Notes under the pieces: generated by a model | The model's input: only the letters and a program-made list of their open reading frames with translations | Told to the model about the DNA's origin: nothing | Databases searched by the model: none | Source: Pirellulaceae bacterium | GTDB lineage: Bacteria; Planctomycetota; Planctomycetia; Pirellulales; Pirellulaceae | Assembly: GCA_023382975.1 (NCBI GenBank) | Contig: JAHDXO010000024.1 | Span: 62,001 to 126,000, forward strand | Length of the DNA: 64,000 bases | Reading direction: 5' to 3' | Program-made: the position numbers and the translations under genes | Shown: positions 1 through 64,000 of the stretch, piece by piece | Numbering within the stretch: position 1 is the stretch's first letter | Layout: each line of letters starts with the position of its first letter

Positions 1-1056
1 GGCCGTCCACAGATCTTCCAGGAGATTCATGTCCGACGAATCCGACTGATCCCACAGCAGCGCCCGGGCGCGATGCCAATTCGGATCGAGCGGCGGTCCC
101 GGAACGGCCTTTACCAATTGTCGAATTCCGCGATCGTCTTCTTCCGCGACCAAACGTTTCCAAAACAAGTCGGTCATTCGCTCGATCAGTTTCTTGCGGG
201 ATTGACCGTTCCGCTGCCGAAACGAACGCAAGGCACTCAAGGCACGGTGACCACGACCGGATTGAAAATGGTCTCGGATGATTTCCAGTTGGCTGACCAC
301 CGAGCTGCCCGACGCGGAATACTGCAAACGCCGCTGGCCCGTGCCGACATCGAGCGGGCATTGCTCGGGCTTCAGCCGTCCGCTGAACACCTGCAGGTTG
401 GTCGCGATGCGATACGCCGCCCGCTGGGAATCGAGCCGACCCCAGTTGGCCTCGACCCGCTCGACATCGTCTGCGTAGTGAGCCACCAATCCGCGGACGA
501 ACAGCCGCCAGTCGGCGAACGGACTCTTTCGCCCGATCGCCGCTAGCCGATCAACGGCCGCCGCGTCCTCGCCCCGTTCGACGTCGCGCAGCGATTCACG
601 CACCAAATCCGCCTGCTCGTTCAGTTCCGTGTACGTCGGAGACCGCCGCTGAGGATAGAGGACGGCTTGGTCCGCTAAGACCGTCGCCAACTCATCAGGC
701 GGCTGCGTCGGACTGACCCCCGCACAGTCGCTCTTCGGCGGCAGTATGCCCAGCAGGACCCGGAGCCGGCCGAGCGACGATGCGACCTCGGCAACCGTCA
801 CGCCAAGTTTGTCGAGTTCGCCGATCAGGCCCGTGGCAGCATCGCGGTTGCCATGGTCGTGCATCTGCTCGGCCCGCGCCAGCATCGCTCGCTCCAGGAC
901 ATCGCGACTTTCAGCATCGGGTGATTCCTGGTGCTGCAGCCGAGCATGTTCGAGCGCCACTTTCGCATTGCGCTTTGCCAGTTCACGCTTGGCGATTAGA
1001 AGGTGATCGACATCGAAACGTCGATTGCCGCGGTCCCGTTTGTTCTTCTTCGACAT
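1..1056 (-). CDS. hypothetical protein, C-terminus beyond window edge
   Basis: An uninterrupted minus-strand reading frame begins at the ATG whose first base is 1056 and runs off the left edge, giving at least 352 residues. The N-terminus is very basic (MSKKNKRDRGNRRFDVDHLL). It is followed by an alanine- and glutamate-rich, probably all-helical region with spacing like degenerate TPR repeats (blocks such as LERAMLARAEQM and ERGEDAAAVDRLAA). There is no signal peptide or membrane segment. The many long plus-strand frames here are shadows of this gene. I do not recognise the family. A helical scaffold or repeat protein is a guess from composition only. Confidence 0.6.
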   Translation of the reverse strand, partial: MSKKNKRDRGNRRFDVDHLLIAKRELAKRNAKVALEHARLQHQESPDAESRDVLERAMLARAEQMHDHGNRDAATGLIGELDKLGVTVAEVASSLGRLRVLLGILPPKSDCAGVSPTQPPDELATVLADQAVLYPQRRSPTYTELNEQADLVRESLRDVERGEDAAAVDRLAAIGRKSPFADWRLFVRGLVAHYADDVERVEANWGRLDSQRAAYRIATNLQVFSGRLKPEQCPLDVGTGQRRLQYSASGSSVVSQLEIIRDHFQSGRGHRALSALRSFRQRNGQSRKKLIERMTDLFWKRLVAEEDDRGIRQLVKAVPGPPLDPNWHRARALLWDQSDSSDMNLLEDLWTA

Positions 1057-1144
1057 GTTTCCATCCGTGCAACATCGCAGCGGGATCTTCCATGCCGACA
1101 GAGTCTAACACAGGACGAGCCACTCGTTCCAGTACCTGCTCTTG

Positions 1145-1591
1145 TCAACGCGAGCGGCAGCCGTCGCCCGACGAGGAACAGCGGCCCGTCCATTTCAGCC
1201 TTCGTTTGGCGAACTGGCGATAGCCGAATTCGAGAATTGGCGATACGACTGGCAGACGAGTCGCTGCCACCAGCCAGGACAAACCAACCGCCGAATAGAG
1301 ACGGCGAAATACCTCGACGCCCACAACCCAAGACCCGTCCGGCAACCGGCCGTGAATCTGAGCCATCAACTGCGACATGCTTTTGCCGTACAGTTCCGGC
1401 GAAAAACCGGCATCCGCGATGTCGGTGAACCGGATCCGATTCCGTCGATCCAAGCGGCCGAGCGCGGCAATCTCGCGCCGGCACAGCGGGCAGTCGCCGT
1501 CAAAAAAGACTTCTATGTCCCAATTTGAATGGGGATTGCACCGGGAATCATGGACTTCGGGATCGGTGACGAGGCGATTGCTACTGATCAT
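1145..1591 (-). CDS. DCC-family thiol-disulfide oxidoreductase-like protein (DUF393)
   Basis: The 148-residue product carries the family hallmark [13 protein letters not shown] near residues 29-41, where the DCPLC segment gives the DCC family its name. It is followed by the usual downstream pattern (IRFTDIAD, a middle helix, then [18 protein letters not shown]). The family is thioredoxin-related and most members are 110-150 residues, so the length fits. The C-terminal tail (about 20 residues, basic and Cys/Ser-rich) looks unconserved. The start is the first ATG of the frame; I see no clear Shine-Dalgarno sequence. It lies 88 bp downstream of the start of the partial gene at the left edge, on the same strand. 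The substrate is unknown. Confidence 0.8.
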
Positions 1592-2105
1592 GCAGAACTA
1601 TTTCGCCAGGGCAAGAGGCCGCTTCCTTTGTCGTAAGGCAGCCCGCAAAGAATAGCGTACCGCGGCGTTTTGCCGGTAACTTTCGCGGCGCTGTGGCCTG
1701 TCTCTGACCGAGCCACAGACCTCGACCGCAGGTCTCCCAAGCCGCTGGAGTGCCTTTCGACGTTGCGGCGGAGTCGGGGCCCCGTGCCGATCGTTGGTAG
1801 ATTTCTTCCTGCGGGCTGTCCAAGAAAACTGGGACAGGCACTGGCGCGGATTATTCACGGGGGCGAGTTGTAGCACAGGCAGCTTGCCTGTGTTCCCCAA
1901 ATACAGGCTGGCAGCCTGCACTACGGCCCCGCGGAGCACGTCGTGATAATTCGGGTTAGGCGATACTCCATTCCCTACTCCACAGTCAGTACTTATTGGT
2001 AAATTCATGTTGGCCATATTTGTAACGAATTTTGCGAATGAACTAACCCAGCTCAAGCCTTGTCGAAGAAAAGGCGATTGATTAGATTATGTTTTCCGCG
2101 AGCGA
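1592..2105. other. gene-poor interval upstream of tRNA-Asn
   Basis: About 510 bases lack a convincing gene. Overlapping frames on the minus strand have no start context or recognisable family. The interval contains one palindromic repeat (1870-1925) and an AT-rich stretch at about 1945-2045 that may hold the tRNA promoter; no confident -35/-10 pair was assigned. Confidence 0.5.
1870..1925. repeat. palindromic extragenic element
   Basis: Two adjacent perfect hairpins lie inside a weaker outer inverted repeat. Arm CACAGGCA (1874-1881) pairs with TGCCTGTG (1885-1892). CAGGCT (1904-1909) pairs with AGCCTG (1913-1918). GTAG at 1870 pairs with CTAC at 1921. The structure is typical of dispersed REP-like elements; only one copy is obvious in this window. 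Confidence 0.7.
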
Positions 2106-2181
<76 letters not shown>

Positions 2182-2285
2182 TTACTGCCAGATTGGTGGC
2201 GACCTGATGGGTTGACTTTCAGAGCCGAGAGCGGTCGCTCGCGGCTTTTTTGGTTTCTGTCCTGCCCAACCAATGAGCAGACGAG

Positions 2286-2552
2286 ATGACTTTGCTGTCC
2301 GACACGACGCCTGATGCCGATCAGGTACAAATGCGGCTGTTGCGCAGCAAATCGCCATCGGAGCGGCTCGGACTGGCCCTGCGACTCTCCTCCGAGGTGA
2401 TCCGAGCGTCGAAACGCGCCATTTCGCGCGTCCATCCCCAGTGGACGGAACGTGAGATCGGCTACAAATTCATCGAGTTGCACTACGGTCGAGAATTGGC
2501 CGAGGCCACGCGGCAGTACGAGGACGAACGGGACCATGACCAATGCGAGTGA
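2286..2552 (+). CDS. small hypothetical protein partnered with nucleotidyltransferase
   Basis: An 88-residue protein, mostly alpha-helical and charged, with a conserved-looking core (SPSERLGLALRLSSEVIRASKRAI, residues 24-47) and a C-terminal FIELHYGRELAE segment. It has no signal peptide. It overlaps the following nucleotidyltransferase gene by 17 bp, so the two are almost certainly co-transcribed and translationally coupled. The arrangement (small helical protein followed by an AbiEii/MNT-like nucleotidyltransferase) resembles two-gene toxin-antitoxin units, but I cannot assign which partner is toxic, and no activity is proven. The small protein itself is not of a family I can name. Confidence 0.7.
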   Translation: MTLLSDTTPDADQVQMRLLRSKSPSERLGLALRLSSEVIRASKRAISRVHPQWTEREIGYKFIELHYGRELAEATRQYEDERDHDQCE

Positions 2553-3120
2553 ATTGGTCCAGTCGCTTTTGCCCGTCGTCGATCAACTAGATCGTCTGGG
2601 TGTTCGATACTGCATCGGTGGGTCCGTTGCCAGTTCGGTTCATGGCGCTTCTCGCAGTACCTTAGATGTAGACCTCGGAGCGGAACTCGACGAAGCGGCT
2701 GCGCTCCGCTTGGTTGCCGCGTTGCAGAACGAATTCTACGTCAGCAAACAAGCCGTCTTGGATGCGGTGCGGCGGCGCAGTTGTTTCAATCTCATTCACT
2801 TGGCCACCTCGTTCAAGGTTGATATCTTCGTCAGCAAAGGACGGGCCTTTGATCGCAGCGTCCAAGATCGAGCGGTACGAGACAAGATCGGCGAGGGCGG
2901 GCTCTTGGCAGCGCCGATTGCTACCGCCGAAGATATCATTCTGCTAAAGCTCGAATGGTATCGACTGGGAAACGAGACCTCCCAACGGCAATGGAGTGAT
3001 CTGACCGCCGTGGCGAGACTGCAAGCGGATCGACTCGATCACGGCTATCTGCGCCACTGGGCGAATGAACTCGATGTCGCGGACTTGGCAGAACGTCTGC
3101 TGCGCGAGGTCACGGCTTAA
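2536..3120 (+). CDS. AbiEii/MNT-like nucleotidyltransferase
   Basis: The 194-residue protein begins at the ATG at 2536, inside the end of the upstream gene. The N-terminal half shows the Pol-beta nucleotidyltransferase signature: GGSVASSVHG (about residues 25-34), then STLDVDLG with the paired acidic residues, and a third acidic site in FKVDIFV. The C-terminal half has the AEDIILLKLEWYRLG motif typical of AbiEii/AbiGii-type and related stand-alone nucleotidyltransferases. Length and domain order fit that family. A role as phage-defence toxin or small-RNA-modifying enzyme is inferred from the family and the coupled small upstream gene. The kinase fragment starting at about 3148 follows immediately. 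Confidence 0.8.
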   Translation: MTNASELVQSLLPVVDQLDRLGVRYCIGGSVASSVHGASRSTLDVDLGAELDEAAALRLVAALQNEFYVSKQAVLDAVRRRSCFNLIHLATSFKVDIFVSKGRAFDRSVQDRAVRDKIGEGGLLAAPIATAEDIILLKLEWYRLGNETSQRQWSDLTAVARLQADRLDHGYLRHWANELDVADLAERLLREVTA

Positions 3121-3147
3121 CGAAGAAATGGCGCACCGAGATCAAGT

Positions 3148-3852
3148 TTGGCCAGCGTTATCGGCCGCGACGTGCCGGGCGGCCAGGTGCTGGAGCTGCT
3201 GGACGCACACGAGATCGCACCGCACCTGTGGGCCGACTCGACCCGGCCGACGACCAACAAGACCCGGTTCATCCTGCGCGGCCAGCTTCGCCCCGATCGG
3301 TTCGACTTCGAATCCAAGGCTCCGATCCCAGGCGAAGCCGCCAAGTACCTGGCGGCCTGTCCGATTGGCGACTGCCTGCTGATCCAGGACTACGGGAAGG
3401 GCGTCTGTACGACCTCGTTGCTGCGATCACTGCTGTCGCGGGCCACGGCCGCGAACGTTCCCGTCCTCGTGGACCCGGCCCGCGGTCGGGACTGGCGGGA
3501 GTACGAGGGCTGCACCGTGATCAAGGCGAATCGAATCGAGGCCACCGAAGCCCTGGGATGCCACGTCGGAGATCCGCCAGCCATGATGGCCCGCCGCTTG
3601 GCGATTCGGCAGGGATGCCACGTCGTGGTCACGGCCGGCGAGTTGGGCCTCTGGTGGTCGGACGGGCGGGCAGTACGACGGGTCCCCGCGGTTTCGGTCC
3701 AGGTCCGCGACGTCTGTGGCGCTGGGGACACGGTGCTGGCGACGCTGGGCTTGGTGTTGGCCACGGGTGGAACGATCGGTGCCGGGTGCAGGCTCGCTGC
3801 TAAGGCAGGGGCACGCCAAGTGAGATGTATCGGAGTGGCACCTGCTTGCTAA
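3148..3852 (+). pseudogene. HldE/RfaE-type (PfkB) kinase fragment, copy 1
   Basis: The frame encodes the central and C-terminal part of a PfkB-family sugar kinase of the HldE (heptose-7-phosphate kinase) type. It includes the DSTRPTTNKTRFI segment (substrate region), LLIQDYGKGV, VLVDPARGRDW, IKANRIEA and the ATP/anion-hole motif VCGAGDTVLA. The first 70-80 residues, including the N-terminal substrate-binding strands and the usual GGAAN motif, are absent. There is no cytidylyl/adenylyltransferase domain after the kinase end (CIGVAPAC). There is no good start codon or ribosome site; only TTG at 3148 is available. The left end abuts the nucleotidyltransferase stop. A second, shorter copy lies at 17722-18078 in the same orientation. 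Confidence 0.8.
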
Positions 3853-4034
3853 CCCTACGCATTCGAGGGTATGCGCAAACGGGCGCCCCCCTGACCAGGT
3901 GGAATAAAGGACTGGAGTGCGACGGGCGGATCAACCGATATTACACGAATAATCGATGCACCTTCCCTATTCCTTGAATTTCCCGTATTATTCACATCGC
4001 TTGATGGAAACTCCAATCTGAGAACATTGGCGTC

Positions 4035-4574
4035 ATGGTAGCCCCCCGGATGATACGAGCAACGAGTACTTTACTGGCAGTTTTGCTGCTGGCAGCTACC
4101 GTTGCGCCTCCGGCAGTCAGGCACATGCACCCCCTCGCGGAGGGAGACGACTTTCATCATCGACACCACGCAGATCATGAATGGTCCGACGACCACGAAC
4201 ACCACGGAGATGAATCAGGGCACCGTTTGGCGGCACCCCATCTGAGCGAAACCGACATCATGAGCGGTGATTGGTGGCATCTGCATCTTCAGTTCCTGGG
4301 TCTTGACTTCACCCTGCCTGAACCGACGTCGAACGAAAACGATCGGGAGACTCGTGGGAAAGACGCGCTGTCTGTGCTCGCATCCGACGAAGAGCCGCTG
4401 CCATGCCAGACAACCGTGTCGAGTTCAATCCAGCAGATCATCCTAGCGTCGATGCATTCCTCGTCGGATGATGCTGCGCTCGTGCAGGTCGTTGTGTCTG
4501 CTCCAGCACCTGTTTCTTGCACACCTCTGTGCGATCGTGCGCGCCGTGAAAGATCCGGCGTTCTGATGGCGTGA
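4035..4574 (+). CDS. His/Asp-rich exported protein of metal-efflux operon
   Basis: The 179-residue product starts with a signal peptide or anchor (hydrophobic run STLLAVLLLAATVAPPA). It continues with a striking histidine/acidic cluster, DDFHHRHHADHEW...DDHEHHGDESGH (about residues 36-63), of the kind that binds divalent metals. The rest has no family I recognise. It is the first gene of a co-directional run leading to an RND metal efflux pump, so a periplasmic metal-binding or buffering role is inferred from composition and context. ATG at 4053 (MIRATSTLL) is an alternative start. The upstream region 3853-4034 is AT-rich with an imperfect inverted repeat (GAATAAT...ATTATTC) and may hold the operon promoter. 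Confidence 0.7.
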   Translation: MVAPRMIRATSTLLAVLLLAATVAPPAVRHMHPLAEGDDFHHRHHADHEWSDDHEHHGDESGHRLAAPHLSETDIMSGDWWHLHLQFLGLDFTLPEPTSNENDRETRGKDALSVLASDEEPLPCQTTVSSSIQQIILASMHSSSDDAALVQVVVSAPAPVSCTPLCDRARRERSGVLMA

Positions 4575-4726
4575 GTTTGACTGCGCGCTCGGCTGTTTCT
4601 TGATGCGATAGCCTTTCGTCTGCGCGCATCTCCAATGCTGCTGGGAAGTGTGATCCCGGCGAGTTGCGCGTGGAATCTGTCCTGACTCCCGTGATTTCTT
4701 TCGTCTACTTTGCAAGGAGAAGTTCT

Positions 4727-5278
4727 ATGTCGATGAGATTGTCTGCCGCCCTGCTAGTTGCTTTCAGCGTGGTTGCCTTTGGTGTCCTGAGTGGCTGCTC
4801 TCAGCCATCACAAGAACCGTCCCGTGTCGGTGAAGCGCCGGCGGCACAAGGTGAGGATGATTACAACCCCCATGATGTTCCGATCACGGAGGAACAGAAA
4901 ACCGAGCTTCGCGAACGGACCGCCAAGTTTGCCGACGCGGTGGCGACGTTGAAACAGTTCCGTAGTGAGATCGAGCAGGAAACGGCTGCGGGCATTCCAG
5001 AGAACCCATACAAGGCTCACCAAGCGCTGGACCAAGCGGATTTGCTGCTGCAATGGCTTCCAGAGATCGCCCGCAACTCAGGCATACCCAAGGAACATTG
5101 GGAGGCCGTCAACACCTCGGCCAACGAACTGCGGACACTCTTTGAGCAGGTCCATCAGAACATTGACAATAAACAGGATCCCAACTTCGCGGCTGTGGCT
5201 GGTGACATCGACCAGAAGTTGGCCGGCCTCGAAGAAGTTGCTACGGCGCAGCCGTCTGACACCGCTTCAGAGGGCTGA
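4727..5278 (+). CDS. lipoprotein in metal-efflux operon
   Basis: The start at 4727 is supported by an AAGGAGA ribosome site 7-12 bases upstream; the longer frame from 4664 lacks one. The 183-residue product has a lipoprotein signal peptide ending in the lipobox LSGC (Cys near residue 25). An acidic, mostly helical periplasmic domain follows (repeated Glu/Gln-rich heptad-like stretches, EEQKTELRERTAKFADAV and so on) with no catalytic motif. It lies 68 bp before the adaptor gene. I do not recognise the family. A periplasmic sensor or accessory role in the efflux system is inferred from position only. Confidence 0.75.
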   Translation: MSMRLSAALLVAFSVVAFGVLSGCSQPSQEPSRVGEAPAAQGEDDYNPHDVPITEEQKTELRERTAKFADAVATLKQFRSEIEQETAAGIPENPYKAHQALDQADLLLQWLPEIARNSGIPKEHWEAVNTSANELRTLFEQVHQNIDNKQDPNFAAVAGDIDQKLAGLEEVATAQPSDTASEG

Positions 5279-5346
5279 TCCCGGCTGCCTTTCCGTTGTT
5301 TCGTTTCACCAACCCAAGATTGAACGATACGCAAGGAGACCTTGCG

Positions 5347-7413
5347 ATGTTGTGGAAGAACCTCCTTGCGATAACTCGCACCCTTGTAGCCGCGTCTTTT
5401 GCGGCTGGGGCCTTCTTGGTCGTTTCGAGTCAAGCAGCGGCGCATGAAAACCATGCGCCGCTGCCGACCAAGGGTGTGACTATCGCCGGCGACACCATCA
5501 TGCTTTCGGATAAGGCCCGCGAGGCGATTGGCCTGACGACCGCCAAGGTCGAGTTCGGTGATATTCACCGTGCGGTCACCGTCAACGCGCGGGTGGAACT
5601 GCCTTGGCACGCACAGGCGATGGTAACGTCGCTGGTGCCCGGCAAGATCGACCGCGTGCTGGTCCGACCGGGCGAAACCGTAGCGCCGGGGCAGGAACTT
5701 GCTCGTGTGGTCAGCACAGAGTTGGAAACGCTTCAGCTGGACCTGATTCAAGCCAAAGTGCAGGTTGACTTGGCCCGCAAGCTGGTCGAGCAACAGTCTG
5801 CGCTCGATCGCCAGGGCGTGATTGCCGGCAAGACACTGCTCGAGTCAGAGTCAAAGCTCACTGAAGTGTCGGCTGCCCTTCAGATTGCCCGGCAGAAACT
5901 GTTGGTAATTGGCTTCGACAACCAGACGCTGGGTCGCGTCGAACAGCGGGGCGAGTTGCTCTCCTACGTTTCGATTGTCAGCCCCGTGGGCGGCGTCATT
6001 ACCCACGCCGACGTGCGAATTGGGCAAATGGTCAGCCCTACGGACCACCTGTACCACGTAGTCGATCCCACAACGCTCTGGATTATTGGCGAAGTGCTGG
6101 AGTCTGAAGTGCGACTGCTGGCGAAGGGCCAACAGGTTGAGGCTAGCTTTGCGGCGTTACCCGGCGAGCTCTTCCGCGGCGAAATCGACCACCTGCGACT
6201 GACAATGGACCCGCAAAGACGGACCCAGGGCGTGGTAATCGCCATCGACAACTCCAATCAGAAACTTCGGCCCGGTATGTTCGGACGGGTTCGAGTTTCC
6301 GTCCAAGTCGCCAAGGAAGCAATCGTATGCCCCGTCGATGCGGTGATTCGCAGCCGCACAGGCAACTACCTGTTGGTCCAGCGGATGCCCGGCAAGTACG
6401 AGAACCGGAAAGTGAAACTGGGCTTGACCGAGGACGGTGGGATCGAGGTGCTAGAAGGCGTCTTTCCAGGCGACCAGGTCGTCGTGGTTGGCAACTCTCT
6501 TTTGGCCGCGTTGTTGGGCAACGAGCACAAGGCTCGCGTCAATGACGCAGAACCCGAGCCAGAGCCAGAACCGGACTCGCATCAGAATGTTGTCGCCGTC
6601 GCTCACGGTTCCGTCGAATTGCCCACGGACCAACAAGCCTTGGTCACATCGCAGATCGAGGGCCGCGTGCGACGGATCTTCATCCAGCCCAGTCAGCAAA
6701 TCGCGCAGGGCGATGTGCTGGCGGAGATCGACAGCCTTCAATTGCGGTCGATCCAATTGGATTTACTTCAGACGCTCAGTCACGTGCGGCTGATCGAACA
6801 GTCTCTTAAACGTCTGGAAGAATTGCATGACCAAGGCGTCGTGGCAAAGCGGCAGCGTTGGGAGCTGCAAAGTGAACAGCAGACGCTCCGGACCAAGGCT
6901 CAGGTGCTCGAACGGCAACTGGGCCATTTCGGTTTGCAGCCAGAAGCCATCGAAAGACTCAAGCAGGCTGACATGACGCAAGCCGGTTCGCTGACCGAAC
7001 TGGTTCAAAGCGTTCCTCTTCGCTCGCCAATGTCCGGCCATGTCGTCGCCTTCCGCGTCGTACCGGGCCAGGTCGTGCATCCCGGGGAACCCGTGTTCGA
7101 AATCGACGACCTGTCGAAGGTCTGGGTCAAGGGGTTTGTCTACGAACGCGATGCAAATCGAGTTCAGTTGGGGCAACCGGCGAATGTCCATTTCACCGCC
7201 TATCCGGACCTGGAGGTAAACGGCAAGGTGGTGCGGATCTCGCCGCTGATGGACGAACGCATGCGGGTACTGCCAGTCTGGGTGGAAGTGGCCAATCCCG
7301 ACCACCTGTTGAAGAGCGGCATGCTGGCCCGGATGACGATCATCGAAAAATCGACGGGAGATTCCGACGCCGGCGATGTGGCTCAACTTAAGTCCATCCG
7401 AGTAAATCGGTAA
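5347..7413 (+). CDS. RND efflux periplasmic adaptor with two tandem MFP modules
   Basis: Membrane-fusion protein of the CusB/CzcB type, linking an inner-membrane RND pump to a TolC-like channel. The start at 5347 follows AAGGAG at 5332-5337; residues 1-36 form a signal peptide ending near SQAAAHENHA. Unlike normal adaptors of about 400 residues, this 688-residue protein holds two complete modules. The first (about 40-395) begins VNARVELPWHAQAMVTSLVPG, with coiled-coil hairpin and beta-barrel. An acidic linker (AEPEPEPEPD, near residue 403) follows. A second module (about 415-680) begins HGSVELPTDQQALVTSQIEG and again has lipoyl halves, hairpin and barrel. It sits 33 bp before the pump gene. 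The substrate is probably Cu/Ag or another heavy metal. Confidence 0.88.
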   Translation: MLWKNLLAITRTLVAASFAAGAFLVVSSQAAAHENHAPLPTKGVTIAGDTIMLSDKAREAIGLTTAKVEFGDIHRAVTVNARVELPWHAQAMVTSLVPGKIDRVLVRPGETVAPGQELARVVSTELETLQLDLIQAKVQVDLARKLVEQQSALDRQGVIAGKTLLESESKLTEVSAALQIARQKLLVIGFDNQTLGRVEQRGELLSYVSIVSPVGGVITHADVRIGQMVSPTDHLYHVVDPTTLWIIGEVLESEVRLLAKGQQVEASFAALPGELFRGEIDHLRLTMDPQRRTQGVVIAIDNSNQKLRPGMFGRVRVSVQVAKEAIVCPVDAVIRSRTGNYLLVQRMPGKYENRKVKLGLTEDGGIEVLEGVFPGDQVVVVGNSLLAALLGNEHKARVNDAEPEPEPEPDSHQNVVAVAHGSVELPTDQQALVTSQIEGRVRRIFIQPSQQIAQGDVLAEIDSLQLRSIQLDLLQTLSHVRLIEQSLKRLEELHDQGVVAKRQRWELQSEQQTLRTKAQVLERQLGHFGLQPEAIERLKQADMTQAGSLTELVQSVPLRSPMSGHVVAFRVVPGQVVHPGEPVFEIDDLSKVWVKGFVYERDANRVQLGQPANVHFTAYPDLEVNGKVVRISPLMDERMRVLPVWVEVANPDHLLKSGMLARMTIIEKSTGDSDAGDVAQLKSIRVNR

Positions 7414-7446
7414 ACGCGGGCCTTCCCAACACGGAGTCCATTTCTG

Positions 7447-10400
7447 ATGCTGAACCATATTATCGCCTTCTGCCTGAAGAACCGGGTGCTTGTGCTTGCG
7501 GTCACCGTCGTGCTGATCATCTACGGCGGACGGCGGGCGGCAGAACTTCCCATCGATGTGTTCCCCAATCTGAACCGCCCCACGGTCACGATTATGGTCG
7601 AGGCTCACGGGCTAGCGCCGGAAGAAGTCGAGACACTGGTGACGTTCCCCATCGAGTCGGCGATGAACGGCGCCAGCGACGTCCGTCGCGTGCGATCCGC
7701 CTCCGGCATCGGGCTTTCGATCATCTGGGTCGAATTCGATTGGGGGACCGACATCTACGTCGACCGGCAAATCGTCGCCGAGAAACTGCAACTTGTCGGC
7801 GAACGGCTCCCCGAGGAGGCTCATCCGGTGATGGCGCCGATCAGCTCGATCATGGGCGAGATCATGCTGGTGGGAATGAGGGCGACCGGCGAAACGACGC
7901 CGATCGAGTTACGCACGCTGGCCGATTGGGAAGTCCGCCAGCGGCTGTTGGCGGTTGCCGGTGTTTCTCAGGTGAGCGTGATGGGCGGCGAGATGAAGCA
8001 GTATCAGGTGCTGACGTCGCCCGAGAAACTGGCGCGGCATGACGTGACGCTCGATGAATTGACCGCGGCGGTCGAAAAATCGAATATCGTCACCGGAGGC
8101 GGCTTCCTGCTCAGCAAGACGCACGAGTCGCTGATCCGCATCATCGGCCGCGCAACGTCGCTGGAGGAGATCGCCGACACCGCGGTCCGCGCCGGGGATC
8201 CCGTGCCGATCACCGTCCGCCAGGTAGCCGATGTCCGGTACGCCGGACCGGTGCGCCGCGGCGACGCCAGCATCGAAGGCGAGCGGTCGATCATTCTTTC
8301 CGTCCAGAAGCAGCCCGGCGCCGACACTCTGCTGTTGACGAAAAAGATCGACGAAACGCTGGACAACATCCGGAGTCGATTGCCGCCAGACATCGTCATC
8401 TCAACCGATATCTTCAAGCAGGCGGACTTCATTGAATCGGCGATCGACAACGTCAACGAAGCCATCCGCGACGGCGTGATCTGGGTCATCGTCGTGTTGT
8501 TCATCTTTCTGTGGAACCTGCGGATCAGCCTGATTACGCTCACCGCGATCCCCATGTCCATCATCATCACCGCTCTGGCGTTCAGCTATTTCGACATCTC
8601 CATCAACACGATGACGCTGGGCGGATTGGCCGTGGCCATCGGCGAGTTGGTCGATGATTCGATCGTCGACATCGAAAACATCTTTCGACGGCTCAAAGAG
8701 AACTACCACAAGCCGTCGCCCGACAAGCCGCTGAAGGTCATCTTCCTCGCCTCGTGCGAAGTCCGCAACAGCATCGTCTACGCGACGCTGATCGTCGTGC
8801 TGGTGGTCTTCCCGCTCTTCTCCCTGGCCGGCCTGGAAGGGCGAATGTTCGCACCGCTCGGGCTCGCCTACATGGCGACGCTGCTGTCCTCGTTGATCGT
8901 ATCGCTGACCGTCACTCCGGTGCTCGCGTCGTACCTGCTGCCGAGGGCGAATTTCCTCAAGAAGGAAGGCGACCCGTTGCTGCTTCGTTGGCTGAAGTGG
9001 GTGGAAACTCACCTGCTGCGGTTTACGTTGCGGTACGCTACGGCCGTGATCGCCGTGTTTGCCGGGCTGGTCCTGGTGTTCTCATCGGCCATCTTCTGGA
9101 TGGGCGGTGAATTCCTCCCACGCTTCAACGAGGGTTCGCTCACGATCGCGGCCATGGCCCCGCCGGGGGTGAGCATGGAGGAGTCGAATCGCATCGCGCT
9201 TCGTGTGGAAAGAATGCTGATGGAGATCCCGGAGGTGAAGCACGTTTCGCGCCGCACCGGTCGCGCCGAACTGGATGAACACGCCGAGAATGTGAATTTC
9301 TCGGAAATCGACGTTGGACTGATCCAGCCCGAACGGCCTAAGCCCGGGTTCCACTTCGCCGTGTTGCGGGCCATTCCGGGCCTCCACGGATTCGGCGTGG
9401 AAATCGTCGGGCGACCTCGCGACGAGGTGATGGCGGAAATTCGAGACATCGTGGCTGAAGTCCCCGGCGTCAAGGTCAACATCGGTCAGCCGATCTCCCA
9501 CCGCCTGGATCACATGATGTCAGGCATCCGTTCGCAGATCGCCGTGAAACTGTACGGCCGCGACATCGAGGAACTTCGCGACCGCGGGCAGGACATCGGC
9601 GAAGTCATGGCCGCCGTGCCAGGCGTGGTCGATCTGCAACTGGAACAGCAAGTCGACATCCCACAGGTGAGAGTGACCATCCGCCGACAAGACGCCGCCC
9701 GTTATGGGCTCGCCCCGGCCGACGTGGCCAAGGCCCTGGAAACGGCGTTGCAGGGCCGGACCGTCTCCCAGGTGCTGGAAGGGCAACGCGTGTTCGACTT
9801 GGTCGTCTGGTTCGACGAAGAAGCCCGAAACAACATCGACGCCATCCGGGCGACGCTGATCAGCACGCCGGACGGTTCGCGGGTGGCGTTGGGAACGCTG
9901 GCCGACGTTGTGCCGACCCAGGGCCCCAATACCATCAACCGCGAGAATGTCCAACGGCGATTCATCATTCAGTGCAACACGGCGGGGCGCGACTTGGTCA
10001 GCGTCGTCCAAGACATCCAAGCGGCGGTGGAAGAGAAGGTCAAGCCGACCCTGAAGGACGGCTATTTCGTCGAGTACGGCGGCCAGTTCGAGGCCCGCAA
10101 GGAAGCCAATCGACGGTTGCTCCTGCTGGGCAGTTTCGCCGTGGCCGGGATCTTCCTGCTGCTCTACAAGTGCCTCGCCTCCTGGCGGGCTGCGTTGCTG
10201 GTCATGAGCAACATCCCCCAGGCCGCCATCGGGGTCGTCATCGCTCTGCTGTGGGTGAACCAACCCACTGCCGAGACGCTCGCCGACGCGTCGTGGTGGG
10301 AGATCCCGCGGGTCTGGGCCGGTGCGACGATCCTGTCCGTGGCCCACTGGGTCGGTTTCATCACGTTGACCGGGATTGTCAGCCGCAATGGGATCATGAT

Positions 10401-10752
10401 GATCTCGCACTACATTCATCTGATGAAATACGAGGGCGAGGTCTTCGGCGAGAAGATGATCGTCCGCGGCACCCTGGAGCGGCTTGCGCCGGTTCTGATG
10501 ACCGCGATTACGACGATGATCGGCTTGATTCCCTTGGCGCTCGGCGCTGGCCAAACTGGCAAAGAGATCCTCCATCCGCTGGCCGTCGTGGTGATCGGCG
10601 GCCTGCTGATGTCGACCCTGCTGGACCAAATCGTAACACCCGCGTTGTTCTTCAAATTCGGCCGTAAGGTCTACGAGAAGGTGAAGGATGAGGAAGACGC
10701 CGAAACCAGCGGACCGTCGGCTCCGTTGCATCTGGCGAAGCAATTTGAATGA
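7447..10752 (+). CDS. heavy-metal efflux RND transporter, CusA/CzcA family
   Basis: The 1101-residue inner-membrane proton-driven pump has the full RND layout: N-terminal TM1, a first periplasmic loop, TM2-6, a second loop after about residue 550, and TM8-12. Family marks include ELPIDVFPNLNRPTV after TM1, and the TM4 motif AVAIGELVDDSIVDIENI with paired Asp and Glu residues of the proton relay, closer to CusA than to CzcA (which usually has DFG). TM10-12 keep TGIVSRNGIMMISH and PLALGAGQTGKEI. The monovalent Cu/Ag assignment is tentative because the methionine metal ladder cannot be confirmed without alignment. It works with the double adaptor upstream and the channel downstream. Confidence 0.93.
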   Translation: MLNHIIAFCLKNRVLVLAVTVVLIIYGGRRAAELPIDVFPNLNRPTVTIMVEAHGLAPEEVETLVTFPIESAMNGASDVRRVRSASGIGLSIIWVEFDWGTDIYVDRQIVAEKLQLVGERLPEEAHPVMAPISSIMGEIMLVGMRATGETTPIELRTLADWEVRQRLLAVAGVSQVSVMGGEMKQYQVLTSPEKLARHDVTLDELTAAVEKSNIVTGGGFLLSKTHESLIRIIGRATSLEEIADTAVRAGDPVPITVRQVADVRYAGPVRRGDASIEGERSIILSVQKQPGADTLLLTKKIDETLDNIRSRLPPDIVISTDIFKQADFIESAIDNVNEAIRDGVIWVIVVLFIFLWNLRISLITLTAIPMSIIITALAFSYFDISINTMTLGGLAVAIGELVDDSIVDIENIFRRLKENYHKPSPDKPLKVIFLASCEVRNSIVYATLIVVLVVFPLFSLAGLEGRMFAPLGLAYMATLLSSLIVSLTVTPVLASYLLPRANFLKKEGDPLLLRWLKWVETHLLRFTLRYATAVIAVFAGLVLVFSSAIFWMGGEFLPRFNEGSLTIAAMAPPGVSMEESNRIALRVERMLMEIPEVKHVSRRTGRAELDEHAENVNFSEIDVGLIQPERPKPGFHFAVLRAIPGLHGFGVEIVGRPRDEVMAEIRDIVAEVPGVKVNIGQPISHRLDHMMSGIRSQIAVKLYGRDIEELRDRGQDIGEVMAAVPGVVDLQLEQQVDIPQVRVTIRRQDAARYGLAPADVAKALETALQGRTVSQVLEGQRVFDLVVWFDEEARNNIDAIRATLISTPDGSRVALGTLADVVPTQGPNTINRENVQRRFIIQCNTAGRDLVSVVQDIQAAVEEKVKPTLKDGYFVEYGGQFEARKEANRRLLLLGSFAVAGIFLLLYKCLASWRAALLVMSNIPQAAIGVVIALLWVNQPTAETLADASWWEIPRVWAGATILSVAHWVGFITLTGIVSRNGIMMISHYIHLMKYEGEVFGEKMIVRGTLERLAPVLMTAITTMIGLIPLALGAGQTGKEILHPLAVVVIGGLLMSTLLDQIVTPALFFKFGRKVYEKVKDEEDAETSGPSAPLHLAKQFE

Positions 10753-10898
10753 CTTGTTTGCGAGTGATTTGGCGTGGCATATCGAAACGGGCATGGGCAA
10801 AGCACAACGCCCGCATAATTGGTTTAAGCTGCATAATCCATGCAGCCGATACAATTGGATGTGAGTCGAAGCGCAAACGCCTCAGGGAAGGGGTAAAC

Positions 10899-12257
10899 GT
10901 GATTCAACAAATCTCAAGAGTCTTGCACGCGGTAGTCTTTGGCGGCATTTGCGCGTTTGCGGCAAGCAACGCGTGGTGCCAGCAGCCTACGGCGAATCCG
11001 ACGCTGGCAGCCCCGGAGAATCAGCCGGCGATTCGTTCTGAAGTCGTACCTGCACCTCGACCGCAAGAGCTGACTCGCGTAGAGACAATCAGTATTGCGC
11101 AGCTGGAGCAAATGGCTGAGAGCCACAATCCGACGCTGGCTCAGGCGGCTCGGCAAGTCGAAGCCATTCAAGGGCAGCAAGTTCAAGTTGGTCTCTACCC
11201 CAATCCGGTGATCGGATATCAAGCCGAGGAAATGGGGGAGAATGGAGGCGCCGGCCAGCACGGCATGTATCTGCGGCAGGAAATCGTGACTGCCAACAAG
11301 CTGGGGCTAAACCAGGCAGTTGTCAGCCAGGAGGTACAGCAGGCAGAGTGGAACCTTCAGATGCAAAGGCAGCGCATTCTGAATGACGTTCGTTCCCGGG
11401 CGTATGAAGCCCTGGCCGCACAACAGACGATGGAAATCGCGGAGGAATTGGTGGGCATCGGGCAGACTGCCGTCGACGTGGCCGACCGTCTCTTCAAAGC
11501 ACGGGAAACGAGCCAGGTCGATGTCCTCCAAGCCCGCGTTGAAGCTAACTCGGCGAAACTACAACTTGCAGCAGCTCAGAAAACACACAGCGCCGCCTGG
11601 CGGCGGTTGGCACTCGTGGTGGGCGTCCCCGGTATGCAACCGTGTCCTCTGACTGACAGTCTGGATGGGGATCTGCCGGACCTGTCATGGGATGATACCT
11701 CGGCAACTCTCCTCAACCAAAGTCCGCAGTTGGCTCACGCCTATTCGGGAGTCGAGCGGGCGCGCTGGGCTATTGCACGGGCTTGTGCGGGCAGGAAGCC
11801 AAATGTCGAGACTCAGGCAGCCGTCCGCTACAACGATGACTCAAGCGATACGACTCTCAGCCTTCAGCTTGGTGTGCCACTGATGATTTTCGATCGCAAT
11901 CAGGGCAACATCATGAAGGCCAATGCGGAGTTGGCAGCTGCCCAGCGAGAAGTTGAGCGAATCGAGTTGGCACTGCAGGATCGGTTGGCCGAAGTGTTCC
12001 GGGAATACGACATCGCTCGTGAGCAAGTGAAGCAATACCAGCGCGACATCTTGCCCTATGCAAAGCAATCGATCGAGCTTACCCGTACCGGCTACGAGCA
12101 AGGTGCGTTCAGTTATCTTGAGCTTCTCACGTCGCAGCAGACTTTTGCTCGCACGAATCTCGCCTACATCGGCCGTCTCCGTGAGCTTTGGCTGGCGTCC
12201 GTTCAAATCGACGGATTGCTTCTGAACGGGGGACTTGAGGCACCGGGGCCACAGTAA
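10899..12257 (+). CDS. TolC-family outer-membrane efflux channel
   Basis: The preferred start is GTG at 10899, just after GGAAGGGG, which gives a clean signal peptide (VLHAVVFGGICAFAASNAWCQ). Longer frames from 10749 have no ribosome site. The 452-residue product has the two OEP repeats of TolC-like channels: a first coiled-coil half from TISIAQLEQMAESHNPTLAQA, a repeat boundary near LLNQSPQLAHAYSGVERAR, and the conserved NQGNIMKANAELAAAQREVERIE and YEQGAFSYLELLTSQQTF segments. It is the last gene of the efflux operon and supplies the outer-membrane exit duct for the pump. Confidence 0.92.
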   Translation: MIQQISRVLHAVVFGGICAFAASNAWCQQPTANPTLAAPENQPAIRSEVVPAPRPQELTRVETISIAQLEQMAESHNPTLAQAARQVEAIQGQQVQVGLYPNPVIGYQAEEMGENGGAGQHGMYLRQEIVTANKLGLNQAVVSQEVQQAEWNLQMQRQRILNDVRSRAYEALAAQQTMEIAEELVGIGQTAVDVADRLFKARETSQVDVLQARVEANSAKLQLAAAQKTHSAAWRRLALVVGVPGMQPCPLTDSLDGDLPDLSWDDTSATLLNQSPQLAHAYSGVERARWAIARACAGRKPNVETQAAVRYNDDSSDTTLSLQLGVPLMIFDRNQGNIMKANAELAAAQREVERIELALQDRLAEVFREYDIAREQVKQYQRDILPYAKQSIELTRTGYEQGAFSYLELLTSQQTFARTNLAYIGRLRELWLASVQIDGLLLNGGLEAPGPQ

Positions 12258-12495
12258 GTACGCGAAGTCACCCATTGGTACGCACGGGGACCGCCCTCCC
12301 CGCTTGCTTATTTCCGGATGTCTTTGTGGGTCCTGTGGTCGGCACAAGGTCTTTCGCGTCTTTGTTTTGCCTTTTCGGTTTCCTCAGTCTTCGTCGGGTT
12401 CGACTACCACAATCCGGGGAAGTCGCTTCGATCCTCCGACTGCGGCATCATCCCCCGAGCACCAGGCCACGCGCCGCAGTTCGACGAGGGTTGCA

Positions 12496-15117
12496 TTAGT
12501 GAGCGGCCCGGATCATCGATTCGATCGCCACTAAGTCAGGCCCCTTGGGCATGATGAAGAGGCATCGGCCGTTGCTGCGGTCGGCCCACAACTCGCCTAT
12601 GGCGCGCTTTTCGCGTGAATCATCGTTACTCCAGCGATCTTCGCCCTTGTACTCCACAACCAGTATCCGGCCGTCCGCCAGCAGGGCCACAAAATCCGGG
12701 TAGAACTTGTCGGTGGCCGTCTGCAACCAGAACGACCCTTCGGCGCGTCGCTCCAGGTTCCGGACCCAGAACTTGACCGTATCAAGTTGATCCAGGAACA
12801 CAGCACAGTCGAATTCCTCACCCTCGCTCTTCAGTTCGCCGACCAACGGGAAGTAGTGCCTTCGGAATCTATAGGCTCCCTCGTAGTACCAGTTGGGGGC
12901 GTAACGATCTTGATCAAAAGCGAAACAAACCTCCGGGCTGACTTCGATGCTCCCGGTACCTGTGTCGAACAGCATCCGATTGAACGCCTGCTTGGCCTGT
13001 CGCGCCCGATGCCCGTCGATCTTCTGGGCGATAGCGGGACGCAACCGAAACTTCTGGGTCGCCAATTGCTCGATCGTCAGTCCACGCGACTCGATTAGGG
13101 CGGTCAACGCGCGATGTATGAACAGGCTCGATTCGGCTCGGATAATATCGGGGTGAGGAATCTGGCGATCAAGCCAGTTGGCCAGCCCGGCTACGTCCCA
13201 GCCCGGCTCGACCCCCAGCAATCGCAGTTGCCGACGAACGCGCTCGACGAAGTGTACCTCCAGCCGCCCTTCGCGTGTCACGTCGATCTCACCGTGAGAC
13301 TCGCTACTGCTTTCGGACGGAAATTCGGCCTCGGTCAGGCAGCTATCGCAGTCAGACAGTTTCCAGGGTGTGTCCAGGAAATGGCCGTCTTCGAACAGTT
13401 CGAGCTGACCGTCCACGCGGATCGACAGCATCGGCACGCGAAATGGTGCGCGCTCCACAGATTGCGGCTCAGGCTGCGCTGGCCGCCCGTGCGACAGGCG
13501 GTAGAGCGATTCGACCGCCCCCTTGCCCTCGGCCGTGGTGAAGCACGCCTCCAGTGCAGTTCTGTCCTGTTCGGTAAGGAACTTGCGAACGGTCAGCGTT
13601 CGCGTGTTCTCGTCGAACGTGACACGCTGACGCAGGTCTTCCGGGAGTCGGTACAACTCCGGCGTTTCGTTCACTACTTCGGCGGCCTCAAAGAACAAAG
13701 AGCCAACGCCGAAAAGCGTCTGCTGCGGTTGCTCGTCACGGACGAATAGCTCAGCCTCCAGTTGCTGGAACCCGTTTTCGACCAACGCGTCCTTCAGCGA
13801 CTGGGCCGCCGCCAGGAACTTGGACGACGCCACCAGGGCATACGCACAGTTCAACGCGGCTTGCTGCTTTTTTTTGGCCCGTGGCAATCGCAACACCCGT
13901 CCGAGAATCTGCTCCACCGCCCTTGCCGACCCGATCTCGGCAACTGAACACAGCACGTAGGCGAACGAGCAATCCCAACCCTCTTTGAGCGCCGCAACGG
14001 TAATGATAAACCGTATCGGGCACTCACGCGCAAACAGGTCAACATCGTCGATCTCGCGGGTCTGCCCGGTGGCAACGGCGATCTGGTCTTCGGGAATCTT
14101 GAAGTCGTCGAGCAGCGATTGCCGTACCACGTCCACCGTCAGCGTGTCTTTGGTTTGACTCTTCGGCTGGGCCTGAAGCAGCACGATGGGACGCACGTAC
14201 TCGCCGGTCTGGATTTCCTCGTCTCGTGCAAATTGTTCGAGGGTCCGCTGAGTCTTGAGGGCCGCCGCGACGACTTCCTTCCAATCTGCGTGAGTCTCCA
14301 GCTTGATCGGCAGCTTGACCATGTCTTCGGCCTTCAGTTCCGCCGCCGACACGTGGTGCAAGATGTTGCTGGCAAACTGTCCGCGATCGGGTTTGTGCGT
14401 GGTCTCCGGCGTGGCGGTGAACTCGATGATGCACGAAGGGTTGAACCGAGCCAAGGTGTCGAAGGAGAGCTGCGTCCGGGCGTTGTGTGCTTCATCCATG
14501 ATGACCACGGGCCGCCAGAGTCGCAGCACGTTGCACAACGAACGGGGCACCACGCCGTCGGCGTTCTTCTCCAGCCTCGATTCCATCTCGGCTGATAACC
14601 CCGTGAAGTGATCCATCAGCGCGCCGGCCGGTTCGTACACCTTGCGGCCTTCCGTATCTTCGACACGCAGGGCGGCCAGCGTGCAAACGACGATGACCGT
14701 CTCGCTGGCCAGCGTAGGACGGGTGACGTACAGGGCTTCCGTCAGGTCCATCACCGTGACCGGTCCACTGAAGTGGGCCTCAACCGCTTGACGGTAAGGG
14801 TGCCGACGATCCCGCAAGGCGGCTAGGGTTTGCTCTCGAATGGTGTTAGACGGAACCAACCAAAGGCAGACCACGGTTTCGGTCTGAAGAAACTCCGTCG
14901 CAACGACGCCCAGGGAATGACATGCCACGAGCGTCTTGCCGCCGCCGGTTGGGATTCGGAGGCAGATGTACGGCAGTCCGGGCAGTTGCGGCACGGACCG
15001 ATACGGGCGCTCCGTGTGGTGGAGAAACGCCATTTTGTCGCCTGCCGTCGCAGCCATACAGAGGTAGCTTTCCAGCGCGGCGAGGCTTCGCTTCTGGTAT
15101 TCCTTCAGCTCGAGCAT
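12496..15117 (-). CDS. type III-like restriction subunit (Res), DEAD/DEAH helicase-nuclease
   Basis: An 873-residue SF2 helicase. Walker A is IPTGGGKT (Lys 61). Motif II, MDEAH, lies near residue 210, FTATPET is motif III, and the C-terminal helicase lobe has VAALKEGWDCSFAYVLCSV and EQILGRVLRLPR (motif VI). The C-terminus carries a nuclease-like DFVALLADGRILVVEYKGE, fitting a PD-(D/E)XK fold, so the cutting part appears intact. The gene begins 2 bp after the stop of the methyltransferase gene, in the mod-res order of type III systems. Length is within the usual 850-1000 range. It ends convergently with the efflux channel gene. Confidence 0.88.
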   Translation of the reverse strand: MLELKEYQKRSLAALESYLCMAATAGDKMAFLHHTERPYRSVPQLPGLPYICLRIPTGGGKTLVACHSLGVVATEFLQTETVVCLWLVPSNTIREQTLAALRDRRHPYRQAVEAHFSGPVTVMDLTEALYVTRPTLASETVIVVCTLAALRVEDTEGRKVYEPAGALMDHFTGLSAEMESRLEKNADGVVPRSLCNVLRLWRPVVIMDEAHNARTQLSFDTLARFNPSCIIEFTATPETTHKPDRGQFASNILHHVSAAELKAEDMVKLPIKLETHADWKEVVAAALKTQRTLEQFARDEEIQTGEYVRPIVLLQAQPKSQTKDTLTVDVVRQSLLDDFKIPEDQIAVATGQTREIDDVDLFARECPIRFIITVAALKEGWDCSFAYVLCSVAEIGSARAVEQILGRVLRLPRAKKKQQAALNCAYALVASSKFLAAAQSLKDALVENGFQQLEAELFVRDEQPQQTLFGVGSLFFEAAEVVNETPELYRLPEDLRQRVTFDENTRTLTVRKFLTEQDRTALEACFTTAEGKGAVESLYRLSHGRPAQPEPQSVERAPFRVPMLSIRVDGQLELFEDGHFLDTPWKLSDCDSCLTEAEFPSESSSESHGEIDVTREGRLEVHFVERVRRQLRLLGVEPGWDVAGLANWLDRQIPHPDIIRAESSLFIHRALTALIESRGLTIEQLATQKFRLRPAIAQKIDGHRARQAKQAFNRMLFDTGTGSIEVSPEVCFAFDQDRYAPNWYYEGAYRFRRHYFPLVGELKSEGEEFDCAVFLDQLDTVKFWVRNLERRAEGSFWLQTATDKFYPDFVALLADGRILVVEYKGEDRWSNDDSREKRAIGELWADRSNGRCLFIMPKGPDLVAIESMIRAAH

Positions 15118-15119
15118 GG

Positions 15120-16718
15120 TCAGAACACCTTGATTCCGTAGGGGATGTGCCTGAAAACGATCTGCTCCCGTTTCAGCCTCGCCGCGCCCAGTCGGCAGCC
15201 TTCGCCGAAAATGATCCGCGGTCCGTCGTGTGGCGGAAGCATCGCCAATACAGCGTTTGTCAGGATGTTTCCGCCGTCAGGGCTTCGGTCACCAAGCACC
15301 CCGTTGAACAACAGGTAAACGGCCTTATCGTTATGCACCCCCAGCAGTGCAGACTTGCCGCTGCTCCGCTTCGGCAGGGGTTCACCGGTTTCGGCAAAGA
15401 ACACGTGCGCGGCGAGATCGGCAAAGGATACCCCCGCGCGGATGTTGCCGGCTTCGTCGAAGATCGTTTGGCCAAGGCGACAATAGCGAAAGCCGCCGCC
15501 CAGCCCCGGCTCGCCTTTGTGGCCTTCGATGACTCGGGTCAACCGCTGAGCGGTGACACCCTGGGCGATGCCCTCCTCCATCTCAACCACAATGAACCGG
15601 CGACTGCCGCCGTCTGCTTTGTTCATCGCCAGGACAGCTTGCCCCGTGGTTCCGCTGCCGGCGAACGAATCCAGCACAAGCGAATCTTTGTCGGTGGCGA
15701 TTTCCAGAATTCGCGTAACCAGCCGTGTTGGCTTGGGGGTGATGAACACAGACGGCGAATCCTCAAAATCGCATATCGACACCAGTTCCTTCTTGGCTTC
15801 TTGCGTGTTGCCCACGTCACCATGAAGCCAGATCGTGTCGGGCACGAGCCCTTGCTTGACTTCGGAAAGAAACCGCTTCAGTCGGGGGACGTTGTTTCCG
15901 TTCTTACCCCACCAAATGCGACCATCCCGATTCAATTCATCGAAAGTCTCCTTGGAGAAACGCCAATACGTTCCCTTCGGAGGTCCCTGGATAACACGAC
16001 CTGAGGGACAGGTAATTGCGTATGTCCCCGCACCGTAGAAGTTGCGTGCCGAGCAGTCGCCTGATGTCCACGGTCCCCTCGGATCGTTATCCGGATTACG
16101 GTATCGGGCGTCCTGCTTGGCGGCGCGGGGGATCAGGTTTGGCTGCCACCGATTGGCGTCTCTCGCGTACAAGATGATGTAATCGTGACTTTCGGAGAGG
16201 TGGCGTGCGGAATTCTTTGTGGAGAAAATCTTCTGCCAGATGATGGACGCGACAAAGTTTCGCGGGCCAAAAACCTCGTCCATGAGGTGCCGCAGATTGT
16301 GAACTTCATGATCGGCGATGCTAACGAAGATTGCCCCGTCTGGGCTCAGAAACTCCCGCAGCAGGGACAGTCGTGGGTACATCATGCACAACCACTTGTC
16401 GTGGCGGGACAGGTCCTCGGCCTCGGCTCCCACGACTTTGCCCAGCCAGTTCCGCATCTCTGGGCTGTTGACCGCATCGTTGTAGACCCAGTTTTCGTTT
16501 CCCGTGTTGTACGGCGGGTCGATGTAGATGCACTTCACGCGGCCCGCGTAGTACGGCAGCAGGGCCTTCAGCGCCAACAGGTTATCCCCCTGGACGAGCA
16601 GGTTTCCGCTTCCGGGGTCCCCTACCGACATCGCGGCGTCGCACTTCAAGAGGCGAAACGGCACCTCCCGGTGATGATTGACGACTGCCTTCTTCCCAAT
16701 CCAGTCCAGCGTTGGCAT
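15120..16718 (-). CDS. type III-like DNA (adenine-N6) methyltransferase (Mod)
   Basis: The start at 16718 (MPTLDWIGKKAVVNHHREVPF) is chosen over 16826 because homologous Mod proteins begin near this GKKAV block and GGAAAG lies upstream. The 532-residue product has the beta-class order of motifs: YIDPPYNTG (residues 65-73) before SFAGSGTTGQAVL (AdoMet site, near residue 355). A variable target-recognition region lies between, and HDKWLCMMYPRL and GAIFVSIADHEV sit on the N-terminal side. It protects the host and supplies recognition for the Res subunit encoded 2 bp downstream. The recognition sequence cannot be read from this. Confidence 0.9.
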   Translation of the reverse strand: MPTLDWIGKKAVVNHHREVPFRLLKCDAAMSVGDPGSGNLLVQGDNLLALKALLPYYAGRVKCIYIDPPYNTGNENWVYNDAVNSPEMRNWLGKVVGAEAEDLSRHDKWLCMMYPRLSLLREFLSPDGAIFVSIADHEVHNLRHLMDEVFGPRNFVASIIWQKIFSTKNSARHLSESHDYIILYARDANRWQPNLIPRAAKQDARYRNPDNDPRGPWTSGDCSARNFYGAGTYAITCPSGRVIQGPPKGTYWRFSKETFDELNRDGRIWWGKNGNNVPRLKRFLSEVKQGLVPDTIWLHGDVGNTQEAKKELVSICDFEDSPSVFITPKPTRLVTRILEIATDKDSLVLDSFAGSGTTGQAVLAMNKADGGSRRFIVVEMEEGIAQGVTAQRLTRVIEGHKGEPGLGGGFRYCRLGQTIFDEAGNIRAGVSFADLAAHVFFAETGEPLPKRSSGKSALLGVHNDKAVYLLFNGVLGDRSPDGGNILTNAVLAMLPPHDGPRIIFGEGCRLGAARLKREQIVFRHIPYGIKVF

Positions 16719-17272
16719 TTCGATTGTCTTTCCGCCACGGCGAGGTTCCCCTCCCGCCACGTAGGTTTCGTGCAAGGGCCGATTCAATTTGCAGATAAGC
16801 GTAACGACCGCAACAAGTTGCGACAACCACAGGACCTGAATTCCCCGCCGACCCTGAACGCACGTCCCTGGGACTAAGGCAATTCAGGCGGGAGATCAAT
16901 CCTCCCTGCTAAGGTGGTTTTTTGGCATGGCTATCCGACGCCGCCCGATCGTCTTCCCATTGGACGCGGACGATTTGTTGATCTTCGCGAAGGGTCCGAC
17001 AATGGGGGTAACACGCCCACAAGGACTTCTTTGATCGCCATGCGGCAACGGTCCCTTTCGCCGCCTGCCACCGGCGTTGACGAAAAAACAGCAAGTCGCT
17101 ATGCTACAACGAGTTGGCGAAACCGGCTCGGCGTAGCATTGTTTCGAGGACAGTCCCCTTCGGGGAGCTTTGTTTGATTTCACCAATCAAAAAACCAGCT
17201 TGCGTTCTCCTTGAAAGGCGGGTATTTTGCCTCGCCAACTTTTTGGGGTCTTCCAGAGGGGGGCTGCATTCC
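16719..17272. other. non-coding interval upstream of mod, with hairpins
   Basis: About 550 bases without a supported gene. The part next to 16718 should hold the mod-res promoter. Two short hairpins are visible: GGGAG...CTCCC near 16891-16908, and CCCCTTCGGGG at 17151-17161 followed by a short T-rich stretch. The longer frames here lack start context. Confidence 0.45.
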
Positions 17273-17557
17273 GTGGCGCAGGTATTCGACACGGCAGCGT
17301 TCGACCGAGCGACTGACCCGCTTTTGCAGTTCATCTCCCGAGACCAAGCGGAGGCACTGGTTGCTTACCGCGGTGACCCTCCCCTGCGCAACCGCATCGA
17401 CGAACTGGCGTCGAAGAGCACCGAAGGCGAATTGACCGACGGCGAGAGAGCCGAGTACGAGGGTTACGTCAGAGCCAACCATTTCGTGGCCATTCTTCAA
17501 GCGAAAGCGCGGAAGCTGCTGGCCGACGGCGACGCTAATGGACCAAGCAACGCGTGA
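17273..17557 (+). CDS. small hypothetical protein upstream of HNH gene
   Basis: The likely start is GTG at 17273 (VAQVFDTAAFDRATDPLLQF), preceded by GAGGGGGG. The ATG at 17114 would add an unlikely basic leader. The 94-residue product is soluble and helical, with conserved-looking segments RDQAEALVAYRGD, ELASKSTEGELTDGERAEYEGYVRAN and LQAKARKLLA. It overlaps the next frame, an HNH endonuclease N-terminus, by 20 bp. A small helper gene before a small HNH nuclease is a recurrent pairing in planctomycete genomes as far as I recall. Function is unknown; an antitoxin- or immunity-like role is speculation. Confidence 0.65.
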   Translation: MAQVFDTAAFDRATDPLLQFISRDQAEALVAYRGDPPLRNRIDELASKSTEGELTDGERAEYEGYVRANHFVAILQAKARKLLADGDANGPSNA

Positions 17558-17708
17558 AGTGGTCCAGCAGCGTGCTGGAAATCGCTGCGAATACTGCGGG
17601 TTGCATCAACGCACCACGATCCAGGCATTGCAAATGAACTCCCAAGAACAGGTGGAACTGCGAGCCGTCTCGCGAGATGCGCATGGTGACACGAACAGAT
17701 CCGTCTGA
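17538..17708 (+). pseudogene. truncated HNH endonuclease
   Basis: A 56-residue frame starts MDQATREVVQQRAGNRCEYCGL. The RAGNRCEYC block is the opening zinc-knuckle of HNH nucleases. The remainder that should carry the His-Asn-His catalytic core is missing: after about 25 residues the sequence diverges into a non-homologous tail and stops. The kinase fragment begins 14 bp later, so the truncation coincides with a recombination junction. The start overlaps the end of the upstream small gene. Confidence 0.65.
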
Positions 17709-17721
17709 ACGGGGCAATCTC

Positions 17722-18078
17722 GCCCGGATCGGTTCGACTTCGAATCCAAGGCCCCGATCCCAGGCGACGCCGCCAAATACCTGGCGGCTTGTCCGATCGG
17801 CGACGCCCTGCTGATCCAGGACTACGGCAAGGGCGTCTGCACAGCGCCGCTACTCCGATCACTGCTTTCGCAGGCCCGTGCCGCAGGTGTGCCCGTCCTC
17901 GTGGACCCGGCCCGCGGTCGGGATTGGCGGGACTACGAATCCTGCACCGTGATCAAGGCGAACCGGATCGAGGCCGCCGAGGCTCTGGGCTGCCACGTCG
18001 GCGACCCGCCCGCCATGATGGCCCGCCGGTTGGCGATCCGGCAGGGATGCCACGTCGTGGTCACGGCTGGCGATTTCA
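17722..18078 (+). pseudogene. HldE/RfaE-type (PfkB) kinase fragment, copy 2
   Basis: An in-frame internal piece of the same kinase as at 3148-3852 (RFDFESKAPIPGDAAKYL...LLIQDYGKGV...VLVDPARGRDW...IKANRIEA...VVVTAG). It aligns with 3292-3648 over about 357 bp at close to 90% identity by eye, with most differences at third codon positions. Both the N-terminal part and the ATP-binding GAGD motif are missing; homology ends abruptly at about 18078. It is therefore non-functional. The orientation matches copy 1. Confidence 0.8.
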
Positions 18079-18213
18079 TCGGTTGTCGGGCGCGCTTTGA
18101 TTCCGATTCCAGCTGGTGGATTCTGGCGTCTCGCGAGTTGCCAGTTTCGATCAACGCTTCACGGCCCGCCAACATGATTACATGGTGGAGCAACCCCTCC
18201 TCATACTTACGCA

Positions 18214-20070
18214 TCAAGAACCTTCGGAGACGCTTGGCTGTTCAAGGGTCTTGATGCGTTCCAGAATTTCAACCGCTCGCTTGGCTTCTTCGGTCCGGCG
18301 GTATTCGAGACGCTCTACGGCGTCTGCCTTCCGCTCGTTACTGAATGCTCCGTCTAGCAGGTTCTCGGTCGGGTCATCACTTTCCGGAAGATCCCATTGA
18401 TCGGTACGGAAACTCGGGAGTGGAATATCCTGATCCCCTCTGAATTTCAGGTTGCCCATGGGACTTGTTGACCAACCGTAGCGGAGGGCCACAGGATTCT
18501 TCACCATCGGGCTCCAGACCCGCACCGTCTGCCAGCCTTTTGTCCATGTTTCGTCTTTATCCCAAGGCTCGTAACGCGCATGGGCCATGTAGAACTTGCC
18601 GTCCTCGCCGGCAAGGGAAAAGCCTTCTAGAACGCGGCTTCCATCATCTGGCTGCAACCGCTCCTTGTAGCCAAAGCGGACAATCATCATATCACCCTTG
18701 GTTTCCACGTTTGGAATGGTCGGGGTATCCCAGGAGGCATTGGGCGCCTCATAGATATCACTGAGTGCCCACTGGGCTGCTCGCCGACCGTGCTCGCGCT
18801 TCTTGCCCGGATGCAGCCCCGGGACCTGGACATCATAAGCCGGAATGAACTCGGTGTTCTCCGGATCGCCGACGTCCGCAAGACCGAGTCGCTGTGATTC
18901 GCGGATGTAGGGGCCGAAGTCGATCGACACCAGCTCGAAATTGGTTTCGTTTTGCGGCTCGCCGCCCGCGCAGAACCCGATCACGCCGACCGGAAGATCG
19001 GGATCGTTGAAGTCCTCGCGCCAGCCCTCGACCATCAGTTTCATCAGCACGCGGTAGCGTTTGGGACGGCAGTTGTTGCCGAGGGTGTTGTTAAAGCCCT
19101 GGTGGAAGAGCACGCCCTTGATGTTGTAGCCCTTGAACACTCCGAAGAAGCCGTTATGCACGCTGCCCATGTCGCTGGGGCTCTTGCCGGGCACGTTCCA
19201 CGAACTCAGGTCTTTCGGGTCGGGCCGCTGCGGTTCAGGTTGGTTCCTCCGCTTGGCGTGCGCCTTCTCGATTTCCCAGATGCGATCGGCCTCGGCCTCG
19301 GGATCGAACTCGGCCATGCGCTGCCTGACCGAGTCGGCATAGCGTTTGGCGAGGGGGTGGTCATCGAACTTGTGAACCGGCACGATGCTCTCGATGGAGG
19401 CGCCGCCCCGGGCGTTCTTGATCACGCCGATGGGGATCTGCAAGGCTCGCTGGATGTCCGCGCCGAACACGAAGCCGATGGCCGAGAAACCCTTCGCCGT
19501 CTCCGGCGAGGAAACGTCCCAACCGCCGCTGACGGTGTCGATGGCGTCCGGCCGGATGTCGTCCTGCAGCGTGGCTTGTTCGTTGGTCTTGATCGAAAAG
19601 TATCGCAGCAGCGGTATGTTGGACTGAGGGAGAAGGTCTTTAACATCGGACTTTTCGGCGGGAAACGCCATGTTGCTCTGCCCGGACATGACCCAGACGT
19701 CGCCGATCAGGATGTCTTCGAGGGTCACCGTCTCATCGCCGCTGGTTGCAACGAGCGTGATCGGCTCGGTGCTCGCTTCGCGGGCGGGAAAGGTGACTTC
19801 CCAGGGGCCCGAGCCTGCGTACTCGTCCTCTAGGCCGAACACTTCGACGGGGGCTTCCGGTTGCACCTTCGCCTTGGCCGTTTCCTCGCCCAGTTTCACC
19901 GTGACCGTCTCGCCCGGCGTCGCCCAGCCCCAAACCTTGATCGGCTTGTCACGTTGGAGCACCATGTGGCTGGAGAAGATGTTATGCACTTTAAGGCGCT
20001 CTGCCTGGGCGACTGTTGCACAGGCAACAAAGATGCACACGACGAACGTTAGGTTGCGAAAGCGTAGCAT
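18214..20070 (-). CDS. secreted sialate O-acetylesterase-like protein (SASA/SGNH)
   Basis: The start is set at 20070 (MLRFRNLTFVVCIFVACATVAQAE), preceded by AGAGGAC; the upstream extension to 20184 has no ribosome site. The 618-residue product has a Sec signal peptide, then a beta-sandwich (FSSHMVLQRDKPIKVWG, the classic opening of this family). The SGNH esterase core carries the nucleophile block VWVMSGQSNM (near residue 130). Further blocks are GVIKNARGGASIES, VLFHQGFNNT (family form LWYQGE) and GLHPGKKREHGRRAAQWAL, carrying the catalytic-region Asp/His. A charged C-terminal tail follows. It deacetylates esterified sugars in known relatives; in planctomycetes such genes accompany algal polysaccharide use. 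Confidence 0.9.
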   Translation of the reverse strand: MLRFRNLTFVVCIFVACATVAQAERLKVHNIFSSHMVLQRDKPIKVWGWATPGETVTVKLGEETAKAKVQPEAPVEVFGLEDEYAGSGPWEVTFPAREASTEPITLVATSGDETVTLEDILIGDVWVMSGQSNMAFPAEKSDVKDLLPQSNIPLLRYFSIKTNEQATLQDDIRPDAIDTVSGGWDVSSPETAKGFSAIGFVFGADIQRALQIPIGVIKNARGGASIESIVPVHKFDDHPLAKRYADSVRQRMAEFDPEAEADRIWEIEKAHAKRRNQPEPQRPDPKDLSSWNVPGKSPSDMGSVHNGFFGVFKGYNIKGVLFHQGFNNTLGNNCRPKRYRVLMKLMVEGWREDFNDPDLPVGVIGFCAGGEPQNETNFELVSIDFGPYIRESQRLGLADVGDPENTEFIPAYDVQVPGLHPGKKREHGRRAAQWALSDIYEAPNASWDTPTIPNVETKGDMMIVRFGYKERLQPDDGSRVLEGFSLAGEDGKFYMAHARYEPWDKDETWTKGWQTVRVWSPMVKNPVALRYGWSTSPMGNLKFRGDQDIPLPSFRTDQWDLPESDDPTENLLDGAFSNERKADAVERLEYRRTEEAKRAVEILERIKTLEQPSVSEGS

Positions 20071-20187
20071 GGTCAGTCCTCTTGTATGGTCGAGAGTGGT
20101 CGTGTCGATTCGGCTAACCGCCCAAAAACGAGTTTGGACGAAAAAATGTCTAGCCTCGGCGTTTTTTGTGGGGGGCGCTGTCAAGAA

Positions 20188-20530
20188 TCAAATGCAGCGC
20201 AGTTTCTTGGCAAGGACTTCTTCGGGCGTTTGGTAGTCGAGTCTCTTCCGGGGGCGTTCGTTGAGTAGCTTTTCGACGCGGGCCACCTGGCGGTGACTGA
20301 TCCGCGCGAAATCGGTGCCTTTGGGAAAGAACTACCGCAGCAGTCCGTTGGTATTCTCGTTTGTGCCGCGTTGCCATGGAGCATACGGCCGGGCGAAGTA
20401 GATGTCCAGGTCCAGGTTGTCTGCAAGCTGCTCGTGCTCGGCAAAATCCTTGCCGTTGTCGAGTATCATGGTACGTCGAAGCGCCTCTGGAAGGTCACGC
20501 AGGCTGCGACAACGCTATCGACGATTCCGC
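20188..20530 (-). pseudogene. IS30-family transposase remnant
   Basis: Minus-strand translation gives the C-terminal DDE-domain end of an IS30 transposase: MILDNGKDFAEHEQ, YFARPYAPWQRGTNENTNGLLR, FFPKGTDFA, and the tail QTPEEVLAKKLRCI ending at 20188. The frame has an internal amber codon at 20332-20334 in place of the expected Gln after GLLR. Upstream of about 20500 the matching frame shifts (VDSVVAA is in another phase). The N-terminal HTH half is missing. No intact terminal inverted repeat was identified. Confidence 0.85.
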
Positions 20531-20535
20531 TTGAT

Positions 20536-20718
20536 TCACAGCGCGGCACAAGCCTGGATCTGACGATTGTGACAGCGATGGCCGTTATCGCTGGTGATCT
20601 GGGACTCCACCAGAGGGCTGGTGAAGGTCGCTGGGCCACCGCAGGACGACAGCCCCTCCGGGCGAAATGTCACCGGGTGAAAACTGTCTTTATTCGCCCG
20701 CAGTCCGAGGAGTTTCAT
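20536..20718 (-). pseudogene. truncated gene start, possibly DUF2326-type ATPase-associated protein
   Basis: The ATG at 20718 has a strong site (GAAGGATCGAGA upstream). The first 30 residues (MKLLGLRANKDSFHPVTFRP) resemble the opening of DUF2326/SMC-like ATPase-associated proteins, where a beta-strand start leads to a P-loop. The similarity then ends and the frame stops after 60 residues next to the IS30 remnant. I read it as a gene cut by the transposon. The family assignment is tentative. Confidence 0.4.
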
Positions 20719-21012
20719 TCTCGATCCTTCCCTCATGATTCAGCTTCACCGCACCAACGCAAAAGAGCAACGCGATGACCAAGTGGTCGAACCGGCGGGA
20801 AGGGTGCGCAGCCGGCCGAACGCTGGCGCGGCTTGCGTCGCCCGCGGTTGCGGAAGGGAACATGCGCGGCGTTGTGTGTATCCCCAGACGCGGGATCTCG
20901 GCCGCAGGTCTCGAACGCGATCCATGGACTTCTGGACGCGGTGCAAGCAATCGTCGACGATGGATGATGAATTGCGTGATCCGACGGTGCCAGCAGGCCG
21001 GAGATTGTGGAA

Positions 21013-22059
21013 ATGGACCAAGGGAAAGCAAGGACCAAACGCGAGGTGGTTCGCCAAGTATTCACCGGGCAACGCCCCGCGTACGTGCCGTGGCATTGCC
21101 AATTCACGCAGGAACCGTGGGCGATGCTGGTCGACCATTTCGGCGGCGAGGACGCGGCGGAGGCGGCGGTTGACAACCACATCCTCGAGCTGGGCTCGGC
21201 CATCGGGTTCTTCGAGCAGATCGGCAACGACCGCTTCCGGGACGTCTTCGGCGTGACATGGGACCGCTCGGTCGACAAAGACATCGGCATCGTCGAGGGC
21301 TGTGTGTTGCCGGAGCCGACGCTGAAAGACTACACGTTCCCAGATCCGCTCGATCACCGGTTCTTCGCCGACATCCCGGCGAAGATCGCGAAGTACCCGG
21401 ACCGATTTCGGGTGTTCTACCTCGGCTTCTCGCTGTTCGAGCGGGCGTGGACGCTGCGCGGGATGGAGAACCTGATGTTGGACTTCATCGACAATCCCGG
21501 CTTCGTTCACGAGTTGCTCGGCGCGATCGCCGACTACAACCTCGCTCAGGTTCGCGAAGCGCTGAAACATGACATCGATGCCGTGTATTTCGGCGACGAC
21601 TGGGGCCAGCAGCGCGGGCTGATCATGGGCAAGCCGGCTTGGGAAACGTTCATCAAGCCGCAACTCCAGCGCATGGTTGGTCTCGTCCGCGGAGCCGGCA
21701 AATTCCAGATGATCCACTCGTGCGGCGACGTGGACGAACTCTTCGACGATCTGATCGCCCTGGGCCTGAACTGCTTCAATCCGTTCCAACCGGAGGTGAT
21801 GGACACCGCGGCGTTGCTGGCGAAATACCGCGGCCGGCTGGCGTTTCACGGCGGGCTTTCGACCCAGCGCGTACTGCCCTACGGCACGGAACAGCACGTC
21901 CGCGAGGAATCCCGCAGGTTGCTGGCGCTGGGCCGGGAGGGCAGCTACATCTTCGCCCCGTCGCACGCCGTCGAGAGCGATGTGCCCCTGGCCAGTATCC
22001 TCGCCTTCATCGAAGAGGCCCATGCGCACCGAACCAGATTCATGCAGGAACAACCATGA
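21013..22059 (+). CDS. uroporphyrinogen decarboxylase (URO-D)-family protein
   Basis: A 348-residue TIM-barrel protein of the URO-D/methyltransferase superfamily. Recognisable blocks are RPAYVPWHCQFT (N-terminal), AVYFGDDWGQQRGLIMGKPAWETFIKP (central barrel), FQMIHSCGDVDELFDDLIALGLNCFNPFQPEVMD and GGLSTQRVLPYGT. These are typical of the non-haem branch, which includes corrinoid:CoM methyltransferase relatives, rather than HemE; the HemE N-terminal RQAGRYLPEY motif is absent. The ATG at 21013 is preferred over GTG at 21007 by spacing from GGAG. It overlaps the next gene by ATGA, so the two are coupled. The substrate is unknown; in planctomycetes such genes sit in carbohydrate or methyl-group catabolic clusters. 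Confidence 0.8.
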   Translation: MDQGKARTKREVVRQVFTGQRPAYVPWHCQFTQEPWAMLVDHFGGEDAAEAAVDNHILELGSAIGFFEQIGNDRFRDVFGVTWDRSVDKDIGIVEGCVLPEPTLKDYTFPDPLDHRFFADIPAKIAKYPDRFRVFYLGFSLFERAWTLRGMENLMLDFIDNPGFVHELLGAIADYNLAQVREALKHDIDAVYFGDDWGQQRGLIMGKPAWETFIKPQLQRMVGLVRGAGKFQMIHSCGDVDELFDDLIALGLNCFNPFQPEVMDTAALLAKYRGRLAFHGGLSTQRVLPYGTEQHVREESRRLLALGREGSYIFAPSHAVESDVPLASILAFIEEAHAHRTRFMQEQP

Positions 22060-24440
22060 AATACACCCTCGAAATCCCTGCTGTCGTCCTCCTCCTGCTC
22101 ACCACGTTTGCGACGCTGCACGCCGTTGAATTCCACGTCAGCATCGACGGCAGCGATCATGGCCCCGGTACTGAGGAGCGGCCTTTCCGCACGATTCCGC
22201 GAGCACGCGACGCGGTGCGGGAGTTGAAGATACGCGGGCCGTTGGCGACTCCTGTGGAGGTCATCATTCACGGCGGGACTTATTTCCTGCCGGAGACCAT
22301 CCTGCTAACGCCACAGGATTCCGGCACGGACCAAGCTCCGGTGGTGTATCGGGCAGCCGACGGCGAGACGGTGGTGCTGAGCGGCGGGGAACGGGTGGCC
22401 GGCCCGTGGAGGAAAGAGGACGGCGAAATCTGGAGCGCGGAGCTGCCCGCGTCGAAGGACCAACGGAACTTCCGCCAGTTGTTCGTCCATGGACGGCGCG
22501 AAATCCGGGCGCGATTTCCCAACGCGGACGCTCCAACGCCCCATCTGTTCGGCGGCGGCGGCAGGAAGGACTCGATCACGGTCGAGCCGGGAATCATCAA
22601 GCCGAGCTGGGGTGCGGCTCGCGACGCGCAGGTGCATGTGGTGCCGGAGTGGCGATTCTTCAACCAAATCCAAACCGTCACGGGTGTGGACGTGGCGAGT
22701 TCGACCATCCGCCTGGGGCCGGACGAGCAACACGCACGGATCGTGGACGGATCATGGTTTCACATCGAAGGCGTGCGCGAGGAGTTGGATCAACCCCGCG
22801 AGTGGTTCTTCGATGATCAGACGCACCGGTTGTTCTACTGGCCGGAGGCCGGACAGGACCCGAACCGACTGGAGATGGTCGCACCGCGGCTGAACCGGAT
22901 TTTCCAGTTCCAAGGAGATGTGAACGCGGGCACGCAAGTCGAGCACGTGATCCTGCGGGGGTTGGAGTTCCGTCACACCACGTACACCCTGGGCCACATC
23001 GAAGCGCGAGTGAACACGGACGCGGCCGTGATGCTGGAGAACGCGTCCCGCTGCCGGATCGAGCGGTGCCGCTTCGAGAACCTTGGCGGCTACGGCGTGT
23101 GGTTGCATCTGGACTCGTGCGAGAACGCGCTGGACGGCAATACGATCACCGATGCTGGCGGCGGTGGCGTGTTGTTGACGTCGGCCCGTTTCAGTTATCT
23201 GGACGATTCCAAGCTCTACACCCCCGGCGCGGCGGCGGCCAAGGTGGCGCCGTTAAGAAACCGCATCACCCGGAATCACATCCACCACTGCGGCCGCATT
23301 CGCTACTACAACAGCGGCGTGCATCTGGACTCGCGCCCCGCGGAAACCGCTCTGGCCGCGGGCAACCTCATCGCGCACAACCACATTCACCACATGTCCC
23401 GCAACGGGATCTTCGCCTTTCGCAACCAGGGCGGGAACATCATCGAGTTCAACCGCATCGAGCAGATCATGCTCGCGACCGAGGATGGAGGCGGGATTCA
23501 CTTCGCCACCATGAACCAACTGGCGGCGCCGAATCGGATCGCCAACAATCTGGTCGCCAACGTCTGGGGCTGGCGGCAAGTGCCCGGCGGGCGGGAACGC
23601 CACATTGCCCGTGGCATTTATCTCGACTGGTTCACCGCCGCCACGCGTATCGAGAACAATGTGATTTACAACACGCTGTCCGGCGGTTTGCAGTTCAACG
23701 CCGGCGACGACAATCACTTCCTGAACAACGTGGTCGTCGGTGACTCGGCCAGGTGGGACAAGAATTGGAGGGGCGCCAACGCGCAGGGTACGCGGGACGA
23801 ACGCAACGTGATCGTCGCGTCAAGAACCGCGCCTTCGCCCCTGCGCGATCCGGCGCGCGGCGACTTTGCGCTCGCCAGGGAATTCCGCGGTTATCCGCAG
23901 GGTTTTGTGTGGGTGGACGTCGACGAGATGGGGACAGCAGGCACCGCCACCAGCAGCGTCGAGCTTTCCGCGATGGCCCGTGCCGGCGGTGTCTTGAACT
24001 GGGACGCGCCGCAGGACGTGACGACCCGCGGCTCGTGGCAGAAGCGAACCGCCACCGGGATGTGGGGCCTGTACAGCTTCAACTACCTCCTGGCGGGTCC
24101 GCAGGAGGACGCCGCCGTCACGTTCACGTTGCCGGTGCGGAGCGAGGGCCTTTACAGCGTGCGGCTGAATTTCCCGGCGCATGCCAATCGCGCGACGAAC
24201 GCGCACATCGAAGTCGCTCACGCGGACGGAACGGCGGTGGAGCGCGTGGATATGCGCGCCTTCGGCTTCGGTCGCCTGCTGGGGCGCTATCGGTTCGCAC
24301 CCGGCAAACCGGCTCGCGTGACCATCAGCACCAGCGGCGCTGACGGCTACGTTGCCATCGAGGGGATCGGCTTCGTCCAGGCGACCGCCGAATCACCGCA
24401 GCGGGAGGCCCCGTTCTCCGACGGCAACCCAAGCCCATGA
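22056..24440 (+). CDS. secreted right-handed parallel beta-helix protein
   Basis: A 794-residue exported protein with signal peptide (IPAVVLLLLTTFATLHA). It then has HVSIDGSDHGPGTEERPFRTIPRARDAVR, the usual opening of pectate-lyase-like beta-helix proteins. The middle (residues 290-590) has repeated helix turns rich in N-x-I patterns (ENASRCRIERCRFENLGGYG, RNRITRNHIHHCG, GNLIAHNHIHHMSRNGIF, NVIYNTLSGGLQFNAGDDNHFLNN). The C-terminal 150 residues resemble a carbohydrate-binding beta-sandwich. It probably acts on polysaccharide as lyase or hydrolase, but catalytic residues cannot be fixed. It starts inside the stop of the URO-D-like gene (ATGA), hence one operon. Confidence 0.88.
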   Translation: MKYTLEIPAVVLLLLTTFATLHAVEFHVSIDGSDHGPGTEERPFRTIPRARDAVRELKIRGPLATPVEVIIHGGTYFLPETILLTPQDSGTDQAPVVYRAADGETVVLSGGERVAGPWRKEDGEIWSAELPASKDQRNFRQLFVHGRREIRARFPNADAPTPHLFGGGGRKDSITVEPGIIKPSWGAARDAQVHVVPEWRFFNQIQTVTGVDVASSTIRLGPDEQHARIVDGSWFHIEGVREELDQPREWFFDDQTHRLFYWPEAGQDPNRLEMVAPRLNRIFQFQGDVNAGTQVEHVILRGLEFRHTTYTLGHIEARVNTDAAVMLENASRCRIERCRFENLGGYGVWLHLDSCENALDGNTITDAGGGGVLLTSARFSYLDDSKLYTPGAAAAKVAPLRNRITRNHIHHCGRIRYYNSGVHLDSRPAETALAAGNLIAHNHIHHMSRNGIFAFRNQGGNIIEFNRIEQIMLATEDGGGIHFATMNQLAAPNRIANNLVANVWGWRQVPGGRERHIARGIYLDWFTAATRIENNVIYNTLSGGLQFNAGDDNHFLNNVVVGDSARWDKNWRGANAQGTRDERNVIVASRTAPSPLRDPARGDFALAREFRGYPQGFVWVDVDEMGTAGTATSSVELSAMARAGGVLNWDAPQDVTTRGSWQKRTATGMWGLYSFNYLLAGPQEDAAVTFTLPVRSEGLYSVRLNFPAHANRATNAHIEVAHADGTAVERVDMRAFGFGRLLGRYRFAPGKPARVTISTSGADGYVAIEGIGFVQATAESPQREAPFSDGNPSP

Positions 24441-24706
24441 ACTGACCATCGTGAAGGACGCCCTCGAGATCCGCCGCGTCGGCCGCTGGTCGAGGTGCGT
24501 GCCGGCGACGATCCCCGGGCGCCGGTCGACAGGACATTTTCCGGGTCGGCCTATTCCCAGTCAGCGATGTCCCAGATAGGCCGTTCTGGACAATCACAAG
24601 TTCCGTCTGCCAAGTTGCGCGGTCGAAACGACGGCGTCGTGCTGGAACGGGCGGCAGCGTTTCGACGGTCTGCGGGTTCGATGCGGCCGGTCCGGAAGGA
24701 AAAATC

Positions 24707-24798
24707 TCTCACAGAGACACAAAGGCACGGAGAAGCCCCATAGAGATCGAAAACCGGATTGCCCAACACCTTCTCTGTGCCTCCGCGGCTCCGTGAGA
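24707..24798. repeat. imperfect inverted repeat with 34-bp loop
   Basis: The left arm (24707-24735, TCTCACAGAGACACAAAGGC and onward) and the right arm (24770-24798) are reverse complements with a few mismatches. This is of the CTCnnnGAG-type dispersed palindromes common in soil and marine bacterial genomes. Confidence 0.65.
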
Positions 24799-24876
24799 AC
24801 AAACTCGCAGAATGGAACTTCCTTGCGGTCGATAACGGATAATGCCTGTACTCCGGTCATGAAAGACGTCGGCAAT

Positions 24877-24909
24877 GGCCTACTTGTGGCCTACTTGTGG
24901 CCTACTTGG
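24877..24909. repeat. 11-bp tandem repeat, three units
   Basis: GGCCTACTTGT occurs three times head to tail (the third unit ends in G instead of T). Because 11 is not a multiple of three, each unit shifts the frame of the decayed reading frame running through it. Confidence 0.8.
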
Positions 24910-25116
24910 TCGATGACGGCAACTTGTTCGTCGACATTTGCGACGGCATCCATCATCGCCCGCTCGGTTACAAATACCCGAGCGTTGACGTGCGGCCGGT
25001 TGCGGGTATGCTGGTCGATGTGAACATCTTCCGCTTCTTCACACGCCGTGAACCAGCGCCCTCAGGATTCGTTTGGTGCTCCACTTGATTCATCGTCCCA
25101 CGAAGAGGTTAGGTCC

Positions 25117-26139
25117 ATGACGCGTCGCGGTTTTACTCTGGTGGAACTTCTGGTGGTGATCGCCATCATCGGGGTGCTGTTGGCTCTGCTCTTGCCGGCC
25201 ATTCAGGCGGCGCGCGAAGCGGCGCGGCGGACTCAGTGCTCCAACAACCTGAAGCAATTGGGCCTCGCCGTTCAGAACTACGAGCTGATGCTGCGGGGTC
25301 TGCCGCCCTGCGCCTTGGTCACGCGGCGGCCCAACGGGTCGATCTGGACCAGCTATCTGGGGCCGCACGCCCGCATTCTGCCTTTCCTGGAATTGAACAC
25401 GGTCTTCAGTTCGATGGATATCGATACGGCCTACGGCGATTTGACCAACAAGGAAGCGGTGGGGCGCGTGATCGACGGGTTTCTGTGCCCCAGCGAAGTC
25501 CGTCGCGAGCCGCTGGCCCACGGCTCGTTCGGCAACATCGGCGGGGTGAACTACGGTTTCTGCATGGGCGATTGGTACGTCTGGAGCGGCGTGGATCAGA
25601 CCGAAATCCCCACGCGTTCGGCCATCGGGGTCAATTTGAGCCGACGCTGGTCGGATTTTGTCGACGGGCTAAGCAATACGCTGCTGATGTCCGAAGTGAA
25701 GAACTACCAGGTCACCATCCGCGATTGCGGACCGTTCTCGATCATCAACAACCCTCACCATGTGCCCCTGCCCGACGCCGACCCGCTGGCCGTGTGTCCC
25801 GAATACCAGGGCGGCGGCTCGTGTGTGGTGTTCGGCAATTCCCACACCCAGTGGATCGAAATGTCGGTCCACCACAACGGTTTCACCACGGCTTGGACAC
25901 CCAATCGCGCGACGCCAGGCGGACCTGGGCTGGTGCGTCTCGATGTCAACGTACTCAGCGTCCGGGAACGCAACGGCGGTCCGACATTCGCGGCGATCAC
26001 CTCGCGCAGCTACCATCCCGGCGGCGTCATGACGCTGCTGGCCGACGGCTCCGTTCGCTTCGTGCCGCAAACGGTCGACGGTATCGTCTGGCGCGCCCTG
26101 GGCACCGTCGCCGGCGGCGAAGTCGTGCCGGGGTCGTGA
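25117..26139 (+). CDS. DUF1559 pseudopilin-like protein
   Basis: A 340-residue protein with a type IV prepilin-like N-terminus: [19 protein letters not shown], with the expected Gly-Phe processing site, Glu at position 5 of the mature form, and a hydrophobic helix ending LPAIQAAREAARR. It continues with CSNNLKQLGLAVQNYE, the DUF1559 (SBP_bac_10-type) signature. The C-terminus has the family motif SYHPGGVMTLLADGSVRFV. The start at 25117 puts the cleavage site 5 residues in; the upstream frame would give an overlong leader. It is one of the paralogues that planctomycetes carry in large numbers. It is probably displayed on the cell surface; exact role unknown. Confidence 0.93.
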   Translation: MTRRGFTLVELLVVIAIIGVLLALLLPAIQAAREAARRTQCSNNLKQLGLAVQNYELMLRGLPPCALVTRRPNGSIWTSYLGPHARILPFLELNTVFSSMDIDTAYGDLTNKEAVGRVIDGFLCPSEVRREPLAHGSFGNIGGVNYGFCMGDWYVWSGVDQTEIPTRSAIGVNLSRRWSDFVDGLSNTLLMSEVKNYQVTIRDCGPFSIINNPHHVPLPDADPLAVCPEYQGGGSCVVFGNSHTQWIEMSVHHNGFTTAWTPNRATPGGPGLVRLDVNVLSVRERNGGPTFAAITSRSYHPGGVMTLLADGSVRFVPQTVDGIVWRALGTVAGGEVVPGS

Positions 26140-26326
26140 CGCAGGCGAGGATTCGGAGCCGACCCCAACGAATGTCCGAATCCGACGAAGCCTTCGTTCG
26201 TTGACAGCAACTTTTTCGGAAAGAAGATCTTCCCGCCCTTGCTTGGCTCGGCGTCTGCCAGTACATTAGCGTGTGATGTATGACGAATCGGTAATCCGTG
26301 TGACACCGGGACGGGAAAGGGGCAGC

Positions 26327-27337
26327 ATGCGATCAAAACGGGGGTTCACGTTGGTCGAGTTGCTGGTGGTGATCGCCATCATCGGCATTCTGGTCGCCCT
26401 GTTGCTGCCGGCGATTCAGATGGCGCGCGAGGCGGCGCGGCGCGCCCAGTGTACGAACAATTTGAAGCAAATCGGCATCGCGCTGCACAATTTCCACGAC
26501 GCCAAGGGGCAGTTTCCGGCCGGTCAGCCTCACAAGGTGGTTCCTGCTTTTCCGAGCGTCGGGTCTTTCCTTTATCGCTGGTCGGCTCATGCGATGATCA
26601 CTCCGTACATGGAGCAGTACAACCTCTACAACGACTTGAACTTCGAAGTGCCGTTGTACACGTTCAGCGGCCCGAATTCCGGTCCCGGGTACGATGTCCA
26701 TCCGGACAACCTGGAGCCGGTGTCGCGATTGGTGAAGCCGTTCCTGTGCCCCAGCGATTGGCATCAGGTGATCGATACGGGATACGGGCCGGCGAATTAC
26801 TCGGCTTGCTGGGGAAGCGGCATGCCGCCGTGGACGGTATACACGACCAGTCAAACCAACGGCATCTTTCACGACGATTCCAAGACGCGTTTCGCGGATG
26901 TCACGGATGGCACCAGCCACACGGCGATGTTTTCCGAGAGCACCCTGGCACGTCCAGGCAGCGGGACGACGCTCACCGCGTCGAACATGAGTGACGTCAT
27001 GGTGGGCCTTCCCAGTGGCTCGGTGCCGGCGCTGACCGAAACGCTGTGTTCGACGCTCGGTTCGAGCGTGAACACCTTCCGCAATTCGCGCTGGGTGGAC
27101 GGCTGGCCGACGCGCACGGGCTACGACCATCGGCTCGCCCCGAATTCGCCAGTTCCGGACTGCTCGCGGGTCGCGCCGGTGCGCGAGTTATGGAAAGCGG
27201 CACGCAGTCGGCATCCCGGTGGCGTGAACCTGTTGCTGTGCGACGGTTCGGTGCGTTTCGTCGGCAACACGATCGAGTTGGACACTTGGCGAGCGCTGGG
27301 TTCGCGGGACGGCGGCGAACCACCCGCCAAGTACTGA
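26327..27337 (+). CDS. DUF1559 pseudopilin-like protein
   Basis: The start at 26327 ([20 protein letters not shown]) follows AAAGGGG. The 336-residue product has a prepilin-type leader with Gly-Phe cleavage site, a hydrophobic helix, the DUF1559 block [25 protein letters not shown], and the C-terminal [19 protein letters not shown]. It is a paralogue of the protein encoded 187 bp upstream, with about the same length and domain order but clearly divergent in the middle. The next gene, a tetrapyrrole-methylase-like protein, starts 89 bp downstream in the same direction, so these may share a transcript. Confidence 0.93.
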
Positions 27338-27426
27338 ACGGCGCCCGGTCATCCATGTCCGCTTTTCCGAACACTTAGGCAATCCATCGCAAGTGTCTTG
27401 TATCTACCTCGATGAAAGGGAGAGAA

Positions 27427-28323
27427 ATGGCAGGTGTCGAGCAAGCGAAGTTCTCGCGACGTATGTACTTGTGCCTGTGGGCCGCCGCGATGATCGTCTG
27501 CGCCGGGGGCCTGACCTCGCGGCAGGCGGCGGCAGCCGAGGCGCCGGCGCCATCCACTCAGCTTTACCTGGTGGGGGTTGGTCCCGGCGATCCCGATCTC
27601 GTCACGGTCCGGGCGTTGAAGGTGATGAAACAGGCCGATGTGTTGTTCTGCTCCGACCGGATCAAGGAGAAATTCCCGGCGGAGTTCGAGGGCAAGGAGG
27701 TGTTCGGCGGGTATTGGCGTCTCTTTCCGTATTACGGCCAGGATTTGACGCAGTTGGAGGGCGACGAGCGCCGCGAGGCGGAGGCGTTGGCGACCAAGCG
27801 GAACGAGTTCATCGCCAAGGTCAGGGCGGCCGTCGAGCAGGGAAAGACCGTCGCCATCGTGGACAGCGGCGATCCGCTGATCTATGGTCCTTGGGCCTGG
27901 TGCTTGGAGGAATTCGAAGATCTGCGTCCCGTCGTGGTTCCCGGCGTCAGTTGTTTTAACGCCGCCAATGCGGCGCTGCGCCGCGGTGTCACCAGCGGCG
28001 AACGAACCAAGTCGGTCATCCTGACGGCTGCGGATTGGCCGGGAAAGACGGACACGATCGACAAGCTTGCCGCGCATGGCTCGACGATGGCGTTGTTCAC
28101 GATGCGGACGGACTTCGAAGAGTTCATCAAGAAACTGTCGATCAACTACCCTGCGGAGACTCCGGTGGCGATCGTGATCCAGGCGGGCTACGCAGACAAG
28201 GAGCAGGTGATCGAAGGGACCTTGGGCACGATCTTGAGTCAAGTCGGCCAGAAAGACCTGCCCTTTGAGTACATGATCTATGTAGGCGATTTCCTGACGT
28301 ATCGATACAAGAAGGCGAGGTGA
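27427..28323 (+). CDS. tetrapyrrole methylase-family protein with Tat-like signal peptide
   Basis: The start at 27427 is preceded by GGGAGAGAA. The N-terminal 40 residues form a signal peptide with a twin-arginine pattern (FSRRMYLCLWAAAMIVCAGG, then AAAEAP). The mature part is a tetrapyrrole (corrin/porphyrin) C-methylase fold: YLVGVGPGDPDLVTVRALKVM (AdoMet-binding GxGPGDP loop), DVLFCSD, IVDSGDPLIYGPW, VVPGVSCFNAANAAL, and AIVIQAGYADKEQVIEGTL. It is 298 residues, normal for precorrin methylases plus the leader. Cytoplasmic enzymes of this family lack such leaders, so the predicted export is odd. It is followed at 2 bp by a DUF4198 gene. Confidence 0.82.
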   Translation: MAGVEQAKFSRRMYLCLWAAAMIVCAGGLTSRQAAAAEAPAPSTQLYLVGVGPGDPDLVTVRALKVMKQADVLFCSDRIKEKFPAEFEGKEVFGGYWRLFPYYGQDLTQLEGDERREAEALATKRNEFIAKVRAAVEQGKTVAIVDSGDPLIYGPWAWCLEEFEDLRPVVVPGVSCFNAANAALRRGVTSGERTKSVILTAADWPGKTDTIDKLAAHGSTMALFTMRTDFEEFIKKLSINYPAETPVAIVIQAGYADKEQVIEGTLGTILSQVGQKDLPFEYMIYVGDFLTYRYKKAR

Positions 28324-28325
28324 AC

Positions 28326-29183
28326 ATGAGTACCCATGGAACACGGCACACGTTGGCGTGCGCAAGACTCGCGGTTTCCGCTTTTTTGGTTGGCGCGGCG
28401 ACCTTGTGTGCCGCCCTTTCGGCGAATGGGCACGAGGTGTGGATCGAGACCGCCACAAGCGCCAAGCGGGGAGAAGCTCACGAGATCCAAATCTGCTGGG
28501 GACACTCCGGTCAAAAAGAAACCGGCCCCGCGATGGCTGCGCAACAGGACAAGCTGACCGTCTGCGTCCTGGGACCGGGCGGCCGCGAACCCCTGACCCT
28601 GGCCAAGGGCAGCGACAGCTTCACCGCGAACTTCACTCCCGAAAGCCCCGGCGGCTACGTCGTCGGCGCCGATCTGCAGGTGGGGATCATCGACCGGGAG
28701 TTCCACGGCATGCCGCCCAAGACCCGGATCGTGATGTACGGCAAGGCCGTCGCGCATGCCGGCGGCCAGGGCGAAGCGACGGTTCCGCTGGGCTTCGATC
28801 TGGAGATCGTGCCCGCATCCCCGATTCGCGAACTGAAGCCGGGCGACTTGGTCACGGTCAAGGTTCTGCACAAGGGGCGCCCGATCGGTGGCAGGAACGT
28901 TCAGGTGTCCGCAAAGACATCGGGGCCGCTGCCTCCGCCGGCGGACTCCAGAGTCCAGACGAGCGAATGGTCCATCCAGGCGATGGCGGATCCCGTTTCG
29001 GGCGAAGTGACGGTTCCGCTGATCGTCGGCGGGCAGCATCTGTTCCACGTCAAGTATTTCGACGAGACTCCGGGAACCTACGATGGCGACAGGAACGACA
29101 GCTCGGACTTCAGCCACTTGCGCAAAGGCGACACCTACGAGCGAACGATGTACGTGTCCACCCTGACAGTGCAAGTCAACTGA
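28326..29183 (+). CDS. DUF4198 periplasmic protein (NikK-like)
   Basis: The ATG at 28326 follows GAGGTGA, which overlaps the stop of the preceding methylase gene. The 285-residue product has a signal peptide (AVSAFLVGAATLCAALSANG), and the mature N-terminus starts HEVWIETATS. An N-terminal His right after the leader is the DUF4198 hallmark, used for metal binding in nickel/cobalt uptake proteins of the NikK type. Two Ig-like beta domains follow (FTPESPGGYVVGAD; LKPGDLVTVKVLHKGRPIGGRNVQ; GQHLFHVKYFDETPGTYDGD). A role in metal or cobalt/corrinoid handling is inferred from the family and from the methylase partner. Confidence 0.85.
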   Translation: MSTHGTRHTLACARLAVSAFLVGAATLCAALSANGHEVWIETATSAKRGEAHEIQICWGHSGQKETGPAMAAQQDKLTVCVLGPGGREPLTLAKGSDSFTANFTPESPGGYVVGADLQVGIIDREFHGMPPKTRIVMYGKAVAHAGGQGEATVPLGFDLEIVPASPIRELKPGDLVTVKVLHKGRPIGGRNVQVSAKTSGPLPPPADSRVQTSEWSIQAMADPVSGEVTVPLIVGGQHLFHVKYFDETPGTYDGDRNDSSDFSHLRKGDTYERTMYVSTLTVQVN

Positions 29184-29252
29184 GCCGGGCTCAGGGCAGG
29201 GAACCGGCTCGATGAACTTGGTCGTGCCGGGCCGGTCACGAGAGCTACGCCC

Positions 29253-30254
29253 CTATTCCCGGCTTCCTTCCCGGAGGATTCGCGCGACGATCTCCGACTG
29301 ATCGTCGTCGCCGGTGCGGATCACGAACCGGCATTCGCTCAGGCTGCGAAACCACGTTTCCTGATGCCGGGCGAAGCGGCGCGTGCGGGTCTTGACGGCT
29401 TCGACCGTTTCCGCCAAGGGGCTGCTCTGTTCCAGTCCGTGGATCACTTCGCGGTAGCCGACTGCCTGGCGCGCGGTGCGGCTGAGCGAGTGGTGCCGAG
29501 CGAGAATACCGCGGACTTCGTCGACCAGCCCCGCCGCGAACATCGCCTCGACCCGCCGGTGGATCCGTTCGTGCAGCACGTCGCGCGGCCAACCGACGAC
29601 GAAGACGCGACACTGCTCGGCTGGGCGGCCTTCGTCGAACTGCGTCTGCAAGTGGCTGATGGGGCGGCCCGTCAGTCGGTAGACTTCCAGCGCGCGGATG
29701 ATGCGGCGTTTGTCGTGCGGATGCAGTTTCGCCGCCGACAGGGGATCGACTTGTTGCAACCGCTGGTGCAATGCTTGCAGTCCGACCGACTGCAGCTCCT
29801 CCTCGATCTGCTGGCGGAACTCCCAGTCGGCCGGCGGTCCCTGAAAGATTCCTCGCAGCAAGGCCTTCAGATACAGGGGCGTGCCGCCCACAAACAGCAC
29901 TTCGCGTCCGCGGCCACGGATATCGGCGATGGCGGTCTTGGCGGAGTCCACATAGTTGGACAAACTGAATTCTTCGCTCGGCGCCAGAATATCGATCAGA
30001 TGATGGGGCACGCGATGCTGCTGCTGGATCGTCGGCTTGGCCGTGCCGATGTCCATCTCGCGGTACAGGGTCATCGAATCCAGGGAGACGATTTCGGCGC
30101 CCAGCCGTTCGGCCAATTCCAGACCAATCTCCGTCTTGCCGCTGGCGGTCGGACCGGTCAAGTACCAGCAATCGATGGCGGGCACGATCGAATTCGGCGG
30201 GGTGGGTGCGGCGGGCGTAGGATTCGGCATGGGGTGGCTTGTTCCCAAGGTCAT
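29253..30254 (-). CDS. miaA: tRNA dimethylallyltransferase
   Basis: Transfers the dimethylallyl group to A37 of tRNAs reading UNN codons. The 333-residue product has the P-loop LTGPTASGKTEIGLELA (about residues 32-48), SLDSMTLYREMDIGTAKPT (DSxxxYxxMdIgTAKPt signature), VPHHLIDIL, VGGTPLYLKALLRG, DKRRIIRALEVYRLTG and RTARQAVGYREV. The N-terminal 28 residues are a Pro-rich extension; Met 9 is an alternative start. Its stop is 69 bp from the stop of the DUF4198 gene (convergent), and it is divergent from hisE with about 100 bp between starts. Confidence 0.95.
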   Translation of the reverse strand: MTLGTSHPMPNPTPAAPTPPNSIVPAIDCWYLTGPTASGKTEIGLELAERLGAEIVSLDSMTLYREMDIGTAKPTIQQQHRVPHHLIDILAPSEEFSLSNYVDSAKTAIADIRGRGREVLFVGGTPLYLKALLRGIFQGPPADWEFRQQIEEELQSVGLQALHQRLQQVDPLSAAKLHPHDKRRIIRALEVYRLTGRPISHLQTQFDEGRPAEQCRVFVVGWPRDVLHERIHRRVEAMFAAGLVDEVRGILARHHSLSRTARQAVGYREVIHGLEQSSPLAETVEAVKTRTRRFARHQETWFRSLSECRFVIRTGDDDQSEIVARILREGSRE

Positions 30255-30352
30255 TGCCAGAGTCAGCGGAAGAAACTACGATATGCCATTCTTCAGACAC
30301 ATCGGCCCCCGTCAAGAGGGGCGAGTCATCGCCCAAGCTGGAACGAACATCT

Positions 30353-30682
30353 ATGGAACCATCGATTCTCCAACGACTGATGGACGTGATCGAGGACCGT
30401 CGCGCCAATCCACCCGAGCGGTCCTACACCAGCCAGTTGTTCCGTGGCGGCGTCCAGAAGATCGGCAGCAAGATCATGGAGGAAGCACGCGAAGTGGTCG
30501 AAGCGGCCCAGGAGCCGGACGAGGCAGGACGCCAGCACCTGATCCATGAAGCGGCCGATCTGATCTATCATCTGTTCGTGATGCTGGGCCACTGCAACGT
30601 CCGACTGCCCGAGGTCGAAGCAGAGTTGGTCCGTCGGTTCGGCATCTCCGGCCTAGACGAGAAAGCGGCGCGGTCATCATGA
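30353..30682 (+). CDS. hisE: phosphoribosyl-ATP pyrophosphatase
   Basis: The second step of histidine synthesis: hydrolysis of PR-ATP to PR-AMP. The 109-residue product (start MEPSILQRLMDVIEDRR) matches HisE length and carries the alpha-helical MazG-like signature: SYTSQLFRGGVQKIGSKIMEEAREVVEAA (metal-binding EEAxE) and HEAADLIYHLFVMLG (EAADxxYH). It overlaps hisG by ATGA at 30679-30682, so the two are translationally coupled. Other his genes are not in the window. Confidence 0.95.
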   Translation: MEPSILQRLMDVIEDRRANPPERSYTSQLFRGGVQKIGSKIMEEAREVVEAAQEPDEAGRQHLIHEAADLIYHLFVMLGHCNVRLPEVEAELVRRFGISGLDEKAARSS

Positions 30683-31530
30683 ATCATTTGCGAATCGGAG
30701 TCCCCAGCAAAGGACGTTTGTCGGAGCAGGCAGCGGAGCTGCTTGGCCAAGCGGGACTGCATTTCCGCCGCCAAGACCGCAGTCTGTTCGCGCGGGTGAG
30801 CGAACTGCCGGTCGACGTCACTTTCTTGCGGACCGACGATATCCCCGTGCTTTGCGCCGAGGGTGCGATCGACATGGGGATCACCGGCAGCGACCTGATC
30901 GCCGAATCCGGAGCGGATGTCGAGGTGCGACTGGCCCTGGGCGTGGGCAAGTGCCGGTTGGCGCTGTGCGTCCCCGACGACTCGGACATTCAGAGCCCCG
31001 GAGAATTGAACGGCTGCCGCGTCGCCACCAGCTTCCCGCAGGTGACCCAGCGGTACTTGGCCGAGCATCGCGCCGACGTGCATTTGGTTCCGCTCTCCGG
31101 ATCGGTCGAGATCATGATTGCGCTGGGCGTCGCGGACGCGATCGTCGATCTGGTCGAGACGGGCAGCACATTGGCCGCAAACCGGTTGCGCGTGTTGACC
31201 GAGATCGGCACCTACGAGACCGTGCTGATTCAGAACCGGCAGCGGGCCAAGCCGGAGATCGCCAACCGGGTCGTCCGCCGCTTGGAAGGTGTCGTGATCG
31301 CCCGCAGCTACTCGCTGCTGGAGTACAACATCCCGAAAGAAAAGCTGGCCGAGGCCGAGCAGATCACCCCCGGCTTCAACTCGCCCACCGTCAGCCAGTT
31401 GGAAGATCCCGCGTGGTGCGCGGTCCGCGTCATGGTCCGGCGGAAAGAAGTGATCCGCGTCATGGAACAGCTCGAATCGCTCGGCGCCTCGGCCATCCTG
31501 GAAACGGCCATCGCCAACTGCCGGTTGTAG
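30679..31530 (+). CDS. hisG: ATP phosphoribosyltransferase, long form
   Basis: The first committed step of histidine synthesis. The 283-residue length and presence of a C-terminal ACT-like regulatory domain (ITPGFNSPTVSQLEDPAWCAVRVMVRR) mark the long HisG form, which does not need HisZ. Catalytic-domain motifs: IGVPSKGRL, DDIPVLCAEGAIDMGITGSDLI, ATSFPQVTQRYL, and the PRPP-binding GVADAIVDLVETGSTL. It is coupled to hisE by a 4-bp overlap. A hairpin that works as terminator for the opposing gene lies 40-75 bp downstream. Confidence 0.95.
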   Translation: MNHLRIGVPSKGRLSEQAAELLGQAGLHFRRQDRSLFARVSELPVDVTFLRTDDIPVLCAEGAIDMGITGSDLIAESGADVEVRLALGVGKCRLALCVPDDSDIQSPGELNGCRVATSFPQVTQRYLAEHRADVHLVPLSGSVEIMIALGVADAIVDLVETGSTLAANRLRVLTEIGTYETVLIQNRQRAKPEIANRVVRRLEGVVIARSYSLLEYNIPKEKLAEAEQITPGFNSPTVSQLEDPAWCAVRVMVRRKEVIRVMEQLESLGASAILETAIANCRL

Positions 31531-31562
31531 AGCTTTCTTGCAGCGAAATCGCGCGAGGCGGC

Positions 31563-31606
31563 GCAAAAAAAGGCTTCGGGAGAACGATCGTCTTCCCAAA
31601 GCCTTG
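31563..31606 (-). terminator. Rho-independent terminator
   Basis: A hairpin AAGGCTT/AAGCCTT (31570-31576 with 31599-31605), extended inward by GGGAGA/TCTTCCC with one bulge. On the minus strand it is followed by seven T, so it terminates the secreted-protein gene ending at 31666. It may act in both directions for hisG. Confidence 0.8.
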
Positions 31607-31665
31607 TGCGTTTCGGCGATTCGTTCGCCTCGACGGATGTCGGCGATCATTCCGAACCAACAGCC

Positions 31666-32205
31666 CTACGGCAACGGCGGCGGCAGAGGAGTGATCGAGA
31701 AGTTCTGGCGGAACGTTTGACGGAAGTCTTCGAAATCAAAGTTCAGGTTCTCGCTGAACAGCTTCCCGCCGATCAACCAATTGAAGGCACCGCGTTCCGC
31801 CCAATTGTTAGTATCGTTGTTGATCCCGATGTTGCCGCCGAGTCCGGCAAAGTCGCCTTCGACCTCCAGGCTGATGGTCTTGAACGTGCCGTCCGGCAGA
31901 ACGATCTCCTCGTTGATCGAGTAGCGAATCGTCGCCGTGAGGCCTTCCAGCATTTGGGCCGTGCCGCTGCCGACTCCCGTGAATTCGAACTCCTTAATCT
32001 GCGAGAAATCGATCCCCCCACCGATCAGCGCTTGCCCTCGGATCTGATGAGCGTCGTCATTGGCAACCACGCTCGATTGTGAAATGCCGGCCATCTGCAA
32101 AGCAGCGGGCAGCTCACTCGTAGCTGCTTTGCCCGGCTCGTCGGCGAACACTGGCGAGCTGGCAAGCATCGCCACCAAGGCCATTTGTACCCATGCATTC
32201 TTCAT
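31666..32205 (-). CDS. small secreted protein with ELPAAL/IRG module (paralogue A)
   Basis: The start at 32205 (MKNAWVQMALVAMLASSPVFADEPG) follows GGAAAGGTG. The 179-residue product has a Sec signal peptide, then the N-terminal module SELPAALQMAGISQSSVV followed by DAHQIRGQ. After it comes a beta-rich, acidic and Asn/Gly-containing domain (GGGIDFSQIKEFEFTGVGSG, INNDTNNWAERGAF) and a Pro-rich C-terminus. It is one of four tandem genes sharing this module. The variable domain is closest to that of paralogue D (both end in a FxxLxGxx...LIGG/FLLEG block about 35 residues from the end). It is possibly exported by the neighbouring Fap-like machinery. No enzyme motif is present. Confidence 0.75.
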   Translation of the reverse strand: MKNAWVQMALVAMLASSPVFADEPGKAATSELPAALQMAGISQSSVVANDDAHQIRGQALIGGGIDFSQIKEFEFTGVGSGTAQMLEGLTATIRYSINEEIVLPDGTFKTISLEVEGDFAGLGGNIGINNDTNNWAERGAFNWLIGGKLFSENLNFDFEDFRQTFRQNFSITPLPPPLP

Positions 32206-32595
32206 CGTTGACACCTTTCCCTGCAAAATGCGCGAAACAGAAAAGAGCCACGTGACTCTTTACGCTGAGAGTTCGGCAAACGTCGCTCACCAGTCGATGG
32301 GTTACAGGACTGTGTCCAGGTCTCCCGGCTTGGCCCAACTTGAACGTTTCTCACCGATACGAGGGAACCGTATCGCGACAAACCAACCTTTAGGGTGCAA
32401 ACGGTACTTCTTGGTGAAGCAATTTGCCACATCCAGACAGTTTACTAAGGCCACACGGGCTGTCAACGAATTCGACGAGAAAAATGCAGAAGTCGGGTAG
32501 TTTTTTCGTGGCAGGCGCAGGCCGCCACGCAGAATCGCCCGTAGGTGAATTTGCGAGAGTTCAGCCGAAGCCGCCGGGAATTTCCGGATCGAAAG
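32206..32595. other. intergenic interval between secreted-protein genes
   Basis: About 390 bases without a supported gene. The part adjoining 32205 must hold the promoter of paralogue A, and this is AT-richer (32390-32500) than its surroundings. No strong hairpin or operator was identified. Confidence 0.45.
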
Positions 32596-32922
32596 TTACG
32601 GAATGACGATACGGATGAACATGGGAGTGCCTGCGTTGGCGCCTCCGCTGATCGTCCAGAGATTCAGGCTGAAGGGTCCGTGGCCTTCGATCCGGGTGGC
32701 GAAGTACGGCAGGTTCAGGTTCAAGATCCAGTTTCCGCGGATCTGGGCCGCTTGCCCGGCCGTGACGATCTCGTCCGGCTGCAGCGTCATCCCCTGGAGG
32801 GCGGCCGGCAGGTCGTCTCGATCGATCAGCGGTTGGGACAGCGGCTGATCGGCAACCGCGATTGGCGGTGAGCAGCAAAGTCCCAGAAGGGCGAGCACGA
32901 TGGCTGTTCGGGCCGGATTCAT
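32596..32922 (-). CDS. small secreted protein with ELPAAL/IRG module (paralogue B)
   Basis: The ATG at 32922 follows TTGGAG. The 108-residue product has a Cys-containing signal peptide (AIVLALLGLCCSPPIAVA), the shared module DDLPAALQGMTLQPDEIV followed by QAAQIRGN, and a short beta-rich tail (ILNLNLPYFATRIEGHGPFSLNLWTISGG). It is the shortest of the four paralogues. It lies 29 bp after the stop of paralogue C, so the two are probably co-transcribed. Unknown function; candidate exported surface or fibre component by context. Confidence 0.72.
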   Translation of the reverse strand: MNPARTAIVLALLGLCCSPPIAVADQPLSQPLIDRDDLPAALQGMTLQPDEIVTAGQAAQIRGNWILNLNLPYFATRIEGHGPFSLNLWTISGGANAGTPMFIRIVIP

Positions 32923-32951
32923 GTTGCTTACTCCAAGTCGGCTGGAAACGG

Positions 32952-33422
32952 CTATCGAAGTTGGATGGAGAACAGGCCGGGCAGGGCGACGACGTCGGCG
33001 CTGGTCGGAGTGCCCTCGAAAGTCAAGATCCCGGTGAAGTTCGAGGATCGCGTAGCGATCACGCCTTGCACCGGCGAATAGTCTCCCAACACGGCCATGC
33101 CTTCGGTGGCAAAGAACAGCGTACCTTGCATGACGCCGATCGACACCTTTTGTCCCCCGCCGCTCAGCAGGAATGAAGTACTGGCGTTGGGCACATGGTT
33201 GCTGACGCCTGCCAAGGTGATGACGATCCCATGCGACGGAAAGAACTCGCCGCGCACCTGATGCGCCTCGGTCGCGGTCAGGATTTGCTGAGGCTGGACG
33301 CCGCCTTCCCGCAGAGCGGCCGGCAATTCGTCGGTGACCATCCGCTGATCCGCCGGCGCCGCCTTGGGCAAGACGCACAGCAGTCCGATCAGCACCAGCG
33401 GAACGGATCGAAGCAACATCAT
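32952..33422 (-). CDS. small secreted protein with ELPAAL/IRG module (paralogue C)
   Basis: The start at 33422 (MMLLRSVPLVLIGLLCVLPKAAPAD) follows AAGGGGTGGGAA. The 156-residue product has a signal peptide, then the module DELPAALREGGVQPQQIL followed by EAHQVRGE. The remainder is a beta-rich, glycine- and serine-containing domain (GIVITLAGVSNHVPNASTSF, GMAVLGDYSPVQGVI, FTGILTFEGTPTSADVV) ending in FSIQLR. No cysteines remain in the mature part and no catalytic motif is seen. It lies upstream of paralogue B by 29 bp and downstream of paralogue D by 88 bp. Confidence 0.75.
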   Translation of the reverse strand: MMLLRSVPLVLIGLLCVLPKAAPADQRMVTDELPAALREGGVQPQQILTATEAHQVRGEFFPSHGIVITLAGVSNHVPNASTSFLLSGGGQKVSIGVMQGTLFFATEGMAVLGDYSPVQGVIATRSSNFTGILTFEGTPTSADVVALPGLFSIQLR

Positions 33423-33510
33423 TTCCCACCCCTTCACGAAGAATCCTCATCGAACCGATGACCGTTACTCGTCGACGTTCGTCATCATCCGGCCATCACC
33501 TCCCGACTCG

Positions 33511-34050
33511 CTACTTGACGTAGAGTTGAGTGAAGATCTGCTCGTACACACCGACAAAGTCGATTTGTTCCTGCAGGGCTTTGCCTTCGAGCAAGAACTG
33601 GAAATTCCCATTCGGCGCCGCGCCGAGATAACCGGCCAGACCGCCGAAGTTGCCTTCAGCCACGGTTGTCGAGGTGCCTGTCTGCTGAGCGTGCTGGAAC
33701 TCGCCGACCACTCCCTCGAACAACAGGATCGTCCCCGTCGCCTCGCCGGTGATTTTGAACGTCTTGTGCTGGGCGAATTGTCCAGGTCCACAGGGAGGGG
33801 GACACGGTGTCGGGGGCGGACACGGCCGAGGCGGGCAAGGGATGACACAGACGGGGTAGCACGAGGACGGAACGTTGTACCCGCCTTGCCCGCGAATCGC
33901 ATGCGCGTCGGCCGCAGAAACCTGGAAGGACGCATCGATCCCCGCCGCTTGCAGAGCGGCGGGCAACTCCGCGGTCGCTGTTCCTTGTTCTGCTTGGACG
34001 TGGCCAACGGCCATCAAGGCGAAGATGAAACAAGTCGAAATGCGAAACAT
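33511..34050 (-). CDS. small secreted protein with ELPAAL/IRG module and Cys/Pro-rich insert (paralogue D)
   Basis: The ATG at 34050 follows GGAGG. The 179-residue product has a signal peptide (ISTCFIFALMAVGHVQA), the module AELPAALQAAGIDASFQV followed by DAHAIRGQ, and then a unique insert with six Cys among prolines (SSCYPVCVIPCPPRPCPPP then TPCPPPC, about residues 54-79). The C-terminal domain resembles paralogue A: KITGEATGTILLFEGVVGEF, EGNFGGLAGYLG, FQFLLEGKALQEQ. It is the first gene of the four-gene minus-strand run and is divergent from the barrel gene at 34374. Confidence 0.75.
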   Translation of the reverse strand: MFRISTCFIFALMAVGHVQAEQGTATAELPAALQAAGIDASFQVSAADAHAIRGQGGYNVPSSCYPVCVIPCPPRPCPPPTPCPPPCGPGQFAQHKTFKITGEATGTILLFEGVVGEFQHAQQTGTSTTVAEGNFGGLAGYLGAAPNGNFQFLLEGKALQEQIDFVGVYEQIFTQLYVK

Positions 34051-34373
34051 GACGGGCCTCCGAAAATTGTGCCTGAAGAAGCCGGCACCCGCGATCGGCA
34101 CCGACCAGCGTGTGCGGGTGGGATTCGCCGCAGGACAAAGGTGCTTTCGAAGCGCAAAGCGAGCGAATTCGACACGCACCAGCCGAATTACTTTTCCCCA
34201 GTTACCTAAAATAGCACAGCTTGGGCGGGTGTCAAACAATATCCTCAAATGCGGGATTTCCGGCTTTTGTCGAAGATAGGGCAAGTAGGGTTCCGATACG
34301 ATATATCAGGGTGCCTCAAGAAAACGGCTGGAAGTGGAGAGCGTGTCATTCCAGCAACGAAAGACGCGATCCG
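34051..34373. other. divergent promoter region of secreted-protein and barrel genes
   Basis: About 320 bases between divergent starts at 34050 (minus) and 34374 (plus). No gene is supported. It should hold promoters of both transcription units; an AT-richer segment at 34190-34260 is the best candidate. No clear operator seen. Confidence 0.5.
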
Positions 34374-35624
34374 ATGAATTCCGCCCGCCTTCGTCTCGCC
34401 GGAACTCTCGTCCTGATGATCGCGGGTGGAGTTTCCCTTTCGGAACCAACCTCGGCTCGGGCTCAGTGGCCGGACGGCCGATTGCCGATGATCGCGGACG
34501 AGTTGGCACAGAGCCCCGATCCTCGGACGGGGCGCCTGCCGGCGGTGCCCCTCGGCCCAGATGAGGAGTGGTCGGCCGGTTCGCTCGCGAATCCCCAGTA
34601 TCCGCCGTTGACGGGTCCGCTTTGGGAACCGGCTGTTGCACCGGCGACGGCTCCGCAGTATCACGCGCCGCTCCGGTTTGCGCAAGGGCCGGAGCAGGGG
34701 CAACCCAATCCACAGCCGCCGGCGGGTAGCGCGGGCGGCGGCGCGGCGGCGGCCGATGCAGACCGACCCCAGGGCGATGGTACGATCGGGCCTCGGCCAC
34801 CGGAAGAGATCAATCGCTTGGCCCTGCGCGGCACCAGCCTGCTGCTGAAACCAGGAACGTTTCAGTACGACTTCACGGCCCTGTACGTCCGCCAAGAGCA
34901 ACTGGCGGTCGGCCTCCTGCCGGGAGACATTCCCGTGCTGGAGCGGGTGCGAACCCGCACCTTGATCGCTCCGATGAGTCTGCGGTACGGGTGGAAAGAG
35001 AACATGGAACTGTTTGGCGTGGTGCCCTTCGGCGTCTCGATGTTCGAGTACGACAACCCGGCGATCAACGTGACGGATCAGACGGGCGTCTTGGGAGACA
35101 TCACCATCGGTTTTGCTCGCCAGTTGCAGAAGTGGAAGGACTGGCCGGATGCCACGTTGACGTTTAACGTCACGGCGCCGACGGGCGCCAACAATCAGCA
35201 GATCTTCGGCGACAACGAGGCGAGCCTGGGCAACGGCGTCTGGCGGATGGGGGCGATGATCAATCTGGTGGAATCGGTCGATCCCTTCGTGTTCTTCGGC
35301 GGAGTGGGATACGAATACACGTTCGCCAAGGAAGTTCAGGGATTGACGCTGCAATACGGCGACGCGGTCAACGCCTACTTCGGCGTCGGCATGGCCGTGA
35401 CCGACGACATTTCGCTGTCCGCCCAGTTGAACGCTTCGTTCCAGGACGTGACGAGCATCGAAGGTATTCAAATACCGAATTCGGATCGCGAGCCTGTGGC
35501 GCTGCGGCTGGCCCTGGTTCGTCGTCTGACCCTCAAGTCGCGTGTTCAGCCCTTCGTATCCTGGGCGTTGACGGACGACGCCCCGGACTACATGTTCGGC
35601 GTCCGTTTCACTCACGATCGGTAG
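34374..35624 (+). CDS. outer-membrane beta-barrel protein, FapF-like / phenol_MetA_deg-like
   Basis: The start at 34374 (MNSARLRLAGTLVLMIAGG) gives a normal signal peptide. The 416-residue product has a Pro/Ala/Gly-rich unstructured region (residues 30-150). A barrel with alternating aromatic strands follows: NRLALRGTSLLLKPGTFQYDFTALY, RTLIAPMSLRYGWKENMELFGVVPFG, DITIGFARQLQ, PDATLTFNVTAPTG, and a C-terminal strand ending GVRFTHDR. The LRGxxxLLxPGT start of the barrel is what I recall from transporter proteins of Fap systems. It sits 6 bp before a C39 peptidase gene and divergent from four small secreted genes. The Fap-like assignment is an inference. Confidence 0.65.
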   Translation: MNSARLRLAGTLVLMIAGGVSLSEPTSARAQWPDGRLPMIADELAQSPDPRTGRLPAVPLGPDEEWSAGSLANPQYPPLTGPLWEPAVAPATAPQYHAPLRFAQGPEQGQPNPQPPAGSAGGGAAAADADRPQGDGTIGPRPPEEINRLALRGTSLLLKPGTFQYDFTALYVRQEQLAVGLLPGDIPVLERVRTRTLIAPMSLRYGWKENMELFGVVPFGVSMFEYDNPAINVTDQTGVLGDITIGFARQLQKWKDWPDATLTFNVTAPTGANNQQIFGDNEASLGNGVWRMGAMINLVESVDPFVFFGGVGYEYTFAKEVQGLTLQYGDAVNAYFGVGMAVTDDISLSAQLNASFQDVTSIEGIQIPNSDREPVALRLALVRRLTLKSRVQPFVSWALTDDAPDYMFGVRFTHDR

Positions 35625-35630
35625 CGTGCG

Positions 35631-36380
35631 ATGGCCGCGGGACGACGCGCGAAATGGCGAAGTTGGGCATGGGCGTTGATCGGCGCGTTGCCGTTGGCCG
35701 GATGCACTTACTTCTCGGTCGCCGGGCCGGAAGCCCAGCGCAAGCGGGACTACGGAACGGGCGAGGTGTTCGATCTGGCCGCCGATGGTTTCCAGTTCCG
35801 CAAGGACACCCGCAGTTGGCGCTCGATGCAGCGCGAGAACATCGTGATGCAGAAATACGACTACTCGTGCGGATCGGCCGCGCTGGCCACACTCCAGCGA
35901 TACTACTTCGAAGACCCGGTGGACGAGCAGGTGGTGCTGAAGGTCATCTTCCTGCGACTCTCGCTGGCGCAGGATCCGAAGGCGGAGTTGAAAGACCGTT
36001 TCGAGAACGGTTTCTCGATGCTGGACTTGTTCAACGCGGCCAAGGACATGAAGTATCAAGCGGCGGTGGTCAAGATTCCTTTCGACAAGTTGGCCGAACT
36101 GCAGTCGCCGAGCATCGTGCGGATCGAAAAGCACCAGTTCAAGCACTTCGTCGTGTTCCGCGGAGTCCACGACCAAACGGTTTACCTAGCGGACCCGATG
36201 CGAGGCAACGTGCGTCTCTCGGCGGACGAGTTCTTGAAGCAGTGGAGCGGCGAGGTGCTGGTGCTGGGCAAAGCCGGGTTCGGCCTGCCCAAAGAGCATC
36301 CGCTGGCCGTCCGCGTCGACGGCCCAGCCCGTCCCGAACTAGAATTCGCCCGCCAGGCACTCTTCCCCATTCACCGCTGA
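35631..36380 (+). CDS. C39-family cysteine peptidase lipoprotein, FapD-like
   Basis: A 249-residue product with lipoprotein signal peptide (lipobox LAGC, Cys 25). The C39 catalytic set is visible: oxyanion Gln 74 and nucleophile Cys 80 in QKYDYSCGSAALATL, His 172 in KHFVVFRGV and Asp 188 in VYLADP. The family trims leader peptides after Gly-Gly-type sites in bacteriocin exporters; in Fap systems a C39 peptidase (FapD) is required for fibre assembly. Here it is a stand-alone lipoprotein without ABC domains. It is 6 bp after the outer-membrane barrel gene and near the four secreted proteins carrying an IRG-Q motif, its likely substrates (inference). Confidence 0.88.
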   Translation: MAAGRRAKWRSWAWALIGALPLAGCTYFSVAGPEAQRKRDYGTGEVFDLAADGFQFRKDTRSWRSMQRENIVMQKYDYSCGSAALATLQRYYFEDPVDEQVVLKVIFLRLSLAQDPKAELKDRFENGFSMLDLFNAAKDMKYQAAVVKIPFDKLAELQSPSIVRIEKHQFKHFVVFRGVHDQTVYLADPMRGNVRLSADEFLKQWSGEVLVLGKAGFGLPKEHPLAVRVDGPARPELEFARQALFPIHR

Positions 36381-36389
36381 GAAGCTGCT

Positions 36390-37751
36390 TTACCAGCGAA
36401 CGGTCAGGCCGATGAATCCGCCGTGGGCGATCAGCGTGTTGTATTGCACACTGGCCGTGTGGGCGATCAAGTCGGTGGCAACCAACTGGTCCGGGGCCAG
36501 CGCGACGGCGCCGATGCCGAGCAATTGATAGCCCGCCCGGATGTCGACACAGTGGGTGATCCGGTAACCGGCGGCGATGGCGAATTCGCCCGAGTACGCC
36601 AGCGTGGTGCGGCTGGCCCCGGCCGGCGGACCGATGACCGAGGACATGGTGTGCTGGCTGGACTCGTTGGCGTAGATGCCGAACTTCAGCAGGGTTTCCA
36701 CGTAGAGCGGCCCGCCGCAGTCATACAGCAGATAGCTGTTGCCGAAATGGACGCCGTACAGATTGTTGGCGGTCGAGATCTTGAAGAGGCTGTAGATCGG
36801 CGCGTTCAACTCGGAGAGCCGAAACGTCTCGTCCAACCGAATGTAGCGGAAACCTCCGAAGAACGAACAGCGACTGCTGAAACAGTCCATGTGGTTCATC
36901 GGACGGTAATTGATCTCGAAGCTATGCAGACTCGAATCGTACTCGGCCAAGAACAGCCCCGGGCACGCTTGAAGCGAAAAGCCAAGACCTTGGAAATACA
37001 GATTGCCCGAAGCGGTTTGGCTCGCATCCCATTCCGGCAACCCGAGATAGCCGAACTCCCAGCCGCCATAGCAACAGTCGGAGCGGGCGATGCTGACTCG
37101 CACGCCCAATTCGTAGCCAAAGCTGAGATCCCCGACGTCCATCTGTGGGTTGTCGCAGCCGCATTCCTTGACGAACAGATGGTCGTTCGCGGGCTGTCGG
37201 CGCAGCCCGATCAGTTCCGCGGTTACCTGCCAAGCCGGCAGACATGTCGCGCAGCCCATCTCGCAGTATTCGCCTTTGACCGGCGGCAACGGTTCGAATG
37301 CTTTCGGATCCTCGCCCGGACCTGGGGCCTGATGCGCCGCCCAGGTCAACGGCTGGGATGGCGGCTGAGTCGGCGCGTAGGTGCCGTCCCGGAAGGAAGG
37401 CGAATCGCTGGCCATGCGGTAGTAGTCACCCGATGCATCGGCCAATGGCAGATACGGGGCTGGATTCTGGTACAGCGGCTGGTTCGGGTACGTCTGCGGA
37501 TATTGGTACGTCGGCTGGTTCGGGTATGCCGGCGGATTCTGGTACGAGGGGGAAGAGTGATACGTCGGCTGATTGTAGGGATTGTAGTAGGGTTCGGTCG
37601 AGGGATAGGTCGGACCGGTCGTTTGATGGTACGGCGCGGCTGCGTTCGGATTTTGCGGACGCTGGACCCACGCTTGCGCGCCGGCCGATGCCGGAACCGA
37701 ACACAACCCTAGCGCCAACAAGAACAAACGATACGACCGGAATAGGCACAT
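36390..37751 (-). CDS. BBP7-like outer-membrane beta-barrel protein
   Basis: The start at 37751 follows GGAG. The 453-residue product has a signal peptide (LFLLALGLCSVPASAGA), then a low-complexity Tyr/Pro/Asn/Gln-rich region (residues 33-105, repeats of YQNP/YPNQP). The C-terminal barrel has features of the planctomycete BBP7 family: WQVTAELIGLRRQPANDHLF, FGYELGVRVSIARSDCCYGGWEFGYLGLPEWDAS, NYRPMNHMDCF, FFGGFRYIRLDETF, and a closing strand GGFIGLTVRW. It is convergent with the C39 peptidase gene (about 10 bp between stops), so it is probably a separate unit. Role unknown; surface exposure likely. Confidence 0.83.
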   Translation of the reverse strand: MCLFRSYRLFLLALGLCSVPASAGAQAWVQRPQNPNAAAPYHQTTGPTYPSTEPYYNPYNQPTYHSSPSYQNPPAYPNQPTYQYPQTYPNQPLYQNPAPYLPLADASGDYYRMASDSPSFRDGTYAPTQPPSQPLTWAAHQAPGPGEDPKAFEPLPPVKGEYCEMGCATCLPAWQVTAELIGLRRQPANDHLFVKECGCDNPQMDVGDLSFGYELGVRVSIARSDCCYGGWEFGYLGLPEWDASQTASGNLYFQGLGFSLQACPGLFLAEYDSSLHSFEINYRPMNHMDCFSSRCSFFGGFRYIRLDETFRLSELNAPIYSLFKISTANNLYGVHFGNSYLLYDCGGPLYVETLLKFGIYANESSQHTMSSVIGPPAGASRTTLAYSGEFAIAAGYRITHCVDIRAGYQLLGIGAVALAPDQLVATDLIAHTASVQYNTLIAHGGFIGLTVRW

Positions 37752-38047
37752 CGGTCGAACTCCTCCATGCATAACATCCGACAGGTCAAGGCGGCAGCGA
37801 ACACTCCGTGTCTGGTTTGGTGTCGTCCGCCGGGTGGTCCTTCCATCAACATCATTGAGGCATGTGGAGGAATCCGAACAGGTGTCATATCTGGCGGAAG
37901 GCTGAAACGGCGCGGGGACATGCGCGGACAGATTCGCATGTCGCTTTCGGCCCGCTGAGTTTCTGTGGCGATGGCCGGTGTACGCTGCGCCGCCAATCCT
38001 CCGAGGCTCGCGTGAACGGCAATTCTTGGGCGTCTTCCCGGATCAAG
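37752..38047. other. interval with a duplicated CHAT-gene fragment
   Basis: About 300 bases. The main content is a 76-bp fragment (37978-38053) nearly matching the 3' end of the CHAT gene at 38693-38768; on the minus strand it reads FDLIREDAQELPFTRASEDWRRSV. The remainder is unremarkable and should hold the promoter of the BBP7-like gene. Confidence 0.6.
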
Positions 38048-38185
38048 TCAAATCCTCATACCGAAGGAATGGCTTCCACGAGGTTCCTCGGCGCATTGAT
38101 TAGAACTTCGACAGGAATCGCCGTGGTGAAGGTGGGCGGCATCGAACAAAGCGACCAACACGTTGATGTCGAGCAAGTATGTCAT
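38048..38185 (-). pseudogene. truncated VapC-like PIN-domain toxin
   Basis: The ATG at 38185 shares its A with the stop of the upstream antitoxin gene (TGATG). The first 24 residues, MTYLLDINVLVALFDAAHLH and onward, are a normal PIN-domain start with the first catalytic Asp. Then homology ends and the frame stops after 45 residues, where the duplicated CHAT fragment begins. The toxin is inactive. Confidence 0.7.
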
Positions 38186-38412
38186 CACGACTCGTCGCGC
38201 AGTGAATTAACGATTTTAAGTCCTGGCCGGGGCCTTTCACGCAAACGCGGAAAGACTGGCACGCCGTTGCGCATCACGAGCCTTGACGATGCCGACGACT
38301 TGCTACGAGATTCCTCGCGCACAGGCTCGACGGTCACGAACGATCCCTCAGGCAACTCGACTCCTGGAGGCAACACGACAACGCCATCGCGAACCCTGCC
38401 CTGATAGATCAT
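38185..38412 (-). CDS. VapB/AF2212-like antitoxin
   Basis: A 75-residue protein with N-terminal MIYQGRVRDGVVVLPPGVELPEGSFVTVEP, which matches the short beta-strand start of AF2212/AbrB-like antitoxin domains, followed by a charged tail (REESRSKSSASSRL). It is followed directly by a truncated PIN toxin with overlapping stop and start, the standard vapBC arrangement. As the toxin is broken, the antitoxin is probably an orphan. Confidence 0.7.
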   Translation of the reverse strand: MIYQGRVRDGVVVLPPGVELPEGSFVTVEPVREESRSKSSASSRLVMRNGVPVFPRLRERPRPGLKIVNSLRDES

Positions 38413-38540
38413 TCGACCGACCCTCCCAAGATCCCTGTCATCACCTAACTATTACCGTAACCTTCTCCGCCTTCAACAACCACCCTGTGCGCGAACATGA
38501 TCGCTCAGCCGCACCGCGGGACAGCGATGCGCCCCCGAGG

Positions 38541-41507
38541 CTACGGTGCGGCGGCCCGCGGTTCGGCACCGGTGTCGATCAGCAGGTAGCTCGACCAGAA
38601 AAAGGGATGCGTCCCGCGGAGTTCCTCCGTCAGCGGAATCGCGCGGATCTTCGGTTCCTGAGTGGGATCGATCGGATTTCGCGCACCGAGCAACACGCTG
38701 CGCCGCCAGGCTTCCGAGGCTCGGGTGAACGGCAATTCCTGGACGTATTCCCGGATCAAGTCGAACGACGATTGCCCGCCCACCAGCCAACGGCTGAGCA
38801 GGATGTTGCCCGCGCCGGAAGCCATCAAACCGCAGACCGGCAAGAAGATGTCGTCTCCGTTGGCGCCGCTCTTCAGCTCCGTATCGGCGGCGGTTCGGAA
38901 TCCCGGCAGCACGATTTGCGCGGGGCCCTGCCAGGGTAAAGTCAGCCAGCTCTCCAGTTCCGTTCCTCGCACGCCCCGGTCCAATTGCATCGGCGACCAG
39001 CCGTACGGACTGCGGCTGGGCAGATCCAATTCGTGCAACACCACCAGTCGGTCCAGGTTGGCGGCCGCCAGCGACGACGGCACGACGGGCGCCACGGTCA
39101 AGCGCTGAGCGGACTGCAGTGCGGCACGGATGCCGTCGGCCGCCGTGGCGGCGATTTGCAGGTCGAGACCGGGAAACATCCGGCCGGCAACGATGCCGGT
39201 GACAGCCTGCGGCCCCGCGACGGGGCCAGCGGCGTTCGCCAGGGATGCGGTGGGGACGTAGCGAATAGGCAGCTTCGAGATCAGTGGTCTGCCCTGGGCG
39301 CCTTCGCTGGTATACAGCGTTTCGAAGGGGAGGTACCACAGGTAGCCGTCCGGCACGATCACCACCTCGCGGTATCGGCTCCATGTCTCTACGTCCCGGA
39401 TGTTCGACAACCGGGCGAGCAGTGCCGCCGAATCCTTCTGCCAAGCGGTGTTCTTGAAATCGGCGATCTCCAGCGCCTTCTTGCGGTCGCTTACGCCTAT
39501 CGAACGCAGCAGCGCCGTGACTTGGCTGGGCAGGTCTTCGGCCGATTCCACTTGCCAACTGACGATGCGTTCCTTGTCTACGGCAAAGGCGGTGACATTC
39601 CGGGCGCCCACGACGTACGCCAGCAGCAACTGGCCCTCGGGCATCTTGGCTTGAATCTGTTTCAATCCCAGCAGCGGCGGAAATACGAACTCGGACGGCT
39701 CGCGCCGCAACGCGATGTTGCTGAGAATCAACTCCTGGCGGTCGCTCAACTTGGCCAGTTGCGTGAACAGCGACTTCTGCTGTTGTCGCTGGCCCGCGTC
39801 GTCGGTTTCCAGCGGAATGGCCCGCAGTTGCTGGCGAGTTTCGGCTGCTTGCGCCGTCAGCTTGGCGTACTCCGGGTAGCGGACCAGCAGATCCTGGCGC
39901 TGCAGCACGGCCGACTGACTGAGCACCTCTTGCGGAGCCTCCAGAATCCAGCGCAGTGCGAGCGTTCGGCCGCCCAGGGGCAGCGTGCTGTGGAAACGAT
40001 GGCGGCGCAACCGGTCGGCGATCTCGATGGCCTTCTCGTCGTCTTTCAGCAGGACGGCCAAGTCGAACCAGCGGAGCATGGGGGCCAGTCGCGGAGCGCC
40101 CAGGTACGCCAGCGTCTCGGCGGGGTCGGCCGCCCAGTCGGCGGGCGTCGGTTCGCGGAGCAATTCGCTGTACAGTCCTTCGGCGATGCGCTGGCTGAGG
40201 CCCCCGGCGACGTAAGACCGGTCGGCCAGACCGATTTGCATCAGCCACTTCGAACTGAACCCATAGAAAGTCATCGCGGTGGTCAGCGCCTTGGTGCCGG
40301 ACGCGAGGTTTCCCTGTTGGAAGTCGACCAGCGCCGAAAGGTAGTTGAATCGGCCGCCGATGCGTCCATTGCGCATCTCGCGGTTGCCGATCGTTTGACG
40401 CGCCTGACCCAGCAGCGCGGTGGCCTGAACGGCCTCGCCGCCGCTCAGGTAGTTTTCGGCGGTCGTCAGCAGCAGCGCTGCCTGGGCCGCGCGCGAGTGA
40501 CGCTGGACCCACTGGGCGGCCGGGACCAGCGGCGCGTAAAGTCCCGGTTTGCCCGAGATCAGATGGGTCAGCCATCCGCCTTGAAAAGCCTCGAACAATA
40601 CGTCGAACTGTTCGAATGCCGCCGCCGCGAACGTCGCTTCGAGATAGAAATCGGCGGCCAGGTTGTATTGTCCTTGCTCGAATGCCAGATGCCCCAGCTC
40701 CACCAGCGCCAGCGGCGTCAACTCGTGATCGAACTGACCGGCCACCACCAGCGACCGGGTCAGCTCCGATGCCGCCTGCTCCAGCTTTCCCGCCGACTTG
40801 TAGGCCAACCCCAACTGGCAACTGATCCAGGCCTGCGACCAGTGGTTCGGCTGTGTGGGCCGCGATCCCAGGGCCGCCAGCAACTGACCGGTCAACGGAT
40901 CGTGGCGGCAGACGACGCCCATCAATTCCTGACGGCGCCGAATCGCCACGGCCGTGCAGCGCACGACCTCCTTGACGTTCAACGGAAAGATCTGTTGGGT
41001 GGCGACCACGCCGCCGCCCTGAATCGCCTGGACGTTCGCCGCATCCGACTGCCCCTGGAAGGTTCCCATCCGGTCGGGAATCCGCGCCAAGGCGGTGGGA
41101 CGCTTGGTCGCTCCCCAGGTAATCGTCGATCGGACGGTCGACGCCGACGGTTCGATGGCGTTGGGAAACTCGACCCGCAGCATCCAGTTGTTGTGGACCA
41201 CGGCCAGCTTGACCGCCATGTCGTACTGTTCGAGTGCCTTGGCCACATCGCCCATCTGGTAATAGCATTCGCCGATCATCGTGTGATAGCAGATGGCGTC
41301 GACCCATCTTCCCTCGGTGCTGCGAACACCGCTTCGAAGCGATGCTTGGAAGATGCCCAGGGCGTCGCGGTAATCGCCCGCATGGAAGGCGGCGAAACCA
41401 AGGTAGTAGCCCGTTGGGGGGACGCTCAGATCCTGCTGCGCTCTCGCGGGGACTTGCCAAGCGACGAGCAGCAGGGCGAGGCACAGTCCGTTGCGTACGT
41501 TTGCCAT
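38541..41507 (-). CDS. secreted CHAT-domain protein with TPR region
   Basis: A 988-residue exported protein (signal peptide GLCLALLLVAWQVPARA; start 41507 follows GAGGA). The N-terminal two thirds are alpha-helical TPR repeats (GYYLGFAAFHAGDYRDALGIFQASL, GECYYQMGDVAKALEQYDMAV, ELGHLAFEQGQYNLAADFYLEA). The C-terminal CHAT (caspase-like) domain, from about residue 640, has VVIVPDGYLWYLPFETLY, the probable catalytic His in VVLHELDL (about residue 822) and Cys in LPVCGLMASG (about residue 890), then NILLSRWLVGG. CHAT proteins are proteases or scaffolds in signalling and defence in other bacteria. The role of exported planctomycete members is unknown. It is not obviously co-transcribed with neighbours. 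Confidence 0.85.
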   Translation of the reverse strand: MANVRNGLCLALLLVAWQVPARAQQDLSVPPTGYYLGFAAFHAGDYRDALGIFQASLRSGVRSTEGRWVDAICYHTMIGECYYQMGDVAKALEQYDMAVKLAVVHNNWMLRVEFPNAIEPSASTVRSTITWGATKRPTALARIPDRMGTFQGQSDAANVQAIQGGGVVATQQIFPLNVKEVVRCTAVAIRRRQELMGVVCRHDPLTGQLLAALGSRPTQPNHWSQAWISCQLGLAYKSAGKLEQAASELTRSLVVAGQFDHELTPLALVELGHLAFEQGQYNLAADFYLEATFAAAAFEQFDVLFEAFQGGWLTHLISGKPGLYAPLVPAAQWVQRHSRAAQAALLLTTAENYLSGGEAVQATALLGQARQTIGNREMRNGRIGGRFNYLSALVDFQQGNLASGTKALTTAMTFYGFSSKWLMQIGLADRSYVAGGLSQRIAEGLYSELLREPTPADWAADPAETLAYLGAPRLAPMLRWFDLAVLLKDDEKAIEIADRLRRHRFHSTLPLGGRTLALRWILEAPQEVLSQSAVLQRQDLLVRYPEYAKLTAQAAETRQQLRAIPLETDDAGQRQQQKSLFTQLAKLSDRQELILSNIALRREPSEFVFPPLLGLKQIQAKMPEGQLLLAYVVGARNVTAFAVDKERIVSWQVESAEDLPSQVTALLRSIGVSDRKKALEIADFKNTAWQKDSAALLARLSNIRDVETWSRYREVVIVPDGYLWYLPFETLYTSEGAQGRPLISKLPIRYVPTASLANAAGPVAGPQAVTGIVAGRMFPGLDLQIAATAADGIRAALQSAQRLTVAPVVPSSLAAANLDRLVVLHELDLPSRSPYGWSPMQLDRGVRGTELESWLTLPWQGPAQIVLPGFRTAADTELKSGANGDDIFLPVCGLMASGAGNILLSRWLVGGQSSFDLIREYVQELPFTRASEAWRRSVLLGARNPIDPTQEPKIRAIPLTEELRGTHPFFWSSYLLIDTGAEPRAAAP

Positions 41508-41723
41508 GCGACAGATCCTCGATGCAATGACTGCATCACTAGCGGATGACCGGATTGGTCCTGACCGTATTTGCCCTTGCCTTCTTTATGATAGCGGATC
41601 GCTTGATGAAGAAAGAACAACTGCTGGTTTTTTTGCGGGTTTCGTGCAAGTGGCGTGGCGCGGCGTCCGATAAAGACGTTGACGACTGTAACGGTTAGGC
41701 GGATAGCTGGGAGTTTGACAAAC

Positions 41724-41963
41724 ATGAAGGCGATGACGACCACGACACGGCTGCGGTTGACGATTTGCGGGCTTGGACTCGCCGCCTGTTTGGGCGCGAC
41801 TGGATGCCAGAGCAGCATCGGCGGTCAGACCCTGCCCAGCCCGTACTACATCGACGACGATGTTCAGTACTTCCCGCCGGGTACCGAATTCAAGCTGTCC
41901 CGGGAAGCAGCGGCCATGAAGGCCTACAAGGCCGAGCGGGAATTGCAGCAACTGACGCCATAA
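41724..41963 (+). CDS. small lipoprotein
   Basis: The start at 41724 (MKAMTTTTRLRLTICGLGLAAC) is preceded by GGGAG. The 79-residue product has a lipobox ATGC (Cys 28) followed by a short acidic, Tyr/Pro-containing tail (QTLPSPYYIDDDVQYFPPGTEFKLSREAAAMKAYKAERE). No known domain. The final third is helical. It stands alone between the divergently placed CHAT gene and ndk. Confidence 0.7.
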   Translation: MKAMTTTTRLRLTICGLGLAACLGATGCQSSIGGQTLPSPYYIDDDVQYFPPGTEFKLSREAAAMKAYKAERELQQLTP

Positions 41964-42213
41964 TGCGTCGTGGTCGAGTTCGCGTGGGCGGCTGCCCGCG
42001 CCGGAGTGTCCGCGACATCGTGCGGCGCTGGTGTTCATCCTCGGGCGTGTTGGATGTCGAGTGGGAACTGCCCCGCTCGCTTTCGTCGAGCGACGGGCGA
42101 CTTGCGGTCCGGCGCGGTCGCCTTTGGCCTGCCGCTCCACGAGTTAATTGTGGTCGCGCCGTGTTCGGCGTGTACTCCAACACGTTGCTTCTGATCCGCT
42201 AGTGGGGAGAATC

Positions 42214-42672
42214 ATGGAACGTACGCTCGTCTTGCTCAAGCCCGATTGCCTTCAACGCCGTTTGCTGGGACGTATGATCAGCCGCTTCGAGGACAAGGGC
42301 CTGAACCTCATCGCCTTGAAGATGTTGTGGGTCACTCCCGAACTAGCCAAACGCCATTATGTCGAACACGTTGAAAAGCCGTTCTATCCGGGGTTGGAGG
42401 CGTTCATCACCAGCGCCCCCGTGGTTGCGATCGTGATCGAAGGTTTGGAAGCCATCCGGGTCGTCCGCGAGATGCTGGGGGCCACCAGCGGTCTGAAAGC
42501 GGTTGCCGGCACCATCCGCGGTGACTACAGCAGCAGTCGTCAGATGAATCTGGTTCATGCTTCCGACGGTCCCGATGCGGCCATTCGCGAGATCGAATTG
42601 TACTTCTCCGCCAACGAGATTTGCTCGCACCAGCCCGCGGTCGCCGCGTGGCTGCGCGCTTCGGACGAGTAA
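42214..42672 (+). CDS. ndk: nucleoside diphosphate kinase
   Basis: Balances nucleoside triphosphate pools by phosphate transfer through a histidine intermediate. The start at 42214 (MERTLVLLKPDCLQRRLLGRM) follows GGGGAGA. The 152-residue length is standard. Motifs: LVLLKPD (N-terminal strand), HYVEHVEKPFYPGLEAFI, VREMLGATSG, GTIRGDYSSSRQMNLVHASDG, carrying the catalytic His of the NxxHGSD-type motif, here NLVHASD. The change of the usual HGSD to HASD is seen in related sequences and should not prevent activity. Confidence 0.95.
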   Translation: MERTLVLLKPDCLQRRLLGRMISRFEDKGLNLIALKMLWVTPELAKRHYVEHVEKPFYPGLEAFITSAPVVAIVIEGLEAIRVVREMLGATSGLKAVAGTIRGDYSSSRQMNLVHASDGPDAAIREIELYFSANEICSHQPAVAAWLRASDE

Positions 42673-43155
42673 CGTTGCCGAAACGCGCTCGAGTTCCCGC
42701 AGAGTGCGCGAAGAATCGATGAAATCTCTCGTCGATTGGTCCAGGCGACACCTCCTGTTTCGAGCTCGCAAAACCTGATCCGTGCCGCGTTCTAAACCGT
42801 ACGGATTCTCAACGAGATGCTAGGGATCGTAGACGATCCGATCTCCGGCTATCGCCCTGTGGTTCATGCATTCGCCTCGGTTGCGGTGTCTTGATTGGCG
42901 ATTGAGGCAGGATTTCGATACCGGAGTTTCGCCTCCACTCCTTGTGAAAGCCTTTCGATCCAGTTAACCTATCCAAGTCAGTCTAGCGCGGACAGGCAGT
43001 TCGCGCACTCTCTCAACGTAGCCTGTCGAGAAGCGCGCACGGATCGGTGCCCGTCGGTGACTGCCCATCTCGGTGTTTCGAGCGGCTGTTCCCGGGACGT
43101 CCGGCTTCTTGCAGTCTGTTCGACCCGACTCGTAGCCCCCAAGGAGCAAAGACGA
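42673..43155. promoter_or_regulatory. leader and promoter region of acs
   Basis: About 480 bases without a gene. A near-perfect palindrome, GGATCGT-AG-ACGATCC at 42824-42839, is the only distinctive site. The 3' end has AAGGAG at 43141-43146 serving acs. The length suggests a regulated promoter, but no known operator was recognised. Confidence 0.4.
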
Positions 43156-45126
43156 ATGAGCGACACCGCGACCCCCGAATCAGGGTATCAAGGTCAACGA
43201 CTTGCCCCGCCCGCCAATTTTGCGGGTCAGGCGCATTGTCCCTCGTACGGAACGTACGAAGAGATGTACCGCCGCTCGGTGGAAGATCCGGAGGGCTTCT
43301 GGGCCGAAATTGCCGAGGGCTTTGTCTGGGAGAAACGCTGGGAGAAGGTTCGCGAATACAGTTTCGAACATCCGATTTCGATCCAATGGTTCATCGGCGG
43401 TAAGACCAACTTGTCGGTCAACGCTCTGGATCGGCACTTGGCGACCCGCGGCGACCAGACGGCTTTGATCTGGGAAGGGAATGAGCCGGGCGAGCACGCT
43501 CACGTGACGTATAGGGAACTGTACGAGCGCGTGTGCAAGTTCGCCAACGTGCTCAAGTCGCTGGGCGTCAAGAAGGGCGACCGAGTCTGCTTGTACCTGC
43601 AGATGGTTCCCGAGCTGCCGGTGGCGATGCTGGCGTGTGCCCGCATCGGCGCGATCCACTCGGTGGTGTTCGGCGCGTTCAGCGAAGACTCGCTCCGCGA
43701 CCGGATCCAGGATTCCGAATGCGTGGTGCTGATCACGCAGGACACGGCGCTGCGCGGCAAGAAGAACGACATCCCGATGAAGGCCAAAGCCGACAAAGCG
43801 GTCGCGCAGTGCCCGAGCATCGAGCACGTGGTGGTGGTCCGGCGGACCGGCGTGAATGTGCCCATGCAAAGCGGACGCGACCTTTGGTGGCACGAAGCGA
43901 TGGAAACCGCTTCGCCCGATTGCGAACCCGAATGGCTGGACGCGGAGGATCCCCTGTTCATCCTGTACACCTCCGGTTCGACGGGCAAGCCGAAGGGCGT
44001 GCTGCATACGACCGGTGGCTACATGGTGTACGCGGCCACGACCTTCAAGTACATCTTCGATTACCAGGACGGCGACATCTGGTGGTGTACGGCGGACATC
44101 GGCTGGATCACCGGCCATACCTACATCGTGTACGGTCCGCTCTGCACCGGAGCCACCAGTGTGATGTTCGAGGGAGTTCCGACGTACCCCGACGCGGGCC
44201 GCTTCTGGGACGTCGTGGACAAGTACAAGGTGACTCAGTTCTATACCGCGCCGACGGCGATTCGGGCTCTGATGCGCGAGGGCGAGGATCACATCAACAA
44301 GCGCGACTTGTCGAGCCTCAAGCTGCTGGGTTCGGTCGGCGAACCGATCAATCCGGAAGTCTGGCTGTGGTACTGGCGGCACATCGGCAAGGAGCGCTGC
44401 CCGGTGGTGGACACTTGGTGGCAGACCGAGACGGGCGGCATTCTGATCACGCCATTGCCGGGCGCCCACACCCTGAAACCGGGCAGCGCCAGCCGCCCGT
44501 TCTTCGGTGTCGAGCCCGTGATCGTGGACGACCAGGGCCGCCCGCTGCCGGCGGGAACCAGTGGCAAGCTGTGCATCTCCAAGCCTTGGCCCGGGATCAT
44601 GCGGACCATGTACGGGGACCACGACCGCTTCGAGCAGACGTACTTCAGCGCCTACAAGGGCCTGTACTTTTCGGGCGACGGTTGCCGCGAGGACGCGGAC
44701 GGCGACTATTGGCTGCTGGGCCGCGTGGACGACGTGATCAACGTGTCCGGCCACCGGTTGGGCACGGCCGAGGTGGAGAGCGCGCTGGTCAGCCATCCGG
44801 CCGTGACGGAAGCCGCCGTGGTCGGGTTCCCCCACGAGATCAAGGGCCAGGGCATCTACGCCTATGTGACGCTGAGGACCGGCTTCGAGCCCAGCGACGA
44901 ACTGCGGGTGGAACTGGTCAAGCACGTACGGAACGAGATCGGCCCGATCGCGACGCCCGACGTGCTGCAATGGGCTGCCGGTCTGCCCAAGACCCGCAGC
45001 GGAAAGATCATGCGGCGGATCTTGCGGAAGATCGCCGAGAATGAACCGGACAAGGTCGGTGACGTCACCACCTTGGCCGACCCGTCGGTGGTCGATGACC
45101 TGATTGCGCATCGGCCGAACAAATAG
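43156..45126 (+). CDS. acs: acetate--CoA ligase (AMP-forming)
   Basis: Activates acetate to acetyl-CoA via acetyl-AMP. The start at 43156 is set by AAGGAG at 43141-43146. The 656-residue product has the adenylate-forming fold with [19 protein letters not shown] (P-loop, about residue 270), [46 protein letters not shown] and [23 protein letters not shown]. The C-terminal [17 protein letters not shown] contains the catalytic Lys that is acetylated by GNAT enzymes in relatives. Transcription stops at a terminator just after the gene. The next two genes also concern acyl-CoA chemistry. Confidence 0.97.
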
Positions 45127-45137
45127 GTTGATGTTTT

Positions 45138-45173
45138 CCGGCGGGGCGGCTCGATCCGCCTCGCCGGTTTTTT
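45138..45173 (+). terminator. Rho-independent terminator after acs
   Basis: A stem CCGGCGGGGCGG (45138-45149) pairs with CCGCCTCGCCGG (45156-45167) with one wobble, loop CTCGAT, then six T. Confidence 0.88.
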
Positions 45174-45199
45174 CCGAATGAGAACGACCGGAGCCGAGA

Positions 45200-47362
45200 A
45201 TGAGTGACGATTCCAATGCTGCTGTTTCCACCCCTGCGCGCGTCCGCGACCTGGAGCCGCTTTTCTGTCCGCGTTCGATCGCCGTTGTCGGCGCGTCCCG
45301 CAAAATCGGATCCGTCGGGCACGCCATCACGCGGAACCTGATCTACGGCGGCTATACGGGGGTGATTTACCCGATCAATCCCCAAGCCAAAGGCATCTTG
45401 GGAATCCCGTGCTTCCGCGACTTGAGCGCGATTGACGGTCCGCCGGATTTGGTGGTCGTGGTCGTGCCCGCGCCGTTTGTCGAACGCGTGGTGTTGCAGG
45501 CGGCGGAACTGGGGACGAAGCACATTCTGGTGATCTCCGCCGGTTTCAAGGAAGTGGGCGGCGAGGGGCTGGAGCGGGAGAACCGCATCCGCGCGATCGC
45601 GGCCGAATACGGCCTGTGCATCCTCGGCCCCAACTGCCTGGGCCTGATCAACACCGACCCGGCCGTGGGAATGAACGCGACGTTCGGCCGGGACATGCCG
45701 CCGCACGGGGCGCTCGGCTTGATCTCGCAAAGTGGCGCGCTTTGCGCCGCGCTGCTGGATTATGCCAAGGGGCGCGGAATCGGGTTCTCGCGATTCGTCA
45801 GTTTCGGCAACAAGTGCGACGTGGACGAGGTCGACCTACTGCGTTCGCTGGCCGCGGATTCCAAGACGCGCGCTATCATGATGTACGTCGAGGAGATCAG
45901 CAACGGTCCGCGGTTCCTGGAAGCGGCTCACCAGATCACGCACGGCGACAACCCCAAACCGATCGTGCTGATCAAGAGCGGCCGGACCGCCGAAGGCGCC
46001 GCGGCGGCGGCCTCGCACACCGGATCGCTGGCCGGTTCCGACGAATTGTACAACGCCTTGATGGCCCAGGCGGGCGTCTTCCGCGTGGAGACGGTGGCCC
46101 AGTTGTTCGACCTGGCCGAGATTTTCACCGACGCGACCCTGCCTGCCGGACGCCGCGTGGCGATCATTACCAACGCGGGCGGGCCGGGCATCATGGCCAC
46201 CGACGCCTGTATCCGCCACGGCATGGAGTTGTCCAAGTTCCGCGACTACACCAAGAAATCGTTGCAGTTCCAGATGCCCGAGGTCGGCAGCATCAAGAAC
46301 CCGGTCGATGTGATCGGCGACGCGCGGCACGACCGCTACCGCGCGGCGTTGGACGCCGTGACGGCGGACGACGGCGTCGACCAGGTGCTGGTGATCGTCA
46401 CCCCGCAGACCATGACCGATGTCCACCAGATCGCCGAGGTGATCGGCGAGAGCAAGGAGTTCTGCAACAAGCCGATGGCCGCTTGTTTGATGGGCTTGGT
46501 GGATGTGTCGAGCGGCGTGCAGTTATTGCAGCAGAAGTACGGCGTCCCGACGTTCGCCTTCCCCGAAAACGCCATGCGGGCGATGGCGGCGAAAGGCCGC
46601 TTCGGCGCGTGGGTCCGTTCCAAGATCCGCGGCTATCGCCAATTCGATGTAGACCGCGACGCCGTGGGACGCCTGTTCGACGAGGAACTCGCCGCCGGGC
46701 GTTCGAAGCTGATCGAGCTGAAGGCGCTCGAGGCGCTGCAGAGCTACGGGTTCGCTACGGTTCCTTTCAAATTGGCCAAGACGGCCGACGAGGCAGTGGC
46801 GGCGGCGGCCGGCATGGGCTATCCGGTCGTGATGAAGATCGCCGGCCCCAAGATCTTGCACAAGACGGATGTCGGCGGCGTGAAACTCAATCTGGGCGAC
46901 GAGGAGAGTGTGCGCAACGCCTACGCCACGATGATCCAGACGGTTCGCGAACGCATGGGCAACGACGTCGAGATCTGGGGTGTTCTGATTCAGAAGATGC
47001 TCGACCCCGGCAAGGAGGTGATTCTGGGTGTCACGCGCGACCAGCGCTTCGGCCCGGTGCTGATGTTCGGCTTGGGCGGCATCTACACCGAGACGCTCAA
47101 GGACGTCTCGTTCCGCCTGGCGCCGATCCGCGAGAACGTCGCCGAAGAGATGATCCACGACATCCGCGCGATCAAGCTGCTGCAAGGCGTCCGCGGCGAA
47201 CCGCCGTCCGATCTGGCCGCCGTGGCCGAATGCCTGCTGCGGCTCAGCCAGTTCGTCACCGACCATCCGCGGATCCACGAACTGGACATCAATCCGCTGC
47301 TGGTCTACCCGCGCGGCAAGGGAGTCATGGTCGCGGACGCACGGATCATTTTGGACGAGTAA
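45200..47362 (+). CDS. ADP-forming acyl/acetyl-CoA synthetase (AcdAB fusion type)
   Basis: A 720-residue protein combining a CoA-binding Rossmann domain (IAVVGASRKIGSVGHAITRN), two ligase-CoA domains (GLISQSGALCAALLDYA; SHTGSLAGSDELYNA, with the phosphorylated His) and a C-terminal ATP-grasp domain (GYPVVMKIAGPKILHKTDVGGVKLNL...ELDINPLLVYP). This is the acetate/acyl-CoA ligase (ADP-forming) family, also annotated acyl-CoA synthetase (NDP-forming). It is like the protein lysine acetyltransferase PatZ/Pka but lacks the C-terminal GNAT domain. The next gene supplies a GNAT domain fused to a CoA-transferase. It lies 26 bp after the acs terminator. Confidence 0.9.
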   Translation: MSDDSNAAVSTPARVRDLEPLFCPRSIAVVGASRKIGSVGHAITRNLIYGGYTGVIYPINPQAKGILGIPCFRDLSAIDGPPDLVVVVVPAPFVERVVLQAAELGTKHILVISAGFKEVGGEGLERENRIRAIAAEYGLCILGPNCLGLINTDPAVGMNATFGRDMPPHGALGLISQSGALCAALLDYAKGRGIGFSRFVSFGNKCDVDEVDLLRSLAADSKTRAIMMYVEEISNGPRFLEAAHQITHGDNPKPIVLIKSGRTAEGAAAAASHTGSLAGSDELYNALMAQAGVFRVETVAQLFDLAEIFTDATLPAGRRVAIITNAGGPGIMATDACIRHGMELSKFRDYTKKSLQFQMPEVGSIKNPVDVIGDARHDRYRAALDAVTADDGVDQVLVIVTPQTMTDVHQIAEVIGESKEFCNKPMAACLMGLVDVSSGVQLLQQKYGVPTFAFPENAMRAMAAKGRFGAWVRSKIRGYRQFDVDRDAVGRLFDEELAAGRSKLIELKALEALQSYGFATVPFKLAKTADEAVAAAAGMGYPVVMKIAGPKILHKTDVGGVKLNLGDEESVRNAYATMIQTVRERMGNDVEIWGVLIQKMLDPGKEVILGVTRDQRFGPVLMFGLGGIYTETLKDVSFRLAPIRENVAEEMIHDIRAIKLLQGVRGEPPSDLAAVAECLLRLSQFVTDHPRIHELDINPLLVYPRGKGVMVADARIILDE

Positions 47363-47450
47363 CCACATCGCCACGCCGCCGGCCAACCGGCGGTCGAGCG
47401 AGCAAACAGATTTCAACAACATCAACCCGGCTTACGGGAAAGGAAGTGAC

Positions 47451-49316
47451 ATGTCTACGGATTGGCGAGAAACGTGGCGGAAGAAACTGGTGCCTGCCGA
47501 GGCGGCGATCGGCCATATCAAGCCCGGCAACCGCGTCTTCATCGGTTCGGCCTGCGGCGAGCCGCAGGCCTTGGTCCGTGCGTTGGTCGATACCAGCAGC
47601 GGCGCCGAGGACACCGAAGTGCTGAACGTGTTGACCATGGGAGTCGCTCCCTACACCGACCCGAAGTACTCCGAGCGATTCCGGGCCAACGCCTTCTTCA
47701 TCGGCAACAGCGTGCGGGACGCCGTCGGCCAGGTGCGTGCGGACTACACGCCGATCTTCTTCTCGCAGATCCCCGAGATGTTCCGCTCCGGCCGTCTGCC
47801 GATCGACGTGGCGCTGATCATGGTCAGTCCCCCCGACGTGCATGGCTTCGTCAGCCTGGGCGTCTCGGTGGATATGACGCGATCCGCCGCGTTGGCCGCC
47901 AAGAAAGTCATCGCGCAGGTCAACAGCTTCATGCCGCGCACGCTGGGCAATTGCTTCATCCACGTCCGCGACATCGATTATCTGGTCGAGCACGACGAAC
48001 CGCTGTTGGAATGGCCCGTGATCGACGAACCCGACGAAGTGACCGCGGCCATCGCCGAGAACGCCGCCAGCTTGATCTCCGACGGCGACACGCTGCAGAT
48101 GGGCATCGGACGCCTGCCCGATACCGTGCTGCTGTCGTTGACCGACCGCAAGGATCTGGGCATCCATACGGAAATGCTCTCCGACGGTGTCATGCACCTG
48201 GCGCAACAAGGCGTCATCAACGGCAAACGCAAAACGTTCCACCAGGGCAAGATCGTCAGCAGCTTCGCCGCGGGCAGCAAGGAACTGTTCTGCTTCCTGC
48301 ACGACAATCCGATGATCGAAATGCACCCATCCGAACACACCAACGATCCGCGCGTGATCGCCCAGCACGACAACATGGTCGCCATCAACGCCGGCATCGA
48401 AATCGATCTGACCGGCCAGGCCGTGGCCGATTCGATCGGCGAACGGCTGTACAGCGGCATCGGCGGCCACGCCGATTTCATGCGCGGAGCGGCCATGTCC
48501 CGTGGCGGCAAGCCGATCCTGGCCCTGCCCAGCACGGCCCGCGACCGGGACGGGAAGGTCCGCAGCCGGATCGTCCCCTTCCTGCAGCAAGGTGCCGGGG
48601 TCGTCACCACGCGTGGCGACATCCACTACGTCGTCACCGAATACGGCGTGGCCTTCCTGCAGGGCCGGACGATGCGGGAGCGGGCGATGTCGCTGATCAG
48701 CATCGCGCATCCCGATTTCCGCTCGGAACTGCTCCACGCGGCCAAGCGGCGGCGGTTGGTTTACGCGGATCAGATCCTGCCCTCGGCCCACCCCTATCCC
48801 AAGGAACTCGAGGAAGTCTACAAGCTTCACGACGGCGGCGAGTTGCTGATTCGGCCCATCCGGCCCGACGACGAAGACAAGATCAAGGGCATGTTCTACA
48901 CGTTCAGCGAGCAGACCAAGTACCTGCGCTACCACGGTACGCTCAAGTCGCTGCCGCACAACAAGCTGCAGGTCTTCTGCAACGTCGACTACGATACCGA
49001 GATGGCGCTGGTCGTCTCGCGCGGCCGCGCGGGCCACGAGGAGATCATCGGCGTCGGCCGCTACATGACCAATCCCGGCAAGCGGTCGGCCGAGATGGCC
49101 TTTGTGGTCAGCGATGACTGGCAGCGCAAAGGCATCGGCACGCACCTGTTCCGGCGCCTGGTCGAAATCGGCAAGCAATCCGGACTGCGCCAGTTCAACG
49201 CCGACGTGCTGCCCGAGAACAGCGGGATGCTCAAGATCTTCCACCGCTCGGGCCTGAACACCGAAACCACCACCGACGAAGGCGTGGTTCGGGTCACGAT
49301 GAAGTTGGAAGGCTGA
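47451..49316 (+). CDS. acetyl-CoA hydrolase/transferase fused to GNAT acetyltransferase
   Basis: A 621-residue fusion. The first 445 residues are an acetyl-CoA hydrolase/CoA-transferase family protein: PGNRVFIGSACGEPQALVRAL, LGVSVDMTRSAALAAKKVIAQVN, IHTEMLSDGVMHLAQQG, GIGGHADFMRGAAMSRGGKPILALPST, VVTTRGDIHYVVTEYGVAFLQGRTMRERA (catalytic Glu in VVTEYG). From about residue 460 a GNAT domain follows (LLIRPIRPDDEDKIKGMFYTFS, GVGRYM, AEMAFVVSDDWQRKGIGTHLFRRLVEIGK with the AcCoA-binding QxxGxG). The fusion may join acetyl-CoA turnover to acetylation of Acs or other proteins (inference). It starts 88 bp after the ADP-forming synthetase. Confidence 0.93.
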   Translation: MSTDWRETWRKKLVPAEAAIGHIKPGNRVFIGSACGEPQALVRALVDTSSGAEDTEVLNVLTMGVAPYTDPKYSERFRANAFFIGNSVRDAVGQVRADYTPIFFSQIPEMFRSGRLPIDVALIMVSPPDVHGFVSLGVSVDMTRSAALAAKKVIAQVNSFMPRTLGNCFIHVRDIDYLVEHDEPLLEWPVIDEPDEVTAAIAENAASLISDGDTLQMGIGRLPDTVLLSLTDRKDLGIHTEMLSDGVMHLAQQGVINGKRKTFHQGKIVSSFAAGSKELFCFLHDNPMIEMHPSEHTNDPRVIAQHDNMVAINAGIEIDLTGQAVADSIGERLYSGIGGHADFMRGAAMSRGGKPILALPSTARDRDGKVRSRIVPFLQQGAGVVTTRGDIHYVVTEYGVAFLQGRTMRERAMSLISIAHPDFRSELLHAAKRRRLVYADQILPSAHPYPKELEEVYKLHDGGELLIRPIRPDDEDKIKGMFYTFSEQTKYLRYHGTLKSLPHNKLQVFCNVDYDTEMALVVSRGRAGHEEIIGVGRYMTNPGKRSAEMAFVVSDDWQRKGIGTHLFRRLVEIGKQSGLRQFNADVLPENSGMLKIFHRSGLNTETTTDEGVVRVTMKLEG

Positions 49317-49401
49317 CGGCGCCGCGGCGGAATTGCGAACCGACGAAGCCTCCGCCGTCAACCGGCAGACGGAATCCCACTCGCACCCATCATTCCACCC
49401 C

Positions 49402-49442
49402 TCGTACTCGAATGCGCATCCCAGCGATCCATTCGAGTACGA
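49402..49442. repeat. perfect 13-bp inverted repeat
   Basis: TCGTACTCGAATG (49402-49414) and its exact reverse complement CATTCGAGTACGA (49430-49442), with a 15-nt loop. It is near the end of the CoA-transferase/GNAT gene but has no T tract, so it is not a classical terminator. Confidence 0.8.
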
Positions 49443-49483
49443 TCGCGAGTGTCATTCCGTCGATGGCGTACCCATGCCGAATT

Positions 49484-49520
49484 CCAGCGCTGGAGTTCAT
49501 GCTTCAGCATGCCCGCACTA
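49484..49520. repeat. palindromic cluster (CCAGCGCTGG and CATGCTTCAGCATG)
   Basis: Two neighbouring palindromes: CCAGCGCTGG and CATGCT-TC-AGCATG. The pattern is that of a dispersed extragenic repeat. Related GCATGC/CATGC motifs recur just downstream. Confidence 0.55.
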
Positions 49521-49644
49521 CGCACTCTACAAGGACGATTTCGGGAATTCGCAGCATGCGGTGGCCATCGAGGATGAGGAGGTATTCCGCTCGCCTCGCC
49601 TATACGAGACCCCACGACCTGGATGGCATGCTGTCTCAGACACC

Positions 49645-49974
49645 TCACAGGTACTCCACGCGGTTCGCCATATCCTCCGCGGCATAGACTCGCCAGAGCA
49701 AGGTCAGATCGAGGATCAGTTGGCCCACACTGCGATGCCGCGAATGCCAGAAAGCGATCCCGCCATGCGACATGCCCTCGGCGCTCAACGCGAGGAAGTC
49801 GGTGTCGCGAGTCACAAGTACCCGATGATTGCGTGTGGCAAACGCCAGTTGCTCGAAATCACTGGCACCCGAAAGACCCGCCTCGACGGTCGTCGTGACG
49901 TCCACCCCGCGCCGGCGCAATCCTGCCGCAATGGCGGGATCCAGGTGCTCATCGAGATGATACCGGATCTCCAC
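49645..49974 (-). CDS. DUF5615 PIN-like protein
   Basis: A 109-residue protein starting MEIRYHLDEHLDPAIAAGLRRRGVDV. The early Asp in LDEH, then TTTVEAGLSGASDFEQLAFATRNHRVLVTRDTDFLAL, is the DUF5615 (Mut7-C/PIN-related) pattern with conserved acidic residues. It overlaps the upstream DUF433 gene by 26 bp, in the fixed DUF433-DUF5615 order of toxin-antitoxin-like pairs. The product would be the putative nuclease toxin. Length is standard and the frame intact. Confidence 0.85.
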   Translation of the reverse strand: MEIRYHLDEHLDPAIAAGLRRRGVDVTTTVEAGLSGASDFEQLAFATRNHRVLVTRDTDFLALSAEGMSHGGIAFWHSRHRSVGQLILDLTLLWRVYAAEDMANRVEYL

Positions 49975-50281
49975 GGTTCGCGCCCTTCAGTCCGTCGAGC
50001 AGACCAGGACCGTTTTCCTGTCTCAACCTCAAGATCAAGTCCTCGTCGTCCCGGATCTGTTGATCGATCTGCTCGCGATGATCGTGATAGTATGCCAGCG
50101 CGGCATGCACGTCGGCCAAGGAGAGTTGCGGAAAACGATCGATAATCTCGTCCGGCGACAGGCCACCTTCTGTCCAAAGAGTGATGTCTTGGACACGAAT
50201 CCGATGTCCGGTGATGCGCGGTCTGCCTCCGCATACCCCCGGCGTTACCTCGATGTGTGTTTTTTCGCTGGCTGTTGACAT
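49949..50281 (-). CDS. DUF433 antitoxin-like protein
   Basis: The start at 50281 (MSTASEKTHIEVTPGVCGGRPRI) is chosen because the longer frame to 50371 would add an unconserved leader; no strong ribosome site is visible. The 110-residue product carries the DUF433 block TPGVCGGRPRITGHRIRVQDITLW, LSPDEIIDRFPQLSLADVHAALAYYHDHREQID, a winged-HTH-like domain of antitoxins. It overlaps the DUF5615 gene by 26 bp. The pair is probably a functional two-gene unit. Confidence 0.85.
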   Translation of the reverse strand: MSTASEKTHIEVTPGVCGGRPRITGHRIRVQDITLWTEGGLSPDEIIDRFPQLSLADVHAALAYYHDHREQIDQQIRDDEDLILRLRQENGPGLLDGLKGANRGDPVSSR

Positions 50282-50394
50282 GCACGCATTGTAGCAGGAT
50301 TGGCACGGCGGGCGAGGGCGAACCGGAGAAAACCTCGGAGCCCGGGCAAGCGTCTTGGGAACGGCTGCCATGCTCGCGCTGCCGGTTCCGTTCG

Positions 50395-50508
50395 TCAGGG
50401 TTGAAGTGATCGCACGTCCCTGTCACCGCGTACCACGCGAACGACCTCGATGCCGCAGGAGACGGGGCGGAAGAAGATCACGTAGTTCCCGAAAGAAAAA
50501 CTACGGCA
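50395..50508 (-). pseudogene. parE toxin C-terminal remnant
   Basis: A short minus-strand frame reads FGNYVIFFRP, GIEVVRVVRGDRDVRSLQP, a typical ParE/RelE C-terminus. The N-terminal two thirds are missing, as the fragment begins just after the ParD stop. Inactive. Confidence 0.75.
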
Positions 50509-50770
50509 TTCGCCTGATAGGAATCGAATCGACCTTTGCTCGTTCGATCGCTGCGATGCGACGGTCCAACAGTTCGAAGACCTCGTCCTCGTCGAGCCCC
50601 TCACCGCGATCCAACTGAGCGATCCCCGCATCCACGTCTCGCCGCAACTGTTCTCGAGCCCGCAGCAAACGCAAACCCTCTGCGAACACCTGATCCCCGT
50701 TTTGGTATGTCCCGTCGGCAACCAAACCTTCAACAAACCTGCTCAGGTCCGGCGAAATCTGCACGTTCAT
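50501..50770 (-). CDS. ParD-like antitoxin
   Basis: An 89-residue protein starting MNVQISPDLSRFVEGLVADGTYQNGDQVFAEGLRLL. The ribbon-helix-helix start (VQISPDLSRFVEGLV) and the following REQLRRDVDAGIAQLDRGEGLDEDEVF are characteristic of ParD. The C-terminal tail DSIPIRRMP replaces the normal end and runs into the parE remnant, so the deletion that removed most of parE probably fused the reading frames. It is probably an orphan antitoxin. Confidence 0.78.
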   Translation of the reverse strand: MNVQISPDLSRFVEGLVADGTYQNGDQVFAEGLRLLRAREQLRRDVDAGIAQLDRGEGLDEDEVFELLDRRIAAIERAKVDSIPIRRMP

Positions 50771-50800
50771 CGCGCATGCTGGGCACCGCGCGGGCGGCGA

Positions 50801-52642
50801 TCAGTGCGGTTGCGGGGCGGTCGGGATGCGTTGCAAATGGGCCATCAGCAGGGCGATATCCGCGGGCGTGATGCCGCTGATGCGACTGGCTTGCGCCAGA
50901 CTGACCGGCTGGACGCGAGTCAGTTTCTGGCGGGCTTCAGTGCGTAAGTGAGCGATGCCCGCGTAGTCGAAATTTTCCGGAATGCGTTTCTGGGCCAGCC
51001 GCTGCTGGCGGTCGACTTGTTGCTGCTGCCGGACGATGTAGCCCGCGTATTTGATGTCGTAGGTCACTTGTTCGGCGATCTCGGCGTCGACCTCTGCCAA
51101 CACGGGCAGACGCGCCGACACCTCGTCCCAAGTGACCTCGGGACGGCGAAGCAGTTGGGCCAGCGTGATTCCGTCGGCGCGGTGGGTTTCCAGCAACTGC
51201 TCGACACGTTGGATGGTTGCCAGCTTGGCCTCCATCCGCTGCCAGCGCGCCTGGTCCACCAGTCCGACCTCGCGGGCCAGCGGGGTCAGTCGCCGGTCGG
51301 CGTTGTCTTGGCGCAACAGCAGCCGGTACTCGGCGCGGCTGGTGAACATGCGGTACGGCTCGTCCACTCCGCAGGTCACCAGATCGTCGATCAGCACGCC
51401 GATATAGGCTTGTTCGCGGCCCAGCACGAGCGGTCCGCGGCCGCGTTGTTTCAACGCGGCGTTCGCGCCGGCGATCAAGCCCTGCGCGGCGGCTTCCTCG
51501 TAGCCCGTCGTGCCGTTGATCTGGCCTGCGAAGTACAGCCCGTCCACCAATTTGGTCTCGAGCGTCGGACGCAACTGGTCGGGCGGACAGTAATCGTACT
51601 CGACCGCGTACCCGTAGCGCATCACGCGCGCCCGTTCGAGGCCCTCGATCCGCCGGAACATTTCGTCCTGGACATCGCGCGGCAGACTGGTCGAGATGCC
51701 GTTGACGTAGATCTCCAGCGTGTTGCGGCCCTCGGGTTCCAGGAACAGTTGATGCCGGTCCTTGTCGGCGAAACGCACGACTTTGTCTTCGATGGACGGG
51801 CAGTAGCGGGGGCCGCTGGTGCGGATCTGCCCACTGTACATCGGCGCGCGTTGCAGATTCTCGCGGATCAGGTCATGGACCTGCTGGTTCGTGTAAGTGA
51901 TCCAGCACGGAATCTGTTCGACCGACAACTTGCCCGTCAGAAACGAAAACGGCGCGGGTGGATCGTCGCCGGGTTGGACCTCCAGACGGCTAAAGTCGAT
52001 CGTCCGGCCGTTCAGGCGGGCCGGCGTGCCTGTCTTGAATCGCTCGACGCGGAACCCGGCGCGGCGCAGGGCCGCGCTCAGTCCGGACGTGGTTCCTTCT
52101 CCTGCCCGGCCTCCGGGCGTCTTCGCTTCGCCGGTGTGCATCAGGGCTTGCAGGAACGTGCCCGTCGTCAGGATCACCGCCGCAGCCCGGTAGACGGCGT
52201 CACCGCGAACCGCGACTCCGCGGACACATGCCCGGCCGTCGATCTGCTCGATCAGCAGATCCTCGACCGACTCCTGGCACAGATCCAGACCCTCCTGGCT
52301 TTCGACCAAGCGTTTGATCTCGAACTGATACGCTTTCTTGTCCGCCTGGGCTCTCGGACTGTGCATCGCCGGCCCTTTGCGGCGGTTCAGCAGGCGGAAC
52401 TGGATGCCCGTCGCATCGATCGCACGTCCCATCGCGCCGCCCAACGCATCGATCTCGCGGACGATATGGCCTTTGGCCACGCCGCCGATCGCCGGGTTGC
52501 AACTCATCTGCGCCACGGTGTCCAGGTTGGTGGTCAGCAGCGCGACGCGCGCCCCCATCCGAGCCCCGGCCAGCGCCGCTTCGGTTCCTGCGTGACCGGC
52601 GCCGACGACCAGTAAATCATAGTCGTACGAGCAAGCGGACAT
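50801..52642 (-). CDS. mnmG: tRNA uridine-5-carboxymethylaminomethyl modification enzyme
   Basis: The FAD-dependent MnmG (GidA) partner of MnmE, modifying U34 of tRNAs. The 613-residue product has the FAD-binding [70 protein letters not shown], the GidA signature [15 protein letters not shown] and [22 protein letters not shown], plus the C-terminal helical domain ending [17 protein letters not shown]. It is preceded at 3 bp by the NRDE gene, so both are likely co-transcribed. Confidence 0.97.
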
Positions 52643-52645
52643 CGC

Positions 52646-53419
52646 TCAGGCCTTGGCCTTGGCTCGTGATTCGCGCAGGCCGCGGCTGAGGATGTCGCGC
52701 AGCATGGGCGAGTAGTCCTCGTACTTCACCAGGTCCGGGGCGCCGTTGGCGAACTGATAGATCGCGTCGCGCGGTTTCTTACCCAGCGACAGCAGCGTCG
52801 AACTCAGCGTGCCGCGGTCCTTGCCGCGGACGATCATCGACGGACGCCCGGGCGGCGCCGGCGCTCGCGCGAAGACCTTGCTCGCCACGGCCAGAAACTT
52901 GACGGGCGAATCCAGGGTCTGCAACGTCAGTAGACGGTATGCCAATTGAACCCGGTCGTCACGGGGGTCGTTCACGTCGCTGTTGGCAATGATGTTCAAA
53001 CCCTCGTCCAATTCGACCACGTTCGGTTCGTCGCCACCGTGAACGGCCCAGGCACTTTCGGAATCCGCGACGATGTAGTTCACGCCTTCGTACTTTCCGG
53101 TCGTCAGTTCATCCATCGCCTGGTCGACGGCCTGCCGGGCCGAACTGGCTCGCAGCAGTTCGCGGCACAGCACTCCTCGCGAACGCGGGGCGATCGTCGG
53201 CATCGACTTGATCCGGTTGCAGCACGCCACGAACAACCCGTTTTGGTTGACTCCAAGCCACGTCCCGCCCGCCTGTTGGTCGATTCCGCACAGGATGCGC
53301 GGCTTGCCCGATTGGATCGATGGCGATTGAGACGGGCGGTCGTAAAATTCCTCGCGGTTGGCGGCAACGAGGATCGGTGAATCGGGAACCAGCCGGTACT
53401 GAATCGCGAGAATACACAT
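52646..53419 (-). CDS. NRDE/TANGO2-family protein
   Basis: The 257-residue product begins MCILAIQYRLVPDSPILVAANREEFYDRPS. The Cys 2 start and the NRDE-type motif (here NREE) define this family, which has an N-terminal-nucleophile-like fold and has been linked to haem trafficking in eukaryotes. Further marks: IDQQAGGTWLGVNQNGLFVACCNR, NIIANSDVNDPRDDRVQLA. It is 3 bp upstream of mnmG. Function in bacteria is not settled. Confidence 0.88.
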   Translation of the reverse strand: MCILAIQYRLVPDSPILVAANREEFYDRPSQSPSIQSGKPRILCGIDQQAGGTWLGVNQNGLFVACCNRIKSMPTIAPRSRGVLCRELLRASSARQAVDQAMDELTTGKYEGVNYIVADSESAWAVHGGDEPNVVELDEGLNIIANSDVNDPRDDRVQLAYRLLTLQTLDSPVKFLAVASKVFARAPAPPGRPSMIVRGKDRGTLSSTLLSLGKKPRDAIYQFANGAPDLVKYEDYSPMLRDILSRGLRESRAKAKA

Positions 53420-53683
53420 GTTCGATCAACCGTTTTCGTGGAAAGTTGGAGGGATCCATGTCTCACAGTCTACGGTGCGAAAACCCTTAACTTCACGTCA
53501 ATGTATTCCGAAAATCAAAGCTCCGACACCTTACATTTGGGGGTGCGAGTCACTTTTTTGCGTTGTCGCTGCTGTCAATTTCGAAATCCGCCGACTTGTT
53601 AAATTGGAGAGAATTGCTTAATCTTCATTCCGAGTTTGCCCAATCCGCAAATCACGCCAAGAGTTTCAACGAGACGCCGCCCG

Positions 53684-54805
53684 ATGAGTAGTTCTTCCAC
53701 CCAATCCCCGGTTCGGATCGCCGTTGTGGGCGTGGGGGCGGTTACCGACTATCACCATGTGCCTGCCATCCGGTTGGATCCGCGCGCGACACTGGTCGCC
53801 GCTTGTGACACGGACGAGAACTTGTTGCGAGTCCGCGGGTCCGAATGGAAGGTTGACTTCCTAACGACTGACTACAAAGAGATTTGCGAGTCGGATCAGA
53901 TCGATGCGGTGATTATCGCCACACCGAATTTTACGCATTGTCCGATCGCGGTGGCAGCGGCACGGCACGGCAAGCATGTGATGTGCGAAAAGCCGTTGGG
54001 GCTGAATTCGGGCGAGGTGCGGGACATGTACCACGCGGCCCGAGACGCGAGAGTGGTACACATGACCGCTTTTACTTATCGATTTGCCCCCTCGATGCGT
54101 TACATGCGGGACTTGGCCAGAAGCGGTGCGTTGGGCGAGTTGCGGCATTTTCGCAGTCAGCGGTTTTTGGATCTCCCGGAGACCAGTTGGGGTTGGCGGC
54201 AATACCAAAGCAAGGCGGGGGCGGGGGATTTGTTCGACATGACGATCCATCGCATCGACTTTGCGATGGACCTGCTCGGGCCGATCGAGCGGATTTGCGG
54301 TTCGGTGGCCCGGTTCGCTCCCCGCGACCGCACGGCCAGCGGAGATACGTGCCCTGCTTCGGAAGTGGACGATTGGTCCGCGCTGATCGGGCACTTTGCC
54401 AGCGGAGCAGTCGGTGTTTGGGAAGGGACGACGCTGGCCAAAGGGTACGGTTTCAACGGCTTCGGACACGAGTGGGCCGAGATCAACGGATCAGAGCAGT
54501 CGGCCGTGTACCGTCTGCATGAACCGAACAAACTTTGGCTGGGCCGCACGGGCAGCGACTTGGCTCCCGTCGACGTTCCGCCCGAGTATCTGGTTCCATC
54601 CGGCAGTCCGCGAAATCCCAACGATGGCGTTCCGGCAACCGTGTTTCGCTACGACCTTGTGTGGGAGTTCGTTTCGGCGATTGTGCAGCGCCGGGACGCG
54701 ATTCCGAGCTTTTACGATGGATTGCGGGCGCAGATGGTGGCCGATGCCGTGCTGGAGTCCCATCGGCGCCGAGTCTGGGTGGAGATCCCTGACGAGCCGC
54801 GGTAA
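53684..54805 (+). CDS. Gfo/Idh/MocA-family oxidoreductase
   Basis: The start at 53684 (MSSSSTQSPVRIAVVGVGAV) places the Rossmann strand near the N-terminus; an upstream TTG at 53636 is the alternative. The 373-residue product has RIAVVGVGAVTDYHHVPA (NAD(P)-binding), DAVIIATPNFTHCPIAVAAARHGKHVMCEKPLG (EKP motif with catalytic Lys) and DLFDMTIHRIDFAMDLLG, containing the His of the active site. This is a sugar or polyol dehydrogenase fold; substrate unknown. It is followed at 112 bp by fabH. Confidence 0.9.
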   Translation: MSSSSTQSPVRIAVVGVGAVTDYHHVPAIRLDPRATLVAACDTDENLLRVRGSEWKVDFLTTDYKEICESDQIDAVIIATPNFTHCPIAVAAARHGKHVMCEKPLGLNSGEVRDMYHAARDARVVHMTAFTYRFAPSMRYMRDLARSGALGELRHFRSQRFLDLPETSWGWRQYQSKAGAGDLFDMTIHRIDFAMDLLGPIERICGSVARFAPRDRTASGDTCPASEVDDWSALIGHFASGAVGVWEGTTLAKGYGFNGFGHEWAEINGSEQSAVYRLHEPNKLWLGRTGSDLAPVDVPPEYLVPSGSPRNPNDGVPATVFRYDLVWEFVSAIVQRRDAIPSFYDGLRAQMVADAVLESHRRRVWVEIPDEPR

Positions 54806-54917
54806 CCTTACTTCCTCGTCCCATGGACGGGGCGGGTTTGGTAGGAAGCGGCAGCGATGGGACTTGGCAAGAGCAGGACAGATTCGAAACTTTAGCTCGA
54901 CCGGAGAGGCTCGAGAT

Positions 54918-56018
54918 ATGACGACGACGATTCCACAGCAGAACCTGACCGTACCCTCCAGTCGCCGGGTCGAGCGGGGACGACGCGCCGACTTCCTGAC
55001 GGAGGACCGTCGTTTGCCCTCGGGACGCAGCCGTTTGGGAACGCTGACCGGCGTTCGGATCGTGGGGACCGCGTCGTATCTGCCCGAGACAGTTGTGACG
55101 AACGGTGATCTCGCCAAGCTGGGCTATGACGAGCAGTGGATCGTCCAACGAACGGGGATTCACGAGCGGAGACATGCGCCGCCCGAAATGGCGACCAGCG
55201 ACGTGGCCTACGAAGCGGCCGTCCGCTGTCTGGCCGACGCGGGTGCTTCGCCGCGCGACGTGGATTTGATCCTGGTGGCCACGATGACACCGGACAGCCC
55301 GATGCCGACGACCGCTTGTTTGTTGCAGCAACGACTGGGTTGTATCGCTCCGGCGCTGGAGATGAACGCGGCCTGCGCCGGGTTCATGTACGCGCTGGTG
55401 ACCGGGATGCAGTACGTCAAGTCGGGTTGCAGTCGCTGCGCGCTGGTGGTCGGGGCCGACTTGATGTCGCGGGCCGTCAATCCGGCGGACGCGAGGACGT
55501 ATCCCTTGTTCGGCGACGGGGGCGGCGCCGTGTTGCTGACCTCGGGCGAAGAGGACCAGGGCCTGCTGTCGTTCACGCTGGGTGCCGAGGGCGATGCGGA
55601 CGGCGCGCTGTGCCAACCGGGCGGGGGCACGCGCGAGCCGTTGACGCAGGACGCGCTGGCAGCCGGTCGCCAGTTTATCCACATGGAAGGCCGTTCGGTC
55701 TTCAAGTGGGCGGTCCGCGTGCTGATCGACTCGACGCGCGACGTGCTGGGACACGCCGGGCTCTGCCACGACGACCTGGAACTGGCCGTTCTGCATCAGG
55801 CAAACGTGCGCATCATCGAGTCCGCGATCGAAGAGCTGGGGATCGAGCGGAGCAAGGTGCTGATCAATCTGAACCGCTACGGAAACACGTCGGCCGGCAG
55901 CATGCCTTTGGTCCTGGACGAAGCCTGCCGCAGCGGTCGCATCGGACGTGGCGACCGTGTGCTGTTGAATGGCTTCGGCGGGGGCTTCTGCTGGGGCTCG
56001 GCCGTGATGCGCTGGTAG
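54918..56018 (+). CDS. fabH: 3-oxoacyl-ACP synthase III
   Basis: The initiating condensation of fatty-acid synthesis. The 366-residue product has a 46-residue N-terminal extension before the normal FabH start (GVRIVGTASYLPETVVTN). Catalytic residues are visible: Cys in ALEMNAACAGFMYAL (about residue 157), His in AVLHQANVRIIES and Asn in NLNRYGNTSAGSMPL. The extension is basic and has no signal peptide; no internal start with a ribosome site would remove it. The long opposing frames are shadows. Confidence 0.95.
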   Translation: MTTTIPQQNLTVPSSRRVERGRRADFLTEDRRLPSGRSRLGTLTGVRIVGTASYLPETVVTNGDLAKLGYDEQWIVQRTGIHERRHAPPEMATSDVAYEAAVRCLADAGASPRDVDLILVATMTPDSPMPTTACLLQQRLGCIAPALEMNAACAGFMYALVTGMQYVKSGCSRCALVVGADLMSRAVNPADARTYPLFGDGGGAVLLTSGEEDQGLLSFTLGAEGDADGALCQPGGGTREPLTQDALAAGRQFIHMEGRSVFKWAVRVLIDSTRDVLGHAGLCHDDLELAVLHQANVRIIESAIEELGIERSKVLINLNRYGNTSAGSMPLVLDEACRSGRIGRGDRVLLNGFGGGFCWGSAVMRW

Positions 56019-56054
56019 GCGCGAAACGCTTGCGAAGAAGCGAGACGTTCCTCT

Positions 56055-58670
56055 TCAAGCTTCCAGGTAGCAGAGCAAAGTTTGGTGGAGGGTGTCTGCG
56101 TGCAAGTGCAGACGCTGCGGACCGGCGGCGTCGAAGGGGATGTCGATGACGCGCAGGACGGACGACCAGGACTCGGCTTGCGGAACGAGTTCGGTGAGCC
56201 GGTTGGGACACGATTCGAAGAACTCGAAATTGCAGTTGTCCCGCGGCCGGCCGGGAAAGACGGCCAGATACAGGATGTCCATCTCGACCAGGTCGTTGAA
56301 GAAATGCGTTCCCAGCGAGACGTCCGGCACCAGATCGTCGCGCATGGCAACGACCTCGCACAGGACTGACGCGCGGTCGATCTCGTGGAAGGTCACCGGA
56401 ATGCCCAGCGACGGCGATTGAGTTCCCCAGCGGCCGGGACCGATCAGCATGATGCTCGCGGGCGGATGCTTTTCCTTGACGTGCAGGACGCGGCCCACGA
56501 GCCGCGCCAGCGCGTAGCGGTCGGCGATCGGCAACTGCCCGTACAGCGACGGCGCGATGTAAACGACCCGGTCGACGGTCACGGACCGGCTGCGGCCGAT
56601 GATGGCGGAATGCGCTTCGACGACCCGGTCCTGCTCGGGAATGTGCCTCCGCAGTTCCAGCAACGAGTCTTCGGCCGCGATGGGCAGCGGACGACATTGA
56701 ACCAGATTCAGCCGGTAGCCGGCCTTGGGAAAGAAATTGGCGGTGAACTCGACGTCCACGGGGCATCCGTAGGATTCCTGCAGGATGCTCAACAATTGCC
56801 GCATGTCGGTCACGAACGGAGTGTCGCCCAGCAGTTGCTCGAACGTGAGGATCGACGTGGCGCCCGGCGCCAGACCGCGGGCTTCGGGACGCCGAGCCAA
56901 GGCTTCGTCCGGCGAGGTAAACAGGGAAATGGGCAAGTCCCGGCATTCGGAGACGAGGTCGACGAACTGGCAGGCGACCAGTTGGTTGGCTTCCAGGTCG
57001 ATCACATCCACCTTGCGCTGCGAATACTGCCGCACTTCGTCGAAGCCCGTTTCCGGGCGCCGATCCGGAGCGTTCAGCGCGACGATCCGCGTGTAGTCGT
57101 CGTCGGCGCGGTCGACCGCGCGCGTCCCCAACCCGAAGACCAGCCGCACCATGCCGGCCTCGGGATCGATGTACTGGCTCCATACGTACGGATTTCGCGA
57201 ATAGGCCACCCCGGCCGCATGAGGAAAGAACATGTGGCCGTAGCGCGATCCGGAGACTCGCTGGACCAGCAACGACATCTGTTCGTCCTGCTCCAGCAGT
57301 CCGCGCTGGGCGCGGTAGCGGAGCGCCTTTTCGCTCATCGTGCTGGCGTAGATGGTCCGCACGGCGGCCAGGAAGTCCGCCAGTCGCTTCTGGTGCGAAC
57401 CTTGATTGGCGCAGAACACGCTTTCGTATTTTCCCGAAAAGGCGTTGCCGTAGTTGTCCTCCAGCAGGCTGCTCGACCGGACGATGATCGGGGATTGCCC
57501 GAAATAGGCGAGCATCTCCGAGAACTCGTCTTCGATGAATTTGGGAAACGGCCCCATGATGATCCGCCGCCGGACCTCTTGGAGACCGTCCAGGAACGTG
57601 GCCGGATCCCGCTGCTTCTGGCGCATCCACCAACAGCCGTTTTCGACCAGGAACGAATAGAACACATCGGAACCGATGTGGAAGGAATCGTGCGGCTCCA
57701 GCAAATCCTGCCAGCGGGGATCGGCTTTCTTGAGCATCGCCCTCGCCAGCAACATGCCGACCGCTTTGCCGCCGATCAACCCGGTGCCGACGACCCGCTT
57801 GCCGATGCTCAGCACGTCTTCGAGTGTCAGGTACTTCTCCGCCAGCCGCAGCACGCGCGGGTCGTGCGACACCATCATCCGCAGGACGGTTTGCAGCGCG
57901 GCTTGAGCGTCTTCGGCCGTCCGGCGGCCGCGTTGCAGCCCTGTCCACGTTTCGGCAGCGTGCAGCAGATTGCGGTTCCAGATGCCTTCCCGCAGTCGCT
58001 CGAAGCCCGAACCGGACCAGGGCATGGACGTCAAGATTTCGGCCGTCGTGGAACTTTCCATGACCGGGGTGAAGGCGTCTGCTTCCCAAACATGGAGCAT
58101 GAACATCGTGGGCGAATAGCGATGCTCGACTTTTTCCGGATACAAGAAGATCTGGCCCCGGTGCCGGTACACGTCGAGCACCACCTGCGCGGTTTCGGTA
58201 ATCGGCGTGATGGCGTGGAACGAATGCCGGCCGCGCTGAATCGGAAAATAGGCCAACGATTCGATGTCGTACACGTACGGGCAGGTGAGCCGGAAGAAAT
58301 TTCCCAGCATGCGGTCGCTGTGCCACGTCTCGGCCAGCTTGGTCAGCGAGTCAAACACGAAGTAGGCGCAGCGGCCCGATTCGTGCAGCACCTGGTGGAC
58401 CGCCATGATGAACTGTTCGAACCCCAGATCCGGCTGCAGCGTGCAGACCCGGACCGGCAGCGACGGCGGAACCAGCGGCTCGTGGTCGGCGAAGCGGAAG
58501 TAGATCACTTCGCGACCTTGGTCGAGTCCCCGCTGGCAGTACGGCGGGACAAACGGCGCCAGATCCTCGATGCTTTCGAACTGCCAGACCAGATTGTCGC
58601 CGGGGATCAGTCCGCGCAAGAGCCGGTCCAGTCCCGGCAAGCCAGTCCCCGGTTGAAAATCCATCGCCAT
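56055..58670 (-). CDS. degenerate KaiC-like domain fused to PEP-synthase-like ATP-grasp domain
   Basis: The start at 58670 (MAMDFQPGTGLPGLDRLLRGL) follows CAGGACGG; 58733 is an alternative. The 871-residue product has two parts. Residues 5-230 follow the RecA/KaiC layout (GLPGLDRLLRGLIPGDNLVW, CAYFVFDSLTKLAETW), but the Walker A Gly-rich/Lys segment is replaced by QFESIEDL, so nucleotide binding is doubtful. The rest is a PEP-synthase/PPDK N-terminal ATP-grasp domain: GTGLIGGKAVGMLLAR, PIIVRSSSLLEDNYGNAFSGKYESV, AAGVAYSRNPYVW, MVRLVFGLGTRAVDR. There is no PEP-utilising phosphohistidine domain. Its function is unknown; such proteins are usually annotated PEP/pyruvate-binding domain protein. 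Confidence 0.8.
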   Translation of the reverse strand: MAMDFQPGTGLPGLDRLLRGLIPGDNLVWQFESIEDLAPFVPPYCQRGLDQGREVIYFRFADHEPLVPPSLPVRVCTLQPDLGFEQFIMAVHQVLHESGRCAYFVFDSLTKLAETWHSDRMLGNFFRLTCPYVYDIESLAYFPIQRGRHSFHAITPITETAQVVLDVYRHRGQIFLYPEKVEHRYSPTMFMLHVWEADAFTPVMESSTTAEILTSMPWSGSGFERLREGIWNRNLLHAAETWTGLQRGRRTAEDAQAALQTVLRMMVSHDPRVLRLAEKYLTLEDVLSIGKRVVGTGLIGGKAVGMLLARAMLKKADPRWQDLLEPHDSFHIGSDVFYSFLVENGCWWMRQKQRDPATFLDGLQEVRRRIIMGPFPKFIEDEFSEMLAYFGQSPIIVRSSSLLEDNYGNAFSGKYESVFCANQGSHQKRLADFLAAVRTIYASTMSEKALRYRAQRGLLEQDEQMSLLVQRVSGSRYGHMFFPHAAGVAYSRNPYVWSQYIDPEAGMVRLVFGLGTRAVDRADDDYTRIVALNAPDRRPETGFDEVRQYSQRKVDVIDLEANQLVACQFVDLVSECRDLPISLFTSPDEALARRPEARGLAPGATSILTFEQLLGDTPFVTDMRQLLSILQESYGCPVDVEFTANFFPKAGYRLNLVQCRPLPIAAEDSLLELRRHIPEQDRVVEAHSAIIGRSRSVTVDRVVYIAPSLYGQLPIADRYALARLVGRVLHVKEKHPPASIMLIGPGRWGTQSPSLGIPVTFHEIDRASVLCEVVAMRDDLVPDVSLGTHFFNDLVEMDILYLAVFPGRPRDNCNFEFFESCPNRLTELVPQAESWSSVLRVIDIPFDAAGPQRLHLHADTLHQTLLCYLEA

Positions 58671-58776
58671 GGCCACCGTCCTGTCCCGTTGAAGCTTCGG
58701 GCTGTCCTGGTTTCCGCACGCTGCCGCAGACACCGAATTCTCTCGCGAATTCGGTGTCTTGGCAACGCTCCGGACG

Positions 58777-60150
58777 TCAAACGATGCCTTGCTGCAGCAT
58801 CGCGTCGGCCACTTTGACGAACCCGGCGATATTCGCTCCGCGAACGTAGTTCACAAACCCGCCTTCGTCGCCGTACTGGACGCAGTTGCTATGAATCGAC
58901 TTCATGATCTGCTGCAGTTTCTCGTCCACGACTTCCCGCGCCCACGAAGTCACGCCTGCGTTCTGACTCATCTCCAGTCCCGACGTGGCCACGCCGCCGG
59001 CGTTGGCCGCCTTGCCCGGCCCGTACAGGATCTTCGCGTCCAGGAACACGTCGACACCCGCGGGAACGGTGGGCATATTGGCGCCTTCCGACACGCACAT
59101 GCAACCGTTCTTGACCAGCATCCGGGCGTCGTCCTCGTCGATCTCGTTCTGGGTCGCGCTGGGGAACGCCAGATCGCACGGCACGCACCACGGCCGCCGA
59201 TCCGGCAGATACTCCGAACCCGGGAACTTCTGGACGTACTCGCTGATCCGGCCGCGGCGGATGTTCTTCAGCTCCAGCACCCAGCGCAGCTTCTCGTTGT
59301 CGATCCCCGACTTGTCCACGATCGTTCCGTTCGAATCCGAGAGCGTGATCACCTTGGCGCCCAGTTCGTTCAGCTTCTCGACCGTGTACTGGGCCACATT
59401 TCCCGACCCCGAGACGGTCGCTGTCTTGTGACGCACGCTGTCGCCGCGAACGGCCAGCATCTCCTGGGCGAAATAGACCGCGCCGTAGCCGGTTGCTTCC
59501 GGCCGCAGCAGTGAACCGCCGTACTCAAGTCCCTTGCCCGTCAGGACGCCGCAGAAGCGGTTCGCCAGCTTCCGGTACTGTCCAAACATGAATCCGATCT
59601 CGCGACCCCCAACGCCGATGTCGCCGGCTGGGACGTCGGTGTCCGGCCCGATGTGCCGGAACAGCTCGCTCATGAACGACTGGCAGAACCGCATCACTTC
59701 CATGTCGCTCTTGCCCTTCGGGTCGAAGTCCGACCCGCCCTTGCCACCACCCATCGGCAGCGTGGTCAGGCTGTTCTTGAACACCTGCTCGAAGGCCAGG
59801 AACTTCAGCACGCCGAGCGTCACCGTGGGATGGAACCGGAGGCCGCCCTTGTAGGGTCCGATGGAGCTGTTCATCTCGATGCGGAACCCGCGGTTGACTT
59901 GCACCTCGCCGCGGTCGTCCACCCAGGGCACACGGAACATGATCACCCGTTCGGGCTCAATCATCCGCTCCAGGATCTTGGCCTTGCGATACGCAGGAGT
60001 CGAGTCGACCAGCGGCATGACCGACTCGACCACTTCGCGCACGGCTTGGTGAAATTCGAGTTCGCCGGGATTCTTCGCCACCACCTGCTCCATGAACTCG
60101 GCCACCTGCGCAGAACGACCACCATCCTTTTCCAAATTCCCGTGTTGCAT
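58777..60150 (-). CDS. gdhA: NADP-specific glutamate dehydrogenase
   Basis: Ammonium assimilation by reductive amination of 2-oxoglutarate. The 457-residue product is of the hexameric bacterial type: RGFRIEMNSSIGPYKGGLRFHPTV, TTLPMGGGKGGSDFDPKGKSD (catalytic Lys), PAGDIGVGGREIGFMFGQYRKL, TGYGAVYFAQEML, ATVSGSGNVAQYTVEKLNELG (Rossmann). The C-terminus has ANAGGVATSGLEMSQNA. It is divergent from an NrpR-like regulator gene with 394 bp between, suggesting nitrogen-responsive control of gdhA. Confidence 0.97.
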   Translation of the reverse strand: MQHGNLEKDGGRSAQVAEFMEQVVAKNPGELEFHQAVREVVESVMPLVDSTPAYRKAKILERMIEPERVIMFRVPWVDDRGEVQVNRGFRIEMNSSIGPYKGGLRFHPTVTLGVLKFLAFEQVFKNSLTTLPMGGGKGGSDFDPKGKSDMEVMRFCQSFMSELFRHIGPDTDVPAGDIGVGGREIGFMFGQYRKLANRFCGVLTGKGLEYGGSLLRPEATGYGAVYFAQEMLAVRGDSVRHKTATVSGSGNVAQYTVEKLNELGAKVITLSDSNGTIVDKSGIDNEKLRWVLELKNIRRGRISEYVQKFPGSEYLPDRRPWCVPCDLAFPSATQNEIDEDDARMLVKNGCMCVSEGANMPTVPAGVDVFLDAKILYGPGKAANAGGVATSGLEMSQNAGVTSWAREVVDEKLQQIMKSIHSNCVQYGDEGGFVNYVRGANIAGFVKVADAMLQQGIV

Positions 60151-60544
60151 TGCTGCTCAGCTCCTCGCAATTGAATGAAAGTAAACTCGACGCCGTCGCG
60201 CGCTGGGAGGCAAGAACCATTGCTCGGACATTGCCTATCAAGTGGATTTCCTCGGCGCCACTTCGAGCGATCCTCTTTCGGCATCACGCTGCCGATAATT
60301 GGCAGGCGGTACTATACTATGATCCGCATTTTTGCGAAAGAGTTGCAGAGGAAAATATTGCAAAATTCGAGAAATCGCGGATATTTCGGGATTTCTTGGC
60401 AAACTCGATGTCCTCCCGGTAGAATTATCCGGCAGTGTCGATTAACATCTTCCGGAATAAATGCCGCAAAAAGCACTTGAATCTGCATGCTAGGTTACCG
60501 CACTCCCCCTGAAGAATGGTCGCGGACCAAATCAAAGGTCGTCG
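60151..60544. promoter_or_regulatory. divergent control region of gdhA and nrpR-like gene
   Basis: A 394-bp interval, AT-rich from about 60290 to 60420. It contains an inverted repeat GAAAT-N7-ATTTC (60371-60375 with 60383-60387) and the palindrome TTCCGGAA near 60451-60458. Archaeal NrpR binds GGAA-N6-TTCC-type sites; no exact copy is visible, so an operator here is only a candidate. Confidence 0.45.
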
Positions 60545-61555
60545 ATGGACAAGAAGGATCGGACCCGAACGGCCATCTTGATCGCGTTGAGCAAGATGGC
60601 GGCGCCCGCCAGCGCTTTGCGTTTGGTCGAGTATCTGACGGCGGCAGGCCAGAACTTGAGCGAGAGGACGGTGCGTCTGTACCTGCACCAGTTGGACAAC
60701 GAGGGACTGACCGAAGCGCGCGGCCGACGCCGGGCGATCACCGAAAAGGGACTGGCCGAGTTGCGCGCCGTCCAGGTGTTGCAGCGGGTCGGATGCCTGG
60801 CCGCCCGGATCGATCGGATGACATTCGACATGACCTTTGACTTGGCGAGTCGGCGCGGGACCGTGGTGGTGAACCTCACGCTTGTGGAAGCGGGGCAACT
60901 GGCGGCTAGCGCGGCGAACATCGCGTCGGTATTCGAGCACGGCTACTCGATGGGACGTCTGTTGGCGGTTCTGGGTCCCGGGGAAACGCTGGGCGAGTCG
61001 GTCGTGCCCGAGGGCATGTTGGGGTTCTGCACGGTCTGCTCGATCACGTTGAACGGCGTGCTGCTCAAGCACGGCATCCCCACCACGTCCCGGTTCGGCG
61101 GGTTGCTCGAACTGCGCGACGGCCGGCCCTTGCGGTTTGTGGAGATGATCCATTACGAAAGCTCGACGATCGATCCGCTGGAGGTGTTCATTCGTAGCGG
61201 CATGACCGATTGTTCCGGGGCCATCCGCGACGGCAACGGGATGATCGGCGCCGGGTTCCGCGAGATTCCGGAGAACAGCCGCGATCTGGCGGTTGAATTG
61301 GCCGATCGCGTTTCGACCGTGGGACTTGGCGGATTCCTGGACATCGGTTGGCCGGAACAGCCGGTCCTTGGATTTCCCGTGAGTCCGGGCCGGATCGGGG
61401 TCGTCTTGGCGGGCGGCCTGAATCCGGTCGCGGTGATCGAGGAGCAGGGATACCGCATCAGTTGCCGCGCGTTGGCGGGTTTGATGGAATACGAACGCCT
61501 AATGCAGTATCCGCAGTTGCCGCAGATTCTGAGCCAGTACGCCGCGTTGCCTTGA
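60545..61555 (+). CDS. NrpR-like transcriptional regulator (winged helix + DUF128)
   Basis: A 336-residue protein. An N-terminal winged helix (residues 5-75: TRTAILIALSKMAAPASALRLVEYL, RTVRLYLHQLDNEGLTEARGRRRAITEKGL) is followed by a single DUF128/NRD domain (VVNLTLVEAGQLAASAANIASVFEHGYSMGRLL, GFCTVCSITLNGVLLKHGIPTTSRFGGLLEL, GAGFREIPENSRDLAVEL, GRIGVVLAGGLNPVAVIEEQG). This is the layout of NrpR, the 2-oxoglutarate-responsive nitrogen repressor known from methanogenic archaea. It is divergent from gdhA, a likely target. Archaeal forms often have two NRD copies; here there is one. Confidence 0.82.
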   Translation: MDKKDRTRTAILIALSKMAAPASALRLVEYLTAAGQNLSERTVRLYLHQLDNEGLTEARGRRRAITEKGLAELRAVQVLQRVGCLAARIDRMTFDMTFDLASRRGTVVVNLTLVEAGQLAASAANIASVFEHGYSMGRLLAVLGPGETLGESVVPEGMLGFCTVCSITLNGVLLKHGIPTTSRFGGLLELRDGRPLRFVEMIHYESSTIDPLEVFIRSGMTDCSGAIRDGNGMIGAGFREIPENSRDLAVELADRVSTVGLGGFLDIGWPEQPVLGFPVSPGRIGVVLAGGLNPVAVIEEQGYRISCRALAGLMEYERLMQYPQLPQILSQYAALP

Positions 61556-61593
61556 TCGCGGTGTCCGCGTCCGTTCGTTTCCGCGACGGACGT

Positions 61594-62541
61594 TCATTCT
61601 TGGAACATGGCGCTGATCGATTGATCGTGGTGAATGCGCTTCAGGGCTTCGCCCAGCAGTGGGGCAACGGGCAGCACTCGGATCTTGGGGATCAATTGCT
61701 TTCTTGACAGGGGGATGCTGTCGGTAACCACCACCTCATCGATCGGCGCCTTTTGAATGTTCTCGATGGCGTTGCCGCACAGCACCCCGTGAGTCGCCGC
61801 CACGTGGACGGCGCGCGCACCGGCGGCGCGAACGAGTCGGGCCGCTCCGCAGATCGATCCGGCGGTGCTGATCAGATCGTCGAACATCAAGGCCACTCGC
61901 CCTTCGACGGGGCCGCCGATCAGGTTTTCCTGCTTCGTCTCTGTGGCGTTCGATCGCCGCTTGTCGATAATCGCCAGGGTTCCCCCCAACCGCCGGGAAT
62001 GTCCGATCGCCCGCTTGATACTGCCTTCGTCGGGACTGACCACGACGATCTGGTCCGACGGAATGCCCATTTTTTGAAAGTGGGCGTTCAGCACCGGGGC
62101 GGCATACAGATGGTCCACGGGGACGTCGAAAAAGCCCTGGATTTGGGCGGCATGCATGTCCATGGTCAGCACGCGGTCCGCTCCGGCCCGCGTGATCATG
62201 TTCGCCACCAATTTAGCTGTGATCGGCACTCGCCCTTCGTCTTTTCGATCTTGGCGAGCGTAGCCGAAGTACGGGATCACGGCGGTGATCCGCGCTGCGC
62301 TGGCCCGTTTGCAGCTATCGATCATGATCAACAGTTCGATCAAGTGCTCGTTGACCGGCGGGCAGGTCGGCTGGACCAGGAAGACGTCGCGTCCGCGAAC
62401 GTCCTCTTCGATCTTGCAGTAGTTCTCGCTGTCCGGGAATTTTCCCAGGCTGATGCGGCTCAGTTTCAAATGCAAATGCTCGCAGATCGCTTCTGCCAGA
62501 ACCGGATTGGCTCGGCCGCTAAAAATCTTGAGTTCACGCAT
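61594..62541 (-). CDS. prs: ribose-phosphate pyrophosphokinase
   Basis: Makes PRPP for nucleotide, histidine and tryptophan synthesis. The 315-residue product carries all class I motifs: RELKIFSGRANPVLAEAI, LGKFPDSENYCKIEEDVRG, PPVNEHLIELLIMIDSCKRASA, RITAVIPYFGYARQDRKD, VLTMDMHAAQIQGFFDVPVDHL, VVSPDEGSIKRA, and the PRPP-binding VALMFDDLISTAGSICGAA. It overlaps by 8 bp with the stop of the uridylyltransferase gene, so the two are coupled. Confidence 0.97.
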   Translation of the reverse strand: MRELKIFSGRANPVLAEAICEHLHLKLSRISLGKFPDSENYCKIEEDVRGRDVFLVQPTCPPVNEHLIELLIMIDSCKRASAARITAVIPYFGYARQDRKDEGRVPITAKLVANMITRAGADRVLTMDMHAAQIQGFFDVPVDHLYAAPVLNAHFQKMGIPSDQIVVVSPDEGSIKRAIGHSRRLGGTLAIIDKRRSNATETKQENLIGGPVEGRVALMFDDLISTAGSICGAARLVRAAGARAVHVAATHGVLCGNAIENIQKAPIDEVVVTDSIPLSRKQLIPKIRVLPVAPLLGEALKRIHHDQSISAMFQE

Positions 62542-63286
62542 GGAAGTGTCCCAGTCTCCTAAGCTCGTTTTCGACGACGGCCAGTTCGTCCAGCGTGTTG
62601 ACGCTCAGCGCCTCGCACGGCTGTAGCACGGCCAACGCCCGCACGTCCTTGCCCTCGGCCCGCAAAATCCCAGGACAATCCGTCAAGTAGTACTCCTGCT
62701 GGCGATTGTCGGCACGCAAGCGCTGAAGTGCGTGGAGCAGATCCGGGCCATGAAACACGTAGGTGCTCATGTTCACCTCCGTGATCTGACGTTGCGAATC
62801 CGTGGCATCCTTGTCCTCGACAATCCCCAGAAACCGGCCGGATTCATCCCGCAGGATCCGACCCAGGCCGCTCGGGTCCGCCTTGTGCAACGTCCCCAAG
62901 ATGCAAGCGGGGCAATCCGCTTGATATTCACCCAGCAGACGACGAACGGAATCGGACTGGATCAGCGGAGAATCCCCGGCCACAATCAGCACCGGCCCGT
63001 CATGGCCATCTAATTGCCCGCGGCAGACCTGCACGGCATGGCCCGTCCCCAATTGCTGGCTCTGCTCGACGAATTCCACGCCACGATGGCCAGCGAGCGC
63101 CCGGCGGACATCGTCGCCTCGATAGCCAACGACTACGAGGATTCGCTCGACTCCAGCCCGCTGCAGGGAATCGATCACATAGTCAATCAGGTGGCGACCA
63201 AGTGCCTCAAACAGCACTTTTGGCCGGTCCGACTTCATGCGGGTTCCTTTGCCGGCCGCCAGCACCACGGCCACAGGATTGCTCAT
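62534..63286 (-). CDS. stand-alone GlmU-type NTP transferase (UDP-GlcNAc pyrophosphorylase domain)
   Basis: A 250-residue nucleotidyltransferase with VAVVLAAGKGTRMKSDRPKVLFEALG (nucleotide-binding GxGTRM...K), VEFVEQSQQLGTGHAVQVC, VLIVAGDSPLI (metal-binding Asp), GLGRILRDESGRFLGIVEDKDAT, EVNMSTYVF and EYYLTDCPGILRAEGKDVRAL. This is the GlmU N-terminal uridylyltransferase domain. The left-handed beta-helix acetyltransferase domain of bacterial GlmU is absent. It is coupled to prs by an 8-bp overlap. Acetylation would need a separate enzyme, as seen in other planctomycetes (recalled, not checked). Confidence 0.88.
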   Translation of the reverse strand: MSNPVAVVLAAGKGTRMKSDRPKVLFEALGRHLIDYVIDSLQRAGVERILVVVGYRGDDVRRALAGHRGVEFVEQSQQLGTGHAVQVCRGQLDGHDGPVLIVAGDSPLIQSDSVRRLLGEYQADCPACILGTLHKADPSGLGRILRDESGRFLGIVEDKDATDSQRQITEVNMSTYVFHGPDLLHALQRLRADNRQQEYYLTDCPGILRAEGKDVRALAVLQPCEALSVNTLDELAVVENELRRLGHFHA

Positions 63287-63549
63287 CGAAGATGATCCCT
63301 CGATCTGCCGAGTAAGATTGTTAAGCCCAGCCAGTCATCTTGCCACGAAGGGCCATCTACATCCAGGGGAGACCACCGAAAAACGGGACGGGTGCCCGTC
63401 GGACGGAACAACTCGATTTTTTGCCGGTCAGGTCTCTGGACAAAGAGGGGAATTCTTGGGTAAACTGCTGGACTTGCTGGCTTTGCGTCAAGTATCCCGT
63501 ACCGGACGGTCCCCGCTGTTTTTTCCACTGAACTGTTTGAGGAGGAATA

Positions 63550-63747
63550 ATGGTCAAGCTGGTCGTACGCGACAAAGAATCGATTCAAGAAGCTGTGCGC
63601 CGTTTCCGCAAGTTGGTCGAGCGGAGCGGCATCAAGAAAGAAATGCGGCGACGGGAACACTACGAAAAGCCCAGCGAGATCAAGCGGCGAGCCCGTTTGC
63701 GAGCCGAACGCCGCGCACGCCGAACCCGCCTTATGGCCGGAGCCTAG
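63550..63747 (+). CDS. rpsU: 30S ribosomal protein S21
   Basis: A 65-residue, very basic protein with [28 protein letters not shown] and [24 protein letters not shown], standard for bS21. A strong ribosome site (GAGGAGGAA) lies just upstream. The gene seems monocistronic; the region 63287-63549 should hold its promoter. Confidence 0.97.
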
Positions 63748-63865
63748 ACGATCCAGCCAGCAATTCTCTCTGGCATCCCGATCGATCCTCCCGTTCTTTC
63801 AACGCCTCGAACGTGTACGATCAACGTTTGGCAAGCGCGTATCTGAGTCCTTGATGGGAGGCAGC

Positions 63866-64000
63866 ATGGAGCCGGTCACGCTTGACTTCTTGACGATCCA
63901 ATTGCAGTTGGCCGAACAGCTTCATGCCGGGAGAAACCGCATGTTCGAACCCCAGGAGCTGCCTGGCCCGTATGGTCGCGTGGTGGTGGCGCTGGATCAT
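63866..64000 (+). CDS. hypothetical protein, N-terminal fragment at window edge
   Basis: The ATG at 63866 follows GGGAGG at good spacing. The 45 visible residues (MEPVTLDFLTIQLQLAEQLH, then a segment ending GRVVVALDH) show an amphipathic helix then a strand; no signal peptide. The gene continues beyond the window, and no family can be assigned. Confidence 0.6.
   Translation, partial: MEPVTLDFLTIQLQLAEQLHAGRNRMFEPQELPGPYGRVVVALDH

Follow-up and report, generated by a model that had tools for sequence, protein, structure and literature searches.

A FapF-like barrel and a stand-alone C39 peptidase adjoin small secreted proteins that share a leader in planctomycetes

A six-gene block encodes four small secreted proteins, a barrel and a C39 peptidase

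The window (the whole 64,000-nucleotide stretch of Pirellulaceae DNA that was analysed) contains six open reading frames with sound codon statistics between positions 31666 and 36380. Four of these lie on the minus strand and encode small proteins, each with an N-terminus that reads as a Sec-type signal peptide: P0001 (179 aa; 31666..32205), P0006 (108 aa; 32596..32922), P0002 (155 aa; 32952..33419) and P0003 (179 aa; 33511..34050). On the plus strand lie the genes for P0004 (416 aa; 34374..35624), a FapF-like outer-membrane barrel by homology and fold, and P0005 (249 aa; 35631..36380), a FapD-like stand-alone C39 cysteine peptidase and lipoprotein. The genes flanking the block are hisG and one for a putative beta-barrel porin of the BBP7 type (36390..37772, minus strand).

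The four small proteins have in common a module, ELPAAL..GI....VSA.DAH.IRGQ, that directly follows the signal peptide and takes the form ELPAAL..AHQIRGQ in P0001 (32026-32121), DLPAAL..AAQIRGN in P0006 (32725-32820), ELPAAL..AHQVRGE in P0002 (33240-33335) and ELPAAL..AHAIRGQ in P0003 (33880-33975), where it is followed by a Cys/Pro-rich insert. LPAAL, A52, R56 and G57 are invariant in all four, and behind the shared LPAAL...A..(I/V)RG module the proteins diverge. The initial annotation had described four small secreted paralogues at 31666-34050, and they are indeed present, with open frames and signal peptides, the paralogy lying in the N-terminal part. It had also judged these proteins to be unlike FapB and FapC, and none of them matches the FapB, FapC or FapE models at E<=1; nor did we find a match to DUF6160/FilA or see repeats among the four. 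A canonical Fap system was rejected on the grounds that the cargo matches no FapB or FapC model and that the Fap subunits are absent.

The barrel and the peptidase are relatives of FapF and FapD

P0004 matched the NCBIfam models for FapF (E=1.3e-15) and FilC (E=1.6e-9) and the sequence of the FapF crystal structure (PDB 5o65; E=3.6e-9). Of the two matches that had been suggested as a check on the barrel, the one to FapF was therefore obtained, whereas PF13557 gave no match at E<=1. In an AlphaFold model of P0004 residues 155-416 are confident and residues 1-138 form a low-confidence region that is disordered except for one short helix; the protein comprises a low-complexity N-terminal linker, a plug helix (144-150) and the barrel (163-416). 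The best fold match of this model is FapF (5o67/5o65; Z 28.4, 2.0 A over 253 residues, 23% identity), with which Foldseek agrees, and the structural alignment begins at the plug region (residue 143 of the model, residue 88 of FapF). The alignment with the next fold match, a COG4313 channel (4rl8; Z 24.9), starts only at residue 151, behind the plug. Furthermore, a profile of 17 planctomycete barrels searched against the PDB returned FapF as its sole match (E 1e-32), and 15 of the 17 matched the NCBIfam FapF model. The homology thus identifies P0004 as a true relative of FapF, as initially proposed.

P0005 carries a lipobox, LAGC, that ends at Cys25, and the catalytic residues with which it had been credited (Cys80, His172 and Asp188), together with Gln74, are invariant in an alignment of 18 homologues. 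It matched the NCBIfam model for FapD (E=3.6e-28) better than it matched FilB (E=8e-24) or the peptidases of ABC transporters, and it also matched Pfam C39 (E=3e-22), so that both matches anticipated for the peptidase were found. The scores, 57 bits for the barrel and 98 bits for the peptidase, fall well short of the NCBIfam equivalog cut-offs (700 and 330 bits, respectively) and hence indicate kinship to FapF and FapD, not identity. By these comparisons P0005 is a true relative of FapD. A peptidase-containing ABC transporter was ruled out, P0005 being a stand-alone lipoprotein of 249 aa.

In a tree of C39 sequences, a branch with SH-aLRT 88 has all planctomycete sequences on the same side; among these, the sequences of the window and of G026, a genome of the same family, are sister to the other 33 (support 99); FapD from the fap operon of P. 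alcaligenes lies far from them. The position of the peptidase bears on whether the locus might be a genuine Fap amyloid system, altered past recognition by divergence, with the four small proteins as fibre-forming orthologues of FapB, FapC and FapE. Such an origin would agree with the kinship of barrel and C39, with a GNIGIN stretch in P0001 that is reminiscent of Fap repeats, and with a structure model of the cargo that is beta-rich, albeit of low confidence (pLDDT 44). We nevertheless consider it highly improbable, given that the peptidase belongs to a clade away from P. alcaligenes FapD and that the four proteins have neither Fap matches nor visible repeats.

The barrel and the peptidase form a conserved neighbouring unit

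Among 60 relatives, five besides the window's own genome contain the barrel, each time with C39 directly after it. The barrel was absent from the three members of the same genus that were examined, and the system is thus patchy. A search for related loci seeded with the barrel alone found nothing, and the C39 alignment was used in its place. Across 298 Planctomycetia genomes the stand-alone C39 genes are clearly set apart as a group at E<=2e-19, and the next matches are ABC transporters with long frames. The barrel adjoins C39 in 20/20 further planctomycete loci that were extracted, and was adjacent in every planctomycete stand-alone C39 locus examined. Outside the planctomycetes, 33 of 42 de-duplicated C39 loci contain a FapF-like barrel within 16 kb. 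The pair is therefore a conserved neighbouring unit. Co-located fapD and fapF homologues are known from five additional phyla outside the Proteobacteria (Rouse et al. 2018, PMC6173800), for which the accessible parts of that paper name neither cargo nor leader; the pairs themselves are thus already known, and it is the cargo and its leader that are new.

This neighbourhood also bears on the shared fold with 4rl8, which, along with a shared PTG motif, could mean that the barrel is a COG4313-type channel for the uptake of small molecules. In that case the small proteins would be binding proteins, located in the periplasm or on the surface, and the association would be regulatory. We regard this reading as improbable, because the profile of the planctomycete barrels matches FapF only, nearly all of them are recognised by the FapF model, the plug-helix region aligns with FapF alone, and C39 is always adjacent; according to PMC6173800, no C39 has been reported alongside COG4313 channels.

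A leader co-occurs with the stand-alone peptidase in planctomycetes

In the window's own genome the ELPAAL form occurs in four copies, all of them inside this cluster. The same set of four proteins adjoins the barrel-C39 pair in G026, where P0001 has relatives at L007:2949 and L007:4737, P0006 a counterpart at L007:4236-4565 and P0002 a counterpart at L007:3663-4208; four additional ELPAAL proteins are encoded elsewhere in that genome. Among the 60 relatives, with these two genomes set aside, the ELPAAL model found its best match (E=6.9e-5) in a secreted protein of another genome, G004 (HLLATLGLSGLDVVSTTEAANVRGHG), one of three encoded in a row adjoining a C39 gene. A survey of 294 genomes from the phylum revealed no additional ELPAAL family and yielded a single partial, weak match.

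The small secreted neighbours of the pair in other planctomycetes have a different version of the module, LxxMGLxxMxxMSDxEGxxVRGKG, directly after the signal peptide. A model of this leader (A5) matched 21 of the 298 genomes, which are exactly the 21 that contain a stand-alone C39 besides the window's own, and none of the 276 genomes that lack one. The co-occurrence is significant by genome (Fisher 2.5e-31) and by genus (5e-19), genera not being fully independent. The initial annotation had tied its proposal to a FapF-family match for the barrel and to the co-occurrence of the gene types in related genomes, and both are found: the pair is conserved, G026 has the four-gene set, and leader and peptidase coincide across the 298 genomes.

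A leader HMM built from planctomycetes without the sequences of the window and of G026 matched the ELPAAL proteins weakly, with single E-values of 0.011-1.9, and we therefore relied on rank tests to compare the ELPAAL module with this leader. When the 64 kb were scored with a position matrix trained on other planctomycetes only, the four proteins of the window took the top four ranks (17.4, 15.4, 9.9 and 9.4 bits; next gene, 6.9 bits). We read ELPAAL as a leader module after the signal peptide and not as a substrate fold. The initial proposal of a Fap-related exporter with a new class of substrate is supported in part, namely for the kinship of barrel and peptidase, their pairing and the linkage of the small proteins to them; a fibre is a candidate product.

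The window leaders are similar to the double-glycine pattern of C39 substrates, which ends GG, GA or GS, except that they end RG-Q/E/N. Like the leaders of PCAT/AMS transporters they have an acidic and hydrophobic pattern that ends near a glycine, and the C39 fold and catalytic residues are likewise shared. Unlike those systems, the planctomycete leaders end RG-Q/E/N/K and not GG, the C39 of the window has no ABC transporter domain, and cleavage would be periplasmic, after Sec export.

Similar leaders adjoin the pair in other phyla and occur in FapE and FilA

When the planctomycete-trained matrix was applied to other phyla, scores above 9 bits were reached by 21/115 secreted proteins within 3.5 kb of a non-planctomycete C39 gene and by 8/324 other genes (Fisher 9e-8), compared with 2.2% of shuffled sequences. 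This cross-phylum test was thus positive. Ranking every secreted neighbour in a simple test gave an AUC of 0.55. This was uninformative, since cargo makes up a minority of the neighbours and real leaders were present in the "far" set; the tail test was used instead. A looser regular expression, applied post hoc, showed a moderate enrichment (46/136 near and 8/65 far, with 13% in shuffles).

The proteins above threshold in Proteobacteria and Nitrospirota read as having double-glycine-like leaders (MTDEELHHARGTA, LTDPEMAEIRGGF, LNDVEAAVIRGQG, ISESQMDTVTGQS and MEDEEMAEVHGRD), to which a leader in Nitrospirales (ALTDDQLDTVAGGY) was added by eye, and leaders of the DxELxxMRGG type adjoin the barrel-C39 pair in both phyla. 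In 13 loci (9-12 of them independent) a FapE-family or FapE-like gene adjoining C39 contains xDxELxxMRG(G/R/K)(Y/F); these include FapE of the Pseudomonas alcaligenes fap operon, in which NCBIfam recognises FapA and FapE and the motif reads EHELAEMRGRY, and two further FapE proteins also carry a leader of this type. In FilA/DUF6160 proteins the leader is LDDxELxxVxGQ (as LDDxELSxVTGQ). Since the FapE motif of Pseudomonas is not itself scored by the matrix, the connection over the largest distance relies on inspection by eye and on conservation at the level of the family. By the rules applied, 13/42 non-planctomycete loci lack a leader protein. The motif is also absent from FapB and FapC, and it cannot therefore be required for every cargo of such barrels.

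A proposed model for leader-directed export

In Pseudomonas, FapD has a Sec signal and its active-site Cys is required for secretion of FapC (PMC5557850). FapD is essential to secretion of the Fap amyloid and its target is described as unknown (PMC5557850, PMC6173800), which is what lends the leader its interest; according to the same papers, the export signal of FapC was not found, nor were canonical C39 sites in the Fap proteins. Papers of 2020 and 2024 still call the role of FapD unclear or putative. FapE is the sole Fap protein for which mass spectrometry returned no N-terminal peptides (PMC5557850), and the gap reaches approximately residue 70, beyond the motif at residues 34-54. In the literature searched, the coverage of which excluded most subscription journals, we found no paper that describes a leader for systems of this kind.

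Gene content, homology, the conserved neighbourhood, and the conservation of the leader and its co-occurrence with C39 are the observations from which we propose Fap-related, leader-directed export, a reading to which we assign a probability of about 0.6. The Sec pathway would carry the four small proteins over the inner membrane, whereupon the periplasmic, lipid-anchored C39 would bind the ELPAAL..xDAHxIRG-Q/E/N module, as a divergent double-glycine-type leader, and cut it, probably directly after RG-X. Unfolded, the mature chains would then use the plugged FapF-like barrel to reach the cell surface, where they may form a coat or fibre. The leader, which recurs beside such exporters in many bacteria, is a good candidate for the sequence that the enzyme cuts.

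Alternatively, C39 might act on the barrel or on a plug or chaperone, leaving the module of the small proteins as an uncut tag for sorting or chaperone binding. Cleavage of the FapF linker by FapD has been proposed as an option (PMC5557850), P0004 has a long linker that is predicted to be disordered, and certain C39 domains are chaperones that do not cleave. However, the catalytic triad is invariant, the motif resembles a C39 leader (D-x-E-L/G-x-x-V/I/M-R-G-G/Q/K) and it is confined exactly to genomes with C39, and we therefore think it rather unlikely that the module stays uncut.

The locus is similar to Fap (fapABCDEF) in having a barrel of the FapF fold, of the trimer type and with a plug region, an adjoining periplasmic stand-alone C39, and Sec-exported cargo, with FapE bearing a similar leader after its signal peptide. 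It differs in that the models find no homologue of FapA, FapB, FapC or FapE, the cargo consists of four leader-bearing small proteins, and the peptidase is a lipoprotein in a clade apart from Pseudomonas FapD. The Fil "putative pilus system" (FilA, FilB, FilC; DUF6160) shares a FilB-like C39, a FilC-like barrel and, in FilA, a leader of the same kind, whereas its sequence match is weaker than that to Fap and FilA-type mature domains were not found in the window proteins. Whether Fap, Fil and the planctomycete loci represent one pathway, in which Sec export is followed by removal of a double-glycine-like leader by a periplasmic stand-alone C39 and passage through a FapF-type barrel, with Pseudomonas FapE as a cut substrate and the planctomycete branch having unrelated mature cargo after the same leader, seems to us evenly balanced.

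Conserved next to the FapD-FapF pair in three or more phyla and also present in FapE, the leader offers a concrete, testable sequence for the target of FapD. It likewise provides a means of locating, in any genome, the cargo that such exporters carry. In Planctomycetota, a Fap-type exporter would appear to serve cargo unrelated to FapB and FapC. A gene of the BBP7 type lies less than 8 kb from the pair in 34/39 planctomycete loci, as scored with a model built from 10 of the 39.

Genes accompanying the barrel-C39 pair

In planctomycetes, the pair formed by the FapF-like outer-membrane barrel and the FapD-like C39 peptidase often has a putative BBP7-type beta-barrel porin as the third gene beside it, and in the window this gene is on the minus strand at 36390–37772. 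An actin/Hsp70-type ATPase-like gene (reading GIDFGTM..) lies near the pair in three planctomycete loci (L010, 2097–3176; L043, 11338–12420; L044, 11276–12430; coordinates for loci in other genomes are locus-internal throughout), accompanied by an additional secreted gene. At another locus (L011, 5273–6833) the C39 peptidase is present in two tandem copies with a single adjoining barrel. The FapF-like barrels of several Proteobacteria open with a small domain, of pattern VFLKNGDxxSGxxxxL, that takes the position of a coiled coil (L062, 1944–3332; L065, 4435–5781; L071, 2750–4024).

Leader-bearing proteins and other window genes

Beside the pair in L078, a gene (6121–6627) bearing the leader, the short module behind the signal peptide of the small secreted proteins, belongs by model match (NF041433, 1e-14) with the UmoA family of flagellar regulators, a possible sign that UmoA-like proteins act as secreted proteins. 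Immediately after its own leader, the small secreted protein P0003 carries a Cys/Pro-rich insert, CYPVCVIPCPPRPCPPPTPCPPPCGPG (window region 33640–33800), that its paralogues lack.

Elsewhere in the window, the product of the plus-strand gene at 27427–28323 has a methylase domain of the tetrapyrrole (corrin/porphyrin) type (PF00590, 8e-45) and an apparent Sec-type signal peptide at its N-terminus; an extracytoplasmic location would be unusual for an enzyme that depends on SAM. The next gene (28320–29183) encodes a DUF4198 protein.
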